Shown one piece after another: positions 1 to 64,000 of a DNA stretch of 64,000 bases (the stretch's first letter is position 1; each line of letters opens with the position of its first letter). A program made the position numbers and the translations under genes. Location: positions 2,428,001 to 2,492,000 of the forward strand of contig NZ_CP045067.1 of NCBI RefSeq assembly GCF_016864015.1, written 5' to 3'. This stretch comes from Lacinutrix sp. WUR7. Lineage in GTDB: Bacteria > Bacteroidota > Bacteroidia > Flavobacteriales > Flavobacteriaceae. The notes under the pieces are model-generated. The model searched no databases. It had not been told where the DNA came from and was given only the letters and a program-made list of their open reading frames with translations.

Positions 1-489
1 TCGTATTCCAATATTATGAAAACCAACATCTAATGTGCCTAATGGAATTGCAAAGTTTTGTGAAGTTTCACTAGGGCTTCCAGATATAGTTAACGGATTT
101 CCATTTCCTTGTCCAGGATCTGTATTAAACCAATATTCAGCTCCAGCTATATTTGAAATAGGATCGCTTGTATTAATTTCTTCTGAAACATAAAAAGTAA
201 CATTTTGATATAATCCCCAAGTACCAAGATTATCTTGTGCTCTAACGGTTAGCTTATGAAAGCCTTCATTTAAACTAGTTATTGGTAAATTTAAAGCTTG
301 TGTAAGTTCGCCAGTATTTGCGTTTGCAGTTACCAAAGTACCATTACCTAATCCAGGATCTGTACCAAAATAATATTCTAATTGTTGAATGTTTTGCGAC
401 GTTACTGTAGCAAAACTACAAAAGAATAGTAGTATAAATCCGAATAGATAATTTTTTGGCAAGCGCATGTTTTTTTGTTGCGCTTTCAT
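1..489 (-). CDS. Secreted repeat protein of unknown function, 3' end beyond the window
   Basis: An open frame runs from an ATG at 489 to the left edge without a stop (163 codons visible), so the gene is truncated by the window. The N-terminus has a basic stretch, a hydrophobic core and a small-residue end (about residues 10-31), a typical Sec signal peptide. After it a unit recurs: EYYFGTDPGLGNG near residue 38 and EYWFNTDPGQGNG near residue 118, each followed by a stretch ending in GFHKL or GFHNI, which looks like an 80-residue beta-sandwich repeat. The start lies two bases after the stop codon of the beta-helix gene (TAA-TT-ATG), so the two are almost certainly co-transcribed and translationally coupled. 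I cannot name the function. A C-terminal sorting domain may lie outside the window. Confidence 0.8.
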   Translation of the reverse strand, partial: MKAQQKNMRLPKNYLFGFILLFFCSFATVTSQNIQQLEYYFGTDPGLGNGTLVTANANTGELTQALNLPITSLNEGFHKLTVRAQDNLGTWGLYQNVTFYVSEEINTSDPISNIAGAEYWFNTDPGQGNGNPLTISGSPSETSQNFAIPLGTLDVGFHNIGIR

Positions 490-491
490 AA

Positions 492-1607
492 TTAATGCGC
501 TTTTGCGTTAATTGTTACATTAATATTACCGTTTTTTGGTACAGCTCCATCATAACTAATTACGTCTAGCGTAGGGATTCCTTTTGGATTACCAATAGTA
601 TTATATAAAAAACCATTGTTGTATAGGCCCATTTCAGAACCACCACCTCCACCAGTAAGTGCAGGAGATCCAGCTTGTAAGGTTAGATCTTCTTCTAAAC
701 GTATGGTTGGATTATACGCACCCGTTCCTGCAAGGCTAGTACTGACTGTACTATCTACATTTGTAAATAAAGGATCTGTGTTTGCTAATGTATTAGATTC
801 TAAATGTGTGCCTCCACTAACATTTGCAAATACAGTATTAAACGTATCAGCGTAATTATAAATTAGATTATTAGATAGGTTAAAATCACCGCTTCTAAAA
901 TTGATAACAGATTCACCTCCATAATTACTAATAAACATGTTGTTATATAAAATAGCGGTACCAGAAGGATTATTATTTCTAAAAGTAAGACTGCTCTGAA
1001 ATCTAAATACATTATTTGCAATAACAGAACTGGTTGTATTGTAAATATATAATGGCGTGGGAGAATCAAATATATTGTTAGAGAAAAGTACATTGGTAGC
1101 ATCTTCATATATATAATTGACGCTTTTTAAAATGCAACCTCTTACTTTTACATCATCAATAGAAACAATTGGTGCTGCTTGACCTTCTCCAAGTTGTAAA
1201 GAGCTAACATTACATTCGTAAACAGTTAAACCTACAAAAGGAGGTGCTACTAGAGCACCAGAACTTTGAGGATATAATGAAGAAAGTTTTAAGCCTTTTA
1301 AAGTCACATTTGATGAGCGAATAATAACTCCATCTAATAGTGATATTTTAGAAGGTTCGCTATGAGAACGACCAACTATAGTTAATTCTTTATCTATGGT
1401 AACAGCACCGTAGGATGTGCCAGAAGGTTGCACATAAATAATATCTCCAGCTGAAGCAGCATCATGTGCAGCTTGAATAGTTTGGTGTGTGGTTGTCGAA
1501 CCAGAATTATTATCAATAGTGATAATGGTTTGTGCTAGAAAATTTGTTGAGGCAAGCATAAAGCATGCCATTAGGACATTTTTGAATGTTTTTGTAAATG
1601 TTTTCAT
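492..1607 (-). CDS. Secreted right-handed parallel beta-helix protein
   Basis: This 371-residue protein has a signal peptide (about residues 1-25, ending FLAQ). An opening segment (TIQAAHDAASAGDIIYVQPS) is characteristic of pectin-lyase-fold proteins in which an extended strand precedes the helix. Short repeating segments rich in N and S (for example VLFSNNIFDS, SVIANNVF, AILYNNMFI, LSNNLIYNY) are beta-helix coils with asparagine ladders. No catalytic motif of a polysaccharide lyase or hydrolase is evident, so binding or structure is as likely as enzymatic activity. Unlike several neighbours it has no recognisable T9SS sorting domain; it ends VTINAKAH. It lies directly upstream of and coupled to the partial repeat-protein gene. 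A 26-base palindrome and a -7-like box lie about 70 and 35 bases upstream. Confidence 0.8.
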   Translation of the reverse strand: MKTFTKTFKNVLMACFMLASTNFLAQTIITIDNNSGSTTTHQTIQAAHDAASAGDIIYVQPSGTSYGAVTIDKELTIVGRSHSEPSKISLLDGVIIRSSNVTLKGLKLSSLYPQSSGALVAPPFVGLTVYECNVSSLQLGEGQAAPIVSIDDVKVRGCILKSVNYIYEDATNVLFSNNIFDSPTPLYIYNTTSSVIANNVFRFQSSLTFRNNNPSGTAILYNNMFISNYGGESVINFRSGDFNLSNNLIYNYADTFNTVFANVSGGTHLESNTLANTDPLFTNVDSTVSTSLAGTGAYNPTIRLEEDLTLQAGSPALTGGGGGSEMGLYNNGFLYNTIGNPKGIPTLDVISYDGAVPKNGNINVTINAKAH

Positions 1608-1639
1608 AATATAAAATATTTGTTGATTAATAGTATTAG

Positions 1640-1690
1640 CAAAGTAGGAAAGGGTGCAATACGAAAAAATCCCCAGTACTGGGGATTTTT
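1640..1690 (-). promoter_or_regulatory. Site A: palindrome plus -7 box upstream of the beta-helix gene
   Basis: A perfect 26-base palindrome spans 1665-1690 with core ATCCCCAGTACTGGGGAT at 1669-1686 (centre 1677.5). On the minus strand a TACTTTG sequence (1646-1640), one base short of the TAnnTTTG -7 consensus, starts 31.5 bases from the centre. The start codon follows 33 bases later. Spacing and half-sites match site B exactly. The palindrome followed by T-runs could equally terminate the upstream LRR gene (stop at 1738), so a dual role is possible. Confidence 0.5.
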
Positions 1691-1737
1691 GATAATTAGA
1701 GATAAAAAGAATTTTCCCTAGTAACTAATTAGTCAAA

Positions 1738-3846
1738 TTATTTTTTTAGGATACGTTTGGCTATAGAACCGTTTTCAGTATCTAGTTTTAAAATATAAAT
1801 ACCAGTTGGTAAGTGTGCAATGTTTAGAAAGTGTGTATTACTTTCAAATTCTTTTTGCAATACTTTTTTGCCTAAAATATTATATAGTGTGGCACTTGTT
1901 TTAGAAGTATTATTTAAAGTAATATGTAATAATGAATTTGTTGGATTAGGGTAAACCTGGATAGCTTGTAAATCATTTTCTGCAATACCTAACAAACTAA
2001 CATTAACAGTTATCGGTGCTCTATGAATTTCAATTCCTGGTGTATCTGGATTTGTAATTACGCAATGGTAACTTCCACTATCGCTAGGTTGTGCATTAGT
2101 TATGGTATATGTATTTGCAATTGCGCCACTAATAGCAACGTCATCTTTTAGCCATTGGTAATTATTTCCAGCCATTTGTCTTCCTGAGGCTGTCCTTGTT
2201 GAAGCTACATCTGTTAAAGTAAGTGTTATATCATCTCCAGCATCTGAAGTAATTTCATCAGGTACATCTAATGTGTATTGAGGTGAAAAAACGAAATTGG
2301 TAATATTTGCTTGATAGGTTGCAATCTCATCTGCTACATCAGCAAATGTAAAATAATTACGATGCATTTGAAGCGTTTCTAAAGGTAATGCTGTTAAATC
2401 TGGAAAATCACCATTATAAGCACTACTACTCCAATTAGAATCAATTCCTATTGCACCTATTAAGTATAATTCGCGCAGGTTTGTTAAGTTTTGAAAGGAT
2501 TGTGGAATATTTCCAGTAAGCCCATTTTGGTTTAACCAAAGCACTTCTAGGTTTGCAAGGTTTCCTATTTCTGGTGGAATAGATCCTGAAAATGTATTTG
2601 GTGCTAAATCCAATTCTATTAAGTTAGAAAGGTTGCCAATTTCTGAAGGAATATTACCTGTAATTTCATTTGACCATAGCAATAAGGTTTGCAGTTCGGA
2701 AAAGTCACCAATTTCTGTAGGTAAAACACCAGTAAGATTATTAGACCCTAAACTAATACTTGTTACCCTGTTATTCGTTAATGTAACTCCATGCCATGTA
2801 CTTAAGGGTTTGGTATCATCTAGCCAATTGGTGTTTGTTATCCAACTATCTCCATTAGTGCTATTGTATAATGCAACTAATGCGCTGTAGTCTTGGTTGT
2901 CTGAAGGAGCTTCACCAACTGTAAAGTTAACACTTTGTAAAGTTAAACCTGTAACAATATTGTTAGTAGCTTGGTAGGTGTAAGTTCCATAGTCTGCACT
3001 AGAATTTACTGTAACATTTAATGTTGTATTCATTTCACCAATTAATAATACACCATCTTTATACCATTGGTAATTGTTTTGTGTACCAGATGTGTTGGCC
3101 GTTAAAGTTGTAGAATTACCAATAGCAACTGCTATTTCAAATGGTTGGTCTATATATTTTTGAGGTGAAAATAAATTACTAGGAATAAATTGATTATTAG
3201 CAAAAGTGTTTTCAAAATCACCGAATTCAAAATTATTACTTTCATACCAAAAAAAGTTTAAACTAGTGATACCTGAAAAATCTGGAATACTTCCTGTTAA
3301 TTGGTTGTTAGAAATTAGAAAAACATATAAATTAGAAAGATTGGTGATTGTTGTAGGAATATTTCCAGTAAGATAATTATTTCTTAAATCTATCCAGGTA
3401 AGATTAGGTAATGATCCTATTTCACTTGGTATATTTCCAGAAAGTTGCCAACCTCTTAAATCTAAATAATTTAGATTAGTTAAATTTTGAATTTCTGCAG
3501 GAAATGTAGCAGGTGCATAATAATTGGGATTTAAATACAAGTCAAGCCTTGTTAATTCGGATAAAGTAGTTAGTGATAAAGGGAAACCGTTACTAACAAC
3601 AATATTGTTGTCTGGCAAGTTAATTTGTGTAACATGGTCTTGACCATTTATGTTGGTTACGGTTATTCCTTGCCATGTAGATACTGGGGTTTCAGTATTC
3701 CAATTGGTGTTTGTTGTCCAAAGCGTTTCTCCATTGCTCTCCGTAAAAAATTGAATAAGCGCATTGCGTTCACTTAGGGGAACTTGAGCGAATATATATA
3801 TCGTACTAATAAAGATGAAAATAAAAGAAAGTAGTAATCGTTTCAT
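1738..3846 (-). CDS. T9SS-exported LRR / Ig-like surface protein
   Basis: The 702-residue product has a signal peptide (residues 1-20, ending IFAQ). Its architecture repeats twice: an N-terminal FTESNGE.W..NTNW segment and plant-type leucine-rich repeats of the form LxGNIPxEIGNLxNLxxLxL, then an Ig-like domain (NYQWYKDG...YTYQATN near 240-312; NYQWLKDD...YHCVITN near 540-615). The last 75 residues are a T9SS type A sorting domain: VYPNPTNSLLHI, then GIYILKLDTENGSIAKRILKK. After T9SS export the tail is expected to be removed and the protein released or attached to the cell surface. LRR and Ig-like domains suggest binding of protein or glycan. It has its own upstream operator/promoter-like region and lies between the two-component operon and the beta-helix gene. 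Confidence 0.88.
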   Translation of the reverse strand: MKRLLLSFIFIFISTIYIFAQVPLSERNALIQFFTESNGETLWTTNTNWNTETPVSTWQGITVTNINGQDHVTQINLPDNNIVVSNGFPLSLTTLSELTRLDLYLNPNYYAPATFPAEIQNLTNLNYLDLRGWQLSGNIPSEIGSLPNLTWIDLRNNYLTGNIPTTITNLSNLYVFLISNNQLTGSIPDFSGITSLNFFWYESNNFEFGDFENTFANNQFIPSNLFSPQKYIDQPFEIAVAIGNSTTLTANTSGTQNNYQWYKDGVLLIGEMNTTLNVTVNSSADYGTYTYQATNNIVTGLTLQSVNFTVGEAPSDNQDYSALVALYNSTNGDSWITNTNWLDDTKPLSTWHGVTLTNNRVTSISLGSNNLTGVLPTEIGDFSELQTLLLWSNEITGNIPSEIGNLSNLIELDLAPNTFSGSIPPEIGNLANLEVLWLNQNGLTGNIPQSFQNLTNLRELYLIGAIGIDSNWSSSAYNGDFPDLTALPLETLQMHRNYFTFADVADEIATYQANITNFVFSPQYTLDVPDEITSDAGDDITLTLTDVASTRTASGRQMAGNNYQWLKDDVAISGAIANTYTITNAQPSDSGSYHCVITNPDTPGIEIHRAPITVNVSLLGIAENDLQAIQVYPNPTNSLLHITLNNTSKTSATLYNILGKKVLQKEFESNTHFLNIAHLPTGIYILKLDTENGSIAKRILKK

Positions 3847-3876
3847 AATGGTTGGTTTTAGAAGTTAATAGCAATT

Positions 3877-3927
3877 CAAACATATAAAATAATGTAAGGC
3901 AATAAAATCCCCATCATTGGGTATTTT
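3877..3927 (-). promoter_or_regulatory. Site B: inverted repeat plus TAnnTTTG box upstream of the LRR gene
   Basis: The inverted repeat ATCCCCATCATTGGGTAT spans 3907-3924 (centre 3915.5). A perfect minus-strand -7 consensus TATGTTTG spans 3884-3877 and starts 31.5 bases from the centre, the same geometry as site A. The start codon is at 3846, giving a predicted leader of about 25 bases. An activator bound there would sit near -45. The right half overlaps the region of the response-regulator stop codon (3926-3928). A weak hairpin plus short T-run means it might also end that operon's transcript. Confidence 0.55.
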
Positions 3928-4549
3928 AAAATTTATACTTCTTCTCTAAAGCATAACGCAAAAGCTCTCCTTTTCCGTGAAGTCCAAGAATGCGGATCAT
4001 GTTTTTTCTATGTGTATCTACCGTATGAATACCAATAAATAAGTCTTCGGCAATCTCTCGTGAGGTTTTACCTTGCGCAACGAGTTGTAATATTTCAATT
4101 TGACGTTTGGTTAAGAGCCCTTTTTTAGTGTTGCTTTTATCTGTGCCAAGTGCATTGGTATCTATACTTTTGTCAAAGTATGTTTCTCCTTTGTACACTG
4201 TTTTAATTGCTTGTAAGACTTCTGTTAAGGAAGAGTTCTTTAATATATAGCCTTTTGCTCCAGCTTCTAGCATTTGCTCTATGGCATCCAATTGATCAAA
4301 CATAGAAAAGGCTAAAACCTTTGTGGTTGGGAATTCTTGCATGATCGCTTTGGTAGCAGCAATGCCATCTAATTTGGGCATGCGTATATCTGTAATAATA
4401 ACGTTTGGTTGTTTTAATCGTACAATTTCCAATAATTGCTCTCCATCATTTGCAGTGCCAATTATAGAAATGCCTTCTTCATATTTTAAGAGTAATTGTA
4501 ATCCGTCAATTAAGGATTGATGATCTTCTGCTATGGCTAATCGTATCAT
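3926..4549 (-). CDS. NarL/LuxR-family response regulator
   Basis: The 207-residue protein has a receiver domain (1-120) with acidic pair E8-D9, phospho-acceptor D54 in ITDIRMPKLDG and the conserved lysine in GYILKNSS. A LuxR-type helix-turn-helix follows (about 140-207: LTKRQIEILQLVAQGKTSREIAEDL, IHTVDTHRKNM). I place the start at ATG 4549. An in-frame TTG at 4570 would add seven residues not seen in the family, and the receiver fold begins directly at MIRLAIAEDH. It is the last gene of the operon lipoprotein / kinase / kinase / regulator and follows the second kinase by 70 bases. Phosphotransfer from one or both kinases is inferred from gene order. The nearby inverted repeats are candidate targets. 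Confidence 0.9.
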   Translation of the reverse strand: MIRLAIAEDHQSLIDGLQLLLKYEEGISIIGTANDGEQLLEIVRLKQPNVIITDIRMPKLDGIAATKAIMQEFPTTKVLAFSMFDQLDAIEQMLEAGAKGYILKNSSLTEVLQAIKTVYKGETYFDKSIDTNALGTDKSNTKKGLLTKRQIEILQLVAQGKTSREIAEDLFIGIHTVDTHRKNMIRILGLHGKGELLRYALEKKYKF

Positions 4550-4619
4550 TTTGTATGTTTTTAAATTCAAAAATCAAGCATATATTCTTTACGTTTTTTA
4601 CTGAAAATGTTCTGTATTC

Positions 4620-6536
4620 TTAAATAGGAATGTCTATAATTATGGTGGTTCCTTGGTCTTTTTTAGACTCAATAATCATTTGGCCCTCTAAATGCTCTAC
4701 CCGTTTATCAATACTATCTATTCCCATTCCGGAAGCTTGTTTTAAGTTTTTGGTGTTAAAACCAATACCATTATCTTCTACAATAATATTTAGACCTTCT
4801 TCATGATTTGTTAAATGTACAATGCCTTTTGTTGCATGCGCATGTTTAATAATATTAGTTATGAGCTCTTGAATGATTCGGAATATGGAAATTTCTAAAG
4901 AGTTTTCTAGGCGATTTTTTAATCCAAAACTATGGACTTCAAAAGTAAGCCCATTAATTCCGGAGGCATTTATAGAGAGTTTTTCTATTGCGGGAAGTAA
5001 GCCGTTTTTAGCCATTACTCCAGAGCTTTTTAAATGTGCCATAGATCTAATCTCTACATAGGCATCTTCTAGTAAAGTGCTGGTTTTTTTTATTAATTCT
5101 TCGGAAGCTTTAAGGTCTGTTTGGTTTTTTATGAGATATTCAAATTGCATTTTAGCGGCAGACAATGTTGCACCAACACTATCATGTAAATCGGAAGCTA
5201 ATTTTTGACGTTCTTTTTCTTGACCTCTAATCATCGCATCAATAGTAGATAACTCTAAGTCTTTAAGTATTTTTTCTTTTTCTTCTATTTGTTCTTGACG
5301 TTCTTTTTCAGCTTTAAGTTGTTTTCGTTTGGAGTTTTTGAATATTAAAAAAGCGAATAGAGAGACTATAGAAAAACTGCTTCCCCAAGCTAAAGTGAGG
5401 TTTGTTTTTTCTTTGTTTTTTAGCTGAATTTCTGTTTGATGGTATAATTCATTTTGCAATTGTTTTTGAAAATGCATTAAACTATCCGTTTTTCTAAAAT
5501 TATCAATTTGCATTTTTTGCAATGCTCTAGTATTCGCTTTGTCTTCTGCTTCATTTCTATATTCTCTACCTTTTTCATAATGATAAAAAGTGGAATCAAA
5601 ATTCTTTTTACCTCTATATCCTTCAAATAAAAAGTAATGAGCGCCTCGTATTTTAGTCTTATTAGGTATTTTTTCTGCATAAAAAAGACTTTTTTTAGCG
5701 ATTTTTATAAGGCTGTCATGTTTTTTTTGTTTAAAATAGTTTTGAGCCATGGTACTATAGCCATGTGCGAGAATACTGTAATTATTTAATAAATGTCCGA
5801 TTCTAATAGCTTCATTGGTTTTCTTTTTTGCTAGTTTATAATCTTTTTTAATAATGTAAGACTGTCCAATGTTGACATGGTTTACGGCTCTGTTTTTTAA
5901 ATCCTTTTTTAAGGAACAGAGTTTTAAACTTTCATTAAAATACGCTAATGCTTTGTCTGCCTTAAACCGTATGTTATATATATTACCAATATTTGTTAGA
6001 TTAGAAATAATGGTGAGCGTGTCTTTTCTGCTTTTGCTTATGGTTAGGCTTTGTTCATAAAAAAATAATGCTTCATCCAAATTCCAGCTGGTCTTATGCA
6101 TTTTTCCAATATTATCTAGAGCTTTTGCTTCTCCTTTTTTATTACCTAGTTTCTTGTATAATTTTAAACTTTTTTCATAACTATTAGTTGCGGAAGGATA
6201 ATCCCCTAAGATGTGATTTATATGCCCTAATGTGATTAAAGCTTTAGCTTGCTGAGGTTCTATCTTATTAGCTTCGGTAAATTTTATAAGCTGGTCTATA
6301 AGAATATAAGCGCTATCTGTTTTATTATCTAAATACTTTTTAGAAATTAATATGTTAAATGCTATTGCTCTTGTAGAATCTGGTTTTTTTGAGTTTTCCC
6401 AGATAGCATACAGTGTATCTTTAGAAGTTTGACCAAATGAAGGATGTATGAATATTAATAACCATATAATTGGTAATGATCGTTTTACTCTCTCCTTAAA
6501 AAAAGGGTTTTTTTTAGATTGGATTGGCATGTTCAT
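4620..6536 (-). CDS. TPR-containing sensor histidine kinase (HisKA_3 type), copy 1
   Basis: The 638-residue membrane kinase has an N-terminal hydrophobic signal sequence (about 20-36). A periplasmic region of tetratricopeptide repeats follows (about 45-340; for example AKALDNIGKMHKTSWNLDEA). Then come a transmembrane helix near 382-400, a coiled-coil linker, and a HisKA_3 dimerisation domain with phospho-accepting His in LASDLHDSVGATLSA. The ATPase domain (about 535-638) has the N box IIQELITNIIKHAHAT and G box VEDNGIGFN. The start ATG overlaps the stop of the preceding kinase gene (ATGA), showing translational coupling. The TPR region probably senses a protein or peptide in the periplasm. 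It is a clear paralogue of the preceding gene, with near-identical catalytic blocks but a diverged sensor part. Confidence 0.9.
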   Translation of the reverse strand: MNMPIQSKKNPFFKERVKRSLPIIWLLIFIHPSFGQTSKDTLYAIWENSKKPDSTRAIAFNILISKKYLDNKTDSAYILIDQLIKFTEANKIEPQQAKALITLGHINHILGDYPSATNSYEKSLKLYKKLGNKKGEAKALDNIGKMHKTSWNLDEALFFYEQSLTISKSRKDTLTIISNLTNIGNIYNIRFKADKALAYFNESLKLCSLKKDLKNRAVNHVNIGQSYIIKKDYKLAKKKTNEAIRIGHLLNNYSILAHGYSTMAQNYFKQKKHDSLIKIAKKSLFYAEKIPNKTKIRGAHYFLFEGYRGKKNFDSTFYHYEKGREYRNEAEDKANTRALQKMQIDNFRKTDSLMHFQKQLQNELYHQTEIQLKNKEKTNLTLAWGSSFSIVSLFAFLIFKNSKRKQLKAEKERQEQIEEKEKILKDLELSTIDAMIRGQEKERQKLASDLHDSVGATLSAAKMQFEYLIKNQTDLKASEELIKKTSTLLEDAYVEIRSMAHLKSSGVMAKNGLLPAIEKLSINASGINGLTFEVHSFGLKNRLENSLEISIFRIIQELITNIIKHAHATKGIVHLTNHEEGLNIIVEDNGIGFNTKNLKQASGMGIDSIDKRVEHLEGQMIIESKKDQGTTIIIDIPI

Positions 6537-8374
6537 ATCGGTAAATCTATTATTATCGTTGTGCCTTGGTTAATTTCAGACTCGATAGTCATTTTTCCGT
6601 CCAAATACTCTACACGTTTATCAATACTATGAATTCCCATCCCTTTTTTAGAAATGATTTTGGTATCAAAACCAACACCATTATCTTCTATCATAATATT
6701 TAGGCTGTCCTCATGATTTGTTAAACTAATGGTTGCTTGTGTTGCTTGCGCATGTTTAATAATATTAGTGGTTAGTTCTTGAATGATTCTAAAAATAGTA
6801 AGTTCTAAACTGTTTTCTAATCTGTTTTCTAAACCATGATCTACCACATCTATTTGCGTTTTATTTAATGCTGAAATTTTGTTAGCCATTTCCTTTACGG
6901 CTTTTAATAAACCTTGTTTAGCAATTACTCCAGAATTTTTAGCGTGTGCAATACTTCTAATTTTCTGATAAGCTTCGTCTAAAAGGGTATTGGTTTTTTC
7001 GAAAAGGTCTTCCGATTTGTTTTCCTTTAAAACATTAAAATGAAGTTTTACAGTAGCCATGAGTCCGCCAAGATCATCATGCAAATCGTTAGCAATACGT
7101 TGTCTTTCTTTTTCTTGCCCTTCAATCATAGCATCAATACTAGTCAGTTCCTGTTCTTTAAGTACCGCAGCTAGTTTTTGGGTTTGTATTTCTTGTTCTT
7201 GTTCGGCAAGTAGTTGTTTACGTTTGGTGTTTTTCTGAATTAAGAATGCAGAAAATCCACCAAAAACTAAAAGGAATAAAGAGGCAATAAGCAAGTTTTG
7301 ATTTTGTTTTCTTTTTACTTCGCTTTCTAGATTATCTGCCCGAAGTTTTTGGTTGTCATATTGTTCTTTAATATTGGCTATAGCTTCACGATGTTCTTTG
7401 GTATTTAGGCTGTCCGAAAGTTCAAGGGATAATTTTAGACTATTATATGCACTATGGTATTTTTTTTGTTTGGCAAATAAATCCGATAGATTTTCATTAA
7501 TTTTTTTGCTATTCTTAAGGATGTTTTCTCGCGTAGAAACGCTATCCGCTTTTAGATAAAACTTTTCAGCTTCATCTAGTTTGTTTAATCTTTCATAGGA
7601 AACACCAATGTTAAAATACGTATTAAAATAACTTTCTTTTGAAGTATGACTTGGTGCCTTTTTAAAGAAGTCTAATTTCTTATTAAAATAATAAATAGCA
7701 GAATCTGATTGTAATAAATTATCTTCAAATAAAGCGCCTAAATTATTATAGGTATAAAGTAAATATGCGCTATCTCTTTTTTTATAGTTATAGCCTAAAA
7801 GCATTTTATAATTACGTAATGCTTCATTATTTTCATCTCTATAATAATAGTAGGTTGCTAGTAAAAAACGATGAATTATTTTATAAGTTGCTTGGTTGTA
7901 CTCTTTCGCTTTTTGCGCTAAAATATTTAAATATTCTAGGTTATAATAGTTGTCATTATTATAATCATAAGTTTGACTAAGCGCTGCAAGGCTAGACAGT
8001 GTGGTTAAAGTGTCTTGTGCTTTTTTTGCTAGTTGAAGTGTTTGATAGCTTTTTTTGAAAAATAAAGAATCATTACTTGTTATTTTATTATAAAAACCCT
8101 CAAAATATAAGACTCTGCATTGTTGAAACTTCGTTAGGTTTTTGTCTTGTTCGAGCTGGTTTATATAGAAAGACATAGAATCACTATCTCTTAAGCGGCT
8201 ATGGTATATTAATTTATAAAATTTGGTATCCGTGGGTTTTTTAGAATTTTTAAATTTTGATTCTAATAGTGCAATAGGTGTGGTATTATCAAAATAAAAA
8301 TAGGCAGAGTCATTTTGTGCTATACAAATAGTACAACAAAAAATGCAGAGTATTTTTATAAATGATGCTCTCAT
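6533..8374 (-). CDS. TPR-containing sensor histidine kinase (HisKA_3 type), copy 2
   Basis: The 613-residue product has a signal peptide (MRASFIKILCIFCC, ending CIAQ) and TPR-like helices across about 30-335. A transmembrane helix lies near 361-380. HisKA_3 has the phospho-acceptor in IANDLHDDLGGLMATV, and the HATPase domain has IIQELTTNIIKHAQAT and IEDNGVGFD. I start at ATG 8374. The in-frame TTG at 8401 would overlap the upstream lipoprotein gene and precede the signal peptide with polar residues. The gene starts four bases after the lipoprotein stop and overlaps the next kinase by four bases. Two kinases with different sensor domains beside one regulator suggests either two inputs to one output or a heterodimer. 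Confidence 0.9.
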   Translation of the reverse strand: MRASFIKILCIFCCTICIAQNDSAYFYFDNTTPIALLESKFKNSKKPTDTKFYKLIYHSRLRDSDSMSFYINQLEQDKNLTKFQQCRVLYFEGFYNKITSNDSLFFKKSYQTLQLAKKAQDTLTTLSSLAALSQTYDYNNDNYYNLEYLNILAQKAKEYNQATYKIIHRFLLATYYYYRDENNEALRNYKMLLGYNYKKRDSAYLLYTYNNLGALFEDNLLQSDSAIYYFNKKLDFFKKAPSHTSKESYFNTYFNIGVSYERLNKLDEAEKFYLKADSVSTRENILKNSKKINENLSDLFAKQKKYHSAYNSLKLSLELSDSLNTKEHREAIANIKEQYDNQKLRADNLESEVKRKQNQNLLIASLFLLVFGGFSAFLIQKNTKRKQLLAEQEQEIQTQKLAAVLKEQELTSIDAMIEGQEKERQRIANDLHDDLGGLMATVKLHFNVLKENKSEDLFEKTNTLLDEAYQKIRSIAHAKNSGVIAKQGLLKAVKEMANKISALNKTQIDVVDHGLENRLENSLELTIFRIIQELTTNIIKHAQATQATISLTNHEDSLNIMIEDNGVGFDTKIISKKGMGIHSIDKRVEYLDGKMTIESEINQGTTIIIDLPI

Positions 8375-8378
8375 AAAA

Positions 8379-8822
8379 TTATTCCAAAATTTTACATCCA
8401 AGAGCTATTGGTGATCCTTTTATAACTGTTTTTTTCTTTCTTTTTGTAATGTTATTTTCGTTGCAGTCAAAATTTTCAAACACGACTTTAATGGTTAATT
8501 CTGAGCCAGGTATTTGAGAGAAACTGCCTTTGTTAAACTTTTCAAATTTGGGTTTTGTAAAATCTCCACGACCAGTGATTTCATAAGTTACCGTATTATC
8601 TTTATTGCTAACTTCGGTTAATGTAGTTCCATTTGGATATGGTATTATGTATTTAGCTGTTCCATCTTTGGTGTTATAATCATAGCCTTGATTTAAAATA
8701 GCACAAGGATTCTTACATAAATCAAAAGCATAGTCTTCTTGCTTGATATTGTTGTCTTTGCAGTTTATTAAAAAAATGAAAAAACATAATATGCTCACCG
8801 ATTTTAAATTTAAAATTTCCAT
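8379..8822 (-). CDS. Small lipoprotein, first gene of the two-component operon
   Basis: The 147-residue protein has a hydrophobic N-terminal segment ending in FLINCKD, a lipobox-like sequence (cysteine near 21), so export and lipidation are likely. The mature part is polar, contains a CKNPC pair and a further cysteine in FDCNEN, and ends LGCKILE. I recognise no family. As first gene of the operon, four bases before a sensor kinase whose TPR domain faces the periplasm, it may be an accessory sensor or ligand of the kinases. That role is inferred from position only. Confidence 0.7.
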   Translation of the reverse strand: MEILNLKSVSILCFFIFLINCKDNNIKQEDYAFDLCKNPCAILNQGYDYNTKDGTAKYIIPYPNGTTLTEVSNKDNTVTYEITGRGDFTKPKFEKFNKGSFSQIPGSELTIKVVFENFDCNENNITKRKKKTVIKGSPIALGCKILE

Positions 8823-8857
8823 TGTTTACGTTTTCGTTAGGTTATTGGTAAATCTCT

Positions 8858-8896
8858 CAAAAATAGAGGTGTAAAAACATACCCGTTATTAGGTAT
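8858..8896 (-). promoter_or_regulatory. Site C: inverted repeat plus TAnnTTTG box upstream of the signalling operon
   Basis: The inverted repeat ATACCCGTTATTAGGTAT spans 8879-8896 (centre 8887.5). A perfect minus-strand -7 consensus TATTTTTG spans 8865-8858, starting 22.5 bases from the centre, nine bases closer than at sites A and B. The lipoprotein start codon is at 8822, giving a leader of about 30 bases. Position in front of the operon that encodes the regulator suggests autoregulation. Its stem is too imperfect to be a good terminator. Confidence 0.5.
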
Positions 8897-9003
8897 TTTA
8901 AAAAGTTAAGCATTATTTTTTTAGAACGAAAAAAATGGAGGCAAAAGCCTTTTTTAATAGATTAAGAGTCGTATTCTTTATATATAATTTCTTGAAATAA
9001 TAA

Positions 9004-9023
9004 ATCCCCAAAAAAATGGGGAT
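9004..9023 (-). terminator. Probable terminator of the M36 protease gene
   Basis: The inverted repeat ATCCCC-A-6 bases-T-GGGGAT lies 25-44 bases after the protease stop codon (9048). It resembles sites A-C in its half-sites but has a six-base instead of four-base centre, and no promoter-like box sits at the matching distance. I therefore favour a hairpin terminator. The T-run after it is weak. Confidence 0.45.
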
Positions 9024-9047
9024 TTATGTCTGAAATAAAAACGGTTT

Positions 9048-12000
9048 TTAATGTTTTATGAAACGTTTTATTACTGTTTTATTTTCTACTTGAAACTGGA
9101 TTATATACAAGCCTTCCGAAAAATGAGAAACATCTATTTTGTTTGAAGGTTTCTTGATATGTAGTATTTGTTTTCCTAATAAATCGAAAACTCCTATAGT
9201 ATCCAACGTTAATTCGGTACTAATATTTAAAGTAGCCGTTGTGGGAATTGGATAAATAGTTATTTGTTTTTCTATTTCGTTAAACGTTTCCACGGATAAC
9301 TGTACATCAATAACTTCTACATTTACTTCAAAGGTTTCTTGATGTCCAGAACTGTCGGTAACACTAAGTAAAACAGGGTAATTACCTACTGCTGTAAAGG
9401 TGTCCAGATTTATGCTTAGCGTAAAATCACAATTGTCTGCAGAGCCATTATCAATATCATTTGCAGTAATGCTCACAGAACTATTTCCTTCTAAATTTAC
9501 AGTGATGTCTTGCGCAATAGCAGTTGGATTTAAATTATCAATAACATGTACTATGGCTACCCCAGAAGTGGATGCTCCAGCATTGTTTGATACTAATACA
9601 TCTACATTATTTACACCTAAATCTAAACAGCTAAAACTAATAGTAGATGCTAATGGGTTTCCACCAGTAAAAGCAACGGTACCGCAATCTATAGAATTGC
9701 TAAATAACAAATCTTCCGCATTTATAGTCGCGTTTCCAGAAGCATCTAGAAACACATCAAGTGGCGTAGCTAGCACTTCATAGTCAAATGTTATTCCCCA
9801 GGAATTTAATGTGCCTACATCTTGAGAAACGCTATCGGATATAAAAATTTCCCAGATTCCAGAGGTGTTTTCACCATCAAATATGGATAATGGATTTTCC
9901 GGAATAAACAAACCGTTTATAGTTGGTTCAGAGTCATCACATGCTGTTTCTACATGGTTAACCGCTTCATCATCAAAAGTGGCTAGGATATTATTTCCAA
10001 GACATCCATAAGTCGATGCAGGTACTCCTGGACGATCTATTAATGTAGCCGTCGTTCCGCCTGGTGATTTTATAGTTACTATAAGATCTCCCACATACGT
10101 GTGAGAAATATCGATATTTACATTAAGGTCTGTAATAATTACATTGTTTGCTACGGTAAAAGTGTCGGTTATACCAGCTATATCACCATCGGGAATACTA
10201 AGTGCTGGACTATTAGATAGCGATTCGGTAAGTGGGATAAGTCCAGATCCTCTTATTATTAATTCAGGTGGATTATTCGTAACATTTATTTGTTCCGTAT
10301 TTGTAGTTGGTGCTCCAGTACAATAATCATTAACATAATAATTTACAGATGTCATACCAACTCCGGTAGCATTTGGGTCAAACGAATACGTCAAGCCATC
10401 GCCAGTATCTGTTACACCTGTTCCGCTATAAACACCTCCAGTTGGTAGTCCTCCGGAAAGACCTGTTTGTATGCCAGAAGCCATGCAAATTTCTTCAACA
10501 GACTTAAAGCTAGAATAGTTTGTAGGTAAATCAAAAGCCTCTGTTCCATCACTTCTGCTAGAAGATAATCCTTGGGTTGCACTAAAGCCTAAACCTCTTT
10601 TAGCGAATGCTTCCCATATTAAACATTGGTAAGCGCCACCATATAAAGTTTGATCTGCCGCTAAAATGGCATCACGACCATCTATAAATCCGGGGCTACA
10701 AGGTTGTAATATTAAGCCTTGTGTAACTAAATTTAACGCAATATTATTTCCACTTGTTCCGGTATAAAAATTAGCATCAAAACCTTGGTCTTCTATTAAA
10801 CTCCAAGTCATATCCCATAACATGGCTGTCCAAACAGAGCCTATACCATGAGGAATAACTTCTGTTTTGATATCGTCATAAGTATGTGGATTCGTTGTTA
10901 ATAAAGTACTATAAGGGTACGTTCTAATTCCTGAACTGCCAGCAGATCCTCCTAGTAACCATGTTCCTATAGGTCTGGAATCTTCACCAGTATCTCCAGG
11001 TTTCATTGTTAAAAGCAAGCCATAGAAATCACTCCAGCCTTCTCCCATTTGTTCTGTGTTTGCAAGACATCCTACTAAAGAACCTCCAGTTAACCGATTG
11101 GAAATACCATGTCCGTATTCATGAATGATTACTCCATTATCTATATCACTATCTCTAGAATTGCAAACATGCATACGCATGGTAGGATTCGTACCGTCTA
11201 CAGGTGTCGAGAAAAACGCATTACAGCTCGAACTTCCATCTTGTGCTTGGGCATTTACGGAGTCTCCTCCTAATCCTGCATTACCATAATTATTTTCTTG
11301 AAAATTACCAGCTGCTTCATCAAAACCATATTCATAAAGTACATCATGTACAATGTTATTCCAATAAAACAAATTGGTAAGGATTGCATTTTCAGATTGA
11401 TCTCCAGCCGAATAAGTCGTATTTAGAGGAAAGTCGAAAATTAAATTCCCTCCAGGACTATATGCATATTTGTCATCTGGTAAATTGTTAGCATCATCAT
11501 CGTCATAGGCGCTTACATTATTTCCAACAGTAGATGTAAATTCAGCTCCTTCAACACCATTTGTATCGTGCCATCCAAATGGAGAAGCAGATACATTTTC
11601 GGGGTTTGTCACAAGTGTTCTGGTTCCATAATTTGGCGATTCCGTAGGCATAGCATACACGTTGTAAGTCGCAGTAGGTGCAAATGGTATGGGTGTGGAA
11701 TAATTATTTAAACTAGAATGAATCTCTTTAATAGGGCCAATAAAATCAGCATGATTTATAGTAGAACTGCTAGTTGTGTGTTCTTTATGATCTCCTAAAA
11801 TATTACAAGATGTTGTTAAGTTATCTTTATCTATAATAATTCCTGATGCAGCATCTACGCGAAAAACCCACCAATCGGATGATTCTTTTTCAGCAATAGA
11901 AAGTTCCCAAACCATAGTTGTACCAATATCTTTTTGTAAGTAATACATTAACTTAACGGGAATGTTTTTCAAAGAAATTCCGGCTTTATTATAAATGGCT

Positions 12001-12431
12001 TTTTTATTTATTCCTCCTAAACTTTCAATAGTTTCTAATTTGTCTAAAGAATAATGCATTTGATTGGCAACTGAAGTAATTACTTGACTCGCATTAAGAG
12101 CTACCGTTTTATTAAGGACAGTAGATGGAATATTTTCTATAAAATTATTATGCAATATTATGACTGTTCCAGACGCGTCAAAATGAATGCTGGATTCTGT
12201 TCCTTTTACTTCAATACCATCTATAGCTTGTCTTAAATATATATGTCTGATACCCGTTTTTTTACTAACATATTCGTTAGTTATAACATAATTATTGCTT
12301 TTCTGCGTAATTAATGTTTCTAAAGAAATTGAAGATTTTTCAATGGAAATTTTTTGATTTGGCTTTTGTTGAGCAAGGAGTACATTCGTCACCATACAGA
12401 TGATTACGAAGAATCGTGTAGTGTTTTTCAT
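9048..12431 (-). CDS. Secreted M36 (fungalysin-type) metalloprotease with P-domain and T9SS tail
   Basis: This 1127-residue exported protease carries, in order: a signal peptide (1-20); an FTP/PepSY-like inhibitory propeptide (about 30-200); and an M36 catalytic domain with zinc motif HEYGH (H437, E438, H441) and the downstream glutamate in EQMGEGWSDF. A proprotein-convertase P-domain follows (about 740-885: IPDGDIAGITDTF, SHTYVGDLIVTIKSPGG). Then come a region with repeated beta-sandwich features and a T9SS type A sorting domain (last 75 residues: IYPIPTTATLNIS, GLYIIQFQVENKTVIKRFIKH). It likely degrades extracellular protein as a nutrient source, with the propeptide cleaved on activation. 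It has its own promoter-like region and terminator, so it appears monocistronic. Confidence 0.93.
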   Translation of the reverse strand: MKNTTRFFVIICMVTNVLLAQQKPNQKISIEKSSISLETLITQKSNNYVITNEYVSKKTGIRHIYLRQAIDGIEVKGTESSIHFDASGTVIILHNNFIENIPSTVLNKTVALNASQVITSVANQMHYSLDKLETIESLGGINKKAIYNKAGISLKNIPVKLMYYLQKDIGTTMVWELSIAEKESSDWWVFRVDAASGIIIDKDNLTTSCNILGDHKEHTTSSSTINHADFIGPIKEIHSSLNNYSTPIPFAPTATYNVYAMPTESPNYGTRTLVTNPENVSASPFGWHDTNGVEGAEFTSTVGNNVSAYDDDDANNLPDDKYAYSPGGNLIFDFPLNTTYSAGDQSENAILTNLFYWNNIVHDVLYEYGFDEAAGNFQENNYGNAGLGGDSVNAQAQDGSSSCNAFFSTPVDGTNPTMRMHVCNSRDSDIDNGVIIHEYGHGISNRLTGGSLVGCLANTEQMGEGWSDFYGLLLTMKPGDTGEDSRPIGTWLLGGSAGSSGIRTYPYSTLLTTNPHTYDDIKTEVIPHGIGSVWTAMLWDMTWSLIEDQGFDANFYTGTSGNNIALNLVTQGLILQPCSPGFIDGRDAILAADQTLYGGAYQCLIWEAFAKRGLGFSATQGLSSSRSDGTEAFDLPTNYSSFKSVEEICMASGIQTGLSGGLPTGGVYSGTGVTDTGDGLTYSFDPNATGVGMTSVNYYVNDYCTGAPTTNTEQINVTNNPPELIIRGSGLIPLTESLSNSPALSIPDGDIAGITDTFTVANNVIITDLNVNIDISHTYVGDLIVTIKSPGGTTATLIDRPGVPASTYGCLGNNILATFDDEAVNHVETACDDSEPTINGLFIPENPLSIFDGENTSGIWEIFISDSVSQDVGTLNSWGITFDYEVLATPLDVFLDASGNATINAEDLLFSNSIDCGTVAFTGGNPLASTISFSCLDLGVNNVDVLVSNNAGASTSGVAIVHVIDNLNPTAIAQDITVNLEGNSSVSITANDIDNGSADNCDFTLSINLDTFTAVGNYPVLLSVTDSSGHQETFEVNVEVIDVQLSVETFNEIEKQITIYPIPTTATLNISTELTLDTIGVFDLLGKQILHIKKPSNKIDVSHFSEGLYIIQFQVENKTVIKRFIKH

Positions 12432-12457
12432 TCAAGTAAATTTAATTAATAGCCTTA

Positions 12458-12486
12458 TAAAGGTATATTAATTTTTTGATAATCAA
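12458..12486 (-). promoter_or_regulatory. Promoter-like element of the M36 protease gene
   Basis: On the minus strand TTG (12486-12484) is followed after 18 bases by TACCTTTA (12465-12458), seven of eight matches to the TAnnTTTG consensus. Transcription would start near 12452, about 20 bases before the start codon. Confidence 0.45.
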
Positions 12487-12615
12487 TAAGTTGATTTTGG
12501 TAAATGAAAAAAAATATAAATGTTTTTCTGAAATTATTAGAGTCTGTAGTGTATGTGTACTTGTTAATAGAACACAGGTAGTACTAGAATTTAATACAAT
12601 GATTTAGGTGAAGGC

Positions 12616-12801
12616 TTATTTTAAAAAGTACTTTATGGAGACAATAAAAAGGATAAAACATATAAAAGCTACTAAAACCCAAATGCTTCCTTTGTAATGT
12701 TGTTTGTGTAGTTTTAAATCTTTTCTGTAGGTGTATGTAATGGCTATAATAAATGCGATTGCAAATAAAATTCCGAAAACGATTTGACCATTACTAAACA
12801 T
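12616..12801 (-). CDS. Small membrane protein of unknown function
   Basis: A 61-residue protein with two predicted transmembrane helices (IVFGILFAIAFIIAITYTY and IWVLVAFICFILFIVSI) joined by a basic loop (RKDLKLHKQHYKG). I start at ATG 12801, because the frame upstream of it has no good leader and would run into the divergent gene's control region. Divergent from the MazG-like gene. No function can be assigned. Confidence 0.6.
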   Translation of the reverse strand: MFSNGQIVFGILFAIAFIIAITYTYRKDLKLHKQHYKGSIWVLVAFICFILFIVSIKYFLK

Positions 12802-12842
12802 ATCTCTATTTTTATGCAAAATTAAGAAACAAAACCATAAGA

Positions 12843-12860
12843 TTTCCGTTTTCACGGAAA
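12843..12860. promoter_or_regulatory. Inverted repeat between divergent genes
   Basis: TTTCCGT-TTTC-ACGGAAA is a perfect 7-base inverted repeat in the 76-base gap between the small membrane protein and the MazG-like gene. It may be an operator serving one or both genes. Its overlap with the ATG at 12860 favours the ATG at 12878 as the real start of the rightward gene. Confidence 0.35.
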
Positions 12861-12877
12861 TGAAAAATAATTTTTTT

Positions 12878-13264
12878 ATGAAAAATAAAATGGAAGCAGT
12901 AAAAGTTTTTCACACAGCTTTTAAAATAGGACATAGAGAAACACCAAAAGCCGATTTAGGAAAAGATAAAAACACCCTTCGTTTTAATTTAATGCAAGAG
13001 GAAAACGAAGAATACTTTGAAGCTGCTAATAATAATGATTTAGTAGAGGTAGCAGATGCTTTAGGAGATATGTTATATATACTTTGTGGTACTATTATAG
13101 AGCATGGTATGCAATATAAAATTGAAGAGGTTTTTAACGAAATACAACGAAGTAATATGAGTAAACTTGGGGAAGACGGACAGCCAATTTACAGAGAAGA
13201 TGGTAAGGTGCTTAAAGGCCCTAATTATTTTAAACCTAATATTTCTGAAATATTAGATAAGTAA
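12878..13264 (+). CDS. MazG-like nucleoside triphosphate pyrophosphohydrolase
   Basis: A 128-residue all-alpha NTP pyrophosphohydrolase of the MazG / PRA-PH superfamily. The metal-binding ExxE and ExxD pairs are visible in MQEENEEYFEAA and LVEVADALGDMLYI. Such enzymes hydrolyse (d)NTPs to monophosphates and are often house-cleaning enzymes. The substrate cannot be read from sequence. Start codons ATG occur at 12860, 12878 and 12890. I choose 12878 because relatives begin M-K-N-K and because the first ATG lies in an inverted repeat. A strong terminator follows the stop codon directly. Confidence 0.85.
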   Translation: MKNKMEAVKVFHTAFKIGHRETPKADLGKDKNTLRFNLMQEENEEYFEAANNNDLVEVADALGDMLYILCGTIIEHGMQYKIEEVFNEIQRSNMSKLGEDGQPIYREDGKVLKGPNYFKPNISEILDK

Positions 13265-13296
13265 AAAAAAGCAACCCAACGGGTTGCTTTTTTTTA
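13263..13296. terminator. Bidirectional terminator
   Basis: GCAACCC-AAC-GGGTTGC (13271-13287) is flanked by eight A on the left and eight T on the right, so it can stop transcription from both convergent genes (MazG-like and ilvE). Confidence 0.9.
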
Positions 13297-13310
13297 CTCT
13301 TTTTTACTTT

Positions 13311-14360
13311 TTATTTAACAGCAACACGCCAATCGTGCTGATCTTCTGCTTTGTTATATTGTATATCCATTAATTTTCGTTTGAAAATAGTAGAATAAGA
13401 ATCGGCATTTAGTTCTGGTAATTCATATACTTCTTCAGCATGTTCAAAAGCTGAAATCGGACTAATAACTGCAGCAGTTCCAGTTCCAAAAATTTCTTTT
13501 AAAGATCCGTCTTTGGAAGCGGTTTTTAATTCGTCTACCGAAATAGGTCGAATTTCAACTTCTACATTGTTATCTTTTGCTAATTGTATAATACTCTTTC
13601 TTGTAATTCCATCTAAAATACGATCACTTGTAGGTGCTGTTACTAGTTTGTCGTTTATTCTAAAAAACACATTCATGGTACCAGCTTCTTCTAAGTATTT
13701 ATGCGTACTAGCATCTGTCCAAATAATTTGTTGGTATCCTTGTTCTTGTGCTAAAGCTGTAGGGTAAAACTGCGCAGCATAATTACCAGCAGCTTTTGCA
13801 TAACCAACACCACCATCTGCAGAACGACTATATTTTTCGGCTATTAAAACACGAACTAAACCAGAGTAATATGCTTTAACTGGGGAACAAATAATCATAA
13901 ATTTGTATTCGCTAGCAGGTGCCGCAGAAATTGCAGGCTCTGTCGCAATTACAAAAGGCCTTATATATAAAGCATTACCATCTCCTTTTTTAGTCCAATC
14001 TTGGTCTAAACCAACTAAAGTACTTAGTCCTTCCATAAAATATTTTTCCGGAAATTCTGGCATAGCTAATCGTTTAGCCGACTCGTTAATACGTTTAAAG
14101 TTTTCTAAAGGTCTAAATAACCAAACTTTATTATTATCGTCTTTAAATGCTTTCATTCCTTCAAAAACCGCTTGGCCATAATGAAATACTCGAGCCGAAG
14201 GATCCAGTGTTAATGCTTGGTAAGGTTTTATTTTTGGGGTTTGCCATTCGCCATTTACAAAATCACACTCAAACATATGATCCGAAAATTCGCGACCAAA
14301 AGCTAAATTTTCAAAATCAACGCTATCTATTCTTGATTTGTCTACTTTTACTATATCCAT
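13311..14360 (-). CDS. ilvE: Branched-chain amino acid aminotransferase
   Basis: The 349-residue class IV PLP-dependent aminotransferase catalyses the last step of valine, leucine and isoleucine synthesis, or the first step of their breakdown, with 2-oxoglutarate/glutamate. The Schiff-base lysine is K189 in GYAKAAGNYAAQ. Other family marks are YGQAVFEGMKAF, LYIRPFVIATE and the phosphate-binding GTGTAAVISPI. Length and N-terminus (VDKSRIDSVDFENLAFG) match the eukaryote-like / Bacteroidota BCAT branch. It is monocistronic, ends in the shared terminator and is divergent from the DUF4920 gene. Confidence 0.95.
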   Translation of the reverse strand: MDIVKVDKSRIDSVDFENLAFGREFSDHMFECDFVNGEWQTPKIKPYQALTLDPSARVFHYGQAVFEGMKAFKDDNNKVWLFRPLENFKRINESAKRLAMPEFPEKYFMEGLSTLVGLDQDWTKKGDGNALYIRPFVIATEPAISAAPASEYKFMIICSPVKAYYSGLVRVLIAEKYSRSADGGVGYAKAAGNYAAQFYPTALAQEQGYQQIIWTDASTHKYLEEAGTMNVFFRINDKLVTAPTSDRILDGITRKSIIQLAKDNNVEVEIRPISVDELKTASKDGSLKEIFGTGTAAVISPISAFEHAEEVYELPELNADSYSTIFKRKLMDIQYNKAEDQHDWRVAVK

Positions 14361-14502
14361 TTTGTTTGCAATTGTTTATTCATGCTAAAAAACATGTATT
14401 AAGAAACAAAAATACAGAATAATAGTGGTATAAAAAAGATTAATTATTTTTTAAAAAGTACTATCTTTATGGCCAATTATAAATAGAAATTTAATAAACA
14501 AA

Positions 14503-15015
14503 ATGAAGAAATATTTACTAATTACCATGCTTTTAACGATGTTTGTTGCATGTAAAAGCGAAGAGAAAAAAGAGGAAACAGTAATAGAAGAAACCAAAGA
14601 AATCACCTATAAGTCTTTTGGTGAAGAAATTATAGCAGATGATGCTATTACTGCAATTTCTATGGCAGAACATTATAAAACCATGAAAGTTGGAGATAGT
14701 ATAAACTCTAAAATGATTGCAAAAGTAGATGAAGTTTGTCAAGCAAAAGGTTGTTGGATGAAATTGGATTTAGGGAATGGAGAAGAAGTTATGGTTAAAT
14801 TTAAGGACTATGGTTTTTTTATGCCTAAAAATATTGCAGGACAAGAAGTAATTGTAAATGGTAAAGCGTATGTAAACGAAGTGCCTGTTGAAGAACTTCG
14901 TCATTATGCTGAAGATGCAGGGAAATCTGCGGAAGAAATCGCAAAAATCACAGAATCCAAAAAAACGTACTCTTTTGAAGCAGATGGCGTTTTACTTGTA
15001 GAAGAAGAATTATAA
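14503..15015 (+). CDS. DUF4920 lipoprotein
   Basis: The 170-residue lipoprotein has a signal sequence ending in a lipobox (TMFVACKSE, cysteine near 17) and a charged linker of K and E. The DUF4920 domain follows, an OB-fold-like module with VDEVCQAKGCWMKLDL, VMVKFKDYGFFMPKN and VIVNGKAYVNEVPVEELRHYAEDAG. The conserved CxxxGCW segment suggests metal or redox binding, but no activity is established. The stop codon is followed without a gap by the ATG of a haem-c lipoprotein gene, so the two form an operon, perhaps with mnmD eight bases further on. Confidence 0.85.
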   Translation: MKKYLLITMLLTMFVACKSEEKKEETVIEETKEITYKSFGEEIIADDAITAISMAEHYKTMKVGDSINSKMIAKVDEVCQAKGCWMKLDLGNGEEVMVKFKDYGFFMPKNIAGQEVIVNGKAYVNEVPVEELRHYAEDAGKSAEEIAKITESKKTYSFEADGVLLVEEEL

Positions 15016-15447
15016 ATGAAACAGTTACTTTGGTTTTTTTGTTTTGCTTTTTTATTAAGCTGTAATTTGAAAGAAAAACAAGTCGAAAAAAAAGAAAAAA
15101 AGGTGTATGATATGTATGAGTCATCAGAAATGGCAATACTTATGAACCAAATGTATGCACATAATTTAAAGATTAAAAAGGAAATTATTGCAGGTAAAAT
15201 ACCAACAGAATTTCCATTAGATTTTTTAAAAATTCATACGGCAGAACTTTCCGATTTTAAATATAGAAATGAAAATTTTCAAGCATTTTCTACGCTCTTT
15301 GTTGCGGCAGAAAAAGATGTTTTCAATGCAGCATCTAATACGCCCATTGAGGATAGATTTAATAACGCTGTAGGAATGTGTATTTCTTGTCATCAAACCG
15401 AATGCACAGGTCCAATACCAAGAATTAAAAAACTACTAATTAAATAG
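15016..15447 (+). CDS. Cytochrome c-like lipoprotein with one CxxCH haem site
   Basis: The 143-residue protein has a lipoprotein signal (WFFCFAFLLSCNLK, cysteine near 17). After a lysine/glutamate linker and a helical region it has a single haem c attachment motif CISCHQTECTGP near residue 123. The haem motif lies unusually close to the C-terminus. The fold before it (MNQMYAHNLKIKKEIIAGKIP, EDRFNNAVGMCISCH) resembles cytochrome c'-type helical bundles, in which CxxCH sits at the C-terminal end. It is probably a periplasmic, membrane-anchored electron carrier or sensor. It starts immediately after the DUF4920 stop. Confidence 0.75.
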   Translation: MKQLLWFFCFAFLLSCNLKEKQVEKKEKKVYDMYESSEMAILMNQMYAHNLKIKKEIIAGKIPTEFPLDFLKIHTAELSDFKYRNENFQAFSTLFVAAEKDVFNAASNTPIEDRFNNAVGMCISCHQTECTGPIPRIKKLLIK

Positions 15448-15454
15448 TTCTTTT

Positions 15455-16144
15455 TTGAAACGGAACATTATAATTACAGAAGACGGTTCTACAACCATAC
15501 ACATTCCTGAATGGAATGAACAATACCATTCTACACATGGAGCAATACAAGAAGCGCAACACGTGTATATACAAAATGGTTTACAGCATTATAGAGAGGA
15601 AAACAAGGCAGAAAGTATATCGATATTAGAAATAGGCTTTGGTACTGGATTGAATGCCTTTATGACATTGTTGGAAGCCGAAAAACAAAATCTTATTATA
15701 AAGTATAAAGGAGTGGAGGCTTTTCCTGTTTCTGCGGAAGAGCTAGAACAACTTAATTATGTGGGGCAATTAAATGCTTCCGATAAGAAATTCGTTTTTA
15801 ATAAACTACATGAAATTCCTTGGGAAGCCGAAACAAAAATCACCAATAACTTTCAACTGATTAAAGAGCAAAAAGATTTTTCAGAAATAAACGAAAAAGA
15901 AGCTTTTAATATTATTTATTTTGATGCTTTTGGTGCAGAATTGCAACCAGAATTATGGACAGAAGAAATATTTAAAAGTATGTATAATGCTTTAAAGAAA
16001 AACGGAGTATTAGTAACGTATGCTGCTAAAGGAACTGTTAAAAGAGCATTGCGTAGTGTAGGCTTTGATTTAAAGAGATTACCAGGTCCTCCAGGAAAAA
16101 GGCACATGTTAAGAGCAACAAAACAACCTGTAATAATTAATTAG
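15455..16144 (+). CDS. mnmD: tRNA 5-methylaminomethyl-2-thiouridine methyltransferase MnmD
   Basis: The 229-residue SAM-dependent methyltransferase catalyses the final methylation of the wobble uridine modification mnm5s2U34. It corresponds to the N-terminal half of E. coli MnmC. Motifs are the N-terminal ITEDGSTTIHIPEWNEQYHS, SAM-binding ILEIGFGTGLNAF, IIYFDAFGAELQPELWTEE and RLPGPPGKRHMLRA. The MnmC2 oxidase half is absent, as usual in Bacteroidota. The start is TTG at 15455: the family's conserved N-terminus begins there and no in-frame ATG is available. The last eight bases overlap the convergent gene at 16137. Confidence 0.93.
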   Translation: MKRNIIITEDGSTTIHIPEWNEQYHSTHGAIQEAQHVYIQNGLQHYREENKAESISILEIGFGTGLNAFMTLLEAEKQNLIIKYKGVEAFPVSAEELEQLNYVGQLNASDKKFVFNKLHEIPWEAETKITNNFQLIKEQKDFSEINEKEAFNIIYFDAFGAELQPELWTEEIFKSMYNALKKNGVLVTYAAKGTVKRALRSVGFDLKRLPGPPGKRHMLRATKQPVIIN

Positions 16145-16571
16145 TACCAACTAAGGTATCCCTTTTTTTACATTGCGAATAGTAGTGGTCATACATTGCC
16201 GTTATTGTATTGTAAAAGGAGATTTTATTTTTATAATTAACAATATATTTACAGCTTCCTTCTAATTCTACTAACTTTTGAAAAGCTAAAATTAAAGTGG
16301 ATTTATCTTCTTTAAGCATATCGAATGCTGTTAATATATTCCAGTAATTAATTACATTATAATTGCTTACATCATTATTTATGGATTTTTTAGTTTCAGA
16401 AATAACATATGCTGCAAAACTAAAGTGATCCTTTGTTACCGTTTTCTTTTTCTCCGGATTGTAAGAGAAAAAGTCCGTTTCAAAATTTTCAAAACTTAGG
16501 GTGTTTGTAGCTTGACTAAAACTTGTAGCTATACACGTGAATGCAACTAAAAATGTGAATATAAATTTCAT
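16137..16571 (-). CDS. Secreted protein of unknown function
   Basis: The 144-residue protein has a clean signal peptide (FIFTFLVAFTCIATSFSQ). The mature part is predicted mostly helical, with two cysteines (GSCKYIV and YSQCKKR) that could pair after export. I recognise no family. It is convergent with mnmD and the two coding ends overlap by eight bases. No partner gene is evident. Confidence 0.65.
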   Translation of the reverse strand: MKFIFTFLVAFTCIATSFSQATNTLSFENFETDFFSYNPEKKKTVTKDHFSFAAYVISETKKSINNDVSNYNVINYWNILTAFDMLKEDKSTLILAFQKLVELEGSCKYIVNYKNKISFYNTITAMYDHYYSQCKKRDTLVGTN

Positions 16572-16748
16572 TGGTCTCTCTAAAAATTTAAAGCTTACTC
16601 TAAAAATTTAATTGTGAAAATATACCTTCTAATAATAAAATGAAAAGTAATGGATTATTAAGTTTTAATTATTCGATAAAAAGCTAATTTATTCGATTTT
16701 AAATAATTAGAACGCTGGTAGTTATTGCTTTAAAAAATATTACGCAAA

Positions 16749-16778
16749 AATATAGCCACACTAAAAAGTATGGCTGTA
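16749..16778 (-). terminator. Terminator of the YceI-family gene
   Basis: On the minus strand ACAGCCATACT-TTTT-AGTGTGGCTAT forms a hairpin with one G-T pair followed by ATTTTT, beginning about 22 bases after the stop codon at 16799. Confidence 0.75.
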
Positions 16779-16798
16779 TTTAAAAAAAAGTATGTTAT

Positions 16799-17467
16799 TT
16801 AAGCTTTCTTAGCTTTAATAGTGATTTTTAATTCCATATCATCATTAATAAACTTGTCACCAAGGTTATCAAAAACAGATTTAGAACCATAGTTAATTCC
16901 CCATTGCGTTCTGTCAATAGTAAAGGCATCACTAGAAATTGTCATAATATCACCTTCATTAGTAATAGTAACAGGAAAAGTAACATTATGCTTGTTTCCT
17001 TTTAACGTTAAGTTACCAGAAAGCATTGTCTTACCACCTTCAGCAGCTTGCGTTCCTGTAATTTCAAATGCTCCAGTAGGAAATTTGTTTACATCAAAAA
17101 AGTCACCTTCTTTTCCTGCAACAGTACCCATTAAGTGCGCTTCCAAATTCTTTTTTTGATCTCCTTCAACATCTGTAGCGCTTATAGATTTCATGTTAAT
17201 TAAAAAAGTTCCACTTTGTAAAGCTCCATTGTCTGCATGAAATATACCACTTTCAATGTTTACAGTACCATTGTGTGTTCCTGTTGGTTTAAAACCTTTC
17301 CACTCAATGGTAGATTCAGATACATTTGCAACATATTTTGCCGTTGTACTTTCGCTAACAGCAGCCGCTTCCGCATCACTTGTACTAGCTTCTTTTGCTT
17401 TTTTACAACCTATAACTGCTGTACATAATGCAACAACAGTAAAAATATTTAAAATTTGTTTTTTCAT
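16799..17467 (-). CDS. YceI-family lipid-binding lipoprotein
   Basis: The 222-residue protein has a lipoprotein signal (MKKQILNIFTVVALCTAVIGCKK) and an alanine/serine-rich linker. The YceI lipocalin-like beta-barrel follows, with STIEWKGFKPTGTHNGTVNI, FLINMKSISATDVEG, LEAHLMG, the FDVNKFPTGAFEITG block and the C-terminal DRTQWGINYGSKSVF. YceI proteins bind isoprenoid chains in the periplasm; the physiological ligand here is unknown. I start at ATG 17467, because an upstream in-frame TTG at 17500 would put 11 polar residues before the signal. A -7-like TATTTTTG lies on the minus strand at 17505-17498. Confidence 0.92.
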   Translation of the reverse strand: MKKQILNIFTVVALCTAVIGCKKAKEASTSDAEAAAVSESTTAKYVANVSESTIEWKGFKPTGTHNGTVNIESGIFHADNGALQSGTFLINMKSISATDVEGDQKKNLEAHLMGTVAGKEGDFFDVNKFPTGAFEITGTQAAEGGKTMLSGNLTLKGNKHNVTFPVTITNEGDIMTISSDAFTIDRTQWGINYGSKSVFDNLGDKFINDDMELKITIKAKKA

Positions 17468-17497
17468 AATATTTATTTTGTTTTTAGTGTTAAGTGA

Positions 17498-17505
17498 CAA
17501 AAATA
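17498..17505 (-). promoter_or_regulatory. -7 promoter box of the YceI-family gene
   Basis: On the minus strand TATTTTTG matches the TAnnTTTG consensus perfectly, 31 bases upstream of the start codon. I see no clear -33 TTG at the usual distance. Confidence 0.4.
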
Positions 17506-17558
17506 CAAATTGTTAGTGTAGTTAAAGAAGAAAATACATAAAAAAAAGGCAATGACAT

Positions 17559-17593
17559 TTTGACATTTTTATAATAATGGCAGTACTTTTGCC
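17559..17593 (+). promoter_or_regulatory. grpE-dnaJ promoter with overlapping sigma-A-like and sigma-54-like signatures
   Basis: TTTG (17559-17562), 21 bases, then TACTTTTG (17584-17591) fits the Bacteroidota housekeeping promoter. The segment TGGCAGTACTTTTGCC (17578-17593) also fits the sigma-54 pattern TGGCA-N6-TTGC with the required GG-N10-GC spacing. Both would start transcription about 26-32 bases before the grpE ATG. The flanks ATGGCA...TGCCAT also form an inverted repeat. Confidence 0.6.
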
Positions 17594-17629
17594 ATCTGTT
17601 AAAAGTATTTATAAAAACTAGGTACTACG

Positions 17630-18145
17630 ATGAGCAAGAAAAATAAAGAAGAAATTATAGAAGAACAAGCAGCAGCAGAAACACAAGAACTATCTGTTGA
17701 AGAGCAACTACAAGAGGAAGTAAAACAAGAAAAAGATAAATTTTTACGTCTTTTTGCAGAGTTTGAAAATTATAAAAAACGAACATCTAAAGAACGTATA
17801 GAGTTATTTAAGACGGCAAGTCAGGATGTTATGGTGTCATTATTACCTGTTTTAGATGATTTTGAACGTGCGTTAAGTCATATTGACGACGATAAGGAAG
17901 CCGAAGAACTTCGTAAAGGGGTGAATTTAATTTATCAAAAATTACTTTCTACACTAGAGCAAAAAGGTTTGACAGCTATATCTGTAAAAAAAGGAGATGT
18001 GTTTGATGCAGATTATCTTGAAGCAATCACACAAATTCCTGCGCCTACAGACGATTTAAAAGGAAAAGTAATTGATGTAGTTGAAAAAGGATACAAATTA
18101 GGAGAGAAAGTAATACGTTTTCCAAAAGTAGTAATAGGACAATAA
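17630..18145 (+). CDS. grpE: Nucleotide exchange factor GrpE
   Basis: The 171-residue protein has an acidic, glutamine-rich disordered N-terminus (1-35), the long coiled-coil dimerisation helix (EQLQEEVKQEKDKFLRLFAEFENYKKRTSKER) and a four-helix bundle with LLPVLDDFERALSH. The C-terminal beta domain has GDVFDADYLEAITQIPA and VVEKGYKLGEKVIRFPKVVIGQ. It releases ADP from DnaK and resets the chaperone cycle. The canonical DnaK-facing proline/aspartate block is replaced by DADYLEAITQIPAP, normal for Flavobacteriia. It is first of a two-gene unit with dnaJ. dnaK itself is not in the window. Confidence 0.96.
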   Translation: MSKKNKEEIIEEQAAAETQELSVEEQLQEEVKQEKDKFLRLFAEFENYKKRTSKERIELFKTASQDVMVSLLPVLDDFERALSHIDDDKEAEELRKGVNLIYQKLLSTLEQKGLTAISVKKGDVFDADYLEAITQIPAPTDDLKGKVIDVVEKGYKLGEKVIRFPKVVIGQ

Positions 18146-18161
18146 GAATAATTAATTAAAA

Positions 18162-18186
18162 AAATCCTTTTTTTTTGGAAGGATTT
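18162..18186 (+). terminator. Hairpin in the grpE-dnaJ gap
   Basis: AAATCCTT-9 bases-AAGGATTT forms an 8-base stem in the 51-base intergenic region, with a T-rich loop and no T-run after it. It may attenuate or protect the transcript and so set the ratio of GrpE to DnaJ. It is not a strong terminator. Confidence 0.4.
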
Positions 18187-18196
18187 AAGAATAGGA

Positions 18197-19321
18197 ATGG
18201 CAAAAAAAGATTATTACGAAATATTAGGAGTAAGCAAAAGTGCTACTGCAGCTGAGATAAAAAAGGCATACCGAAAAATGGCTTTAAAATTTCATCCAGA
18301 TAAAAATCCAGATGATAAAGACGCAGAATCTAAATTTAAAGAAGCAGCTGAAGCTTACGAGATTTTAAGTAATGCTGACAAAAAAGCACGCTACGACCAA
18401 TTTGGACATCAAGCATTTGATGGTTCCGGAGGTTTTGGAGGTGGAAGCGGTGGTATGAATATGGATGACATATTCAGCCAGTTTGGTGACATCTTTGGAG
18501 GTTTTGGAGGAGGCGGAGGCTTCTCTGGAGGTTTTGGTGGTCAACAGCAACGTAGAGTTAAAGGAAGCAACCTTAGAGTTCGCCTTAAACTTACTCTAGA
18601 AGAAATTGCTAATGGCGTAGAAAAGAAAATTAAAGTAAAACGTAAAGTCCAAGCAGAAGGTACTACCTATAGAACGTGTCCTACTTGTAATGGTTCTGGT
18701 CAAATTACTAGAGTTACAAATACTATTTTAGGAAGAATGCAAACAGCAGCCACTTGTACAACTTGTGGTGGAGCAGGACAAACGATAGATAAAAAACCAG
18801 CAGAAGCAGATGCACATGGTTTAATAAGCAAAGAAGAAACGGTTTCTATTAAAATTCCAGCAGGAGTTGTAGACGGTATGCAACTTAAAGTAGCAGGAAA
18901 AGGAAATGAAGCACCAGGAAATGGAATTTCTGGAGACATGTTAGTTGCTATAGAAGAGCAAGATCATGAAACGTTACAGCGTGAAGGAGATAATTTACAT
19001 TATGATATGTATATAAGCCTTCCAGATGCAGTTCTTGGTACATCTAAAGAAATAGATACGGTAACAGGAAAAGTGCGTATTAAAGTAGATGCAGGAGTAC
19101 AATCAGGTAAAATTTTACGCTTACGCGGAAAAGGAATACCAAGTATTAATGGTTATGGAAAAGGAGACTTACTAGTACATGTAAATGTCTGGACACCAAA
19201 AACCCTGAATAAGCAACAAAAAGACTTTTTTGAATCTATGCGTGATGACGAACATTTTTCGCCTAAACCAGAGAGCACAGATAAATCTTTTTTTGAAAAA
19301 GTAAAAGATATGTTTTCTTAA
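18197..19321 (+). CDS. dnaJ: Chaperone DnaJ with reduced zinc finger
   Basis: The 374-residue type A-like DnaJ has a J domain (1-70, with FHPDKNP), a G/F-rich linker (about 75-117) and a substrate-binding C-terminal region ([23 protein letters not shown]). It stimulates DnaK ATPase and delivers unfolded clients. The zinc-finger region carries only two cysteine pairs, C161/C164 (CPTCNGSG) and C187/C190 (CTTCGGAG), instead of the four CxxCxGxG motifs of E. coli DnaJ. Only one zinc can therefore bind. This half-finger is in my recollection common in Flavobacteriia and is not a sequencing error, because the frame stays intact. Transcribed with grpE. Confidence 0.96.
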
Positions 19322-19345
19322 TAAAAAAACGATATTATATATAAG

Positions 19346-19375
19346 AAATCCACTTTTTAAGTGGGTTTTTTTTTG
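19346..19375 (+). terminator. dnaJ terminator
   Basis: AATCCACTT-TTT-AAGTGGGTT (19347-19367) with one G-T pair is followed by a run of eight further T. It starts 25 bases after the dnaJ stop codon. Confidence 0.85.
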
Positions 19376-19439
19376 TTAAATGGTAACAAATCTATTTCTA
19401 TTAACATTTATTTAGCAAAAAATAGTATATTTGGTTTAT

Positions 19440-19527
19440 CGCTAATTTATTTTAGCGGTAATTTTTCTTTTTCATAGCAATTTTTTCCCATCCTTTCACT
19501 TTTAGTAAAAGGGTGGGTTTTGTTTTT
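19440..19527 (+). ncRNA. Candidate small RNA
   Basis: A perfect -7 consensus TATATTTG (19426-19433) is followed by a stretch with no start codon of use. It contains two hairpins: CGCTAA-TTTATT-TTAGCG (19440-19457) and the stronger CCCATCCTTT...AAAGGGTGGG (19487-19517) with a T-rich tail, a good intrinsic terminator. The dnaJ transcript should already have ended at 19375, so this second terminator needs its own transcript. No -33 box is visible. Length and structure are inferred. Confidence 0.35.
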
Positions 19528-19715
19528 ATGCAGAACCTATATCTGTATTTCATTAACAACAAAAGAAAATTGTTGTCATAAATCATAAAACGCTTTTTTT
19601 TGCATAAACGCTTCTTCCTATCTTTAATTTATGGGTAATGCATGCTATTTCTCTTGTAACATTTTCTATATTTACAAGTCTTATATATTATCAAAACAGT
19701 TACTAAATATTAAAT

Positions 19716-20642
19716 ATGAAAAACCTCTTAGAAGCACATGCAGTTTCTAAAAATTTTGGAGATTTTAAAGCATTAAATAACGTGTCTATTTCCGTTCCTA
19801 AAGGAAGTATTTTTGGTCTACTAGGACCAAATGGAGCTGGAAAAACAACATTAATACGTGTAATAAACCAAATAACAATGCCAGATTCTGGTCATGTTAT
19901 TTTAGATGGTGAACCTTTGCAATCCCATCATGTACAAAATATTGGCTATTTGCCAGAAGAACGTGGTTTGTATAAATCTATGAAAGTAGGTGAGCAAGCA
20001 TTGTACTTGGCACAATTAAAAGGATTAAGCAAAGCAGAAGCAAAAAAAAGATTAAATTATTGGTTTGATCGTTTAGAGATAGGGGATTGGTGGAACAAAA
20101 AAATTCAAGAACTTTCTAAAGGAATGGCTCAAAAAATACAGTTTGTAGTTACTGTTTTACACGAACCGAAACTATTGATTTTTGATGAGCCTTTTTCAGG
20201 ATTTGATCCTATTAACGCAAATTTAATTAAAGACGAAATTTTACGCTTAAAAGATAATGGAGCAACCGTAATTTTTTCTACACATAGAATGGAATCTGTT
20301 GAAGAATTGTGTGATCATATTGCGCTAATCCATAAATCTAACAAAATATTAGATGGTAAATTAACAGATATAAAAAGACAATTTAAAACCAATACCTTTG
20401 AAGTTGGTATAAAAGCAGCAGACAAAGTAGCACTTGCCGAAACTATTTCACAAAAATTTGATACATCACTTACCGATTTTAGATCTTTAAACGATGAATT
20501 AAAACTAAATATAAAGCTTTCAGAAAACCAAACTTCCAATGATTTGTTGAGCTATTTAACAAGTAAAGGAGAAGTTTCTCACTTTGTAGAAGTCATACCA
20601 AGTGCTAACGATATTTTTATTCAAGCAGTAAAGAATAACTAA
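19716..20642 (+). CDS. ABC exporter ATP-binding protein (NatA-like)
   Basis: The 308-residue ATPase has Walker A GPNGAGKTT, Q-loop region NQITMPDSG, signature LSKGMAQKIQF (degenerate, LSKGM for LSGGQ), Walker B LLIFDEPFSGFD and the H-loop STHRME. A C-terminal extension of about 85 residues (DUF4162-like) follows, as in NatA/YhaQ proteins. With the next gene it forms an ABC-2 type exporter of the NatAB kind, whose members export sodium or drugs. The substrate here is not determined. It is first in an operon with permease, MscS channel and AAA+ regulator, with gaps of 3, 1 and 11 bases. Confidence 0.92.
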   Translation: MKNLLEAHAVSKNFGDFKALNNVSISVPKGSIFGLLGPNGAGKTTLIRVINQITMPDSGHVILDGEPLQSHHVQNIGYLPEERGLYKSMKVGEQALYLAQLKGLSKAEAKKRLNYWFDRLEIGDWWNKKIQELSKGMAQKIQFVVTVLHEPKLLIFDEPFSGFDPINANLIKDEILRLKDNGATVIFSTHRMESVEELCDHIALIHKSNKILDGKLTDIKRQFKTNTFEVGIKAADKVALAETISQKFDTSLTDFRSLNDELKLNIKLSENQTSNDLLSYLTSKGEVSHFVEVIPSANDIFIQAVKNN

Positions 20643-20645
20643 TTT

Positions 20646-21956
20646 ATGAACCATTTACCACTTATTATAAAACGCGAGTATTTAACAAAAGTTAAAAACA
20701 AATCGTTTATTATTATGACTATTTTAAGTCCTATTATCATGATAGCGCTTATTGCAGTTGTAGCTTATTTATCACAATTAAATAATAATAAAACACGAAT
20801 TATTTCTGTTTTAGACGAATCAGAATTAGTTACAGATATTTTTCAAAACGAAGAACATACAAAATATAATATACTTAATAATGTTTCTTTAGCGGATGCT
20901 AAAACTATAGTTGAAGAAGCAGAAACCTATGGGTTATTATATATTCCAAAACAAGACAGTATAGATGCATTGGTGAAGCATATTAAGTTTTACTCTAAAG
21001 AAACACCGTCATTATCTGTAATATCTGGATTAGAAAGCAAATTAGAAAACCGATTAAGAGATGTTAAATTACAAGAGCAAGGTATCGATTTAGATAAACT
21101 TACCGCATCAAGAACCAGTGTTAATATTGCACAAGAAAGTTTTATTGGTGAAAAAACATCGAAATTAGATAGCTATTTTAAATTAGGTTTTGGTTTAGCA
21201 GCTGGTTACTTATTATTCATGTTTATTATTATTTATGGTAACATGATTATGCGAAGTATTATTGAAGAAAAAACAAGTAGAATTATTGAAATAATTATTT
21301 CTTCGGTAAAACCAATACAATTAATGCTAGGCAAAATTATTGGGACTTCTTTAGCAGGAATCACTCAGTTTGTTATCTGGCTTATTATAGGAAGTATTTT
21401 AATGACCGTAGTTTCTGCTGTTTTGGGAATAGACTTAATGCAACAAACACCACAAAATGAAATGTTGCAGCAAGCGATGGAAAACCCGGAAGCTGCAGTA
21501 GAAATACAAAATGCAATGGCAGCTTTTTATAACTTACCAATAGGAAACTTAATCATCGCATTTATCTTGTTTTTTATAGGAGGTTATTTATTATACAGTT
21601 CGTTATATGCCGCAATTGGAGCAGCAGTAGATAACGAAACCGATACACAACAGTTTATGTTACCTATTATAATGCCATTAGTTTTGGCTGTTTATATTGG
21701 TATATTTACGGTAATAGAAGATCCTCATGGTACGGTTTCAACAATATTTTCGTTTATACCATTTACCTCTCCAGTAGTGATGCTAATGCGTATTCCTTTT
21801 GGTGTACCCATTTGGCAACAAGTACTTTCTTTTTTACTATTAGTTGGTACCTTTATGTTGACTGTTTGGTTTGCAGCAAAAATTTACAGAGTTGGTATTT
21901 TAATGTATGGTAAAAAACCGAGTTATAAAGAGCTTATAAAGTGGATTAAGTATTAA
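20646..21956 (+). CDS. ABC-2 type permease (NatB-like)
   Basis: The 436-residue membrane protein has one N-terminal transmembrane helix (IIMTILSPIIMIALIAVVAYL). A large extracytoplasmic domain (about 45-175) follows, then five or more helices in the C-terminal half, including LGFGLAAGYLLFMFIIIYGNMI and LIIAFILFFIGGYLLYSSLYAAIGA. The motif MRSIIEEKTSRIIEIIISS is typical of the ABC-2 / NatB-YhaP group. It provides the membrane path for the preceding ATPase. It begins three bases after that gene. Confidence 0.9.
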   Translation: MNHLPLIIKREYLTKVKNKSFIIMTILSPIIMIALIAVVAYLSQLNNNKTRIISVLDESELVTDIFQNEEHTKYNILNNVSLADAKTIVEEAETYGLLYIPKQDSIDALVKHIKFYSKETPSLSVISGLESKLENRLRDVKLQEQGIDLDKLTASRTSVNIAQESFIGEKTSKLDSYFKLGFGLAAGYLLFMFIIIYGNMIMRSIIEEKTSRIIEIIISSVKPIQLMLGKIIGTSLAGITQFVIWLIIGSILMTVVSAVLGIDLMQQTPQNEMLQQAMENPEAAVEIQNAMAAFYNLPIGNLIIAFILFFIGGYLLYSSLYAAIGAAVDNETDTQQFMLPIIMPLVLAVYIGIFTVIEDPHGTVSTIFSFIPFTSPVVMLMRIPFGVPIWQQVLSFLLLVGTFMLTVWFAAKIYRVGILMYGKKPSYKELIKWIKY

Positions 21957-21957
21957 T

Positions 21958-22782
21958 ATGAAAGAAATTAAAAACATACTGGGTAAATCTATTCAAATCT
22001 CTAAAGATGTAGAGATTAGTGTGCAAAATATTTTAATTTTACTTTTAGTCTTACTATTTGCAACCGTATTTTTAAGACTTCTTAGAAGGCTAATAAGTAG
22101 AAAATTACCTAGTGACGATAAGTTAAAATTCAAAGCTGTTTTTTCTTATGCAACATGGTTTAGTTATGTCATTATTGTTTTGGTAACATTACATACTGTT
22201 GGAGTTAATGTTACTGGGATTTTTGCAGCATCTGCCGCTTTATTAATTGGTATTGGTTTAGCCTTACAAACCCTTTTTCAAGATATCATTTCCGGTGTAT
22301 TTATTTTAATAGATCAATCTGTTCATGTTGGAGATATTATTGAATTAGACGGAAAAATTGGTCGTGTAGAAGAAATTAAATTACGTACCACAAGAGCAGT
22401 AACTATAGACAATAAAGTGTTGGTAATACCAAATCATTTATATTTAACTAATAGTTTGTATAATTGGACTCAAAACGGAACAACAACTCGGGAGAGTGTG
22501 GATGTTGGTGTGGCTTATGGTAGTGATGTACAATTGGTAAAACGTTTGCTTATAGAAGCCGCAAAAGGCCATAAAGATGTTTTAGAATTTCCAGGACCAG
22601 CAGTATTATTTATGGATTTTGGAGATAGTTCTCTAAATTTTAAAATTGCTTTTACGCTAAATGATAGTTTTAATGCAAGGATTCCAAAAAGTGATATTCG
22701 TTTTGAAATTGACAGACTATTTAGAGAAAACAATGTATCTATTCCTTTTCCACAAAGAGATATTCATATTATTCAGAAATAA
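21958..22782 (+). CDS. Small-conductance mechanosensitive channel (MscS family)
   Basis: The 274-residue protein has three N-terminal transmembrane segments. The pore-lining TM3 (AASAALLIGIGLALQTLFQDIISGVFILI) is rich in A, G and L. The beta domain follows with VGDIIELDGKIGRVEEIKLRTT and VIPNHLY, then an alpha/beta C-terminal domain. MscS channels open on membrane tension to release solutes. It starts one base after the permease stop (TAATATG arrangement), so translation is coupled. Co-expression with a transporter suggests a role in ion or osmotic balance. Confidence 0.93.
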   Translation: MKEIKNILGKSIQISKDVEISVQNILILLLVLLFATVFLRLLRRLISRKLPSDDKLKFKAVFSYATWFSYVIIVLVTLHTVGVNVTGIFAASAALLIGIGLALQTLFQDIISGVFILIDQSVHVGDIIELDGKIGRVEEIKLRTTRAVTIDNKVLVIPNHLYLTNSLYNWTQNGTTTRESVDVGVAYGSDVQLVKRLLIEAAKGHKDVLEFPGPAVLFMDFGDSSLNFKIAFTLNDSFNARIPKSDIRFEIDRLFRENNVSIPFPQRDIHIIQK

Positions 22783-22793
22783 AAAAAATAAAG

Positions 22794-23957
22794 ATGCCGA
22801 AAATATTAGTAATAGAAGATGAAGCTGCAATTAGAAGAGTATTAGTAAAAATTCTTTCCGAAGAAAATGATACCTATCAAGTAGAAGAAGCGGAAGATGG
22901 TTTAGTAGGAATCGAAAAGATTAAGAAAGAAGATTATGACTTAGTGCTTTGCGATATTAAAATGCCAAAAATGGATGGTGTGGAAGTATTAGAAGCAGTT
23001 AAAAAAATAAAGCCAGAAACACCAATGGTTATGATTTCTGGTCATGGCGATTTAGATACTGCTGTAAATACGATGCGTCTTGGGGCTTTTGATTATATCT
23101 CAAAACCGCCAGATTTAAATCGTTTATTAAATACCGTTCGTATTGCGTTAGATAGAAAAGAGCTTGTTGTAGAAAACAAAATGCTGAAAAAGAAAGTAAG
23201 CAAGAATTATAAAATGATAGGAGAGAGTGACGCTATTTCTCATATCAAAGAAATTATAGAAAAGGTAGCACAAACAGATGCTCGTGTTTTAATTACTGGT
23301 CCAAATGGTACCGGAAAAGAACTCGTTGCACATTGGTTACACCAAAAAAGCCAACGTTCTAAAGGTGCAATGATAGAGGTGAATTGTGCTGCAATACCTA
23401 GCGAACTTATAGAAAGTGAACTTTTCGGACATGTAAAAGGCGCTTTTACAAGCGCAAACAAAGACAGAGCAGGAAAATTTGAAGCTGCAAATGGAGGTAC
23501 CATCTTTTTAGATGAAATAGGAGATATGAGTCTTTCTGCGCAAGCAAAAGTTTTACGTGCATTACAAGAAAGTAGAATTCAAAGAGTTGGTAGTGATAAA
23601 GACATTAAAGTAAATGTTAGAGTAGTAGCTGCAACAAACAAAAATTTAAAAAAGGAAATAGAAGAAGGTAGATTTCGTGAAGATTTATACCACAGACTAG
23701 CAGTCATTCTTATAAAAGTTCCTGCTTTAAATGAAAGAAGAGATGATATTCCGTTATTGATAGAATATTTTTCTAAAAAGATAGCAGACGAACAAGGTAC
23801 AGCGCAAAAAAACTTTTCAGCGAAAGCGATAAAATTATTACAAGAATATGATTGGACAGGAAACATTCGTGAATTACGTAATGTGGTAGAGCGTTTAATT
23901 ATTCTTGGTGAAAAAGAAGTAAGCGAGAAAGATGTAAAAATGTTTGCGAGTAAGTAA
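22794..23957 (+). CDS. NtrC-type response regulator with altered GAFTGA loop and no C-terminal HTH
   Basis: The 387-residue protein has a receiver domain (1-120; phospho-acceptor in LCDIKMPKMDG, lysine in DYISKPPD). A sigma-54-interaction AAA+ domain (about 140-375) has Walker A GPNGTGKE, Walker B GGTIFLDEIGD and arginine finger region LYHRLAV. Loop 1, GAFTGA in classic activators, reads GAFTSA (216-221). The protein ends shortly after VVERLIILGEKEV, without the Fis-type helix-turn-helix used for enhancer binding. It may therefore activate from solution or work differently from NtrC. It is the last gene of the ABC/MscS operon. No cognate kinase is adjacent. Confidence 0.92.
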   Translation: MPKILVIEDEAAIRRVLVKILSEENDTYQVEEAEDGLVGIEKIKKEDYDLVLCDIKMPKMDGVEVLEAVKKIKPETPMVMISGHGDLDTAVNTMRLGAFDYISKPPDLNRLLNTVRIALDRKELVVENKMLKKKVSKNYKMIGESDAISHIKEIIEKVAQTDARVLITGPNGTGKELVAHWLHQKSQRSKGAMIEVNCAAIPSELIESELFGHVKGAFTSANKDRAGKFEAANGGTIFLDEIGDMSLSAQAKVLRALQESRIQRVGSDKDIKVNVRVVAATNKNLKKEIEEGRFREDLYHRLAVILIKVPALNERRDDIPLLIEYFSKKIADEQGTAQKNFSAKAIKLLQEYDWTGNIRELRNVVERLIILGEKEVSEKDVKMFASK

Positions 23958-23979
23958 AATAAAAAAGAATTTCAACATA

Positions 23980-24011
23980 AAACAAGACACTAATGATTTA
24001 GTGTCTTGTTT
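23980..24011. terminator. Convergent terminator inside the end of the oxidoreductase gene
   Basis: A perfect 14-base stem (23980-23993 / 23998-24011, arm AACAAGACACTAA) with a four-base loop lies 22 bases after the regulator's stop. The last eight codons and the TAG stop (23990-23992) of the opposing gene lie inside it. T-runs are short on both sides. Confidence 0.8.
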
Positions 24012-24511
24012 AGTTTAGCATCAAATGTATTAATAATATGTTCTACCTCAATTGGTATCTGGTTATCTTCCACCCAAGTATGTATATCTCCTAAATAATG
24101 CATGCCTAAATAGTTTGCAGATGCTACAAAAGGCATATTAAAACCTTTTATTATATCATTACTATTACTCGTACTTATCATAGCCATGTTTTTACCACGT
24201 AGTTGTCTTCCTAAATCTTTTTCTGTTCTAATAACATCTGAAATACGATCAAAAAAAGCTTTCATAATGCCGCTCATAGTATACCAATACACAGGAGTTG
24301 CAAAAATAATAGTGTCATAGTTTGTAATAACTTCTGTTATGACATCCATGAAATCATCCACTGCATTTTTATACTCATAATCATATTGACCAATAACCTT
24401 TGTGTTTAAATCAATAACATCATAGTTCGATTTTGATACAAGATGATTCACAATTTTATAGGTGTCACCAAAACTTCTAGAGCTTCCTTGAAGTATTACA
24501 ATTTTATGCAT
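23990..24511 (-). CDS. NAD(P)H-dependent FMN oxidoreductase, flavodoxin-like fold
   Basis: The 173-residue protein begins MHKIVILQGSSRSFGDTYKIV, the phosphate-binding loop of the NADPH-dependent FMN reductase / flavodoxin-like family. It continues with IIFATPVYWYTMSGIMKAFFDRI, the FMN-contacting motif. Such enzymes reduce quinones, azo compounds or chromate in vitro; the natural substrate is unclear. I start at ATG 24511. The longer in-frame extension to 24580 encodes a leucine-rich stretch not seen in this family. The end of the gene is used as one arm of the shared terminator. Confidence 0.85.
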   Translation of the reverse strand: MHKIVILQGSSRSFGDTYKIVNHLVSKSNYDVIDLNTKVIGQYDYEYKNAVDDFMDVITEVITNYDTIIFATPVYWYTMSGIMKAFFDRISDVIRTEKDLGRQLRGKNMAMISTSNSNDIIKGFNMPFVASANYLGMHYLGDIHTWVEDNQIPIEVEHIINTFDAKLNKTLNH

Positions 24512-24638
24512 TATCCTTAAATTTATTAAGCTAAGAAATGACTTTGATAAGAATAAATGGCTAATTTCTAATAGAAACAATTAATGGTAAAACAGAAAAT
24601 ATTGATGTGTTTTAAAAAGGAACAAAATTAAGGGTGCG

Positions 24639-25853
24639 TTATATTTTAAAACTCACACTCACACCAGTTTGTATATCAGGACTGTTATTTACGGTAAGAT
24701 CTTGTTGTAAATAAATAGTGGTAGAAACCTTTCTGGTAAAAGAATATAACAAGGTCCAATAATTATTGTTTTTATATAAGTTGGTAGTCCCAATTCCCCA
24801 AGCTTCATGTACATCTGGATGACGAATAGGAATTATATAATCCAACTCCTCCCTTTTATTTAAGCTAGTTTGTATATAAAAATCTAATCCTATAGAATGA
24901 GTAGATCCTTTTTTGGATACAAAATTATACTCTAAAGCACTTTCTAAAAAAGCAAGATAATCATTGGTTCCAAATGCGACGTTATCTTTTTTTAAGTCAA
25001 TAGCATTTTTTCTTATGGCACCAATACCTGTACCTATTTGTGCGTAGTTACCGTTTTTAAATGGAATTTTTTTGATAGCATTTACAGATACACCTAAGTC
25101 TATTGATGTATTATATTTCGATAGATTAGTACCAAGATGAGAACCAATATTCATAAAAAAACTTTTGTTTTTATTTATTAACCATTCCGGATAATAATAG
25201 TACGTAGTTTCTATTCCGCTTAAAAAAATGTCGTTTTTTTCTAGTTCTACAGTATTACCATTTCTATCGGTGTATTTAATTCCTGCTTCATTTAACTTGA
25301 AAACTTTTCTATCAAAAGGATCTTCTCCTCCTGCAATTTTGCTGTGAAAATCTTCAATAAACTTATCGCTTGTAAAAAAAGAAAGCGGATATTCTCCGTT
25401 CGTTAGCATAGCAACGCGTAAAGCAACTACTAATTCTTTATTATCACTTAAATTAAAAGCAACATTAGCTTTAATACTTTTAATGACACCATCTATTTGT
25501 AATTGAAAAGTTTCAGCATCTAAGTCTTCTACGTCAAAATGATATTGCGCCAAATCCCAATCGTATTTTCTCGCTTCATTTCTTGTCGCTTCGTCATTTG
25601 GAATGTATGTAGTTACTGGAGGTCCCCAAACATTAGCACTTTCTAAACTAATATTAACTACACTATGTTTGGTAGCGTGCGTTTTAAAATTTCCTTGCAA
25701 TCTTGAAAAAAAGATACCAAAAGGATGCGAAGATAAAATGCTAGGTTTTGTAATTCCGTTTTTTATAGTGGTTGGTATGGAATCTGCGTCTTGCGAAAAT
25801 GTAATAAAAGGAAATAGTATGAGTAAAGATATGCTTAGGTAAAATGTTTTCAT
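24639..25853 (-). CDS. Outer-membrane-type protein, possibly DUF3187 family
   Basis: The 404-residue protein has a signal peptide (FYLSISLLILFPFITFSQ). Alternating hydrophobic strands ending in aromatic residues (for example NYAQIGTGIGAI, YLAFLESALEYNFV, HSIGLDFYIQTSL, YWTLLYSFTR) run to a final SFKI. This is a beta-barrel pattern of an outer membrane protein. The N-terminal part (SHPFGIFFSRLQGNF) resembles DUF3187 proteins as I remember them, an uncertain identification. No catalytic residues are recognisable. The gene is flanked by a short gap on one side and a divergent polyphosphate kinase gene on the other, with no clear functional partner. Confidence 0.6.
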   Translation of the reverse strand: MKTFYLSISLLILFPFITFSQDADSIPTTIKNGITKPSILSSHPFGIFFSRLQGNFKTHATKHSVVNISLESANVWGPPVTTYIPNDEATRNEARKYDWDLAQYHFDVEDLDAETFQLQIDGVIKSIKANVAFNLSDNKELVVALRVAMLTNGEYPLSFFTSDKFIEDFHSKIAGGEDPFDRKVFKLNEAGIKYTDRNGNTVELEKNDIFLSGIETTYYYYPEWLINKNKSFFMNIGSHLGTNLSKYNTSIDLGVSVNAIKKIPFKNGNYAQIGTGIGAIRKNAIDLKKDNVAFGTNDYLAFLESALEYNFVSKKGSTHSIGLDFYIQTSLNKREELDYIIPIRHPDVHEAWGIGTTNLYKNNNYWTLLYSFTRKVSTTIYLQQDLTVNNSPDIQTGVSVSFKI

Positions 25854-25993
25854 GAAGGTTAATTAGTATGACAATAAAGCTACAATATTTATAATAATCT
25901 CGCCTAGAAAATTTTAGACAAATTATATGACAGCTATTTTGTAATAGAATTTCTATTAACCAAAAATATTAATATCTTTAAACTTAACTTAAA

Positions 25994-26884
25994 ATGCCTG
26001 TAAAATTGAAAGCAATTAAAATAAACGACTTTAAAATACAATCTCAAATAGATATATCTAAACTAACTACAGCCTATGATTTAGAAGCAGATGAAGACGA
26101 TGTAAAAGATGAATTAAGAAAGGTAAGACGAAAACTTGGAGAACTACAAGATACCCTTTATGCACATGGTAAATATGCAGTTTTGGTTTGCTTACAAGGA
26201 ATGGATACTGCAGGAAAAGACAGTTTAATTCGTGAGGTATTTAAAGATTTTAATGCAAGAGGAGTAGTAGTACATAGTTTTAAAGTGCCAACCGAGTTAG
26301 AGTTAAAACACGATTTTATTTGGAGACATTACATCGCACTTCCCGCTCGTGGTAAGTTTGGCGTCTTTAATAGAACGCATTACGAAAATGTACTCGTAAC
26401 TAGAGTGCATCCTAGTTATATTATGGGAGAGCATTTGCCTCATGTAAATTCTGTAGAAGATATAGACGATGCTTTCTGGAATACACGCTTTGAGCAAATA
26501 AATAATTTTGAAAAGCATATTGCAGAAACCGGAACCATCATTTTTAAATTCTTTTTGAATTTATCTTTAGACGAACAGAAAAACCGGTTACTACGTCGTT
26601 TAGATAAACCATCTAAAAACTGGAAATTCTCTCCAGGCGATTTAAAAGAACGTAAACTTTGGGGAGCATACCAAGAATGTTATCAAGATGCTTTAAATAG
26701 AACTTCAAAACCACACGCTCCTTGGTTTAATATTCCAGCAGACAATAAACCAACAGCAAGACTTATAGTTGCTCAAATAATGTATGATACCTTAAAGGAG
26801 TATACCGATATTAAAGAACCAGAATTAGATGATGCTATAAAAGCAAATATAGCATTGTATAGAGAACAGTTAAGTAAGGAGTAA
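25994..26884 (+). CDS. Polyphosphate kinase 2 family protein
   Basis: The 296-residue PPK2-type kinase transfers phosphate between polyphosphate and nucleotides. Walker A is GMDTAGKDS (K75, D76). The segment FKVPTELELKHDFIWRHY and the lid module FNRTHYENVLVTRVH are typical of single-domain PPK2, including the class III enzymes that phosphorylate AMP and ADP. Walker B-like IIFKFFLNLSLDEQ is also present. The length matches single-domain members. The direction in vivo (making NTP or polyphosphate) cannot be told from sequence. It is monocistronic and divergent from the DUF3187-like gene. Confidence 0.92.
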   Translation: MPVKLKAIKINDFKIQSQIDISKLTTAYDLEADEDDVKDELRKVRRKLGELQDTLYAHGKYAVLVCLQGMDTAGKDSLIREVFKDFNARGVVVHSFKVPTELELKHDFIWRHYIALPARGKFGVFNRTHYENVLVTRVHPSYIMGEHLPHVNSVEDIDDAFWNTRFEQINNFEKHIAETGTIIFKFFLNLSLDEQKNRLLRRLDKPSKNWKFSPGDLKERKLWGAYQECYQDALNRTSKPHAPWFNIPADNKPTARLIVAQIMYDTLKEYTDIKEPELDDAIKANIALYREQLSKE

Positions 26885-26985
26885 TATCCTTTTATGGGAT
26901 AGTCCTTTACAATTTACTCGTATTTGATTGTTGCGTTTGCGTATAAATATGTTAAGAATTTTAGGGTAAGATTAAAATAAAAAAA

Positions 26986-27438
26986 ATGAAAGATATATTT
27001 GATAAAACGGTTACCGAAGAGGTTTGTAAACGAATTGATTTACTTACCGCTACTTCAGATCGAAAATGGGGGGAAATGACAGTAGACCAAATGTTAGCGC
27101 ATTGTAATGTTGCTTATGAATCTGTCTATGATAACAAGCACCCAAAACCAAAAGGAATAAAAAAATGGATGCTCAAAACTTTGGTGAAAAATTTTGTTGT
27201 AAACGAGAAACCGTATAAAAAAAATGGAAGAACAGCTCCTGAATTTCTTGTAGTAAATGAAAGAGATTTCGAAATAGAAAAAGAGAGATTACATGCATAT
27301 ATAAATAAGACCCAAGAATTAGGAGGTGCTTATTTTGATAATAAAGAAAGTCATTCCTTCGGTAAATTGACAAAAAAAGAGTGGAGTAATATGTTTTACA
27401 AACACCTAAATCATCATTTAAATCAATTTGGAGTATGA
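26986..27438 (+). CDS. DUF1569 (DinB-like) protein
   Basis: The 150-residue protein matches the DUF1569 pattern: MTVDQMLAHCNVAYE near residue 28 and a C-terminal FGKLTKKEWSNMFYKHLNHHLNQFG. Histidines at these places in the DinB/YfiT fold form a metal site, which suggests a metal-dependent transferase such as a thiol transferase. No substrate is known. The TGA stop overlaps the ATG of the DUF2200 gene (ATGA), so the two are translated together. Confidence 0.85.
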   Translation: MKDIFDKTVTEEVCKRIDLLTATSDRKWGEMTVDQMLAHCNVAYESVYDNKHPKPKGIKKWMLKTLVKNFVVNEKPYKKNGRTAPEFLVVNERDFEIEKERLHAYINKTQELGGAYFDNKESHSFGKLTKKEWSNMFYKHLNHHLNQFGV

Positions 27439-27800
27439 GTACTACAAGTCACCACGATGCACGAATTGCAAAAATGACATTCGCTTCTGTATATCCGCAT
27501 TATGTTGAAAAAGTGGAGAAAAAAGCAAGAACCAAAGAAGAACTACATCAAGTAATTCATTGGCTAACGGGTTATAATGAACAAAAAATAGAAGAACTAA
27601 TAAGCGAAAAAGTAACCTTTGAAACCTTTTTTAAAAACGCAAAATTAAACCCAAATGCAGAATTAATTAAAGGTGTGATTTGTGGTTATAGAATAGAAGA
27701 TATAGAAAATCAGCTAACCAAAGAAGTACGCTATTTAGATAAATTGGTTGAAGAATTAGCGAGAGGACGAAAAATGGAGAAGATATTGCGAGTAGCATAA
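27435..27800 (+). CDS. DUF2200 protein
   Basis: The 121-residue protein begins with HHDARIAKMTFASVYPHYVEKVEKK and contains VIHWLTGY, FFKNAKLNPNAELIKGVICGYRIEDIENQLTKEVRYLDKLVEELARGR split over the C-terminal half. This is a close match to the DUF2200 family of soluble bacterial proteins, which has no assigned function. It overlaps the DUF1569 gene by four bases, implying coupled synthesis and perhaps a shared role. Confidence 0.88.
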   Translation: MSTTSHHDARIAKMTFASVYPHYVEKVEKKARTKEELHQVIHWLTGYNEQKIEELISEKVTFETFFKNAKLNPNAELIKGVICGYRIEDIENQLTKEVRYLDKLVEELARGRKMEKILRVA

Positions 27801-27840
27801 TTTTTAAAATTTTTAGTTTAATATTAATCCCAACAACAAA

Positions 27841-28659
27841 ATGCAGAAGTCCATTTATTATTTATCGGTTATAGCACTCTTAACCTTTGGTTGCGTTCAG
27901 CTAACTTCCGTTCAAGATGTAATACCTAATCACGATAATTTCACCATAAACTCTAGTTTTGTAAACGAAACGCGCGTAATTAATGTGTGGCTTCCGCCAA
28001 ATTATAAAAATAGTACCGATGCTTTTCCGGTGTTATATATGCCTGATGGCGGAATAAAAGAAGATTTTCCGCATATAGCGAATTCCATAGCCAAACTAGT
28101 TGAAAGCAAAAATATTCCGTCAGTAATTCTTGTTGGTATTGAAAATACAGAAAGAGGAAGAGACTTAACAGGTTTTTCGGAAGTGGAAGCAGATGCTGAA
28201 TATTGTCCGTTAACCGATGGCGCAAAAAACTTTAGAGCATTTATAACCGAAGAATTAATGCTTCAGATAAATACGAAATACAGAACAACTTCTCAAAAAG
28301 GTATTATTGGCGAATCCTTAGCTGGTCTTTTTGTTATGGAGACTTTCCTATTACAACCCAACGCATTTGATTTCTATATTGCAATGGATCCTTCCCTTTG
28401 GTGGAATAATAACTATCTGGAACAAAATGCTTCCACATACGTAAATGCTTTTCCAAATAAAAAAATCAAACTTTGGTTTGCTGGTTCCGGAGTAGAAGAT
28501 ATTTCCATTCACACCAATAATCTTGCTAAAAGGCTACAACGTAATGCGCCTAGTACCTTAATTTGGAAATATGAAGATGTGCCAAATGAAAAACATAGTA
28601 CCATTTTTAGAGCTAAAAAAGAACAAGCACTTACTTGGATAATGAATCCAGAGAAATAG
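27841..28659 (+). CDS. Putative lipoprotein esterase (Fes/IroE-like alpha/beta hydrolase)
   Basis: The 272-residue protein has a lipoprotein signal (YLSVIALLTFGCVQL, cysteine near 18) and an alpha/beta hydrolase core of the esterase D / enterochelin esterase type. Features are RVINVWLPPNYKNS, FPVLYMPDGG, the nucleophile elbow GESLAG (serine about 163), the MDPSLWW segment usual for this family, and a late histidine in EKHSTIF. It likely hydrolyses an ester, such as an acyl or siderophore ester, in the periplasm or at the cell surface. The substrate is not visible. The M28 peptidase gene follows after 96 bases. Confidence 0.82.
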   Translation: MQKSIYYLSVIALLTFGCVQLTSVQDVIPNHDNFTINSSFVNETRVINVWLPPNYKNSTDAFPVLYMPDGGIKEDFPHIANSIAKLVESKNIPSVILVGIENTERGRDLTGFSEVEADAEYCPLTDGAKNFRAFITEELMLQINTKYRTTSQKGIIGESLAGLFVMETFLLQPNAFDFYIAMDPSLWWNNNYLEQNASTYVNAFPNKKIKLWFAGSGVEDISIHTNNLAKRLQRNAPSTLIWKYEDVPNEKHSTIFRAKKEQALTWIMNPEK

Positions 28660-28755
28660 CATATAAATTAAGGTTTTATATTTTATTTAAGAATTCTTCA
28701 TTTATAGAAGTAGTACCTTTAAAACTTGAAATTAGCATCCCTAAAATAATTACAC

Positions 28756-30162
28756 ATGAAAAAAATCCTTTTATTTCTTTTCACATTAAGTACCATTACA
28801 AGCTATTCGCAAACCGATGAAGAAGTCCTTAGAGAAATTTATACGCAATCTTTAACCAATGGTAAAAGTTATGAGTGGTTAGATTATTTATCTAACCAAA
28901 TAGGAGGTCGTTTGTCAGGTTCTTTACAAGCAGAATTTGCTGTGCAATGGGGAAAAGAAGAATTAGAAAAACTAGGTTTAGATAAAGTTTGGTTACAAGA
29001 AGTAATGGTGCCAAAATGGGTTCGCGGTGCAAAAGAATACGCATATATAGAATCTTCCATAAAGAAAACGACGACCAGTGTTGATATTTGTGCACTTGGT
29101 GGTTCTGTAGCAACAAATCCTTTAGGTTTAAAAGCTAAGATTATTGAAGTTCAAAATTTTGAAGAATTAGAAAAGCTTGGAGAAGCTGCAATAAAAGGAA
29201 AGATTGTATTCTTCAACCGTCCCATGCAAGAAGATTTAATTAGTACGTTTAATGCGTATGGCGGTTGTGTAAACCAACGGTATAATGGCGCTGTAGAAGC
29301 TGAAAAATATGGAGCAGTTGGTGTTATTGTGCGTTCTATGAATATGCGTTTAGACGATTTTCCACATACAGGAAGTATGACCTATGATGATCTTCCTTTA
29401 GAAAAACGTATTCCTGCTGCTGCAATAAGTACCAATGGTGCAGAACTCTTAAGCACAGCATTAAAATTAGATGAAAACTTAGAGTTTTATTTCAAACAAA
29501 GTTGCTCGCAATTTAAAGATGTACTTTCTTATAATGTCATTGGTGAAATTACAGGAAGTGAGTTTCCTAAAGAGTATTTTGTAGTTGGCGGACATTTAGA
29601 TTCTTGGGATTTAGGAGATGGATCTCATGATGATGGAGCAGGAGTGGTACAGTCTATGGATGTTTTAAGACTTTTAAAAGCATCTGGAATTAAACCAAAA
29701 AGAAGTATTCGTGTTGTTTTATTTATGAATGAAGAAAACGGATTGCGTGGTGGAAATAAATATGCAGAAGAAGCAAAACGAAAAGGAGAAAACCATGTTT
29801 TTGCTCTAGAAAGTGATGCCGGCGGATTTACCCCAAGAGGTTTTAGTTTTGATTGTAGCGACGCTAATTTTGACCAAGTATTAAGCTGGAAACCTTTGTT
29901 TAAACCATACCTTATTCATTATTTTGAAAAAGGAGGAAGTGGTGCAGATGTTGGGCCATTAAAAAACGATAGTAACGTATTAGCAGGATTACGTCCAGAC
30001 TCACAACGCTATTTTGATCACCATCATGCCGCTAATGATACTTTTGATGCGGTTAATAAACGGGAACTAGAACTTGGTGCTGCAACCATGACTTCTTTAG
30101 TTTACTTGTTTGATAAGTATGGTACAAACCCTCTGCCAAAGCAAAGCGAGATTAAAAATTAA
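28756..30162 (+). CDS. Secreted M28-family metallopeptidase with PA domain
   Basis: The 468-residue peptidase has a signal peptide (ILLFLFTLSTITSYSQ). An N-terminal part interrupted by a protease-associated domain (about 110-235) precedes the M28 catalytic domain. Zinc ligands and catalytic residues are visible in GGHLDSWDLGDGSHDDGAG, MNEENGLRGG, ESDAGG and HHHAANDTFD. It resembles mammalian carboxypeptidase Q / glutamate carboxypeptidase and removes amino acids from peptides outside the cytoplasm. It has no T9SS tail, so it probably stays periplasmic. Its terminator reaches into the opposing SnoaL-like gene. Confidence 0.92.
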   Translation: MKKILLFLFTLSTITSYSQTDEEVLREIYTQSLTNGKSYEWLDYLSNQIGGRLSGSLQAEFAVQWGKEELEKLGLDKVWLQEVMVPKWVRGAKEYAYIESSIKKTTTSVDICALGGSVATNPLGLKAKIIEVQNFEELEKLGEAAIKGKIVFFNRPMQEDLISTFNAYGGCVNQRYNGAVEAEKYGAVGVIVRSMNMRLDDFPHTGSMTYDDLPLEKRIPAAAISTNGAELLSTALKLDENLEFYFKQSCSQFKDVLSYNVIGEITGSEFPKEYFVVGGHLDSWDLGDGSHDDGAGVVQSMDVLRLLKASGIKPKRSIRVVLFMNEENGLRGGNKYAEEAKRKGENHVFALESDAGGFTPRGFSFDCSDANFDQVLSWKPLFKPYLIHYFEKGGSGADVGPLKNDSNVLAGLRPDSQRYFDHHHAANDTFDAVNKRELELGAATMTSLVYLFDKYGTNPLPKQSEIKN

Positions 30163-30178
30163 TCTAAAAAAAAATAAT

Positions 30179-30221
30179 AGATGCTATTTTATTAACGAAT
30201 AAAAATAGTATCTGTTTTTTT
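30179..30221 (+). terminator. M28 peptidase terminator, overlapping the end of the opposing gene
   Basis: A 12-base stem (30179-30190 / 30202-30213, arm AGATGCTATTTT, one G-T pair) is followed by seven T at 30215-30221. The stop codon of the minus-strand gene (30192-30194) lies in the loop. The 3' arm and T-run are coding sequence for its last ten residues. Confidence 0.8.
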
Positions 30222-30704
30222 CATATCCTCTAGCCGTTGCAGTTCTAAAACTAATTGGCTAGCATCCCAATATCCATATTCAAGGACTATTTTTTTATTG
30301 ATAAATTGATAGGTAATATGAACAGGCATTTCAATTTTTTTATTGTTTTCTAAAAGGTTGCCTTCCCAAATTCCCCAAAAATTCACCCAGTTTTTTCCGT
30401 TGTCGTCGGTAACCATTTCAAACTCTCTTCGGTTTTCTTCAAAAGCTCTTGTTAAAAAACTAGAATCATTTCTTTTGTGATATTCTGGTAAACTTTTAGC
30501 TGTAAAAAATTGGTCTCTTGTATTGTAATAAACCTTTGCTGTATCTGCATAATTCATCGTTAAGCTATCCCATTTCTGGTAGTCATAATTATTAATAACT
30601 GCTTTAACAATGTCAATTTCTGGAGAGTGTTGCGTGTAGCGATTTTTTTTGGTACAGGAAACTATTACAAATAATAGCAGCCCTAGTGCAAGTACATTTT
30701 TCAT
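30192..30704 (-). CDS. SnoaL/NTF2-like lipoprotein
   Basis: The 170-residue protein has a lipoprotein signal (ALGLLLFVIVSCTKK, cysteine near 17). A domain of the cystatin-like NTF2/SnoaL type follows, with an N-terminal helix pair (IVKAVINNYDYQKWDSLTMNYADTAKVYYNT) and later strands GKNWVNFWGIWEG, MPVHITYQFINKKIVLEYGYWD. It is probably a membrane-anchored ligand-binding protein; no catalytic residues can be assigned. Its C-terminal coding sequence doubles as part of the convergent terminator. Confidence 0.75.
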   Translation of the reverse strand: MKNVLALGLLLFVIVSCTKKNRYTQHSPEIDIVKAVINNYDYQKWDSLTMNYADTAKVYYNTRDQFFTAKSLPEYHKRNDSSFLTRAFEENRREFEMVTDDNGKNWVNFWGIWEGNLLENNKKIEMPVHITYQFINKKIVLEYGYWDASQLVLELQRLEDMKKTDTIFIR

Positions 30705-31043
30705 GAAACTAAAATTTAAATTAATAAACCGTTTCCATAAAGAAATAGGAAGATTGTTAATGATAGTATATGTGAGGCAATGTATGCTTTAGTCCGATTA
30801 GGAGTCTAATAAAGATACAAAATAAAATATATTAAACGCTGTGTTTTAGTGAATTAAAGTTTTGAGTAAGGTTGGTTGAAATAAAAGAATCCATGCTTTA
30901 TTTTAATTGTCTTTCGGTTCGATAAATTATTTTCGAAGACCATTAAGCAGTTAATCGTTTATTGTGGTTATTTATAGTAGTATTTTAGGTTGTCTGTTTC
31001 CTTTTTGTACTTTTAGTGGACTATTAATCAAACTATTAAAAAA
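30705..31043. other. 339-base intergenic region before the T9SS type A protein gene
   Basis: No open frame of use is seen. It contains a small hairpin ATTAG-GAGT-CTAAT (near 30798-30811) and a bulged stem with arms GTCTTTCG and CGAAGAC (about 30908-30940). A -7-like TACTTTTA (31008-31015) with a TTG 15 bases before it is the probable promoter of the next gene, whose start lies 28 bases later. Confidence 0.5.
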
Positions 31044-32027
31044 ATGAAAAAAAAATTACTTTATCTGGCTTGTTTAGCTACTAGCCTTACTTTTGCACAA
31101 AGTATTACTAATTTTAACAGTTCAGACATGTCTATTTACGCTGTTGTAGATGGTACAGTAGATCAAAGCCCAACAGGAGCAAGCACCACATGGAGTTTTA
31201 CGAGTTTAACATCCACAGGTACTAATGCAGACACCTATGCAGCACCAACAGGTGCTCAAACAAGTTCATTTCCAGGAACAACATATGTGTTTTCTTCTGG
31301 TGATAACGATATTTTATTAAAAAGTATTGCTGGAGAACTTTCTATAACTGGAGCAGTAACTCCGGGTTTAGAATTGAATTATATAACAGATAATGCGCTT
31401 ATTGGTGCATTTCCATTAAGTTTTGGCGATAACAATTCAGATCCAGTTGCTGGAACCTTTAATAGTGGAACTGCTTCGGGTACCTTTTCTGGAAATATTG
31501 TGAAAATGGTAGATGGATATGGAACACTTAGTATGAATGTTGTTGGATCTGGAACTTATAGTGGAACCGTTACAAGATTAAAAATGCTACAAACGGTTAC
31601 ATTAGATTTGCCTCCATTTTTAAATAATGCTGGAACGGCAACACAAACTTCTTACTACTATTATGACAATAGTAATGGTAATTTAGTTTTTAGATCAAAT
31701 ACTATAAATATTAATATACCTATTGTTGGAATGGATGAAACAACAACTGTTAATGAAGTATATTTAGTCACTTTGTTGGGACTTGAAGAAAATGTATATA
31801 ATGAGATATCTTTGGTGCCAAATCCAGTACAGTCCATATTAAACGTAAATTTAAAATCACCAACAACAATTAATGCTATTGTTATTTCAGATATAAATGG
31901 AAGACGAGTTTTAAGTACAACAAATAATACAACAGCTATAGATGTTAGTGTTTTACAAGCAGGAATGTATATTGTGCAGGTACAAACGGATAGAGCAGTG
32001 CTTACTAAAAAGTTTATTAAAAAGTAA
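31044..32027 (+). CDS. Secreted T9SS type A protein of unknown function
   Basis: The 327-residue protein has a signal peptide (KLLYLACLATSLTFAQS). A threonine/serine/glycine-rich beta-strand region with no enzyme motif follows. It ends in a T9SS type A sorting domain (about 255-327: EISLVPNPVQSILNVNL, GMYIVQVQTDRAVLTKKFIKK). The body contains the strand pattern ASTTWSFTSLTSTGTNADTY seen in Bacteroidota surface proteins of unknown role. It is expected to pass the outer membrane through the T9SS and be surface-bound or released. It appears monocistronic with a strong terminator. Confidence 0.85.
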   Translation: MKKKLLYLACLATSLTFAQSITNFNSSDMSIYAVVDGTVDQSPTGASTTWSFTSLTSTGTNADTYAAPTGAQTSSFPGTTYVFSSGDNDILLKSIAGELSITGAVTPGLELNYITDNALIGAFPLSFGDNNSDPVAGTFNSGTASGTFSGNIVKMVDGYGTLSMNVVGSGTYSGTVTRLKMLQTVTLDLPPFLNNAGTATQTSYYYYDNSNGNLVFRSNTININIPIVGMDETTTVNEVYLVTLLGLEENVYNEISLVPNPVQSILNVNLKSPTTINAIVISDINGRRVLSTTNNTTAIDVSVLQAGMYIVQVQTDRAVLTKKFIKK

Positions 32028-32053
32028 TCGCTTTGTTTTTATAGAAAAGGCAT

Positions 32054-32090
32054 AAAACCTGAAAAGTTAACTTTTCAGGTTTTGCTTTTT
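32054..32090. terminator. Convergent terminator, overlapping the end of the sterol-desaturase-like gene
   Basis: A perfect 30-base palindrome (32054-32083, arm AAAACCTGAAAAG, loop TTAA) is followed by TTTTGCTTTTT on the plus strand. The stop codon of the opposing gene (32067-32069) is in the loop. It ends the T9SS type A gene and possibly both transcripts. Confidence 0.9.
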
Positions 32091-33005
32091 CATTTGTTTT
32101 CGTAGTTGTTTTATGGTAAGTGTACTGTTATCATGACTCCAGCCAGGAGCTGCAAAAGCATACATGAATTTATGAGACCAGTTTTTTGATTTCTTCATAT
32201 CGTTCCAAATATCTTTGTATTCATGTGTTAAAATAACAAGCGGATTATAGGAGTTTGGCGCGTGCGTTACCCCATATTTAATTTCAATATTCTCATCTAG
32301 CTCTTTCCAAGTACCAAAAACTTTATCAAAAATATTTAAAAAGCCTCCATGGTTTTTATCCATATATTCTATGTTTTGTGCATGGTGAACTTGGTGCATG
32401 GTATGCGTGTTGAATACTTTTTCAATGATACCTAATTTAGGAACGTAAACCGTATGTAATTGAAATTGCCAAAGCGATTCAATACCTAGACAAACAACTA
32501 CCATTTCTGGAGGAAAACCAATTGCTGGCATCCACATATAAAATAAAGGTTTGTAAAAAAGAGTAAACCATCCGTTTCGTACTGCAGTTCCTAAATTAAA
32601 ATTATTGGAAGAGTGATGTACAATATGTGCAGCCCAAAGAAAGCGTACATTGTGGTTTTGTCGGTGAAACCAATAATAGCTAAAATCGTCGCAAAGTTGG
32701 CATATAAACCAAATGTACCACGCGTATCCAAAAGACTCGTAGCCCATAATATTGGTGTGTACACCAGCTACTATTGGGTTAAAAAGGTTGTAAATAAAGT
32801 TAAATAATACAATGGCTGCAATGGTTTTAGTAAGCGGAGCAATAATCGCAGAACCAACACCCATAGTTACACTTGCTGCCAAATCTTTCCATGCGTATAA
32901 TTTTTGACTGCGAGTCTCTTTACGATGTTTGCTATAGCTTAACTCTAATAAAATGAGTCCTAAAAAACAAGGTACGCCGTAAACTAAAGGGTTAGTGAAA
33001 TCCAT
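32067..33005 (-). CDS. Sterol desaturase / fatty acid hydroxylase superfamily membrane enzyme
   Basis: The 312-residue integral membrane protein has the di-iron histidine clusters of the superfamily: YYWFHRQNHNVRFLW, AAHIVHHSS and HTMHQVHHAQN. Four to five transmembrane helices surround them. These enzymes insert oxygen or a double bond into lipids such as fatty acids, sterols or carotenoids. In Flavobacteriia the substrate is often a lipid head group or fatty acid; it is not known here. The last codons form part of the convergent terminator. Confidence 0.88.
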   Translation of the reverse strand: MDFTNPLVYGVPCFLGLILLELSYSKHRKETRSQKLYAWKDLAASVTMGVGSAIIAPLTKTIAAIVLFNFIYNLFNPIVAGVHTNIMGYESFGYAWYIWFICQLCDDFSYYWFHRQNHNVRFLWAAHIVHHSSNNFNLGTAVRNGWFTLFYKPLFYMWMPAIGFPPEMVVVCLGIESLWQFQLHTVYVPKLGIIEKVFNTHTMHQVHHAQNIEYMDKNHGGFLNIFDKVFGTWKELDENIEIKYGVTHAPNSYNPLVILTHEYKDIWNDMKKSKNWSHKFMYAFAAPGWSHDNSTLTIKQLRKQMKKQNLKS

Positions 33006-33082
33006 TAAAATTTATTTTTAATTCCAAAAATACCTTGATTTTACTCGGAAAACGCAGATAAATGGTTTTTCTTAATAAAAAA

Positions 33083-33120
33083 AAATCCGCTGTAAGCATA
33101 GGTTTGCTTAAAACGGATTT
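33083..33120 (-). terminator. lysA terminator
   Basis: On the minus strand AAATCCG (33120-33114) pairs with CGGATTT (33089-33083). An inner AAGC/GCTT pairing and a run of T follow. It lies about 22 bases after the lysA stop codon. Confidence 0.85.
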
Positions 33121-33141
33121 ATATTTTAGAATGAAAAGGGC

Positions 33142-34380
33142 TTATTTTGTTAAAGCCTTTTTCTTTGTTTTGCTAGAAATCTCTATTTCTATTTGGTTGT
33201 GAAGTATGTCCTCAAAAGTTTCTCTTTTTCGAATTAAATGTGCTTCGTTATTTATCCAAAGTACTTCAGCAGGACGATAACGCGAATTGTAATTGCTAGC
33301 CATCGAGTAACAATAGGCTCCAGCATTTTTAAAAGCTATCATGTCTCCTTCGTTAATTTCAGCAATACGCCTGTTATTCGCAAAAGTATCCGTTTCACAT
33401 ATATAACCTACAACACTATAAAAACGCTCTCTACCTTCTGGGTTAGAAATGTTTTCAATTTCATGCTGCGATCCATAAAGCATAGGTCTTATTAAATGAT
33501 TAAATCCGGAATCTATTTGTGCAAAAACTGTAGAAGTAGTTTGTTTTACAACATTTACTTTTGCTAAAAACTGACCAGCTTCACTAACTAAAAATTTTCC
33601 TGGTTCAAAACCAAGGGTTAATTCTTTTCCGTATTCTTTGCAGAAATCATTAAAACGTTTGGTTAGTTTTTCTCCAAATTCTTCAATATTCGTTTCAATA
33701 TCTCCTTCTTTGTAAGGTACTTTAAAACCAGAACCAAAATCAATAAAGTCTAAAGTTTTAAAATGTTTTGCAGTTTCAAATAAAATCTCACTAGCATATA
33801 AAAATACATCAATATCTAAAATATCACTTCCTGTATGCATGTGAATACCGTTAATATGCATTCCCGTATTTTCAACAATTCGAAGGATATGTGGTATTTG
33901 ATGGATGGAAATTCCGAATTTACTATCTATATGTCCAACAGAAATATTTGTGTTTCCACCAGCCATTACATGCGGATTGATACGAATACAAACAGGAGTA
34001 TTTGGGTGTTTCGTACCAAATTGTTCTAAAATAGATAGATTGTCTATATTTATTTGAACGCCTAATTTTGCAGCAGTTTCAATTTCTTCTAAAGAAACAC
34101 CATTAGGTGTAAAGATAATTTGATCTGGTGTAAAACCGGCTGCAAGCCCTAGTTTTACTTCTTGAATAGAAACAGTATCTAATCCTGCTCCTAAAGTTTT
34201 CATCAATTTTAAAATAGAAATATTAGATAGCGCTTTAACAGCATAATTCAGTTTTACCTGTTTAACCTTTTTAAAAGCTGAAGTTAAACGCTTATATTGA
34301 AAAGCTATTTTGTCTGCGTCATAAACGTAAATCGGACTCCCGAATTCTTCTGCTATCTTTAATAATTCGCTGTTTTGCAT
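33142..34380 (-). CDS. lysA: Diaminopimelate decarboxylase
   Basis: The 412-residue PLP enzyme makes lysine from meso-diaminopimelate. The PLP lysine is K49 in NYAVKALSN. Family marks are HMHTGSDI, DFGSGFKVPY, the substrate-binding EPGKFLVSEAG and the C-terminal VVGYICETDTFANNR with AYCYSMASNYNSR. I start at ATG 34380, because the TTG at 34413 would add a lysine-rich stretch outside the family's length. It is monocistronic with its own terminator and divergent from sucC across a 232-base gap. Confidence 0.94.
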   Translation of the reverse strand: MQNSELLKIAEEFGSPIYVYDADKIAFQYKRLTSAFKKVKQVKLNYAVKALSNISILKLMKTLGAGLDTVSIQEVKLGLAAGFTPDQIIFTPNGVSLEEIETAAKLGVQINIDNLSILEQFGTKHPNTPVCIRINPHVMAGGNTNISVGHIDSKFGISIHQIPHILRIVENTGMHINGIHMHTGSDILDIDVFLYASEILFETAKHFKTLDFIDFGSGFKVPYKEGDIETNIEEFGEKLTKRFNDFCKEYGKELTLGFEPGKFLVSEAGQFLAKVNVVKQTTSTVFAQIDSGFNHLIRPMLYGSQHEIENISNPEGRERFYSVVGYICETDTFANNRRIAEINEGDMIAFKNAGAYCYSMASNYNSRYRPAEVLWINNEAHLIRKRETFEDILHNQIEIEISSKTKKKALTK

Positions 34381-34542
34381 GTGTGATTTTTTTTCAAAGA
34401 TATTTTTTTTCAAGGTTATAAAAATTAAAATAGCATATTATTACACATTTTAAACATATTGTTAATTATTTAACAATTTGAAGTTTCTATAGTTTGTTGA
34501 TTTTTTAATAATTAAATATTAGGGTAAGTTCTTGTGATTATT

Positions 34543-34550
34543 TACTTTTG
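34543..34550 (+). promoter_or_regulatory. -7 promoter box of sucC
   Basis: TACTTTTG matches the TAnnTTTG consensus perfectly. The start codon follows 62 bases later, giving a leader of about 55 bases. A clear -33 TTG at the usual distance is missing. Confidence 0.5.
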
Positions 34551-34612
34551 TTTTATTATAAATTCTTTGAAGCTTTTGGCGAAAGAGAACTAACAATTTT
34601 ACTTTAAACAAG

Positions 34613-35806
34613 ATGAATTTACACGAATATCAAGGAAAAGAATTATTAAGCAGTTTTGGCGTACGTATTCAAAGAGGAATCGTTGCACAAACAGCTCAAG
34701 AAGCAGTTGCTGCAGCAAAAAAAATGACGGAAGACACAGGAACTGGTTGGCACGTGATTAAAGCACAAGTTCATGCTGGTGGACGTGGTAAAGGTGGTGG
34801 AGTGAAGCTTGCTAAGAGCTTACAAGAAGTTGAAGAAATTGCAGGACAAATTATTGGAATGGATTTGGTAACACCACAAACTTCTGCTGAAGGTAAACGT
34901 GTACATCAAGTTTTAGTTGCTGAAGATGTGTATTATCCTGGAGATTCTGAACCAGAAGAATATTATATGTCTGTACTTTTAAATAGAGGAACAGGTAAAA
35001 ATATGATTATGTATTCTACTGAAGGTGGAATGGATATTGAGACGGTTGCTGAAGAAACACCGCATTTAATTTTTCATGAAGAAATAGATCCTGCTCTAGG
35101 TATCATGGGTTTTCAAGCTAGAAAAATAGCTTTTAATTTAGGTTTATCTGGTGTAGCTTTTAAAGAAATGACAAAATTTGTTACTGCTTTATATAGAGCA
35201 TATGTGGAGTCTGATTCTTCTTTATTTGAAATTAACCCAGTTTTAAAAACGAGTGATTCTAAAATAATGGCTGTAGATGCTAAAGTATCTTTAGATGATA
35301 ACGCATTATTTAGACATAAAGATTTAGCAGCTTTACGTGATTTACGTGAAGAAAATGCAATTGAAGTTGAAGCAGGTGAGCATGGATTAAACTATGTAGA
35401 TCTTGACGGAAACGTTGGTTGTATGGTAAATGGAGCTGGACTTGCAATGGCAACTATGGATTTAATTAAGCAAGCAGGTGGTGAGCCAGCTAACTTTTTA
35501 GATGTTGGTGGTACTGCAGATGCAGCAAGAGTAGAAATTGCTTTTGAACTTATCTTAAGAGATCCAGCTGTAAAAGCAATATTAATTAACATTTTTGGTG
35601 GTATTGTTCGTTGTGATCGTGTTGCTCAAGGTGTGATTGATGCATACAAAAACATGGGTAATATTGAAGTGCCAATTATTGTACGTTTACAAGGTACCAA
35701 TGCAGATATTGCTAAAGAATTAATTGATAATTCTGGATTAGATGTAATGAGTGCTACTGAGTTTCAAGAAGCTGCAGATAAAGTACAAGCTGTATTAGCT
35801 AAGTAA
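34613..35806 (+). CDS. sucC: Succinate-CoA ligase (ADP-forming), beta subunit
   Basis: The 397-residue subunit of the TCA-cycle enzyme converts succinyl-CoA to succinate with formation of ATP or GTP. It has an N-terminal ATP-grasp domain (MNLHEYQGKELL, VKAQVHAGGRGKGGGVKLA, FEINPVLKT) and a C-terminal CoA-ligase domain (VNGAGLAMATMDLIKQAGGEPANFLDVGG, INIFGGIVRCD). The length is standard. The alpha subunit gene sucD is not next to it, which is usual in Flavobacteriaceae. Codon use is strongly biased, in keeping with high expression. Confidence 0.97.
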   Translation: MNLHEYQGKELLSSFGVRIQRGIVAQTAQEAVAAAKKMTEDTGTGWHVIKAQVHAGGRGKGGGVKLAKSLQEVEEIAGQIIGMDLVTPQTSAEGKRVHQVLVAEDVYYPGDSEPEEYYMSVLLNRGTGKNMIMYSTEGGMDIETVAEETPHLIFHEEIDPALGIMGFQARKIAFNLGLSGVAFKEMTKFVTALYRAYVESDSSLFEINPVLKTSDSKIMAVDAKVSLDDNALFRHKDLAALRDLREENAIEVEAGEHGLNYVDLDGNVGCMVNGAGLAMATMDLIKQAGGEPANFLDVGGTADAARVEIAFELILRDPAVKAILINIFGGIVRCDRVAQGVIDAYKNMGNIEVPIIVRLQGTNADIAKELIDNSGLDVMSATEFQEAADKVQAVLAK

Positions 35807-35854
35807 ATTAAAATGTGATGCAGAACTAGTTTCTGTATCTCATAAATATATAGA

Positions 35855-35884
35855 AAAGAGTGATCATTTGGTTGCTCTTTTTTT
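35855..35884 (+). terminator. sucC terminator
   Basis: AAAGAGTGA...TTGCTCTTT forms a stem with two G-T pairs, followed by a T-run, about 50 bases after the sucC stop. A second, stronger terminator follows at 35949. Confidence 0.6.
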
Positions 35885-35948
35885 ATGCCTTAAAAAGAGA
35901 ATAGGCAAATCTGTATTCTTTAAAATGATGATAAGTAAATAGAAGACA

Positions 35949-35981
35949 AAAAAAAGAGCAACTAATCGTTGCTCTTTTTTT
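35949..35981. terminator. Bidirectional terminator overlapping the end of the DUF1456 gene
   Basis: A 14-base stem (35949-35962 / 35968-35981) has GC-rich core GAGCAAC/GTTGCTC, a five-base loop, and A/T runs in both directions. The TAG stop of the DUF1456 gene (35962-35964) sits at the loop edge, and its last codons (KKSND) encode one arm. Confidence 0.92.
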
Positions 35982-36249
35982 GTATCTTATTTTTTGTTGG
36001 AGTATCGCTTATTTTTTTCTCTCCTTTTTTTGGCATTGGACCTCGTAAATGAATTACTAAACCATTTAGAAAGTTTCGTAAAATTTGATCTCCACACTCC
36101 ATATATTTAGGATGATCTTCTTTTCTGAAAAAAGCATTAAGCTCACTCTTTCCAATTCTAAAATCGACTAAAGCTAGAATTTTAATAATATCCTCATCAC
36201 GAAGTTTGTGTGCTACTCTTAGTTTTTTAAATATGTCATTATTAGTCAT
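35962..36249 (-). CDS. DUF1456 protein (single-repeat YehS-like)
   Basis: The 95-residue protein matches one DUF1456 repeat: MTNNDIFKKLRVAHKLRD, FRIGKSELNAFFRKEDHPKYMECGDQILRNFLNGLVIHLRG. A charged lysine-rich tail follows. E. coli YehS carries two such repeats in about 156 residues, so this is a half-length form. I see no frameshift remnant of a second repeat. Function is not established for the family. Its final codons are shared with a bidirectional terminator. Confidence 0.85.
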   Translation of the reverse strand: MTNNDIFKKLRVAHKLRDEDIIKILALVDFRIGKSELNAFFRKEDHPKYMECGDQILRNFLNGLVIHLRGPMPKKGEKKISDTPTKNKIQKKSND

Positions 36250-36466
36250 AGTAGATTTTTATTTTTTTTTGTTAGTTTTATAAGTGAAAACCGTCTAAAA
36301 TGCTGTAAACAAAGGTTTTGTTTCGTGTTTTGTAAGATTTTGTTTCTATGAAACTAGTAAAAAAGCGATGAATTACTCTTTTTTTTTCGACAAGATACAA
36401 TATATCAACGATTATAAAAGAGGGATTATATCTAACTTTATAATAATTAATTAATTCCTCATAGTA

Positions 36467-36868
36467 ATGGTAAATAGGGTAGAAAAACTTTGCCTTTTGT
36501 CTGAAATGATTGCATTTGCAAAATGTGACAAGATGATAAAAAGTATTGAGCATAAATTTTTAATAGGTGTAGCGAAGCAGTTGCATATTTCTCGTGAAGA
36601 TTTTGATTACCTTATAGAAAATCCTATAGATTATACACATTTAAAATCACATAGTGAACGTATTGTACAATTTCATAGATTGGTTTTATTAATGAGTATT
36701 GATGATGAAATTGAAGATAAGGAAATTATTAAATTGCATAATTTTGGTTTACGAATGGGATTAAACCATGAGTCTATTAGTAGAGTATTGTATTTAATGG
36801 AAAGCTTTCCAAATAAAATTGTACCACCAGATGTTTTGATAGATATTTTTAAAGTACAGTATAATTAA
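36467..36868 (+). CDS. TerB-like helical protein
   Basis: The 133-residue, largely helical protein has a layout resembling the TerB/DjlA N-terminal fold: LCLLSEMIAFAKCDKMIKSIEHKFLIGVAKQL, then HRLVLLMSIDDEIEDKEIIKLHNFGLRMGL. In TerB proteins two short acidic segments bind metal; here DDEIEDKE is the only clear one. I start at ATG 36467. It lies next to uvrB but convergent to it, so a DNA-repair link is not supported by operon structure. Confidence 0.65.
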   Translation: MVNRVEKLCLLSEMIAFAKCDKMIKSIEHKFLIGVAKQLHISREDFDYLIENPIDYTHLKSHSERIVQFHRLVLLMSIDDEIEDKEIIKLHNFGLRMGLNHESISRVLYLMESFPNKIVPPDVLIDIFKVQYN

Positions 36869-37168
36869 GTGAAACTCTAAATTAAAAAGCCAAAGGCGCA
36901 TTTAATTTAGTTAGTTGAAGGTATTCCTGTGTAGACAGGAATCTCATTTTTTAAATATTTTTTTTCCACTCTAAATTAAAATGGCTTTAGGTATTAGTTG
37001 AAAAAAGATTTCTCGACAAGCTCAAAATGACATAGGTTTCAGTCATCAGTCATCAGTCATCAGTCATCAGTCATCAGTCATCAGTCATCAGTCATCAGTC
37101 ATCAGTCATCAGTCATCAGTCATCAGTCATCAGTCATCAGTCATCAGTCATCAGTCATCAGTCATCAG
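36869..37168. other. Repeat-rich gap between the TerB-like gene and uvrB
   Basis: No gene is seen. It holds a 14-base direct repeat ACTCTAAATTAAAA (36874-36887 and 36968-36981), each followed by related sequence. It also holds a palindromic ATTCCTGTGTAGACAGGAAT (about 36924-36943) and GATTTCTCGACAAGCTCAAA (about 37010-37029), a phrase typical of scattered intergenic repeats in this family. The tandem heptamer array follows. Confidence 0.6.
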
Positions 37169-37169
37169 T
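37039..37169. repeat. Tandem heptanucleotide array, 18.7 copies of TCAGTCA
   Basis: Eighteen perfect copies of the 7-base unit TCAGTCA fill 37039-37164, and a partial copy ends at 37169, the first base of the uvrB stop codon. No interruption or point difference is visible. Perfect short arrays of this kind usually change copy number by slippage. The array is noncoding, follows the 3' end of uvrB and must be transcribed as its trailer. Confidence 0.97.
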
Positions 37170-39172
37170 TAAACTTTCAACTCTTCCAGTTTACCTTGGT
37201 AGCTTTTAATTTCGTCACGAAGTTTTGCAGCAACTAAAAAGTCTAAAGCTTTTGCTGCTTGCTCCATAATTTTCCGTTTTTCACGAATTTTCTTTTCTAA
37301 TTCTCCTTTCGATAAATATTCGCTTTCTGGTTCTGCCGCTCTTGCCGCTTCTAATTCGTAACTATAGGTGCTCACCGAATTTTTACCTAAAGCACTATCT
37401 AAACTTTTATTTAATGCTTTTGGTACTAAATTATGCTTGGTGTTATAGGCAATTTGTTTTGCACGTCTGTATTCGGTTTCATCAATCGTTTTTTGCATGC
37501 TTTTTGTAATTTTATCGGCATACATAATTGCTTTTCCGTTCAGGTTTCTTGCAGCTCTACCAACGGTTTGGGTTAATGATCTTGCCGAACGTAAAAAACC
37601 TTCTTTATCTGCATCTAATATGGCAACCAAAGATACTTCTGGTAAATCTAAACCTTCACGTAGTAAATTCACACCAACCAAAACATCATAAATACCTTTA
37701 CGTAAATCTTGCATGATTTGTACACGTTCTAAAGTATCTACATCACTATGAATATAATTTACGCGGATCTGAATTCGGCTTAAATATTTCGTTAATTCTT
37801 CGGCCATACGTTTCGTAAGTGTAGTCACTAAAGTACGTTCGTCTTTTTCTATACGTTGTTGTATTTCTTCAATTAAATCATCAATCTGATTTAAACTTGG
37901 TCTTACTTCAATAATAGGATCTAATAAACCTGTCGGTCTAATAACTTGCTCTACATATACACCACCTGTTTTTTCAAGCTCATAATCTGCAGGAGTTGCA
38001 CTCACATATATGACTTGATTTTGAAGTGCTTCAAACTCTTCAAATTTTAATGGTCTATTGTCCATGGCAGCTGGAAGTCTAAAGCCATATTCTACCAAAT
38101 TCTCTTTTCTACTTCTATCGCCTCCATACATCGCGTGGACTTGTGAAATAGTTACGTGACTTTCATCTACAACCATGAGAAAATCCTCAGGAAAATAATC
38201 TAATAAACAGAAAGGTCGTGTTCCTGGTTCTCTTCCGTCAAGGTATCTTGAGTAATTTTCAATTCCAGAACAATAACCCAGTTCCCGAATCATTTCTAAA
38301 TCAAATTCGGTGCGTTCTTTAAGACGTTTTGCTTCTAGATGCTTTCCTATTTCTTTAAAATAATCGTATTGTTTGACTAAATCATCTTGAATGCTTTTAA
38401 TCGCTCCTTGTAAAATGTCTGGAGAAGTAACAAACATATTTGCAGGATAGATGGTTAGCACATCATATTTTTCAATAACCTTATTGGTTTGAATGTCGAA
38501 AGATTCGATTTCTTCAATTTCATCGCCAAAAAAGTGAATGCGAAAAGCATCATCTGCATAACTTGGAAAAATATCTACTGTATCTCCTTTTATTCGGAAG
38601 TTTCCATGGTTAAAATCGGCTTCGGTACGCGAATACAAACTTTGTACTAATTGGTGTAATAATTTGGTACGAGAAATGACTTGATCTCGTTTTAAAGTAA
38701 TTACATTTTTTTGAAATTCTACCGGATTTCCAATACCATATAAACACGAAACGGAAGCAATAACAATCACATCACGACGCCCAGAAAGTAGGGAAGAGGT
38801 GGTGCTTAATCGCATCTTCTCTATTTCTTCATTAATAGATAAATCTTTTTCTATATAAACCCCAGAAGTTGGTATGTAGGCTTCTGGTTGGTAATAATCA
38901 TAATAGGAAACAAAATACTCGACCGCATTTTCCGGGAAAAACTGTTTGAATTCACTGTATAGTTGTGCGGCTAAAGTTTTGTTATGTGCAAGAACTAAGG
39001 TCGGTCTTTGGGTTTCTTCAATGACATTTGCAACGGTAAATGTTTTACCAGAACCTGTAACACCAAGTAAGGTTTGGTATTTCTCATGGGTGTCTAAACC
39101 ATGCACTAATTGTTTTATTGCATTTGGTTGATCTCCAGTTGGTTTGAATTCCGATTCTATTTTAAATTTCAT
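37169..39172 (-). CDS. uvrB: Excinuclease ABC subunit B
   Basis: The 667-residue helicase-like subunit of nucleotide excision repair verifies lesions after UvrA loading and recruits UvrC. Walker A is GVTGSGKTFT. The beta-hairpin region is VSYYDYYQPEAYIPTSGVYIEKD, split by the family's tyrosines. DEAD-like motif II is MVVDESHVT, later helicase motifs include VGVNLLREGLDLPE and QTVGRAARN, and a C-terminal UVR domain (about 626-662) binds UvrC. The length is normal. The transcript runs straight into the heptamer array with no visible hairpin terminator. Confidence 0.97.
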   Translation of the reverse strand: MKFKIESEFKPTGDQPNAIKQLVHGLDTHEKYQTLLGVTGSGKTFTVANVIEETQRPTLVLAHNKTLAAQLYSEFKQFFPENAVEYFVSYYDYYQPEAYIPTSGVYIEKDLSINEEIEKMRLSTTSSLLSGRRDVIVIASVSCLYGIGNPVEFQKNVITLKRDQVISRTKLLHQLVQSLYSRTEADFNHGNFRIKGDTVDIFPSYADDAFRIHFFGDEIEEIESFDIQTNKVIEKYDVLTIYPANMFVTSPDILQGAIKSIQDDLVKQYDYFKEIGKHLEAKRLKERTEFDLEMIRELGYCSGIENYSRYLDGREPGTRPFCLLDYFPEDFLMVVDESHVTISQVHAMYGGDRSRKENLVEYGFRLPAAMDNRPLKFEEFEALQNQVIYVSATPADYELEKTGGVYVEQVIRPTGLLDPIIEVRPSLNQIDDLIEEIQQRIEKDERTLVTTLTKRMAEELTKYLSRIQIRVNYIHSDVDTLERVQIMQDLRKGIYDVLVGVNLLREGLDLPEVSLVAILDADKEGFLRSARSLTQTVGRAARNLNGKAIMYADKITKSMQKTIDETEYRRAKQIAYNTKHNLVPKALNKSLDSALGKNSVSTYSYELEAARAAEPESEYLSKGELEKKIREKRKIMEQAAKALDFLVAAKLRDEIKSYQGKLEELKV

Positions 39173-39314
39173 ATGTTATTGTCCTACTACACTATTAGGT
39201 AATATCTAATAATGGGTTATTGTGGATTCCATTTTCTATACGGAACGACAAAAACGTTATACCTGTAATTCTGCTAAATTACTTAAAGTTAATGGGTTTT
39301 GAAATTTTTTGAAA

Positions 39315-41846
39315 CTATCGTTTTAAGGTAAAATGTCCTTTAAATTCTTCACCCGTATATAATGTGATTAAGTACCAATAATCATTACTTTCTAAATTAT
39401 ATCCTCTGTAGGTTCCGTCCCAATATTTTTCAGCAGGAGAAACTTCTTTTAAGAGTTTACCATATCTGTTAAATATTAAGATTTGTTTAATCGTATTTTG
39501 CGTATCGGTTATTAACCAAGTATCGTTTATATTATCGCCATTTGGAGTGAAAAATAAAGGAATATTTATTTCTTGGACACCTTCGATGGTAAAGGGTAAT
39601 GATTTAATTACACAACCATTTTCATCTTGAACCGTTAAGGTATGTATGCCATTTGCAATATTAGTAAAAGAAGGGTTTGTTTGAAAAGTACCAGCATCTA
39701 TAGTATACTCATAATTGATACTCGTATCTGTCATGTTTACGGTTAGTGTGTTTCCTGAAATGGTAATATTAGAAGTATCTAGTGTGAAATCGACAAATGT
39801 TCCAGTTACTACCCAAGCACAAGTTGTGTTATCGAATGATGCCGATTCCCAACACTGTAATGTTGGCATTGGATCTTGCGTTCCTGTTATATCCCAAGCG
39901 CAGGTCGTAGTATTGAATGTAGCTGTTTCCCAGCACGCTAAACCTGTTGGCATTGGATCTGGCGTTCCAGTTACTATTTCCCAAGCGCATGTTGTGTTAT
40001 TGAAAGTTGCTGTTTGTCCGCAAGCCAAACCAGTTGGCATTGGATCTTGTGTTCCTGTTACTACCCAAGCACAAGTTGTGCTATCGAATGATGCCGATTC
40101 CCAACACTGTAATGTTGGCATTGGATCTTGCGTTCCTGTTATTTCCCAAGCACAGGTTGTAGTATTAAATGTAGCTGTTTCCCAACATTCTAAAGCCGTT
40201 GGAGCTGTTGCTTGTGTTCCTGTAATTACCCATGCACAAGTTGTGTTATCGAATGTTGCAGATTCCCAGCATGCTAACGTTGGCATTGGATCTTGCGTTC
40301 CAGTAATATCCCAAACACAGGTTGTAGTATTAAATGTAGCCGTTTCCCAGCATTCTAAAGTTGTTGGTGCTGCTGCTTGTGTTCCTGTAATTACCCAAGC
40401 ACAGGTTGTAGTATTAAATGTTGCTGTTTCCCAACATTCTAAACCAGTAGGCATTGGATCTTGCGTCCCAATTATGTCCCAAGCACAAGTAGTGCTATTA
40501 AATGTTGTTGTTTGCCAGCATTCTAAACCAGTTGGAGCTAGAGCTTGTGTTCCAGTTACGTCCCAAACACAGGTTGTAGTATTGAATGTAGCTGTTTCCC
40601 AACATTCTAAACCAGTTGGTGCTAGAGCTTGCGTTCCTGTTATTACCCAAGAACAGGTTGCGCTATCATACGTTGCCGATTCCCAACATGCTAATATTGG
40701 TGTACTTGCCATATTATTAATTTCTAACTGCGCAGCATTCGTAACTAAATCACAACTAGCCGAAGTCACTTCGCAATAATATTGATTCGCATCAAAAGTT
40801 GAAGGTGCATTTGTAATGGTTAAAGTAGCTGTTGTAGCTCCAGAGTAATTCGTATCATTAACTACATTTATCCAGTTTCCAGCACTGTTTAAAACTTTCC
40901 ATTGGTAGATGTATGTTTCGCTACCAGATATAGATGTTGTAAAAGTAGCAGTGCCATTTTCACAAATGGTTTGTGAAGTTGGATTTGTAATCGTTGGTGT
41001 ATTATCCGGAATTGGATCTGCGGTATGCGAACCTAAGTCGGAACAATCTTCGTTAGAATTTATAGACCAATCACTAGCAGTATAAGTAGTTTGGGTTACG
41101 GCAGCATCGGGATTTCTAATAATGGTATATCCTCTATCAGCAGGAGCATTAACAATATCGATTAAGGTACCGTTTTTAAAAAGTTTAAACTCATCATTGT
41201 CGTTAATACCTGTGCTAACATTAAAATCAGCAGTTAATGAAGGACAATCAGAACCACTTCCTAATATAATAATAAAAGTGTCTAAAGGAGGTATGGTTCC
41301 TAATACATTATAGGTATGACTTGGTGCAGCATTTCCAATATCACCAAAACGCTCAATAATATAAACGCCATCTAAAACAACAGGAGCATTGGTTGGGTTG
41401 TATAATTCTATAACGGCATAACTTCCAGAATTTGCATCATAAATTTCTGAAATATAAACATCTGCAGTAGTACATTCGGAAGCTAATAAAGTAAAGTCTG
41501 TTACCGAGTTTCCTACACAGCCACCAGTACTAGTAATAGTTATATTGGAAGAGGCTGAAATTCCAGCAGGAATATAAGCTTCTATTTCATTGTCATCAAT
41601 TATAGTGAACGTTGCGCTTATTCCGTCGAATGCTACTGTTGCTGCAGTAGTGAAATCACTTCCGCTAATGTAAACTAATGTGTCTTCTGGTCCGCTAGAA
41701 GGGAAAAAAGAAGTTACAACTGGAGCAGGACAAAAGCTAGAAGCCTTTGTATTATCAGTTATATTTTTGTTGGTGTTAAAGGCGTTGCTTGCATTGTAAA
41801 TAAAAAAAGTACAAATAAAAACAAGTAAAAGTTTAATACGTTTCAT
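39315..41846 (-). CDS. T9SS type B surface protein with IPT, lamin-tail and 11 two-cysteine repeats
   Basis: The 843-residue protein has a signal sequence (LLLVFICTFFIYNASNAF) and an IPT/TIG domain (PVVTSFFPSSGPEDTLVYISG). A lamin-tail-like domain (about 125-275: DVYISEIYDANSGSYAVIELYNPTN) and an Ig-like domain (about 290-375: YQWKVLNSAGNWINV, YYCEVTS) follow. Then come eleven copies of a 27-28-residue unit CWETATFNTTTCAWxITGTQ. It ends in a gliding-motility-associated type B sorting domain (FFTPNGDNINDTWLI, FNRYGKLLKEV, GHFTLKR). It is likely a long surface adhesin. Its closest relative is the next gene, with the same domain order but only five repeats. A perfect -7 TATTTTTG lies at 41871-41864. 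Confidence 0.9.
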   Translation of the reverse strand: MKRIKLLLVFICTFFIYNASNAFNTNKNITDNTKASSFCPAPVVTSFFPSSGPEDTLVYISGSDFTTAATVAFDGISATFTIIDDNEIEAYIPAGISASSNITITSTGGCVGNSVTDFTLLASECTTADVYISEIYDANSGSYAVIELYNPTNAPVVLDGVYIIERFGDIGNAAPSHTYNVLGTIPPLDTFIIILGSGSDCPSLTADFNVSTGINDNDEFKLFKNGTLIDIVNAPADRGYTIIRNPDAAVTQTTYTASDWSINSNEDCSDLGSHTADPIPDNTPTITNPTSQTICENGTATFTTSISGSETYIYQWKVLNSAGNWINVVNDTNYSGATTATLTITNAPSTFDANQYYCEVTSASCDLVTNAAQLEINNMASTPILACWESATYDSATCSWVITGTQALAPTGLECWETATFNTTTCVWDVTGTQALAPTGLECWQTTTFNSTTCAWDIIGTQDPMPTGLECWETATFNTTTCAWVITGTQAAAPTTLECWETATFNTTTCVWDITGTQDPMPTLACWESATFDNTTCAWVITGTQATAPTALECWETATFNTTTCAWEITGTQDPMPTLQCWESASFDSTTCAWVVTGTQDPMPTGLACGQTATFNNTTCAWEIVTGTPDPMPTGLACWETATFNTTTCAWDITGTQDPMPTLQCWESASFDNTTCAWVVTGTFVDFTLDTSNITISGNTLTVNMTDTSINYEYTIDAGTFQTNPSFTNIANGIHTLTVQDENGCVIKSLPFTIEGVQEINIPLFFTPNGDNINDTWLITDTQNTIKQILIFNRYGKLLKEVSPAEKYWDGTYRGYNLESNDYWYLITLYTGEEFKGHFTLKR
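39800..40703 (-). repeat. Eleven tandem 81-84-base units encoding a two-cysteine repeat
   Basis: Units encode L(E/A/Q)CWE(T/S)ATFN(T/N)TTC(A/V)W followed by a spacer such as ITGTQDPMPTG or VTGTQALAPTG. Unit boundaries recur every 81 or 84 bases. Near identity at DNA level suggests recent expansion or gene conversion. One unit departs: CGQTATF replaces CWETATF and its spacer reads EIVTGTPDPMP. Confidence 0.9.
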
Positions 41847-41863
41847 TAGCTATAATTAGGGCG

Positions 41864-41871
41864 CAAAAATA
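41864..41871 (-). promoter_or_regulatory. -7 promoter box of the 843-residue protein gene
   Basis: On the minus strand TATTTTTG is a perfect TAnnTTTG match, 18 bases before the start codon, so the leader would be short. No TTG lies at the -33 distance. Confidence 0.4.
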
Positions 41872-41913
41872 ATTAATATTTAATTAGTCTTATGTTATGT
41901 GAATGTTACCTTA

Positions 41914-41949
41914 TAAAAAAAGGAACCTTATTTGAAAAATAAGGCTCCT
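41914..41949 (-). terminator. Terminator of the 687-residue protein gene
   Basis: On the minus strand AGGAGCCTTATTT-TTC-AAATAAGGTTCCT forms a stem with one mismatch, followed by seven T. It lies about 50 bases after the stop codon at 41998 and separates this gene from the next one. Confidence 0.85.
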
Positions 41950-41997
41950 AAATATATGATAAAATATTAGATTAATAAAGAATACTTAAACTATACG

Positions 41998-44061
41998 TTA
42001 TTTGTTAAGGTATACCCAACCTATATATCTTTGTTTCGAAGCATTGGCATCGTTAAGGTGTAATACATAAAAGTAAGTTCCTACCGGGAGTGTTTTATCT
42101 GTACTTAAAAGACCTTTATTCGCTTTTCCGTACCATTTATTATCGTTGTTTCCTTTGAAAATAAGGGATCCGTAACGGTTATAAATTTCTAGACTATGAT
42201 TTGTGTAGGTGTCATAAAGTCCTTGAATATTAAACCATTCGTTAATTCCGTCTCCATTTGGAGAAAATCCGTTAGGAATTACTATGGCATCCAGATTAAC
42301 AAGAACCTCAAAAGAAATAGATTTAGAAACACAACCATTTTCATCTTGAACCTCTAAGGTGTGAAGGCCATTAGCAAGATCTGTGAAGGTTGGATTTTCT
42401 TGAGAAGCACCAGAATCTACAATGTAAATATAGTTTATGCTAATATCTGTCATGTTTACTGTTATCGTGTTATCAACGATGGTAATGTTTGAAAGTGATA
42501 AATCAAAATCAATAGGTATTCCAGTTATTACCCAGCTACATGTTGTATTATTGAATGTAGTAGTTTCCCAACATGCTAAACCTGTAGGCATAGGATCTTG
42601 CGTTCCAGTGACTTCCCAAGCACATGTTGTATTATTGAATGTTGTAGTTTCCCAACAAGCTAAACCAGTAGGCATAGGGGCTTGCGTTCCAGTAACTTCC
42701 CAAGCACATGTTGTATTATTGAATGTTGTAGTTTCCCAACATGCTAAACCAGTAGGGATTGGGTCTTGGGTTCCAGTGACTTCCCAAGCACAAGTTGTAG
42801 TGTTGAATGTAGCAGTTTCCCAACATGCTAAACCTGTTGGTATTGGATCTTGCGTACCAGTTATTATCCAATCACACGTTGTGCTATTAAATGTAGCAGT
42901 CTGCCAACACTCTAATGTTGGTGGATTAATCACATTAATTTCTAATTGGGCTGCATTGGTTATCAGCGTACAAGAAGGTGAAGTGATTTCGCAATAATAT
43001 TGGTTATTATCAAAACTAACAGGAACATTATTAAGGGTTAATGTACCCGTTGTAGCGCCTGAATAATTCGTGTTATTGGTTACGTTTACCCAGTTTCCGG
43101 AAGCGTTAAGTGTTTTCCATTGGTATGAAAATGTTCCAGAATCCTCAGAAGCTGTAAAAGTAGTTGATCCATTTTCACAAATAGATTGTGACGTTGGATG
43201 TGTAATATTTGGTGTGTTATCTGGAATGGCATCAGCAGTATGTACACCTAAATCGGAACAATCTTCTTGAGAGCTTATAGACCAATCATTGCTATCATAC
43301 GTGGTTTGTGGAATGGTAGCGTCTGCATTTCTGATAATACTATAACCTCTTTCGTTTGGTGCATGCACATTATCTATGATGACGCTATTTTTTAAAAGTT
43401 CAAATTCATCATTGTCATTAATTCCTGTGGGAATATTAAAATCTACACTTAATGAAGGACAATCAGAACCACTACTTCCCATTTGAATAATAAAAGTACT
43501 CAAAGGAGCTATCGTTCCTGTGATATTATTAAAGATATTATTTGGAGCAGTATTTCCAATATCACCATATCTCACAATCTCATAGATGTTATCAATAACT
43601 ACAGGAGCATTGGTAGGGTTATACAATTCTATAACGGCGTAATCTCCAGAAACAGCATCATAAATTTCTGAAATATAAATTTCTGCAGTAGTACATTCTG
43701 AAGCTAACAACGTGAAGTTTGACGTAGATGTTCCTGTGCAGCCTCCAGTACTTATGATAGAAATAGTAGCAGAAGCACTAGTTCCCGCAGGAATAAAAGC
43801 GGTTATTTCTGTATCTGAAATAATATTAAAAGTAGTGTTTATTCCTCCAAATGCTACCGTATTTGCAGTGCTGAAATTACTTCCAGTAATGGTTATTAAT
43901 GTATTTTCTGGTCCTGAAGAAGGAGAAAAAGAGGTAATAACAGCAGCAGGGCATTCTGTTGTTTTATTTATGTTTTTAACAAGATTGGTATTGCTTGATG
44001 TACTAGTAATAGTAAATAATAAAAGAGCAATAGAACAGAATAGGGTAATAGTTTTTTTCAT
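41998..44061 (-). CDS. T9SS type B surface protein, paralogue with five two-cysteine repeats
   Basis: The 687-residue protein has the same order as its downstream neighbour: signal peptide, IPT/TIG (AVITSFSPSSGPENTLITITG), lamin-tail-like domain (EIYISEIYDAVSGDYAVIELYNPTN), Ig-like domain and five CWETTTFNNTTCAWEVTGTQ units. The type B sorting domain is of the other subtype in this cluster: IPNGFSPNGDGINEWFNIQG, IYNRYGSLIF, GTYFYVLHLND, GWVYLNK. Identical N-terminal architecture with a different C-terminal signal points to recombination between cluster members. It is probably a surface adhesin. A good promoter precedes it and a strong terminator follows. Confidence 0.9.
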   Translation of the reverse strand: MKKTITLFCSIALLLFTITSTSSNTNLVKNINKTTECPAAVITSFSPSSGPENTLITITGSNFSTANTVAFGGINTTFNIISDTEITAFIPAGTSASATISIISTGGCTGTSTSNFTLLASECTTAEIYISEIYDAVSGDYAVIELYNPTNAPVVIDNIYEIVRYGDIGNTAPNNIFNNITGTIAPLSTFIIQMGSSGSDCPSLSVDFNIPTGINDNDEFELLKNSVIIDNVHAPNERGYSIIRNADATIPQTTYDSNDWSISSQEDCSDLGVHTADAIPDNTPNITHPTSQSICENGSTTFTASEDSGTFSYQWKTLNASGNWVNVTNNTNYSGATTGTLTLNNVPVSFDNNQYYCEITSPSCTLITNAAQLEINVINPPTLECWQTATFNSTTCDWIITGTQDPIPTGLACWETATFNTTTCAWEVTGTQDPIPTGLACWETTTFNNTTCAWEVTGTQAPMPTGLACWETTTFNNTTCAWEVTGTQDPMPTGLACWETTTFNNTTCSWVITGIPIDFDLSLSNITIVDNTITVNMTDISINYIYIVDSGASQENPTFTDLANGLHTLEVQDENGCVSKSISFEVLVNLDAIVIPNGFSPNGDGINEWFNIQGLYDTYTNHSLEIYNRYGSLIFKGNNDNKWYGKANKGLLSTDKTLPVGTYFYVLHLNDANASKQRYIGWVYLNK
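42515..42915 (-). repeat. Five tandem 84-base units encoding the two-cysteine repeat
   Basis: Units encode LACWETTTFNNTTCAWEVTG and spacers TQDPMPTG, TQDPIPTG or TQAPMPTG. They align directly with the 11-unit array in the neighbouring gene, and the shared spacer TQDPMPTG indicates sequence exchange or common recent origin. Confidence 0.88.
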
Positions 44062-44080
44062 TAATTAGTTTTAAGGGTGG

Positions 44081-44108
44081 TAAAAATAATAAAAAATATA
44101 ATAGTCAA
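44081..44108 (-). promoter_or_regulatory. Promoter of the 687-residue protein gene
   Basis: On the minus strand TTG (44108-44106), 17 bases, then TATTTTTA (44088-44081), seven of eight matches to the -7 consensus. The start codon lies 20 bases later. Confidence 0.5.
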
Positions 44109-44131
44109 TAGAGTGCAATTATAAACAATAA

Positions 44132-46459
44132 TTAGCGTACTAAAGCAAAATGTCCTCGGTAGGTTTTTCCGTTAGAAAAACTAACTACAAACCAATAATC
44201 TGACGACGGTAAATTTTCGCCGTTAAATGTACCATTAAAACCTTGACTTTGTGGACTTACTTGTTTTAAAAGTTTACCATACCTATCAAAAATTTGAATA
44301 ATCATGGTTGCTTTAAAATCTAAATCGACACCTAATGGCATCCAAGTTTCATTGTAATAATCTCCATTTGGTGTGAAATACGTAGGGAAACCTAAAACGT
44401 AAATAACTTCTTTAGTTGTACCACAACCATTTTTATCTCGTATGTATGCGATATGTTCTCCTGCGGAAATATTAGTGAATATATTGCTGTCTTGGTATAT
44501 TCCATTACTATCGTCTAATGCAAATTCATAATCTCCAAATCCGGAAACAGTAAGATTAATGGTATTGTTTGGCGCCACGCCAGATACCGAAACAGATTCT
44601 ACAAAGGCTGTATCTTTAGGTTCGACAATAATATCTCTAGTTGCAGAACAACCATCTGGATGTGTTACTATTACCGTATATGTTCCAGTTTCATTAATGT
44701 TTATGGTTTCGGTTGTAAATGTTATAGTGTTGTTATTGAATAGCCATTGGTAAGTGAAATCTCCAGGAGCACCAATTAACAGTCCGGCTTCTAATGGGAT
44801 GGTGTTTGGGTAATTATTTAAACAGTAGTTTGTGGTTTCATCTTCTAAAAGGATAGGAGTGTATTTCATCGATAGCATTACTGTGCTAATAGCAAAACAA
44901 CTGCTTCCGTTGGTGATACGGACATAAATGGTTTCTGTATCTTGGATGATGTTGGTGTAGTTTCCGTTGATACTATTTATTTCCGCTTGTAAATCTGCTT
45001 CCGTAGGATAAAAAGTAATGCTAGATCCTGCAGGAACTTGTGTTTCAATTTGAGAGCGTAGTTGGTTTAAATCAAATTCGGTAAAACCATCTACAAGGAA
45101 ATTATCACATGCTGAAAATGGTGGAATAGTAACCACATTGTTTGAAATATCTAAAAGCAATTCCGCGACAGCGTAACAACCAAAATCATTTTCTACACGA
45201 GCAAAAACGGTTTGTAAAACCATAGTGTTTTCGAAAGCTGCTGCATTAGGAATTTCATCTATTTCGTCTTCTGCATCTATTTCAAAGAGATAAAAATTAG
45301 TGATAGTATCTCTGCTATCGGTGACCATATCTTGTTGCGCATCGAATAGGTTGTAGGTTGTGATTCCGTCTTGGTTTAAATCACAAGCAATTAATGTAGC
45401 GTCGTTAATAATAGGGTTTGTTGCGTATTCTACTGTAATTTCTCCAGAGGTTACGCAGGTAGTAGGATAGGTAATGGTAACGCTATAGGTACCAGCATCT
45501 AGAACGGTATAAGTGGGACTGGTCTCTCCTGCAATTGGTAAGCTGTTTTTAAACCAAGTATACCCTGTAGCTCCAGTTTGTGTAGCATCTAAATCTAAAG
45601 TTTCGTTTTCACATAAAGGATTTCTTGTAGCAAAAAGTCTATCTAAACCAAGATCAATATCGGATGTAAAACTTCCCGCTTCTAAAAAAACTGCGGAATC
45701 ATACCTATAGTTTTGCTCATCTGCAATTACTAGTTTAACATGATAAGTTACATTAGGGGTAATGGTTGCTGTGGCTGTAAGTATGGCTGTTTGTCCGTTA
45801 AAATTTATAGGAGCAGAAGCATCGTTCCAACCTCCAAAAAAAGTTTCATTAATTGGGTTGCAAGCACCTGGGATACCAGAATGCACAGTGGTTACTTTTA
45901 CAGGCGTATTGGTTCCTGGGACTAACGCTATATTGGTATAGTTTGTAGAGGTTGTTGGACGAATTAAAAAGCCAAACAAATCGGAATACTGACAGGTACT
46001 ATTATCTCCTTCTTGGTATTCTTCGGAAGCGAATAAATAACGAAAACTTATTTGGTTACTAAGCGATTGAAAATCGAATTCTAAAATGGTTGCGTTTATA
46101 GTATTGTTCTCGCTTAAAGCAGTTTCTAAATCTCTATCGCCAGACCATCCAGAAGCATTATCATCACTTAAGCTCGTATTTGGTCCTGGAACGTTAGATA
46201 ATCTTCCGGTACTTAAAACCAGTCCATTGCTTATGGGAAAGGTTGTTCCTGAAGCATCAAAATAACCATAACTTTGGTCTGTTCCATTAAAATTGCCACC
46301 TTCTACATTAGTAACAACAACATTACTAATACATTCGCTATTAATTAAAATGTCTTCAATAAGTTGTTGTGGGGTATAGGTATTGTTATCTACTTGTATG
46401 TTTTGTGAAAATAGCAAACAAGTAAAAAGTGATAATAAAACCGTAAAGCAATTCTTCAT
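44132..46459 (-). CDS. T9SS type B surface protein with choice-of-anchor L domain
   Basis: The 775-residue protein has a signal peptide (FTVLLSLFTCLLFSQ). A choice-of-anchor L domain (about 20-270) follows: TYTPQQLIEDILIN, YGYFDASGTTFPISNGLVLSTG, FRYLFASEEYQEGDNS, YHVKLVIADEQNYRYDSAVFLEAGSF. Then come an Ig-like segment, two copies of the cluster's approximately 95-residue module (LIACDLNQDGITTYNL... and FSACDNFLVDGFTEFDL...), further beta-sandwich segments and the type B sorting domain (YFTPNGDYYNETWMP, FDRYGKLLKQVSP, GHFALVR). It is likely surface-exposed. It is paralogous to the following 1622-residue protein, which has eleven modules. The -7 box TATATTTG lies at 46484-46477. Confidence 0.9.
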   Translation of the reverse strand: MKNCFTVLLSLFTCLLFSQNIQVDNNTYTPQQLIEDILINSECISNVVVTNVEGGNFNGTDQSYGYFDASGTTFPISNGLVLSTGRLSNVPGPNTSLSDDNASGWSGDRDLETALSENNTINATILEFDFQSLSNQISFRYLFASEEYQEGDNSTCQYSDLFGFLIRPTTSTNYTNIALVPGTNTPVKVTTVHSGIPGACNPINETFFGGWNDASAPINFNGQTAILTATATITPNVTYHVKLVIADEQNYRYDSAVFLEAGSFTSDIDLGLDRLFATRNPLCENETLDLDATQTGATGYTWFKNSLPIAGETSPTYTVLDAGTYSVTITYPTTCVTSGEITVEYATNPIINDATLIACDLNQDGITTYNLFDAQQDMVTDSRDTITNFYLFEIDAEDEIDEIPNAAAFENTMVLQTVFARVENDFGCYAVAELLLDISNNVVTIPPFSACDNFLVDGFTEFDLNQLRSQIETQVPAGSSITFYPTEADLQAEINSINGNYTNIIQDTETIYVRITNGSSCFAISTVMLSMKYTPILLEDETTNYCLNNYPNTIPLEAGLLIGAPGDFTYQWLFNNNTITFTTETININETGTYTVIVTHPDGCSATRDIIVEPKDTAFVESVSVSGVAPNNTINLTVSGFGDYEFALDDSNGIYQDSNIFTNISAGEHIAYIRDKNGCGTTKEVIYVLGFPTYFTPNGDYYNETWMPLGVDLDFKATMIIQIFDRYGKLLKQVSPQSQGFNGTFNGENLPSSDYWFVVSFSNGKTYRGHFALVR

Positions 46460-46476
46460 TACATATAATTGGATTG

Positions 46477-46484
46477 CAAATATA
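46477..46484 (-). promoter_or_regulatory. -7 promoter box of the 775-residue protein gene
   Basis: On the minus strand TATATTTG is a perfect TAnnTTTG match 18 bases before the start codon. No convincing -33 box is seen. Confidence 0.4.
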
Positions 46485-46541
46485 AAGAAGTGTTAGGTTT
46501 TATAAGGAAAATGATATGTTAAAGAAATTTACGACCTGTAT

Positions 46542-49500
46542 TTATCGTTTAAGTGTAAAATTACCTTTTAATTCAAATTTCTTTCCATCTTGAATTACTT
46601 CGGCAAGAAACCAATAATCACTAGCTGGCATTTTTTGTCCTCTGTACGTTCCGTCCCAACCAGGAGAAGTGTGCGACAATGTTTTTAATAGTTTTCCATA
46701 TCTATCAAAAATATATACAATGGTTCCTGTAAGTTGGTTAACGCCTGTAATATGCCAAGTGTCATTATAACCATCGTTATTTGGTGTCATGAAAAGTGGT
46801 GTGTCAATAATTACAATTTCTTTAGTAGCAGAAGCACAGCCATTAGCATCTAAAACAGTAATAATATGCGGCCCAAGTGTTACATTATTAAAAAAGTTAG
46901 ATTCTTGTGCCGGACCATTATCTAGAATGTAGAAGTAATCACCAATACCACTAATGGTTACAGTAATATTATTTGGGTCTGAAAAATCTACTTGTTCGGT
47001 AAACTCAATAGTTGCTTGTTCTGACTCTATCACATTAAAAGTTGCAGAAGTTGGACAACCAAAATCTGTAGTAACGGTTACTGAATAACTTCCAATTTCT
47101 GTTATTTCAATTTCTGAAGTTGTAGCACCCGTAGACCAAGAATACGCATCACTACTAAAACCTGTATTCGCACTAACAATAAGCGGAAGACTTTCTAAAC
47201 ATATTGTTTGATCTTCAATTTCTACAACCGGTTTTCTCTCTACAATAGTATTAAAACTAGTGATGCTATAACATAAAGTGTTTTTGTTTTCAATACGAAT
47301 GTAAAAGGTTTGTCCGTTAAAAGCGTAGTAATTTAAATCGGTAATTTCGTTATCGTTGTCCATAGCTTCTTCTTCTAATTCAAAGTAAGAAACTGTATAA
47401 TCATTTGGATTTTGACTTCCTAAAACGATGGCTGTTTGTACCTCTAAATTAAAGAGTTGTATTTGGTCATAATCATCATCACAAGTTTGTAAGTCGGTTA
47501 ACGTATTTGTAATCGGACTACTATTTACATGCAAATTGAAAGACGAAGTAGAATAACAATGTGAATTTGTGTTTTCTGCTCTTACATAAATAGTGTCATT
47601 ATTTGTAGCATAGATATACGCATCGTTTGACGGATTTTGTGCATTTTGTGCATCAGTAAGATTGCTATAAAAAGTAACAGCAATATTGGTTACATCGTCT
47701 ATTAAAAAATCTATGGTATCGGAAAGGTTATAGGTTTTGTCAACATTATCACATGTTTCAAAAATGGAAACAGTATTAATACTAGGAGGAACGTCTACAA
47801 TTAATTCTATTGGCACAGCAACATAGCAGTTAGAAACCGTACTAGTAATTTTAATATATGCTGTTTGCGGATTGCTAGTATTGGTATAATTACTTGGGTT
47901 GTTAATTATATTGGTATGTGCTTCTGCATCGTTAAAAGAAGGATGGTAGGTTATTGCAATATCATCTTGTCTAACACCTAAAACATCTACTTCCACGTTT
48001 GTTAAATCGAAATTTATAAATCCGTCGGTATTTGTATCACATTTTTGTAAAGGACCTGTAGGGCTCACATTTGGTACTTGTATAATGTTTAATCCGAATT
48101 CTGAAATACCATGACAATACGTTCCGTTATCTATTCTAGCATAGATTTGTTGTGGGTTTTCTGTGTTTTCGTATTCTAGCGGAAGGCTGTTTTCTTCATT
48201 TTCAGCATCGTCAAAAGAAGTATAAAATGTAATGGTTAAATCTTCTGTGCTTGAAGCAGACATTTCCGCGACCTTTTCAGAAAAATCAAAAGTCTCTTTT
48301 CCATCATTTGCAATATCATCACAAACTATAAAATCTAAAGGTGCTGTGTATTCTGGAATTAATCCTACTTCAATTAAAAAAGAAGAGGTGTCAAAACAAT
48401 CATGATCCGAAATATTTTCTACTCTTATATATATTCTTTGCGGATTGGCTGTATTTTGATATATATCGTTTTTATCTATAATGCTTGTTGCTGTTCTGTC
48501 TATTGCATCTTGTGCGTTTTCAAAATATAAAACCTGTTTACCAGGTTGTCCATTTAAGATTTCAACATCTTTTTCATTAAAAATAAAATCTCCTGTTTGA
48601 TCTCCATCTGTTTCACAATGTCTAAAATTAGTAATTGTAGTAAAAAGAGGTTGTGTGTTTACTATTATTTCAAAAACAACAAGAGCGAAACAAGTGGTGA
48701 TGTTACTTTCTACTCGTGTATAAATGGTTTGCGTATTAGCATTGTATGCAGTCGTGTTAGTAATAGCACCTGTATTTGCATTTGCATTATTTTCGGAAGT
48801 GTGAAAAGTGATCGTTAAATCGGAAGTATTGCTTACTATTTCTCCAATTTTATCTTCTAGATTTACAATATACGAAGCATCATAATCGTCATCACAAATA
48901 ACAATATCAATTGGTTGCATAACCGTAGGAGCGGGAATCACTTGTATTTCTAACTCGGCAACATCATAACAGCCAGTGACAGTATTTCTAACTCGTGTAT
49001 ATACTATTTGCGGATTTGTTGTGTTTGTGTAAAAAGGAGGTAATGCGTTTTCATTATTATCGGCATTTTCTTCAGTTAAAAAATATTTTACAGCAGCATT
49101 TGCGATTCCAATACTTACATAATCGTTAAAATCTTCTAGAGAAATAGAGGTATAACCATCATCATCTGTATCGCAATAATCTACCGTATCTAATGGTTGA
49201 ATAATGGTTGCTGGATCAATAATTAGATTAATGTTTGAAAAATAAATACATTCAGGTGTTTCAATGGTAACATATAAAGTATGCGGATTCTCTGTTACTG
49301 TGTAAGGTACCGACTTGTCAATTTCATTTTGATCAGCGGTTTGGTCGTTTTCTGTTTCATAAAAAGTAACAGTAGCATCTTCTACATTATTTGCAATTAT
49401 ATTGCCAACAGCATCTAAATTGAATTCAACAATACCATCATTAGAAGCATCGTCACATTTGCTAAAATCTCTAATGGCAGTTCCAGATTGTAATAAGTTT

Positions 49501-51410
49501 GCATGTAGTTCTACTGTAGATATAGAAGCACAACCGGTAGCGTTACTTACTACTCTAATAAATACAATTTGTGTATTTGGTATTGTATTATTAAAATTTT
49601 GATAATTTGTAATTGGGTTATCTCCAGTTTGTGCATCAGCATACGTTACATGAAATGTAACGGTAACATCTGTTAAGCCTTCTAATACATCTGGAATTAT
49701 GGTGGATAAATCAAAAGAAGCTAAACCATCATCATCTGGCTCACATGCGTTAATTTGCTGTGCATCTGTGTTAATATCTGGGTTTTCTAAAACATTAATT
49801 ACCAGGGTTGTTGTACTCACGCAACCGGTAGAAGCATCTACAACACTGACAAAAAGTTGTTCTGTTGTATTGATATTTGTATACGGTAAAGGAATTATAT
49901 TTACTACATTGTCTGCATCGGTTTGCGAGTAATGATAGTTTACTGTGTATGCGGTGTTTCCTCCAGTAATTTCATCATTTTTATCCGAGAAGTCTATGGT
50001 TGTAAAACCATCTGAAGTTGCATCATCACAAACATCTAATTGTGTTGGGTCTGTAATTATAGGTAAAGGATTTACTACTAGATTAAATGTAGTAAATGCT
50101 AAACAACCATTATCTGTATCTTCAATTCTTACATGAATTATTTGCGGATTACTAGCGTTTACTATAGGAGTAGTTATTGGATTGTTTCCACTGTGTGCAT
50201 CTGTACTCAAGGTATAATAACTAATATTGTAATTTGATGGAGGTACCGAAGCCAAGACTTGTCCATGCATTGTAGAAAGATTAAAGGTTTCTTCTTCATC
50301 ATTACTAAGGTCATCACAAATTTCATAATCTGCAATATTTCCAGCAGATTGCTCTGAGCTTAATGTAACAAGAATTTCATCTGTTATCTCACAAACGCTG
50401 TCTCCAATAGGCATAGTAACGACCACTTGGTATAAACCAGATTGTGTCACGGTTTTTATATGTGGAGGTGTTTCGTTAGGAATTAACGTGCCATTTAAAA
50501 ACCATTCGTATGTTGCTAAAGAGTTATCCGTGTCGGCATCTATGGTAACCGAATCGGCACAAGTTGTAATATCTGCTCCTAAATCTACGGTTGCATTAAA
50601 ACTATTTCCTTCAATAAAAACAGCAGAATCATAATTCTGGTCATCTTGATCTGCAATAACTAATTTAATTTGGTATTGTACATTAGGAATAATGCTTGCT
50701 GTAGCAGAAAGTACGGTTGTTCGTCCGTTAAAGTTTGTATCTCCAATATTATAGCCATTAAAGTACATTTCGTTTTCTGCAGCACAATGACCAACAATTT
50801 CATCGTGTACGGTACTTGTGTTTACAGGAATGTTAGTTCCCGGTAGAACAGCAATGTTAGTATAAGTAGTTGTACCAACTTCTCTTAAAAGGAAAGCAAA
50901 ACCATCTGAGTATTCACAAGGATAGGTTGCGTAATATTCTTCGGAAGCTAAAATATAATTAAACTGAATTTGATTGGTAACTGAAATAAAATTGAATTCA
51001 ATAGATGTTGCATTTAAGGTATTCGAAATACCAAGAGCAGTTTCTATATCTGGATCGGTAGCCCAAGAGCTTTCCCCATCATGCATGTTATTTGCATTTG
51101 TGGAATTACCAGCAGAAGTAGCATTTCCTGTAGATAATAGAATTCCATTTTCAAAAGGAAAATTGGAAGTACCTTTTTCAAAATAACCATAACTAGTTAA
51201 TCCATTTACACTTCCGTTTACGTTAGAAACTATATTGGAAACTTCAACACAACCTTGAATTAAACTATTTTCAATAAGTTGTTGTGGTGTTTGTGAATTA
51301 TCTATGGAAATTTGTTGCGAGAATGAATCCTGCATAAAACTGATGCCTATTAAAATACACGTAAGTACTAGCTTTAGTGGAGGGTTTGTGTTTATTTGGC
51401 TCTTTTTCAA
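46542..51410 (-). CDS. Giant T9SS type B surface protein with 11 repeat modules
   Basis: The 1622-residue protein has a signal peptide (LKLVLTCILIGISFMQDSFSQ) and a choice-of-anchor L domain (about 33-275: TPQQLIENSLIQGCVEVSNIV, YNYILASEEYYATYPCEYSDGFAF in part). An Ig-like segment is followed by eleven consecutive modules of about 95 residues (about 350-1395), each opening with a CDD or CDxxxDG segment and closing with NPQxIYVRxxN...CY. A type B sorting domain ends the protein (LFMTPNNDGYNDTWHITG, FDRYGKLLKTL, GNFTLKR). The acidic CDDxxxDG segments could bind calcium. The start is TTG at 51410: an in-frame TGA lies just upstream and no ATG lies before the signal peptide. A strong promoter precedes it. 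Confidence 0.92.
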   Translation of the reverse strand: MKKSQINTNPPLKLVLTCILIGISFMQDSFSQQISIDNSQTPQQLIENSLIQGCVEVSNIVSNVNGSVNGLTSYGYFEKGTSNFPFENGILLSTGNATSAGNSTNANNMHDGESSWATDPDIETALGISNTLNATSIEFNFISVTNQIQFNYILASEEYYATYPCEYSDGFAFLLREVGTTTYTNIAVLPGTNIPVNTSTVHDEIVGHCAAENEMYFNGYNIGDTNFNGRTTVLSATASIIPNVQYQIKLVIADQDDQNYDSAVFIEGNSFNATVDLGADITTCADSVTIDADTDNSLATYEWFLNGTLIPNETPPHIKTVTQSGLYQVVVTMPIGDSVCEITDEILVTLSSEQSAGNIADYEICDDLSNDEEETFNLSTMHGQVLASVPPSNYNISYYTLSTDAHSGNNPITTPIVNASNPQIIHVRIEDTDNGCLAFTTFNLVVNPLPIITDPTQLDVCDDATSDGFTTIDFSDKNDEITGGNTAYTVNYHYSQTDADNVVNIIPLPYTNINTTEQLFVSVVDASTGCVSTTTLVINVLENPDINTDAQQINACEPDDDGLASFDLSTIIPDVLEGLTDVTVTFHVTYADAQTGDNPITNYQNFNNTIPNTQIVFIRVVSNATGCASISTVELHANLLQSGTAIRDFSKCDDASNDGIVEFNLDAVGNIIANNVEDATVTFYETENDQTADQNEIDKSVPYTVTENPHTLYVTIETPECIYFSNINLIIDPATIIQPLDTVDYCDTDDDGYTSISLEDFNDYVSIGIANAAVKYFLTEENADNNENALPPFYTNTTNPQIVYTRVRNTVTGCYDVAELEIQVIPAPTVMQPIDIVICDDDYDASYIVNLEDKIGEIVSNTSDLTITFHTSENNANANTGAITNTTAYNANTQTIYTRVESNITTCFALVVFEIIVNTQPLFTTITNFRHCETDGDQTGDFIFNEKDVEILNGQPGKQVLYFENAQDAIDRTATSIIDKNDIYQNTANPQRIYIRVENISDHDCFDTSSFLIEVGLIPEYTAPLDFIVCDDIANDGKETFDFSEKVAEMSASSTEDLTITFYTSFDDAENEENSLPLEYENTENPQQIYARIDNGTYCHGISEFGLNIIQVPNVSPTGPLQKCDTNTDGFINFDLTNVEVDVLGVRQDDIAITYHPSFNDAEAHTNIINNPSNYTNTSNPQTAYIKITSTVSNCYVAVPIELIVDVPPSINTVSIFETCDNVDKTYNLSDTIDFLIDDVTNIAVTFYSNLTDAQNAQNPSNDAYIYATNNDTIYVRAENTNSHCYSTSSFNLHVNSSPITNTLTDLQTCDDDYDQIQLFNLEVQTAIVLGSQNPNDYTVSYFELEEEAMDNDNEITDLNYYAFNGQTFYIRIENKNTLCYSITSFNTIVERKPVVEIEDQTICLESLPLIVSANTGFSSDAYSWSTGATTSEIEITEIGSYSVTVTTDFGCPTSATFNVIESEQATIEFTEQVDFSDPNNITVTISGIGDYFYILDNGPAQESNFFNNVTLGPHIITVLDANGCASATKEIVIIDTPLFMTPNNDGYNDTWHITGVNQLTGTIVYIFDRYGKLLKTLSHTSPGWDGTYRGQKMPASDYWFLAEVIQDGKKFELKGNFTLKR
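47235..50360 (-). repeat. Eleven tandem modules of about 95 codons
   Basis: Module openings read, for example, YEICDDLSND, LDVCDDATSDG, INACEPDDDG, FSKCDDASNDG, VDYCDTDDDG, IVICDDDYDA, FRHCETDGDQ, FIVCDDIANDG, LQKCDTNTDG, FETCDNVDK and LQTCDDDYDQ. Each has a mid-section with YHxSxxDAxxxxN and a closing strand pair. DNA identity between modules is low, so the expansion is older than that of the two-cysteine arrays. Confidence 0.88.
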
Positions 51411-51435
51411 TTTATTGGACTTTAATTCTAGAGGT

Positions 51436-51467
51436 CAAAAATACACTAAAATTAGATTAAACGCAAA
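51436..51467 (-). promoter_or_regulatory. Consensus promoter of the 1622-residue protein gene
   Basis: On the minus strand TTTG (51467-51464), 20 bases, TATTTTTG (51443-51436): both boxes match the Bacteroidota housekeeping consensus perfectly at optimal spacing. The TTG start codon lies 26 bases after the -7 box. It is the best promoter in the cluster. Confidence 0.75.
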
Positions 51468-51499
51468 TAAAATCGATGAAATACCTGTCATTGAATTCA

Positions 51500-53317
51500 C
51501 TATCTATTCAAATAAACCCATCCTGTCATGATTTTATAGTTGCTATCGTTTAAGTTCAGTACGTAAAAATAAGTACCAACAGGAAGTAATTTATTTTGAT
51601 TATTTAATCCGCGATTGGCTGTTCCTTCCCATCGTTTAGAGTTGTCTCCAACAAATATTAGTGTGCCATATCTATTATATATTTGCAGTTCATGTCGTTC
51701 AAAAATATCATACAAACCTTGAATATTAAACCAATCATTTACATTGTCGTTGTTGGGTGAAAATCCTTCCGGAATAATAGGAGGACAGTTCTCAGTTATT
51801 AGATTAAATTGATAAATGGTATAACATTCTTCAGCAGCATCCTTAATATAAATAATTTGAGGACTTGCAATGCTTGAATAGTTTTCTGGATTAAGAATAT
51901 TATTTTCGTTATTTACTAGGTCTTCAAATTCTTCATAAAAACGAATCGTATTTATATCTTCATATTGGATTAATTCTAATTGGTTGGTGAGATTAAAATA
52001 TGCCGTATTAAAACCAAGGTCACAACTTAACATGTTTTCCAATTCTATAATTTCTGGTAGCGGAATAAGTTGTATGTTTTCTGTGGTTATATTATTGGTT
52101 TCGTTTAACTCTAAAACCATCCCGTTACCATTTCCTATATCATCCACAACAATAGTTAATATAAAAGCATCAGGAATGTTCTCTGGTATGGTGAGTGAAA
52201 TATTTCCGTTTTCAAAACCATCTATAGCAATTTCATTTTCCGTGGTGCTTTGTGCAATAAGTTGATTGTTTGCATAAAACGCAATTGGAGTTTGTTCTTG
52301 TAATGTTGCGGTACTGTTTATATTATAGACGGTATAATCTAGGTCTATAGTTTTGCTATAGCAAGGAATAGAATATTGGTTAACAGCTATTGTAGCATCT
52401 GGTAGTTGACTGTTTAAAACGGTAATGATGTTATTTAAAATAATTAAATCTGCTTGTGTAGTTAACTTTATGGTTGCTGAGGTGTCTCCAGTAGCAATAT
52501 TATTTTGAATGGAATATACGTCTAAATCGGCATTATAAAAGTTAGCCGAATTCGTAAAGGTATTGGTGCCATTAAAAGCATTGTTCGCTAAATTTAATGG
52601 CGGATTAGAAATTATGGTATTATTAATAGATAAGGTTTCTCCAAGATTTAAGGCATTGTCTCCTTCCCAAGCGAGAAAACCAATTTTTGCACCTTGGGTG
52701 TCTAAAACGTTCAGGTTATCTAAAAGGATGGTTTTTTCTTGTACGTTTCGGTTAATAATATCTAATCCTAAAAACAAGTTTATTTGATTTAATGGAAGTG
52801 CATTATCTTGGTATATAATGTAGATACTCCATCCTGCAAAATTGGTTCTATTCACACAGTATCCAGGATTGCTTGATAGTGTCTCTGAAATATCTAAATT
52901 CGTTAATTCATAACTCGTGTTACCCTGAGTTGTTATTAGATTTGTAATATTAGTAGCGCAAGAAAAATAGGGTAATGTACCAAAGTTATCGTCTTCAAAA
53001 TTAACGTTGTACACGTTTTCGGCGGTAATAGGAATGTTGTTTAGGGACACTTCAAAATCTCCTTCTCCAGATCCAGCCCAAAACAAGAAAGCTGCCTTAA
53101 TGGTTGTGTTTGCTGGCATTTGTAAAAATGCTTGTGAAGCTGGAAGGATTTGACAAAAAGTACTTTGGTTATTTTCTTCAGGATTTAACGTGTTACCAAT
53201 AGCTAAATAGTCGTAATGCCCATTAAATTGCTGAAACAGGGTTATCTCTTGTGCATGAACCAGAAAAAGGCTTTTGACAAATAGCAAGATAAATAATAAG
53301 GTACAACGCGTTTTCAT
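51500..53317 (-). CDS. T9SS type B surface protein with CARDB-like region
   Basis: The 605-residue protein has a signal peptide (LLFILLFVKSLFLVHAQ). An N-terminal beta domain (about 20-290) contains AAFLFWAGSGEGDFEVSLNN and GWSIYIIYQDN, resembling DUF3344-type extracellular domains. A CARDB-like segment (about 310-415: LDYTVYNINSTATLQ, LELNETNNITTENI) and a single copy of the cluster module (MLSCDLGFNTAYFNL...CYTIYQFNL) follow. The sorting domain is of the GWVYLNR subtype (IPEGFSPNNDNVNDWFNIQG, IYNRYGTLIFVG), like that of the 687-residue protein. Only 30 bases separate it from the preceding gene, so the two are probably one transcript. Confidence 0.88.
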   Translation of the reverse strand: MKTRCTLLFILLFVKSLFLVHAQEITLFQQFNGHYDYLAIGNTLNPEENNQSTFCQILPASQAFLQMPANTTIKAAFLFWAGSGEGDFEVSLNNIPITAENVYNVNFEDDNFGTLPYFSCATNITNLITTQGNTSYELTNLDISETLSSNPGYCVNRTNFAGWSIYIIYQDNALPLNQINLFLGLDIINRNVQEKTILLDNLNVLDTQGAKIGFLAWEGDNALNLGETLSINNTIISNPPLNLANNAFNGTNTFTNSANFYNADLDVYSIQNNIATGDTSATIKLTTQADLIILNNIITVLNSQLPDATIAVNQYSIPCYSKTIDLDYTVYNINSTATLQEQTPIAFYANNQLIAQSTTENEIAIDGFENGNISLTIPENIPDAFILTIVVDDIGNGNGMVLELNETNNITTENIQLIPLPEIIELENMLSCDLGFNTAYFNLTNQLELIQYEDINTIRFYEEFEDLVNNENNILNPENYSSIASPQIIYIKDAAEECYTIYQFNLITENCPPIIPEGFSPNNDNVNDWFNIQGLYDIFERHELQIYNRYGTLIFVGDNSKRWEGTANRGLNNQNKLLPVGTYFYVLNLNDSNYKIMTGWVYLNR

Positions 53318-53347
53318 GGTGTGCTATGTAATTATACGCGATTGATT

Positions 53348-55726
53348 TTATCGTTTTAAAGCAAAATGATTGAAATATTCTCTTCCATCTTGTAATGTAA
53401 CAGCAAACCAATAATCATCATTTGGTACTTTTTGCCCATTAAAGGTACCATCCCAACCAAGACTAGTAGGACTTATCTGTTTAATAAGTTTACCATAACG
53501 ATTGTATATTCTAATTGTAGTATTGGGTTGTATGGTTTCAGAAACACCAGAGATTTGCCAAGTATCATGAAAGCCATCATTATTAGGAGTAAAGTATGGT
53601 GGGAAACCAATTAATGCAACAGACTGTTTTTCGATACCACAACTGTTTTTATCTCTAACATAAACAGTATGTGAACCTCCATCAATAGCTAGAAATGTAT
53701 TGCTGTCTTGATATGGTCCTGTGATATCGTCTAGCGCATATTCATAATCTCCAAGTCCAATAGCTGTAATGTTTATGGAGTTGTTATTGAATATTTCAAT
53801 AGGAGGAATAGTAGCAATACTTGAGGCATTTACTGTTATGGTTCTATCGGAATAACAACCTTCAGGATTTTCGAGAGAAATAGAAGATAGGTTTGTAATT
53901 CGAACCGTATAAATGCCAGATTCTGTGACTTGAATTTCAGGTGTGGTTTCTAGGGTTTCTAACCATAAAAAGGAATAATCACTTAATATCCCAGGAAGAT
54001 TTCCTACCGTTAAGGTGGCAAAATCAAATCCCGAATTTTTACAAAAAATTACCGTTTCCGTTTCTTCAATTTCGGGTATTAAATTAGCAATTAATTCTAG
54101 TTCACTAACGCTATAACAATCACCAAAATTGTTATTTTCTAGTCTTACATAAATTGTATTCAGATTTAATGAGTTTTCGTAATTGGTAATATTGAAAATT
54201 GCGTTTATATTATTTTCTGCATCATTTTGGTTTTCAAAAAACGAAATATTGTTATTCGTAGCGCTAGTTGGTATGGCAGATAATAAGTTGTACTCTGCAT
54301 TTTCTAAAGGCAATACGCAGCTCATTAGTGGGTTTAAATTTAATGTTGGTGGTGTTTGTGAAATATTCAAATTTCTATATATCGTTTGTGTTTCACCAGC
54401 TGTATCTATAGAAATAGTTATTGTATAATCGCCAGGGGTTGAATAAATATGTGTAGGGTTCGTTAAAGTTGAGGTATTGTCGGTTCCAGATGCAGGATCC
54501 CCAAAATTCCAAGTAATGTTATTTATAATAGAAGAAGATTCTATTTCAAAAGATGTAGTATCACCATAGCATGTATTTGAGAATACATTGGTTGCGTAAA
54601 AGTAAGATTGTATAAAAGGAGGTAAGCCGTATTGACTAGCATTTCCATTGAGGTATAAGCCTTCCGAGATGTAGTTTGCGGCTAAACCAATTTCATTAGG
54701 ATTTGTTATTACTCCAAGATATTGGGAACCATATTTAGCTATATATATTCTCCCGTCTAAAGCTTGCTGTAAAGCACCTAAATCAATGTTTTCTTGAGCA
54801 ATTATTATATCGGAACTAATAATAGCGCTTTCTGTATAAGGAAGTAAGTTATATTGATGGATTTTAGAACTGTTATTGTTTCTATCTATTTCTGAGATAT
54901 ATAGTAGTTTACTATCTGGCGAAAACTCACAACCATAAGGACCAAAATTATTGGAAGTATAATTTGAAATTGTAATCGGATTTGTTAAAATACCTGTAGA
55001 AGCATCAAAGTCAAAAATCTGTGTTTCGTTATTCTCAAAAGATTTAACACAAGCAATTTTTTGTCCATTTGGAGAGGCTTTTAAATAACCAATACTATTA
55101 TTTACGTCGTTATGCATAGAACCAATAGCACTAATAATAGGTGTAGTGTTAATTCCGGAATTAGAAACTAGATAAGCAATAAATTCATTACTATTCCATT
55201 TGTGACTTATTACCCAAATGTCTACACCGTTGGCATGTTCAACAGCAGTTATTTTTTCGGCAGTTGGTGTTGTTAAAAGAATATTTTTATTGGATGTTAT
55301 ATCTCCTAAGCCATTATCTAAAGTTAGATCTACTTCAGAATAACGTAAACCATTAACACCAGCTTTGTCATCTACTGTAAAAAGGTAAAAAATAGCATCG
55401 GAATTTGGTTTTGGTACAATTAAGGCAGACTGTGTACTTGAAAAATCACCTAAAAGACCATTTCCATTAGGCATAATAATATGGTTTTTGTTCCAAACGT
55501 TTATACCATCAGAATAGAATAAAAGATTTCCATATTTATCTGAAATAGTAGAGCATCCTTCTTCTGTTTCTAATTCGCCACCAAGAATACTAACAGGAGA
55601 ACCATTATTAAAAGTCATTCCAGCTTGTTCCCCAAAAAACCAGTTTGCTGCTTCGTTTTGCGTATAACCTTTTAAGCTTAACAGTATTAAACTGAATAAA
55701 ATGATTTGTTTTAAATTCTTAGTCAT
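53348..55726 (-). CDS. T9SS type B surface protein with beta-propeller-like and PKD domains
   Basis: The 792-residue protein has a signal peptide (LKQIILFSLILLSLKGYTQ). An N-terminal repeat region (about 22-370) begins ANWFFGEQAGMTFNNG, with blade-like segments such as GNLLFYSDGINVWNKNH and QSALIVPKPNSDAIFYLFTVDD. It suggests a WD40-like beta-propeller. A PKD domain (about 385-455: ITWNFGDPASGTDN, HIYSTPGDYTITISI), one copy of the cluster module and a type B sorting domain (YFTPNNDGFHDTWQISG, YNRYGKLIKQISP, FNHFALKR) follow. It is paralogous to the next upstream gene in the propeller and C-terminal parts. A long leader of about 215 bases may precede it. Confidence 0.9.
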   Translation of the reverse strand: MTKNLKQIILFSLILLSLKGYTQNEAANWFFGEQAGMTFNNGSPVSILGGELETEEGCSTISDKYGNLLFYSDGINVWNKNHIIMPNGNGLLGDFSSTQSALIVPKPNSDAIFYLFTVDDKAGVNGLRYSEVDLTLDNGLGDITSNKNILLTTPTAEKITAVEHANGVDIWVISHKWNSNEFIAYLVSNSGINTTPIISAIGSMHNDVNNSIGYLKASPNGQKIACVKSFENNETQIFDFDASTGILTNPITISNYTSNNFGPYGCEFSPDSKLLYISEIDRNNNSSKIHQYNLLPYTESAIISSDIIIAQENIDLGALQQALDGRIYIAKYGSQYLGVITNPNEIGLAANYISEGLYLNGNASQYGLPPFIQSYFYATNVFSNTCYGDTTSFEIESSSIINNITWNFGDPASGTDNTSTLTNPTHIYSTPGDYTITISIDTAGETQTIYRNLNISQTPPTLNLNPLMSCVLPLENAEYNLLSAIPTSATNNNISFFENQNDAENNINAIFNITNYENSLNLNTIYVRLENNNFGDCYSVSELELIANLIPEIEETETVIFCKNSGFDFATLTVGNLPGILSDYSFLWLETLETTPEIQVTESGIYTVRITNLSSISLENPEGCYSDRTITVNASSIATIPPIEIFNNNSINITAIGLGDYEYALDDITGPYQDSNTFLAIDGGSHTVYVRDKNSCGIEKQSVALIGFPPYFTPNNDGFHDTWQISGVSETIQPNTTIRIYNRYGKLIKQISPTSLGWDGTFNGQKVPNDDYWFAVTLQDGREYFNHFALKR

Positions 55727-56042
55727 TATTGCTAGAGTATTATAAATAGTTTAAACTTTACTCGTTTAACTTATAAAGGAATAAGTAGTTTAAACGGTTT
55801 CTGTATACAAATATTTTTACGTTAAAGGTAGTATTTTTCTAGTAAAGTGTTTTGGTAATTGAATGGAATTACCAGATTAATAATTTATTTGAAATGGGAT
55901 GAATTTCCTCTATAAATATTGGGTTCTAAATAAATATATTAGTGTTTGCAAAAATAGATTCAATGAAAATTTTCGCAAAAATTAGTATGTTCTTTATTTG
56001 CTTTTATACTAAAAAATAACTGTTGTAAATTTTTTAGTAGTA
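55727..56042. other. 316-base gap, probably a long 5' leader
   Basis: No coding region is visible. A consensus promoter lies at 55949-55979, about 220 bases upstream of the start codon. Between them are two copies of TAGTTTAAAC (around 55747-55756 and 55786-55795), each containing the palindrome GTTTAAAC and spaced 39 bases apart. No other -7 consensus is seen nearer the gene. Confidence 0.5.
55949..55979 (-). promoter_or_regulatory. Consensus promoter in the long leader of the 792-residue protein gene
   Basis: On the minus strand TTTG (55979-55976), 19 bases, TATTTTTG (55956-55949), both perfect. Transcription would begin near 55943, leaving a leader of about 215 bases. Confidence 0.6.
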
Positions 56043-59000
56043 TTATCGTTTTAAGGTAAAGTGATTGAAATATTCTCTACCATCTTGAAGTAATACCGAA
56101 AACCAATAGTCATCATTTGGTAAAACACCACCATTAAATGTACCATCCCAACCTTGACCAATTGGACTAATTTGCTTTAATAGTTTACCGTAACGATCAA
56201 ATATTTTAATTTTTGAATTTGGCTGAAAAAGACTAGAAACACCATAAACTTGCCAGTAATCATTAATACCATCATTATTTGGTGAAAAGAATTTAGGGAA
56301 ACCGATAACAGAAATTATTTCTTTTTCAACACCACAACCATTTTTTATATCTCTAACGGAAACCGTATAAATTCCTCCAGGAGTTACATTGGTAAATATA
56401 GGACTAGATTGATAATACGTATGTAAACCTGCATCATTAAAAAGGGCATATTCATATTCTCCATCTCCCGAAGCATTAACGGTTATTGTATTATTTGTGC
56501 TAGCATCTATAATGTCAACAGATTCAATATTTGCAATACTGGATGGCTCTACCGTAATAGTCCTACTTTTTTCGCAATTATCAGCATTGGTAACGGTTAT
56601 AGTATAGGTTCCTACTTGATTAATCTGAATTTGATTTGTAGTTTCTCCTGTAGACCAAGAATACGTATAATCGTTTGGGTCACCAATGACACCGCTTTCT
56701 ATAGGAACTGTTTCCGGGTATGCGTTTAAACAATAAAAAGTAGTTTCATCTTCTATAAGTTGCGGACGCTTGTTTACCGTTAGATTCACTTCGCTAATAC
56801 CATAACATGAATTACCATTTTCTGCTCTTGCATATATGGTATGAGTATACGGATTTGTATTGGGATATGGAGAAGTTAATGCATCCTGTTCCAAAAGCGC
56901 ATCGTTATAGTTTTCATAATAGTTTACAGGAAAAGTGATACTATTAATTGTTTGTATGTCTGTTGTGAATACATCTAAATCAAAGGAGTTTATTCCATCT
57001 TCAGAATCTAATTCATCACAAGCTGGCTGTGCATTATAATCTAGTATTTGTGTTGTACTTACTTCTAATGTAAGCTTTGCAATAGAAGTACATCCTGTTG
57101 TGTCATATTTTATTAGGGCAAAAACTTCTTGCGGATTTAGCGTATTGGGATAGTTTGTTGCATCTAATTCGTTTTGCTCACTTTCAGCATCTAGTAATAA
57201 GCGGAAGTATGTAATCGAAACATTTGTAGCACCTCCAGTTAAAGCATCTTCAGCTTCTGTAAGATTAAATGTTGTAAATCCGTCTGTAACACCATCTTCA
57301 TCACACTGAATTAGGCTACTATCAAAACGACTTGGAAGCGGATTTACAATGACATCAAAAAAGGTAGTGTCATAACATTCCGAATTTAATCTGTTTTCAA
57401 TTCTTACAAAAATTCTTTCTAGAAATGGCGTTTGTGTATAGTAGGTATTTGCTAATGGAGTATTTCCACTATCTGCATTTGCCTGTGAATCATGATACGA
57501 AACAGCATAGTCTGCTATGTTTTGAGTACCTAAGACTTCCGAATCAAAATCGGTAAGCACGACTTCTATTTGTCCGTTAGTATCATCACCATCCACATCG
57601 TCATCACAAGTAGTAAAGTTATCTACAAAGTTAGCAGTAGGTGTTTTAAATACTTTAATGGTAAAAGAAGTGGTATCATAGCAACCAGAGTACGCTATGT
57701 TTTGTATTCTAGCAAAAATAGTTTGCGGATTATCTTGATTATCATAGGAACCTATGATTTCATTGTCAAAATCATCTGCGTCTTCTTGACTTGCAAAATA
57801 ATGAACACTGAAATTACGGGAATCCTGAGTTCCTAATATGTCCGCGTTTTGAGAAGTGAAATCAAAAGCCCATTGGTCATTATTATTGTCATCACAAACG
57901 GAAAGATCTAAAGGTTGGTTAGCAACAGGAGGTGTATAATAACTTACAATTGCTTGTCCTTCTTTAGATTCACAATCATTTCCAGGTATTTCTATTAATA
58001 CTTCATAATTACCATCTGTAAATACGGTTAATTCATTTGGAACTGTTGGCGTCGCAATGGGAATACCATTATTTGTCCAAGTGTAAGTCGCTCCAGGAAT
58101 AACTTCAGCAACCAAAGTGTAGTTTTCTCCAATACACAATGGTAATTGTATGTTTTGTGTTGTGGAAGTATTATCTATAATATCAATTTTTTCAGAAAAG
58201 AAGGAAGAAATAAAAGGCGGTAAACCTTGTCTTGCTAATCGGCCATTTAAACTTATTGTATTAAGTGTGTAATTACAATTAATACCTAAAGTATTAGGAG
58301 CCTCTATGGTGCTTAAATTTGGTAAACCTGTGTTATAGGTGCTACTTTCAGTTTTGTATATTTTATTGTCAGGACCTAATTGTAATGCGCTTCTAAATCC
58401 TTGTTTACTTTCAATAGTAACTTGACTACCAGCTATGTTTGCTGCTGTTAAATCAAATTGAAGCAAGGCACTTTTATGATTGTTTGGATTATCATTCTGA
58501 CTAGAACTTGTACTAGAATAATCATTATATGTACTAATATAAAGAAGTTCACTATTGGAAGAAAATTCCACACCATAAGCGTAAATGGCACCATTAAGAC
58601 CCGCTGAGTTTATGTTTAATAATTGCGGGTTAGATACAGAACCATCCGTTACATCAAAATCAAAAAGAAATAAACCTCTACGAATGTTTGCCGAAACTAA
58701 TTTTGTTCCATCTGGTGATAATTTTAAATAACCTCTTCTTTCAGATATAGTTCCTCCCGTAGTACTAATAGTAGGATTGGTGTTTACTCCTGTTGGGCTT
58801 ACTTCAAAAGCATAAAACGTATTATTATTGGAGTCTGTAGCGCTCGGATTTGTAAGCGCATCATTATCCGCATAGGAAACTACCCAAATATTTCCAGAGA
58901 CGCAGTCTTTAAGAACAGCACTTAATTTTTCCGAAGCTTTATATAGCAAACGTTGGTTTTTTAAAGTAGTCAAACCCCCTAAGCCTCCAGCTAAAGTCAT

Positions 59001-59399
59001 GTCTACTTCAGAATAATTAAAGCCTCTGTCGGGTTGACTTTGGTAAGTTGTTCCTTGTGTGAAAATATAAAATATATTAGGATCTTCTGGTTTTGGAATT
59101 ATAATAGCCGATTGTGTACTAGAAGGGTTTCCATATAAGGTATTACCATTTAGCATCACTTGGTGGTTCCTATTATATACCGTAATACCATCTGTATAAA
59201 ACAGAAGGTTTCCATCATTATCCGAAATACTTGTACAACCTTCGTCTGTTCTTAATAAACCATCTGTTAAAGCGGTTACCGCTCCTGTATTATTATCGAA
59301 ACTAATACCCGCATTATCCCCAAAATACCAGTTAGATGCTTGGTCTTGAGAATAGGTTAGAGAATATGTTAAAAAAAGGAGGTATAATATTTTTTTCAT
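56043..59399 (-). CDS. T9SS type B surface protein with propeller-like region and four modules
   Basis: The 1118-residue protein has a signal peptide (KILYLLFLTYSLTYSQ). A propeller-like N-terminal half (about 18-410) has NWYFGDNAGISFDNN, GNLLFYTDGITVYNRNH and QSAIIIPKPEDPNIFYIFTQG, close to the neighbouring 792-residue protein. An Ig-like segment and four copies of the cluster module follow (LSVCDDNNNDQ, FTTCDDDVDGDD, LIQCDEDGVTDG, QPACDELDSEDG). A type B sorting domain ends it (FFSPNNDGINDYWQVYG, FDRYGKLLKQISP, FNHFTLKR). I start at ATG 59399; an in-frame TTG at 59411 adds four residues without support. The -7 box TATCTTTG lies at 59426-59419. It is the first gene of the seven-gene locus. 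Confidence 0.92.
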   Translation of the reverse strand: MKKILYLLFLTYSLTYSQDQASNWYFGDNAGISFDNNTGAVTALTDGLLRTDEGCTSISDNDGNLLFYTDGITVYNRNHQVMLNGNTLYGNPSSTQSAIIIPKPEDPNIFYIFTQGTTYQSQPDRGFNYSEVDMTLAGGLGGLTTLKNQRLLYKASEKLSAVLKDCVSGNIWVVSYADNDALTNPSATDSNNNTFYAFEVSPTGVNTNPTISTTGGTISERRGYLKLSPDGTKLVSANIRRGLFLFDFDVTDGSVSNPQLLNINSAGLNGAIYAYGVEFSSNSELLYISTYNDYSSTSSSQNDNPNNHKSALLQFDLTAANIAGSQVTIESKQGFRSALQLGPDNKIYKTESSTYNTGLPNLSTIEAPNTLGINCNYTLNTISLNGRLARQGLPPFISSFFSEKIDIIDNTSTTQNIQLPLCIGENYTLVAEVIPGATYTWTNNGIPIATPTVPNELTVFTDGNYEVLIEIPGNDCESKEGQAIVSYYTPPVANQPLDLSVCDDNNNDQWAFDFTSQNADILGTQDSRNFSVHYFASQEDADDFDNEIIGSYDNQDNPQTIFARIQNIAYSGCYDTTSFTIKVFKTPTANFVDNFTTCDDDVDGDDTNGQIEVVLTDFDSEVLGTQNIADYAVSYHDSQANADSGNTPLANTYYTQTPFLERIFVRIENRLNSECYDTTFFDVIVNPLPSRFDSSLIQCDEDGVTDGFTTFNLTEAEDALTGGATNVSITYFRLLLDAESEQNELDATNYPNTLNPQEVFALIKYDTTGCTSIAKLTLEVSTTQILDYNAQPACDELDSEDGINSFDLDVFTTDIQTINSITFPVNYYENYNDALLEQDALTSPYPNTNPYTHTIYARAENGNSCYGISEVNLTVNKRPQLIEDETTFYCLNAYPETVPIESGVIGDPNDYTYSWSTGETTNQIQINQVGTYTITVTNADNCEKSRTITVEPSSIANIESVDIIDASTNNTITVNASGDGEYEYALFNDAGLHTYYQSSPIFTNVTPGGIYTVSVRDIKNGCGVEKEIISVIGFPKFFSPNNDGINDYWQVYGVSSLFQPNSKIKIFDRYGKLLKQISPIGQGWDGTFNGGVLPNDDYWFSVLLQDGREYFNHFTLKR

Positions 59400-59418
59400 C
59401 TTATATAGCAATAGCTAC

Positions 59419-59426
59419 CAAAGATA
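59419..59426 (-). promoter_or_regulatory. -7 promoter box of the 1118-residue protein gene
   Basis: On the minus strand TATCTTTG is a perfect TAnnTTTG match 20 bases before the start codon. No TTG is seen at the -33 distance. Confidence 0.4.
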
Positions 59427-59483
59427 TTACATTTTTATTTGAATATAAGGTGATGAATGTTAAAATGGCTTTTGTTTGAAAGG

Positions 59484-60308
59484 CTATAAATCTCTATTTT
59501 TTAAAATTCTATAGGATAGAAATAAGAAAATGGCTGTCCAACATAGTACAATAACAATTTCGTTCCCATGTACAGCATAATCATAAGTAAGATCCATTTT
59601 GTCTGGAAACTTGGTCATCATGATACGTTGAAAAGGTTGGTCTATTAGTTTGTACATAGATTTTAAAGGGAAGAAATTCTGAATTTTTTCTGCCAATTCA
59701 AAATTAGCTTGCCAAGTAATCAATCCTAAAATGATATACTCAAAAATGTATAAAACAAAGAGGAAAGCTAGCGCGAATGCCGAGCGTTTTACAAGCATAC
59801 CAAAGAATAAGCATAAGGTAAAAAAACCAACAAGCTTCACAAAATAGGCTACTAAGAAATTAGTTTCTCTAAAAATGATACTCGCTTCGGTATAACTAGA
59901 ATAGTACATACCAATACAAAAAGAAGCTACTGCTATTAAAATAGTTGCTATTAAGGAAAAGAATACAATGGTGTAAAACTTAGAGAGTATAAATTCCTTT
60001 TTACTTAAACCATCAATTAAGTTCTGTTTTATGGTTTTATTGCTATACTCATTCCCAATCATACTTACTACAACAATGGCAAAAAAGAATTTGAATTGTG
60101 CGGCAAAAAACGTGGTAATATGCCAAATGATAGGAAAGTTAAAAATACCTAATTCGCCCAATTCTAATGTAAAAAAGCCAAAGAAGTTTATTTTTATAGA
60201 GGAAAGAATTAATACGGTAAACGGTAAAATAAAGGATATAAATATAAGTACTCTACTAGCTCTATTTAATAGTAGTTTTTGTAATTCAAGATTTAATAGT
60301 CGTAACAT
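59484..60308 (-). CDS. ABC-2 type transporter permease
   Basis: The 274-residue membrane protein has about six transmembrane helices (for example VLIFISFILPFTVLILSSI, FFAIVVVSMIGNEY, ALAFLFVLYIFEYIILGLI, IVIVLCWTAIFLFLSYRI). The cytoplasmic motif GNEYSNKTIKQNLIDGLSKKEFILSK is typical of ABC-2 permeases of the bacitracin / lantibiotic immunity type. It pairs with the ATPase encoded 45 bases upstream. Export of a peptide or antibiotic is plausible, but the substrate is unknown. Confidence 0.88.
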   Translation of the reverse strand: MLRLLNLELQKLLLNRASRVLIFISFILPFTVLILSSIKINFFGFFTLELGELGIFNFPIIWHITTFFAAQFKFFFAIVVVSMIGNEYSNKTIKQNLIDGLSKKEFILSKFYTIVFFSLIATILIAVASFCIGMYYSSYTEASIIFRETNFLVAYFVKLVGFFTLCLFFGMLVKRSAFALAFLFVLYIFEYIILGLITWQANFELAEKIQNFFPLKSMYKLIDQPFQRIMMTKFPDKMDLTYDYAVHGNEIVIVLCWTAIFLFLSYRILKNRDL

Positions 60309-60353
60309 GGGTTTGGTTTTGGTGCTGAAACAAGTTCAGTATAAATGGATGAA

Positions 60354-61250
60354 TTAGTTTTTGTCTGTAAGCTGAAGAAATTGTTCTTCAAGACTTTCTT
60401 TTCGTTGTACTAAATGGGATAATACGATTCCTTTTTCAAACATCAACTTATTGAAATCTGAAGCATCCATTGGTGCATTTAAAAAGGCAGTAATTAAACC
60501 GTTTTCCACTTTTATGTTTTTAAAAGTAGTATTACTTTCTAATAGCTTTATTAAATCTTCTTGTTTGTCGGCTTTTAATTCAAAAAAACCATGGCTCGAA
60601 ATCATTTCGTCTACACGACCAGAATATAATTTTTCTCCTTTACGAAGTACTACAACATGCGAGCATACTTTTTCTACTTCGTCGAGTAGGTGAGAAGCTA
60701 AAAGAATGGTAGTTCCTTTTGCTGCAATATCTTGTATTATTTTACGTATTTGATGAATCCCTTGCGGGTCTAATCCGTTTGTCGGCTCATCAAGAATTAA
60801 TATTTCAGGATCATTTAATAAAGCCGAAGCAATAGCTAGACGTTGTTTCATACCTAAAGAATAGGTGTTAAACTTGTGGTCTTTTCTATCTTCTAAACCA
60901 ACAACAGCTAGTTTTTCTTCAATTTTACAATAATCAACGCCTTTAATTTTGCAAACCAGTTTTAGGTTTTGAGCAGCTGTCATGTATGGGTAAAAGTTAG
61001 GACGCTCAATAATGGCTCCCACTTTTTTTAATGCATCATGTGTAGATACCGTTCCATCAAACCATTTAAAATCTCCTTGCGTTTTGTTTACCACATTTAA
61101 GACAATTCCTAATGTTGTAGATTTCCCACTTCCGTTTGGTCCAAGAATACCATAAACGTTTCCTTTTTTTATAGTAAACGAAAGGTCTTTTACTGCTGTG
61201 AGATAGCCAAATTTTTTGGTAAGGTTATTAATCGTAAGAATAGATTCCAA
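60354..61250 (-). CDS. ABC transporter ATP-binding protein
   Basis: The 298-residue ATPase has Walker A GPNGSGKST, signature YSLGMKQRLAIA, Walker B ILILDEPTNGLD and H-loop LASHLLDE. A C-terminal extension of about 80 residues follows, as in BcrA-type proteins. The start is TTG at 61250: the conserved N-terminus (ESILTINNLTKKFG) begins there and no in-frame ATG precedes the Walker A motif. It forms a two-gene unit with the permease. Confidence 0.92.
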   Translation of the reverse strand: MESILTINNLTKKFGYLTAVKDLSFTIKKGNVYGILGPNGSGKSTTLGIVLNVVNKTQGDFKWFDGTVSTHDALKKVGAIIERPNFYPYMTAAQNLKLVCKIKGVDYCKIEEKLAVVGLEDRKDHKFNTYSLGMKQRLAIASALLNDPEILILDEPTNGLDPQGIHQIRKIIQDIAAKGTTILLASHLLDEVEKVCSHVVVLRKGEKLYSGRVDEMISSHGFFELKADKQEDLIKLLESNTTFKNIKVENGLITAFLNAPMDASDFNKLMFEKGIVLSHLVQRKESLEEQFLQLTDKN

Positions 61251-61311
61251 AGTATTAAGGTTTGATTAGTTATAGGTAAGACGAAGGAAGCCGAAAAATG
61301 TTACAGATTAA

Positions 61312-61350
61312 AATGAAAAAGCACCCTAATTATTTAAATTAGAGTGCTTA
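61312..61350 (-). terminator. Terminator of the pRiA4b ORF-3-like gene
   Basis: On the minus strand AAGCACTCTAATT...AATTAGGGTGCTT (61349-61319) with one G-T pair is followed by TTTC ATTTT. It begins 24 bases after the stop codon at 61373. Confidence 0.85.
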
Positions 61351-61372
61351 AAATTTTATAATAGAACTTTAT

Positions 61373-61888
61373 TTAGTTCCAGTTTTCTTCAAAGTCTAGA
61401 TTGTCATAATCGTTAATATCATAACCATCATCAAACTCGTCAAATTCATCTAAATCATCACTTTCAAAGTTTTTAATAGGCGCTTCATCCGGAATTTGAC
61501 CATGCACAAACATCAAGTTTGGGTAATCTTGTCCTTCGGCTTCCTCTACAATTTCAGCTAGCTCCACATAAAAGGTCCACATGCTTAAAAAGTCGTACAC
61601 ATAAATTAGTTTGGTAGCCATCTCATGTGTTACATCGTTAATTGCAGTTTCGTTCATTAAACGCACAGCATTGGCACCTTCGCTAACATCAAACATCGAG
61701 ATTTCTTCGCCTTGTTCCCAAGTATCGTTACTTATATAAAAGGAAGCCATTTCTAATCCGTCAAAACCAAAAGACTGGGTGATGATGTTATGTAAGTCTT
61801 CTAAAGTATCTGTTTCGCGGATTTCTAAATCACGAAAAATATCTTCTTCGGTGTCATTATCTAGTACTACTCTAAATCTGTAAATCAT
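61373..61888 (-). CDS. pRiA4b ORF-3-like protein with acidic tail
   Basis: The 171-residue protein has the plasmid pRiA4b ORF-3 / IS1096-passenger-like fold (MIYRFRVVLDNDTEEDIFRDLEI, DTLEDLHNIITQSFGFDGLEMASFYI, TKLIYVYDFLSMWTFYVELAEI). A very acidic C-terminus (about 140-171, mainly D and E) follows. No activity is established. Despite the family name nothing around it suggests a mobile element, and it is a standard chromosomal gene in Flavobacteriia. The acidic tail may mimic nucleic acid or bind basic proteins, which is speculation. Confidence 0.85.
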   Translation of the reverse strand: MIYRFRVVLDNDTEEDIFRDLEIRETDTLEDLHNIITQSFGFDGLEMASFYISNDTWEQGEEISMFDVSEGANAVRLMNETAINDVTHEMATKLIYVYDFLSMWTFYVELAEIVEEAEGQDYPNLMFVHGQIPDEAPIKNFESDDLDEFDEFDDGYDINDYDNLDFEENWN

Positions 61889-61983
61889 GGTAAAATATTA
61901 TTTTGCAAAGATACGATTTCCATACTCTAAAAACCAAGAACTAAATTCCAACTTTTGGTATTTTAATTAAAGCGTTTTTTACT

Positions 61984-62997
61984 TTATCTACTATAACGAT
62001 GCAGTGTAAATGTCATAGCGCTTAATAAGAAAAAAGCGCCAATTTGATGTGCAACACCTAATACTAATGGTACTTGATATATAATGGTTAGTACACCTAG
62101 TAAAAATTGAAATCCGACCAATATTAATAAGGAATGGATTGCTATTTTTTGATATCTAGTAGTTGTTTTCTTTTTTGCTTGAAACCATATAATGAAAATG
62201 AAAATAACGACTATATAGGCAACTGTTCGATGTATAAACTGAATACCACTTGGGTTTTCAATAAGATTTTTATAAAACGGATGAAGGATATAGACGGTTT
62301 CGTGCATAAATTTACCTTCGTTCATTAAAGGCCAATGGTTATGTAGTAACCCGGCTTTTAAACCAGCTACAAAAGCGCCGTAAATAATTTGAAAAATTAA
62401 TAGGATGTAACCAATACCAATAAGATTTCTAAACTTTTTGTCAACAGCTTTTTTCTCTGGAAATATTAAATCAAGAGCAACCCATAATGTTGCGGCAAAA
62501 GTTAAAAAGGCAGTGGTTAAATGTGCTGCCAATCTAAAATGACTTACATCTGGTTTATCTACTAATCCGCTTTTTACCATATACCAACCTAAAAAACCTT
62601 GAAAGCCTCCAAGAACAAGAAGTACGATGCATTTTTTTATTGTTTTTTTGCTAAGCTGTTTGGTTGCTAAAAAGTATAAAAATGGAATGATAAAAACCAT
62701 GCCTATTAAACGACCAATGACGCGGTGTAGCCATTCCCAGAAATAAATACTTTTAAAATCTTCTAATGTAAAATGGGAATGTAGTTTTTGAAATTCTGGA
62801 TATTGCTGGTATAACGCAAAAGCTTCTTGCCATGCAGCTTCGCCAATAGGAGGAATAGTTCCTGTTATTAATTTATAATTAGAGATGGATAAACCAGAAT
62901 CTGTTAATCTAGTAATACCTCCAACTACTACCATAACGAAGATTAATAAACAGCCAGTAAACAGCCAGTAGATTACTTTTTTATTGTCCTTTTTCAT
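61984..62997 (-). CDS. ctaA: Haem A synthase (COX15/CtaA family)
   Basis: The 337-residue membrane enzyme converts haem O to haem A for cytochrome oxidase. Eight transmembrane helices in two four-helix halves carry the haem-ligand histidines and family marks: MVVVGGITRLTDSGLSISNYKLITGTIPP, FWEWLHRVIGRLIG, HFRLAAHLTTAF, FIHRTVAYIVV and GVAHQIGAF. The insertion GLKAGLLHNHWPLMNEGKFM is typical of the proteobacterial / mitochondrial COX15 branch. The start overlaps the stop of the upstream acetyltransferase gene by four bases (ATGA). Confidence 0.94.
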   Translation of the reverse strand: MKKDNKKVIYWLFTGCLLIFVMVVVGGITRLTDSGLSISNYKLITGTIPPIGEAAWQEAFALYQQYPEFQKLHSHFTLEDFKSIYFWEWLHRVIGRLIGMVFIIPFLYFLATKQLSKKTIKKCIVLLVLGGFQGFLGWYMVKSGLVDKPDVSHFRLAAHLTTAFLTFAATLWVALDLIFPEKKAVDKKFRNLIGIGYILLIFQIIYGAFVAGLKAGLLHNHWPLMNEGKFMHETVYILHPFYKNLIENPSGIQFIHRTVAYIVVIFIFIIWFQAKKKTTTRYQKIAIHSLLILVGFQFLLGVLTIIYQVPLVLGVAHQIGAFFLLSAMTFTLHRYSR

Positions 62998-63449
62998 TGT
63001 TGAATTAATTCTTTTTCAAAACATAAGCTATTTTCCATAGCAACGTATTGACCGTAATTAGAAATGATTTTATACTTACTCTTTTTATAAAAGGAAACTG
63101 CTTCCACTTGTCTAATTCCTGTTTCTAAAATGCAGGTTTTATACTGTAACTCTTTAGCCCAATTTTCTAGTTCCTGTAGTATTTTACCAGCAATGCCATT
63201 TCCTCTTGCATCCGGTTTTGTAAACATGCGTTTTATTTCTACGCTACTTGTATGAAATTCTTTAAAAGCACCACAACCAACAGGCTTATTATCTATGTAT
63301 GCTACAATAACATGTTGTAAAACATCAATATTATTGTATTGGTTATAGAAGTCGTGTTCTTCTCCGTCAGTTATTTTTAAATAGGAATCTAGTTGTTTTA
63401 CTAAGTAAACAAAGTCGTTATTTTCAGAATTCGTTCTAACTAAATCCAT
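62994..63449 (-). CDS. GNAT-family N-acetyltransferase
   Basis: The 151-residue single-domain acetyltransferase has the acetyl-CoA binding motif A segment IKRMFTKPDARGNGIAGKIL (R/Q-x-x-G-x-G/A), preceded by PVGCGAFKEF and followed by YKTCILETGIRQVEAVSFYKKSKYK. Such enzymes acetylate amines of small molecules or proteins; the substrate is not readable. It is coupled to the haem A synthase gene through an ATGA overlap, which may only reflect compact organisation. Confidence 0.88.
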   Translation of the reverse strand: MDLVRTNSENNDFVYLVKQLDSYLKITDGEEHDFYNQYNNIDVLQHVIVAYIDNKPVGCGAFKEFHTSSVEIKRMFTKPDARGNGIAGKILQELENWAKELQYKTCILETGIRQVEAVSFYKKSKYKIISNYGQYVAMENSLCFEKELIQQ

Positions 63450-63482
63450 TTTTTTGTTTTTTTACTTACGGAACACTGCCAA

Positions 63483-64000
63483 CTACTCGCTTTTTGTTAG
63501 TCCTAAACGTGCTCCTTCTTTTAGCATTAATTGAAAAGCGGCATCAAATTCATTCGGGATTTCTCCTTCTAAAATAGCTTCTTTTATCACTTCTTTAATA
63601 AGTCCGATTTCTTTGGAAGGCTTCAAATTAAAAGCTTTCATAATTTCTTCACCAGATATTGGGGGTTGAAAATTACGAACACTATCTCTTTCTTCTACTT
63701 CTACAATTTTTTCACGAACAATCTTAAAATTGTTATGATATTTCTTAAATTTATGTGGATTTTTAGTAGTAATATCTGCTTCGCAAAGTGTCATTAAATC
63801 ATCTACATATTCACCAGCATCAAAAACCAAACGACGTACTGCAGAATCGGTAACATCTTGTGCTAATACAATAGGTCTGGAACTCATAAAAACCATTTTT
63901 TGGACAAACTTCATTTTGTCATTCAATGGCATTTTTAGTCTTTTAAATAAGCGATACACCATTTTTGATCCTTCAAATTCATGCGAATGAAAGGTCCAAC
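63483..64000 (-). CDS. cca: CCA-adding tRNA nucleotidyltransferase, C-terminal part (5' end beyond window)
   Basis: The frame is open to the right edge and continues past any internal ATG: codons before 63962 read [12 protein letters not shown]. The gene is therefore truncated by the window, with about 172 codons visible. The visible part is the C-terminal region of class II CCA-adding enzymes of Bacteroidota: [80 protein letters not shown]. The enzyme restores the 3' CCA end of tRNAs. The catalytic nucleotidyltransferase head lies outside the window. Confidence 0.9.

Follow-up and report, generated by a model that had tools for sequence, protein, structure and literature searches.

A Shared Inverted Repeat at Fixed Promoter Spacing as Candidate Operator of a NarL-Type Two-Component Operon and its Neighbouring Secreted-Protein Genes in Lacinutrix sp. 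WUR7

Lacinutrix sp. WUR7 harbours an operon encoding two TPR sensor kinases and a NarL-type response regulator, and 18-bp inverted repeats (dyads) precede this operon as well as the secreted-protein genes adjacent to it. We consider it highly probable (roughly 85 %) that these dyads are operators of the operon's own regulator, which would thereby activate both its operon and the adjacent secreted-protein genes. The sites, their spacing to a -7 box, their conservation and their joint presence or absence with operon and cargo are direct observations made across related genomes, and it is from these sequence comparisons that we infer the regulator as the binding protein and activation as the sign of its action. 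The window, i.e. the whole stretch of DNA analysed, comprises 64,000 nucleotides (positions 2,428,001 to 2,492,000 of contig NZ_CP045067.1). Its relevant features are given below in the order of the minus strand, with scores from a 48-column PWM that was built from 144 family sites (one of them from the window's genus) and includes the box.

9048-12431, minus strand: M36 metallopeptidase with type IX tail
9000-9028: hairpin D, with a longer spacer
8879..8896, minus strand: site C, operator-like dyad before the operon, family PWM 41.4
8858..8865, minus strand: box TATTTTTG, 22.5 bp from C (TATGTTTG in the congener genomes G002 and G003)
8849..8856, minus strand: box GAGATTTA, 31.5 bp from C, the family offset
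8379..8822, minus strand: lipoprotein-like protein of 147 aa, first gene of the operon, no family in the Pfam scan
6533..8374, minus strand: HK2, TPR sensor kinase (HisKA_3, HATPase_c)
4620..6536, minus strand: HK1, TPR sensor kinase (HisKA_3, HATPase_c)
3926..4549, minus strand: NarL-type response regulator of 207 aa (Response_reg, GerE)
3907..3924, minus strand: site B, operator-like dyad before the LRR gene, family PWM 34.9
3877..3884, minus strand: box TATGTTTG, 31.5 bp from the centre of B
1738..3846, minus strand: LRR-Ig protein with type IX sorting tail
1669..1686, minus strand: site A, operator-like dyad before the beta-helix gene, family PWM 31.3
1639..1646, minus strand: box TACTTTGC, containing TACTTTG at 1640-1646, 31.5 bp from the centre of A
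492..1607, minus strand: beta-helix-like secreted protein of 371 aa, no Pfam match, weak NosD-like match
1..489, minus strand: first part of a repeat protein of 988 aa whose C-terminus has a sorting-like tail, extending left of the window
genome 2425452-2425469 (L001:17452-17469): site E, a fourth 18-bp dyad, 2.5 kb beyond the left edge of the window, PWM 28.9

Beyond site E lies a convergent gene for a 676-aa peptidase that we take to be M49-like. The regulator displays the features of the NarL/FixJ class, namely a receiver with a phospho-acceptor Asp and a C-terminal GerE domain, and its residues D54 and K104 were invariant among 13 aligned orthologues. No fimbrial Pfam family was detected among the seven locus proteins scanned.

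A preliminary description of the window had named A, B and C as matches to ATNCCCR-N4-TNGGKAT, with C in front of the operon of two kinases and a NarL-type regulator, B before the LRR gene and A before the beta-helix gene. All three agree letter for letter with the sequence and lie in exactly this gene context. They are the only matches in the window (five strand matches) and exceed chance expectation, as 100 dinucleotide shuffles yielded none. The genome scan it had proposed for this pattern returned two more places in the whole 3.99 Mb genome. Its list of three sites was nevertheless incomplete, with E located beyond the window edge. The related pattern AATCCCC-N2..10-GGGGATT is found at three places genome-wide, all at this locus: A, D and E (the latter at genome 2425451). 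Hairpin D was excluded from the A/B/C class on account of its longer spacer. In 389.5 kb of background DNA from the strain itself, the PWM score peaked at 15.5 once C, B, A and E were set aside; this background took in the stretches L003-L007, picked for pattern matches, and left out L152. It is this last stretch that carries an unlinked site at genome 1364069 with a PWM score of 32.7, comparable to the locus sites, 113.5 bp upstream of a 138-aa frame; the gene behind this frame has a start resembling an export signal. The circuit is therefore probably not confined to this locus, and the earlier term 'self-contained' was too strong.

As the pattern had been derived from A, B and C themselves, the fair test is provided by the regulator family, which we sampled in 80 contigs encoding regulators 63-95 % identical (several loci stem from one genus, and L046 corresponds to G002). 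Throughout these 1.25 Mb, the dyad ATACCY-N6-RGGTAT occurs 102 times exactly and 157 times with at most one mismatch, compared to 0-5 and 5-36 occurrences, respectively, for 29 permuted half-site controls in the same DNA; 144 of the 157 dyads are intergenic. An intergenic dyad precedes the operon in 67 of the 73 loci with more than 5 kb of upstream DNA (57 exact), which puts an operator candidate into the promoter region from which the regulator itself would be transcribed, and 55 of 79 loci with downstream DNA show an intergenic dyad at or behind the regulator end. Of the six loci scored without an intergenic site before the operon, L051 and L066 turned out to have PWM hits of 33.8 and 27.2 before the operon after all, L085 and L103 contain an exact and a one-mismatch site, respectively, inside a called reading frame, and L116 and L119 have no site before the operon. 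PWM hits of at least 22 were missing from 4 of the 80 loci, and 168 of 179 intergenic PWM hits are aligned with the operon direction. Because the sites were selected on their half-sites, half-site conservation carries no weight as evidence; the distance from dyad to start codon was not selected for and has medians of 67.5, 64.0 and 75.5 bp in the three site classes. Since the flanks of the operon sites share a mean identity of just 37-44 %, recent kinship does not explain this arrangement, though the loci are related. The comparison across related genomes that had been proposed earlier thus extends the dyad, its placement before the operon and the box spacing to 80 other contigs, and it supports the notion of an autoregulated circuit for surface proteins.

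Genome-wide, the 12 genomes bearing a regulator relative (E <=1e-70) contain 37 exact dyads versus 10 matches to the reversed pattern, and the remaining 86 genomes 92 versus 57, hardly above the control yet not absent; G003 was left out of this comparison because of contig breaks at the locus. The association of dyad and regulator is strong in the regulator's vicinity and weak across whole genomes, and similar sites may be used by related regulators. For 28 unlinked exact sites, 26 of which came from regulator-bearing genomes at threshold and the others from stretches of G003 and other genus members, the PWM score was at least 22 in 13 cases, 9 to 22 in 8 and below 9 in 7.

The second property that links the sites is their distance to the promoter. 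The preliminary description had reported boxes at 31.5 bp from A and B, where A's box is one base off the consensus, and at 22.5 bp from C, and these coordinates and distances are correct as they were given; a box, TAAATTTA, also lies 31.5 bp from E. In the family, 120 of 142 sites that were picked regardless of the box carry.A..TTT[AG] at a distance of exactly 31.5 bp from the dyad centre; at other offsets the mean count is 0.81 and the maximum 5, which bears out the fixed distance. The stricter.A..TTTG occurs at 31.5 bp in 54/71 operon sites and in 25/48 and 11/23 sites of the other two classes, with counts of at most 2 at other offsets. Among PWM-chosen hits the box count is 146/168, a value that is partly circular in view of the box being included in the PWM. 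At C, the box at 22.5 bp matches better than the one at the family offset; a functional 22.5-bp spacing is nonetheless not favoured, with TA-type boxes at 22.5 bp found at 3 operon sites only. The distance reported for C is hence right, but this spacing is probably not the relevant one.

According to the part of PMC9723704 drawn on here, the -7 box extends from -12 to -5 in a flavobacterium, and together with the 31.5-bp offset this would place the dyad centre near -43.5. This agrees with the NarL-type activator position suggested earlier: in the excerpt of PMC7419079 considered, NarL activates ogt from one promoter-proximal upstream site, at -44.5. The agreement supports activation by analogy. 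The fixed distance between dyad and box is also what would be seen with a single proximal activator site (about -41 to -45).

With respect to the genes behind the sites, export-signal-like starts are found, by a crude rule, in 45 of 56 target-side genes versus 301 of 733 other locus genes, in line with the earlier view of the targets as surface or secreted proteins. Pfam matches in the 56 target genes include type IX tails (11), Ig_2 (6), LRR_14 (5) and DUF5723 (4). Targets without export signals comprise a small LuxR-like family, which at 10 of 73 is the largest, one Lgt-like protein and short Aquimarina proteins. The 73 targets fall into 33 families and the 43 immediate regulator neighbours into 21, and the slot beside the convergent M49-like gene varies from 75 to 7087 bp in length (33 loci). 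Seven beta-helix homologues from outside the genus were examined: a PWM hit of at least 33 lies within 271 bp upstream of five, one has a hit of 12.9 and one none. By sequence comparison, a conserved control module is situated beside fast-changing secreted cargo, and the pattern suggests that cargo has been exchanged between species.

Among 99 genomes searched, the first gene of the operon turned up in 4 (our own counted), all of them Lacinutrix. Site C is present in 4/4 congeners with DNA at this position, 65.5 bp from the ATG, with conserved half-sites and a varying centre. G002 and G003 lack the M36 gene and have a divergent gene upstream of C; no separate HK1 copy was found in G002, and the G003 contig stops just past HK2. 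A different LRR protein (41 % identity) lies between regulator and beta-helix gene in G002, and none in G004. The A-type site upstream of the beta-helix gene is kept in our strain, G004 and G002, as is E. In the same three genomes a 25-codon frame follows 60.5 bp from site E, with third-position substitutions in 4/5 (own-G004), 8/13 (own-G002) and 8/12 (G004-G002) cases, a tiny sample. In G005, no regulator relative was detected at E 1e-70 (31 of 39 candidates scored); the 15.7-kb island that carries the M36 gene, the operon and the genes for the LRR, beta-helix and repeat proteins is missing, its flanking genes adjoin at a distance of about 0.5 kb, and the PWM score peaks at 10.5 over the 18 kb scanned, so that operon, cargo and sites are jointly absent.

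Taken at face value, the domain content and site positions outline a mechanism in which the TPR sensor kinase would read a signal and phosphorylate the regulator. A regulator dimer would then bind ATACCY-N6-RGGTAT or the variant ATCCCC-N6-GGGGAT, as suggested by their family-wide association, and, seated around -43.5 beside RNA polymerase, would activate transcription. Via C it would raise its own operon, and via B, A and E it would turn on the neighbouring genes for secreted proteins, some of them type IX-exported. The module would be the same in other species, with different cargo behind it.

The preliminary description itself had named terminators as the alternative. In this competing explanation the repeats are nothing but intrinsic terminators; we add that their likeness would stem from duplicated 3' ends. 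It draws on the strong hairpins at A and D (-14.1 and -15.6 kcal/mol), on about 60 bp of 3' sequence common to A and E, and on a C4/G4 form of the dyad found at 28 of 98 target-side sites and 0 of 69 operon sites, a split that our locus repeats (A and E are C4/G4, B is mixed, C is not). These 28 sites fold with a mean of -13.85 kcal/mol and have a T run of at least 4 in 22 cases, and the 70 other target sites reach -7.65 kcal/mol with T runs in 23. T runs accompany 45/98 target versus 14/69 operon sites, and a same-strand gene precedes 97/98 target sites. The explanation nevertheless fails for C, which, given the divergent upstream neighbour in G002 and G003, terminates nothing there, and the opposite-strand neighbour upstream of 50/69 operon sites led us to reject it for the operon sites as well. 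The terminator hallmarks of a same-strand gene upstream, a strong hairpin and a T run are seen together at C4/G4 target sites, and not at C and these 50 operon sites. Moreover, B and C fold weakly (-7.8 and -5.5 kcal/mol), a 31.5-bp lock to a -7 box is needless for termination, and behind a same-strand gene the C4/G4 form is found in 0/19 operon versus 28/97 target sites (p 0.006). Mean energies over all sites are -8.84 for operon versus -9.42 kcal/mol for target sites (p 0.50), and with C4/G4 sites left out -8.85 versus -7.21 and -8.15 kcal/mol. For E, a role as pure terminator between convergent genes is weakened by TAAATTTA at 31.5 bp and by the 25-codon frame. Overall, we regard terminators alone as a very improbable account of the repeats. 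The idea that A- and E-type sites do both, serving as DNA operator for the next gene and as RNA terminator for the previous one, has in our view a chance only slightly short of even. It fits the strong folds, T runs and same-strand neighbours at C4/G4 sites, 21 of which have the box at 31.5 bp (the PWM used for their choice includes the box), and site A, with its 11-bp stem and T run, may have such a second role for the LRR transcript. For operon sites, however, a double function is superfluous, and most target sites lack the C4/G4 form and fold less strongly. The absence of this form from operon sites behind a same-strand gene rather fits an operator ranking, which can coexist with the double role.

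A different protein as the dyad's binding partner, for instance the product of a small LuxR-type target, or repression by the bound regulator, appears unlikely to us. The small LuxR-like proteins do form the largest target family, and GerE was found in the one member scanned; if the 22.5-bp box of C were real, the dyad would cover the -33 region. On the other hand, no small LuxR-like gene is present among frames of at least 110 aa beside the sites in the window's genus, where the response regulator is found, and the 31.5-bp rule is common to operon and target sites. We retain activation by the operon's own regulator as the preferred reading.

By sequence, the nearest known systems are NarXL, FimS/FimR and LiaSR/VraSR, and all matches are below the model cut-offs. 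NarL/NarX of Escherichia coli shares, besides the predicted activating position, the REC-GerE regulator, and its 7-2-7 inverted repeats have a geometry into which our sites would fit. The role of NarL itself is nitrate respiration with an unlinked regulon, and our regulator scores 98.8 bits against a cut-off of 250. In Porphyromonas gingivalis, the sensor kinase FimS is described with periplasmic TPR motifs (PMC11053733), and FimR activates surface-protein genes by binding the mfa1 promoter and the first fim cluster gene (PMC1974823); the portions of these papers drawn on report no such fixed operator. Our locus likewise has a TPR kinase and a regulator beside surface-protein genes, and the alignment of HK1 with the FimS model covers residues 25-599, but its 54.7 bits stay far from the equivalog cut-off of 600. 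FimS/FimR serves fimbriae, whereas T9SS and other cargo without an adjoining fimbrial cluster is found here. LiaSR/VraSR are autoregulated cell-envelope stress systems of Firmicutes whose kinases are not known to have a TPR sensor part; VraR is the best solved relative of our regulator and LiaS matches the kinases, with scores of 85.9 and 78.6 against a cut-off of 450. The PorXY regulator is not known to have a DNA-binding domain of its own, unlike ours, which has GerE and adjoins cargo genes with housekeeping-type TAnnTTTG boxes. PorXY-SigP likewise links two-component control to type IX export and, in the section of PMC4800418 considered, acts on the secretion machinery by way of an ECF sigma factor. 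We found no description of the present operator in the open-licence literature.

A broader, tentative picture, to which we give somewhat lower than even odds, is that of a plug-in display: a conserved chassis of TPR kinase, NarL-type regulator and 31.5-bp operator-promoter would be combined with a slot for unrelated secreted proteins, each behind the same operator, and the C4/G4 dyad restricted to the cargo side would end the previous transcript as RNA hairpin and start the next one as DNA operator. If this holds true, each cargo unit would be insulated and exchangeable, and the dyad would perhaps be an example of a single DNA element acting as operator and terminator. Irrespective of this, the locus illustrates how a control module can stay conserved while its secreted cargo changes fast, and it yields an exact family-wide prediction of site, spacing, start site and targets for a switch that would govern surface and type IX-exported proteins in Flavobacteriaceae and some other Bacteroidota.

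The tandem arrangement of two kinases, which share about 51% identity across the kinase part, is found in the Lacinutrix sp. WUR7 locus and in the congener G004, while each of the other loci with enough DNA (73 of 73, including the congener G002) encodes a single kinase copy. In a further congener, G005, the entire island is absent between the pyrophosphohydrolase-like and M49-like genes.

Window 4620-8374: two kinases in tandem
Window 9000-9028: hairpin D, arms ATAAATCCCC and GGGGATTTAT around a loop, 20 bp 3' of the M36 gene
L001:17323-17400 (own genome), minus strand: hydrophobic reading frame of 25 codons at a distance of 60.5 bp past site E
L152:1501-1518 (own genome, position 1364069): operator-like site unlinked to the locus, PWM 32.7 (dyad plus -7 box model)
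L178 (G005:C11:18001-36000): empty site
L108:8718-9053, L113:8721-9056, L115:13703-14020: short Aquimarina targets

With a folding energy of -15.6 kcal/mol on the minus strand, hairpin D is probably the terminator of the M36 gene. The small reading frame behind the dyad E, located left of the window, is retained in both G004 and G002, with substitutions chiefly in third codon positions. At the unlinked site, the -7 box reads TAGTTTAG.

The short Aquimarina targets, proteins of 105-111 aa without an export signal, give the impression of leader-bearing modified-peptide precursors. The largest target family, accounting for 10 of the 73 targets (eight of them in L055, L058, L068, L072, L081, L082, L083 and L092), is a small LuxR-like protein of ~130 aa, which is perhaps a second regulator within the circuit.
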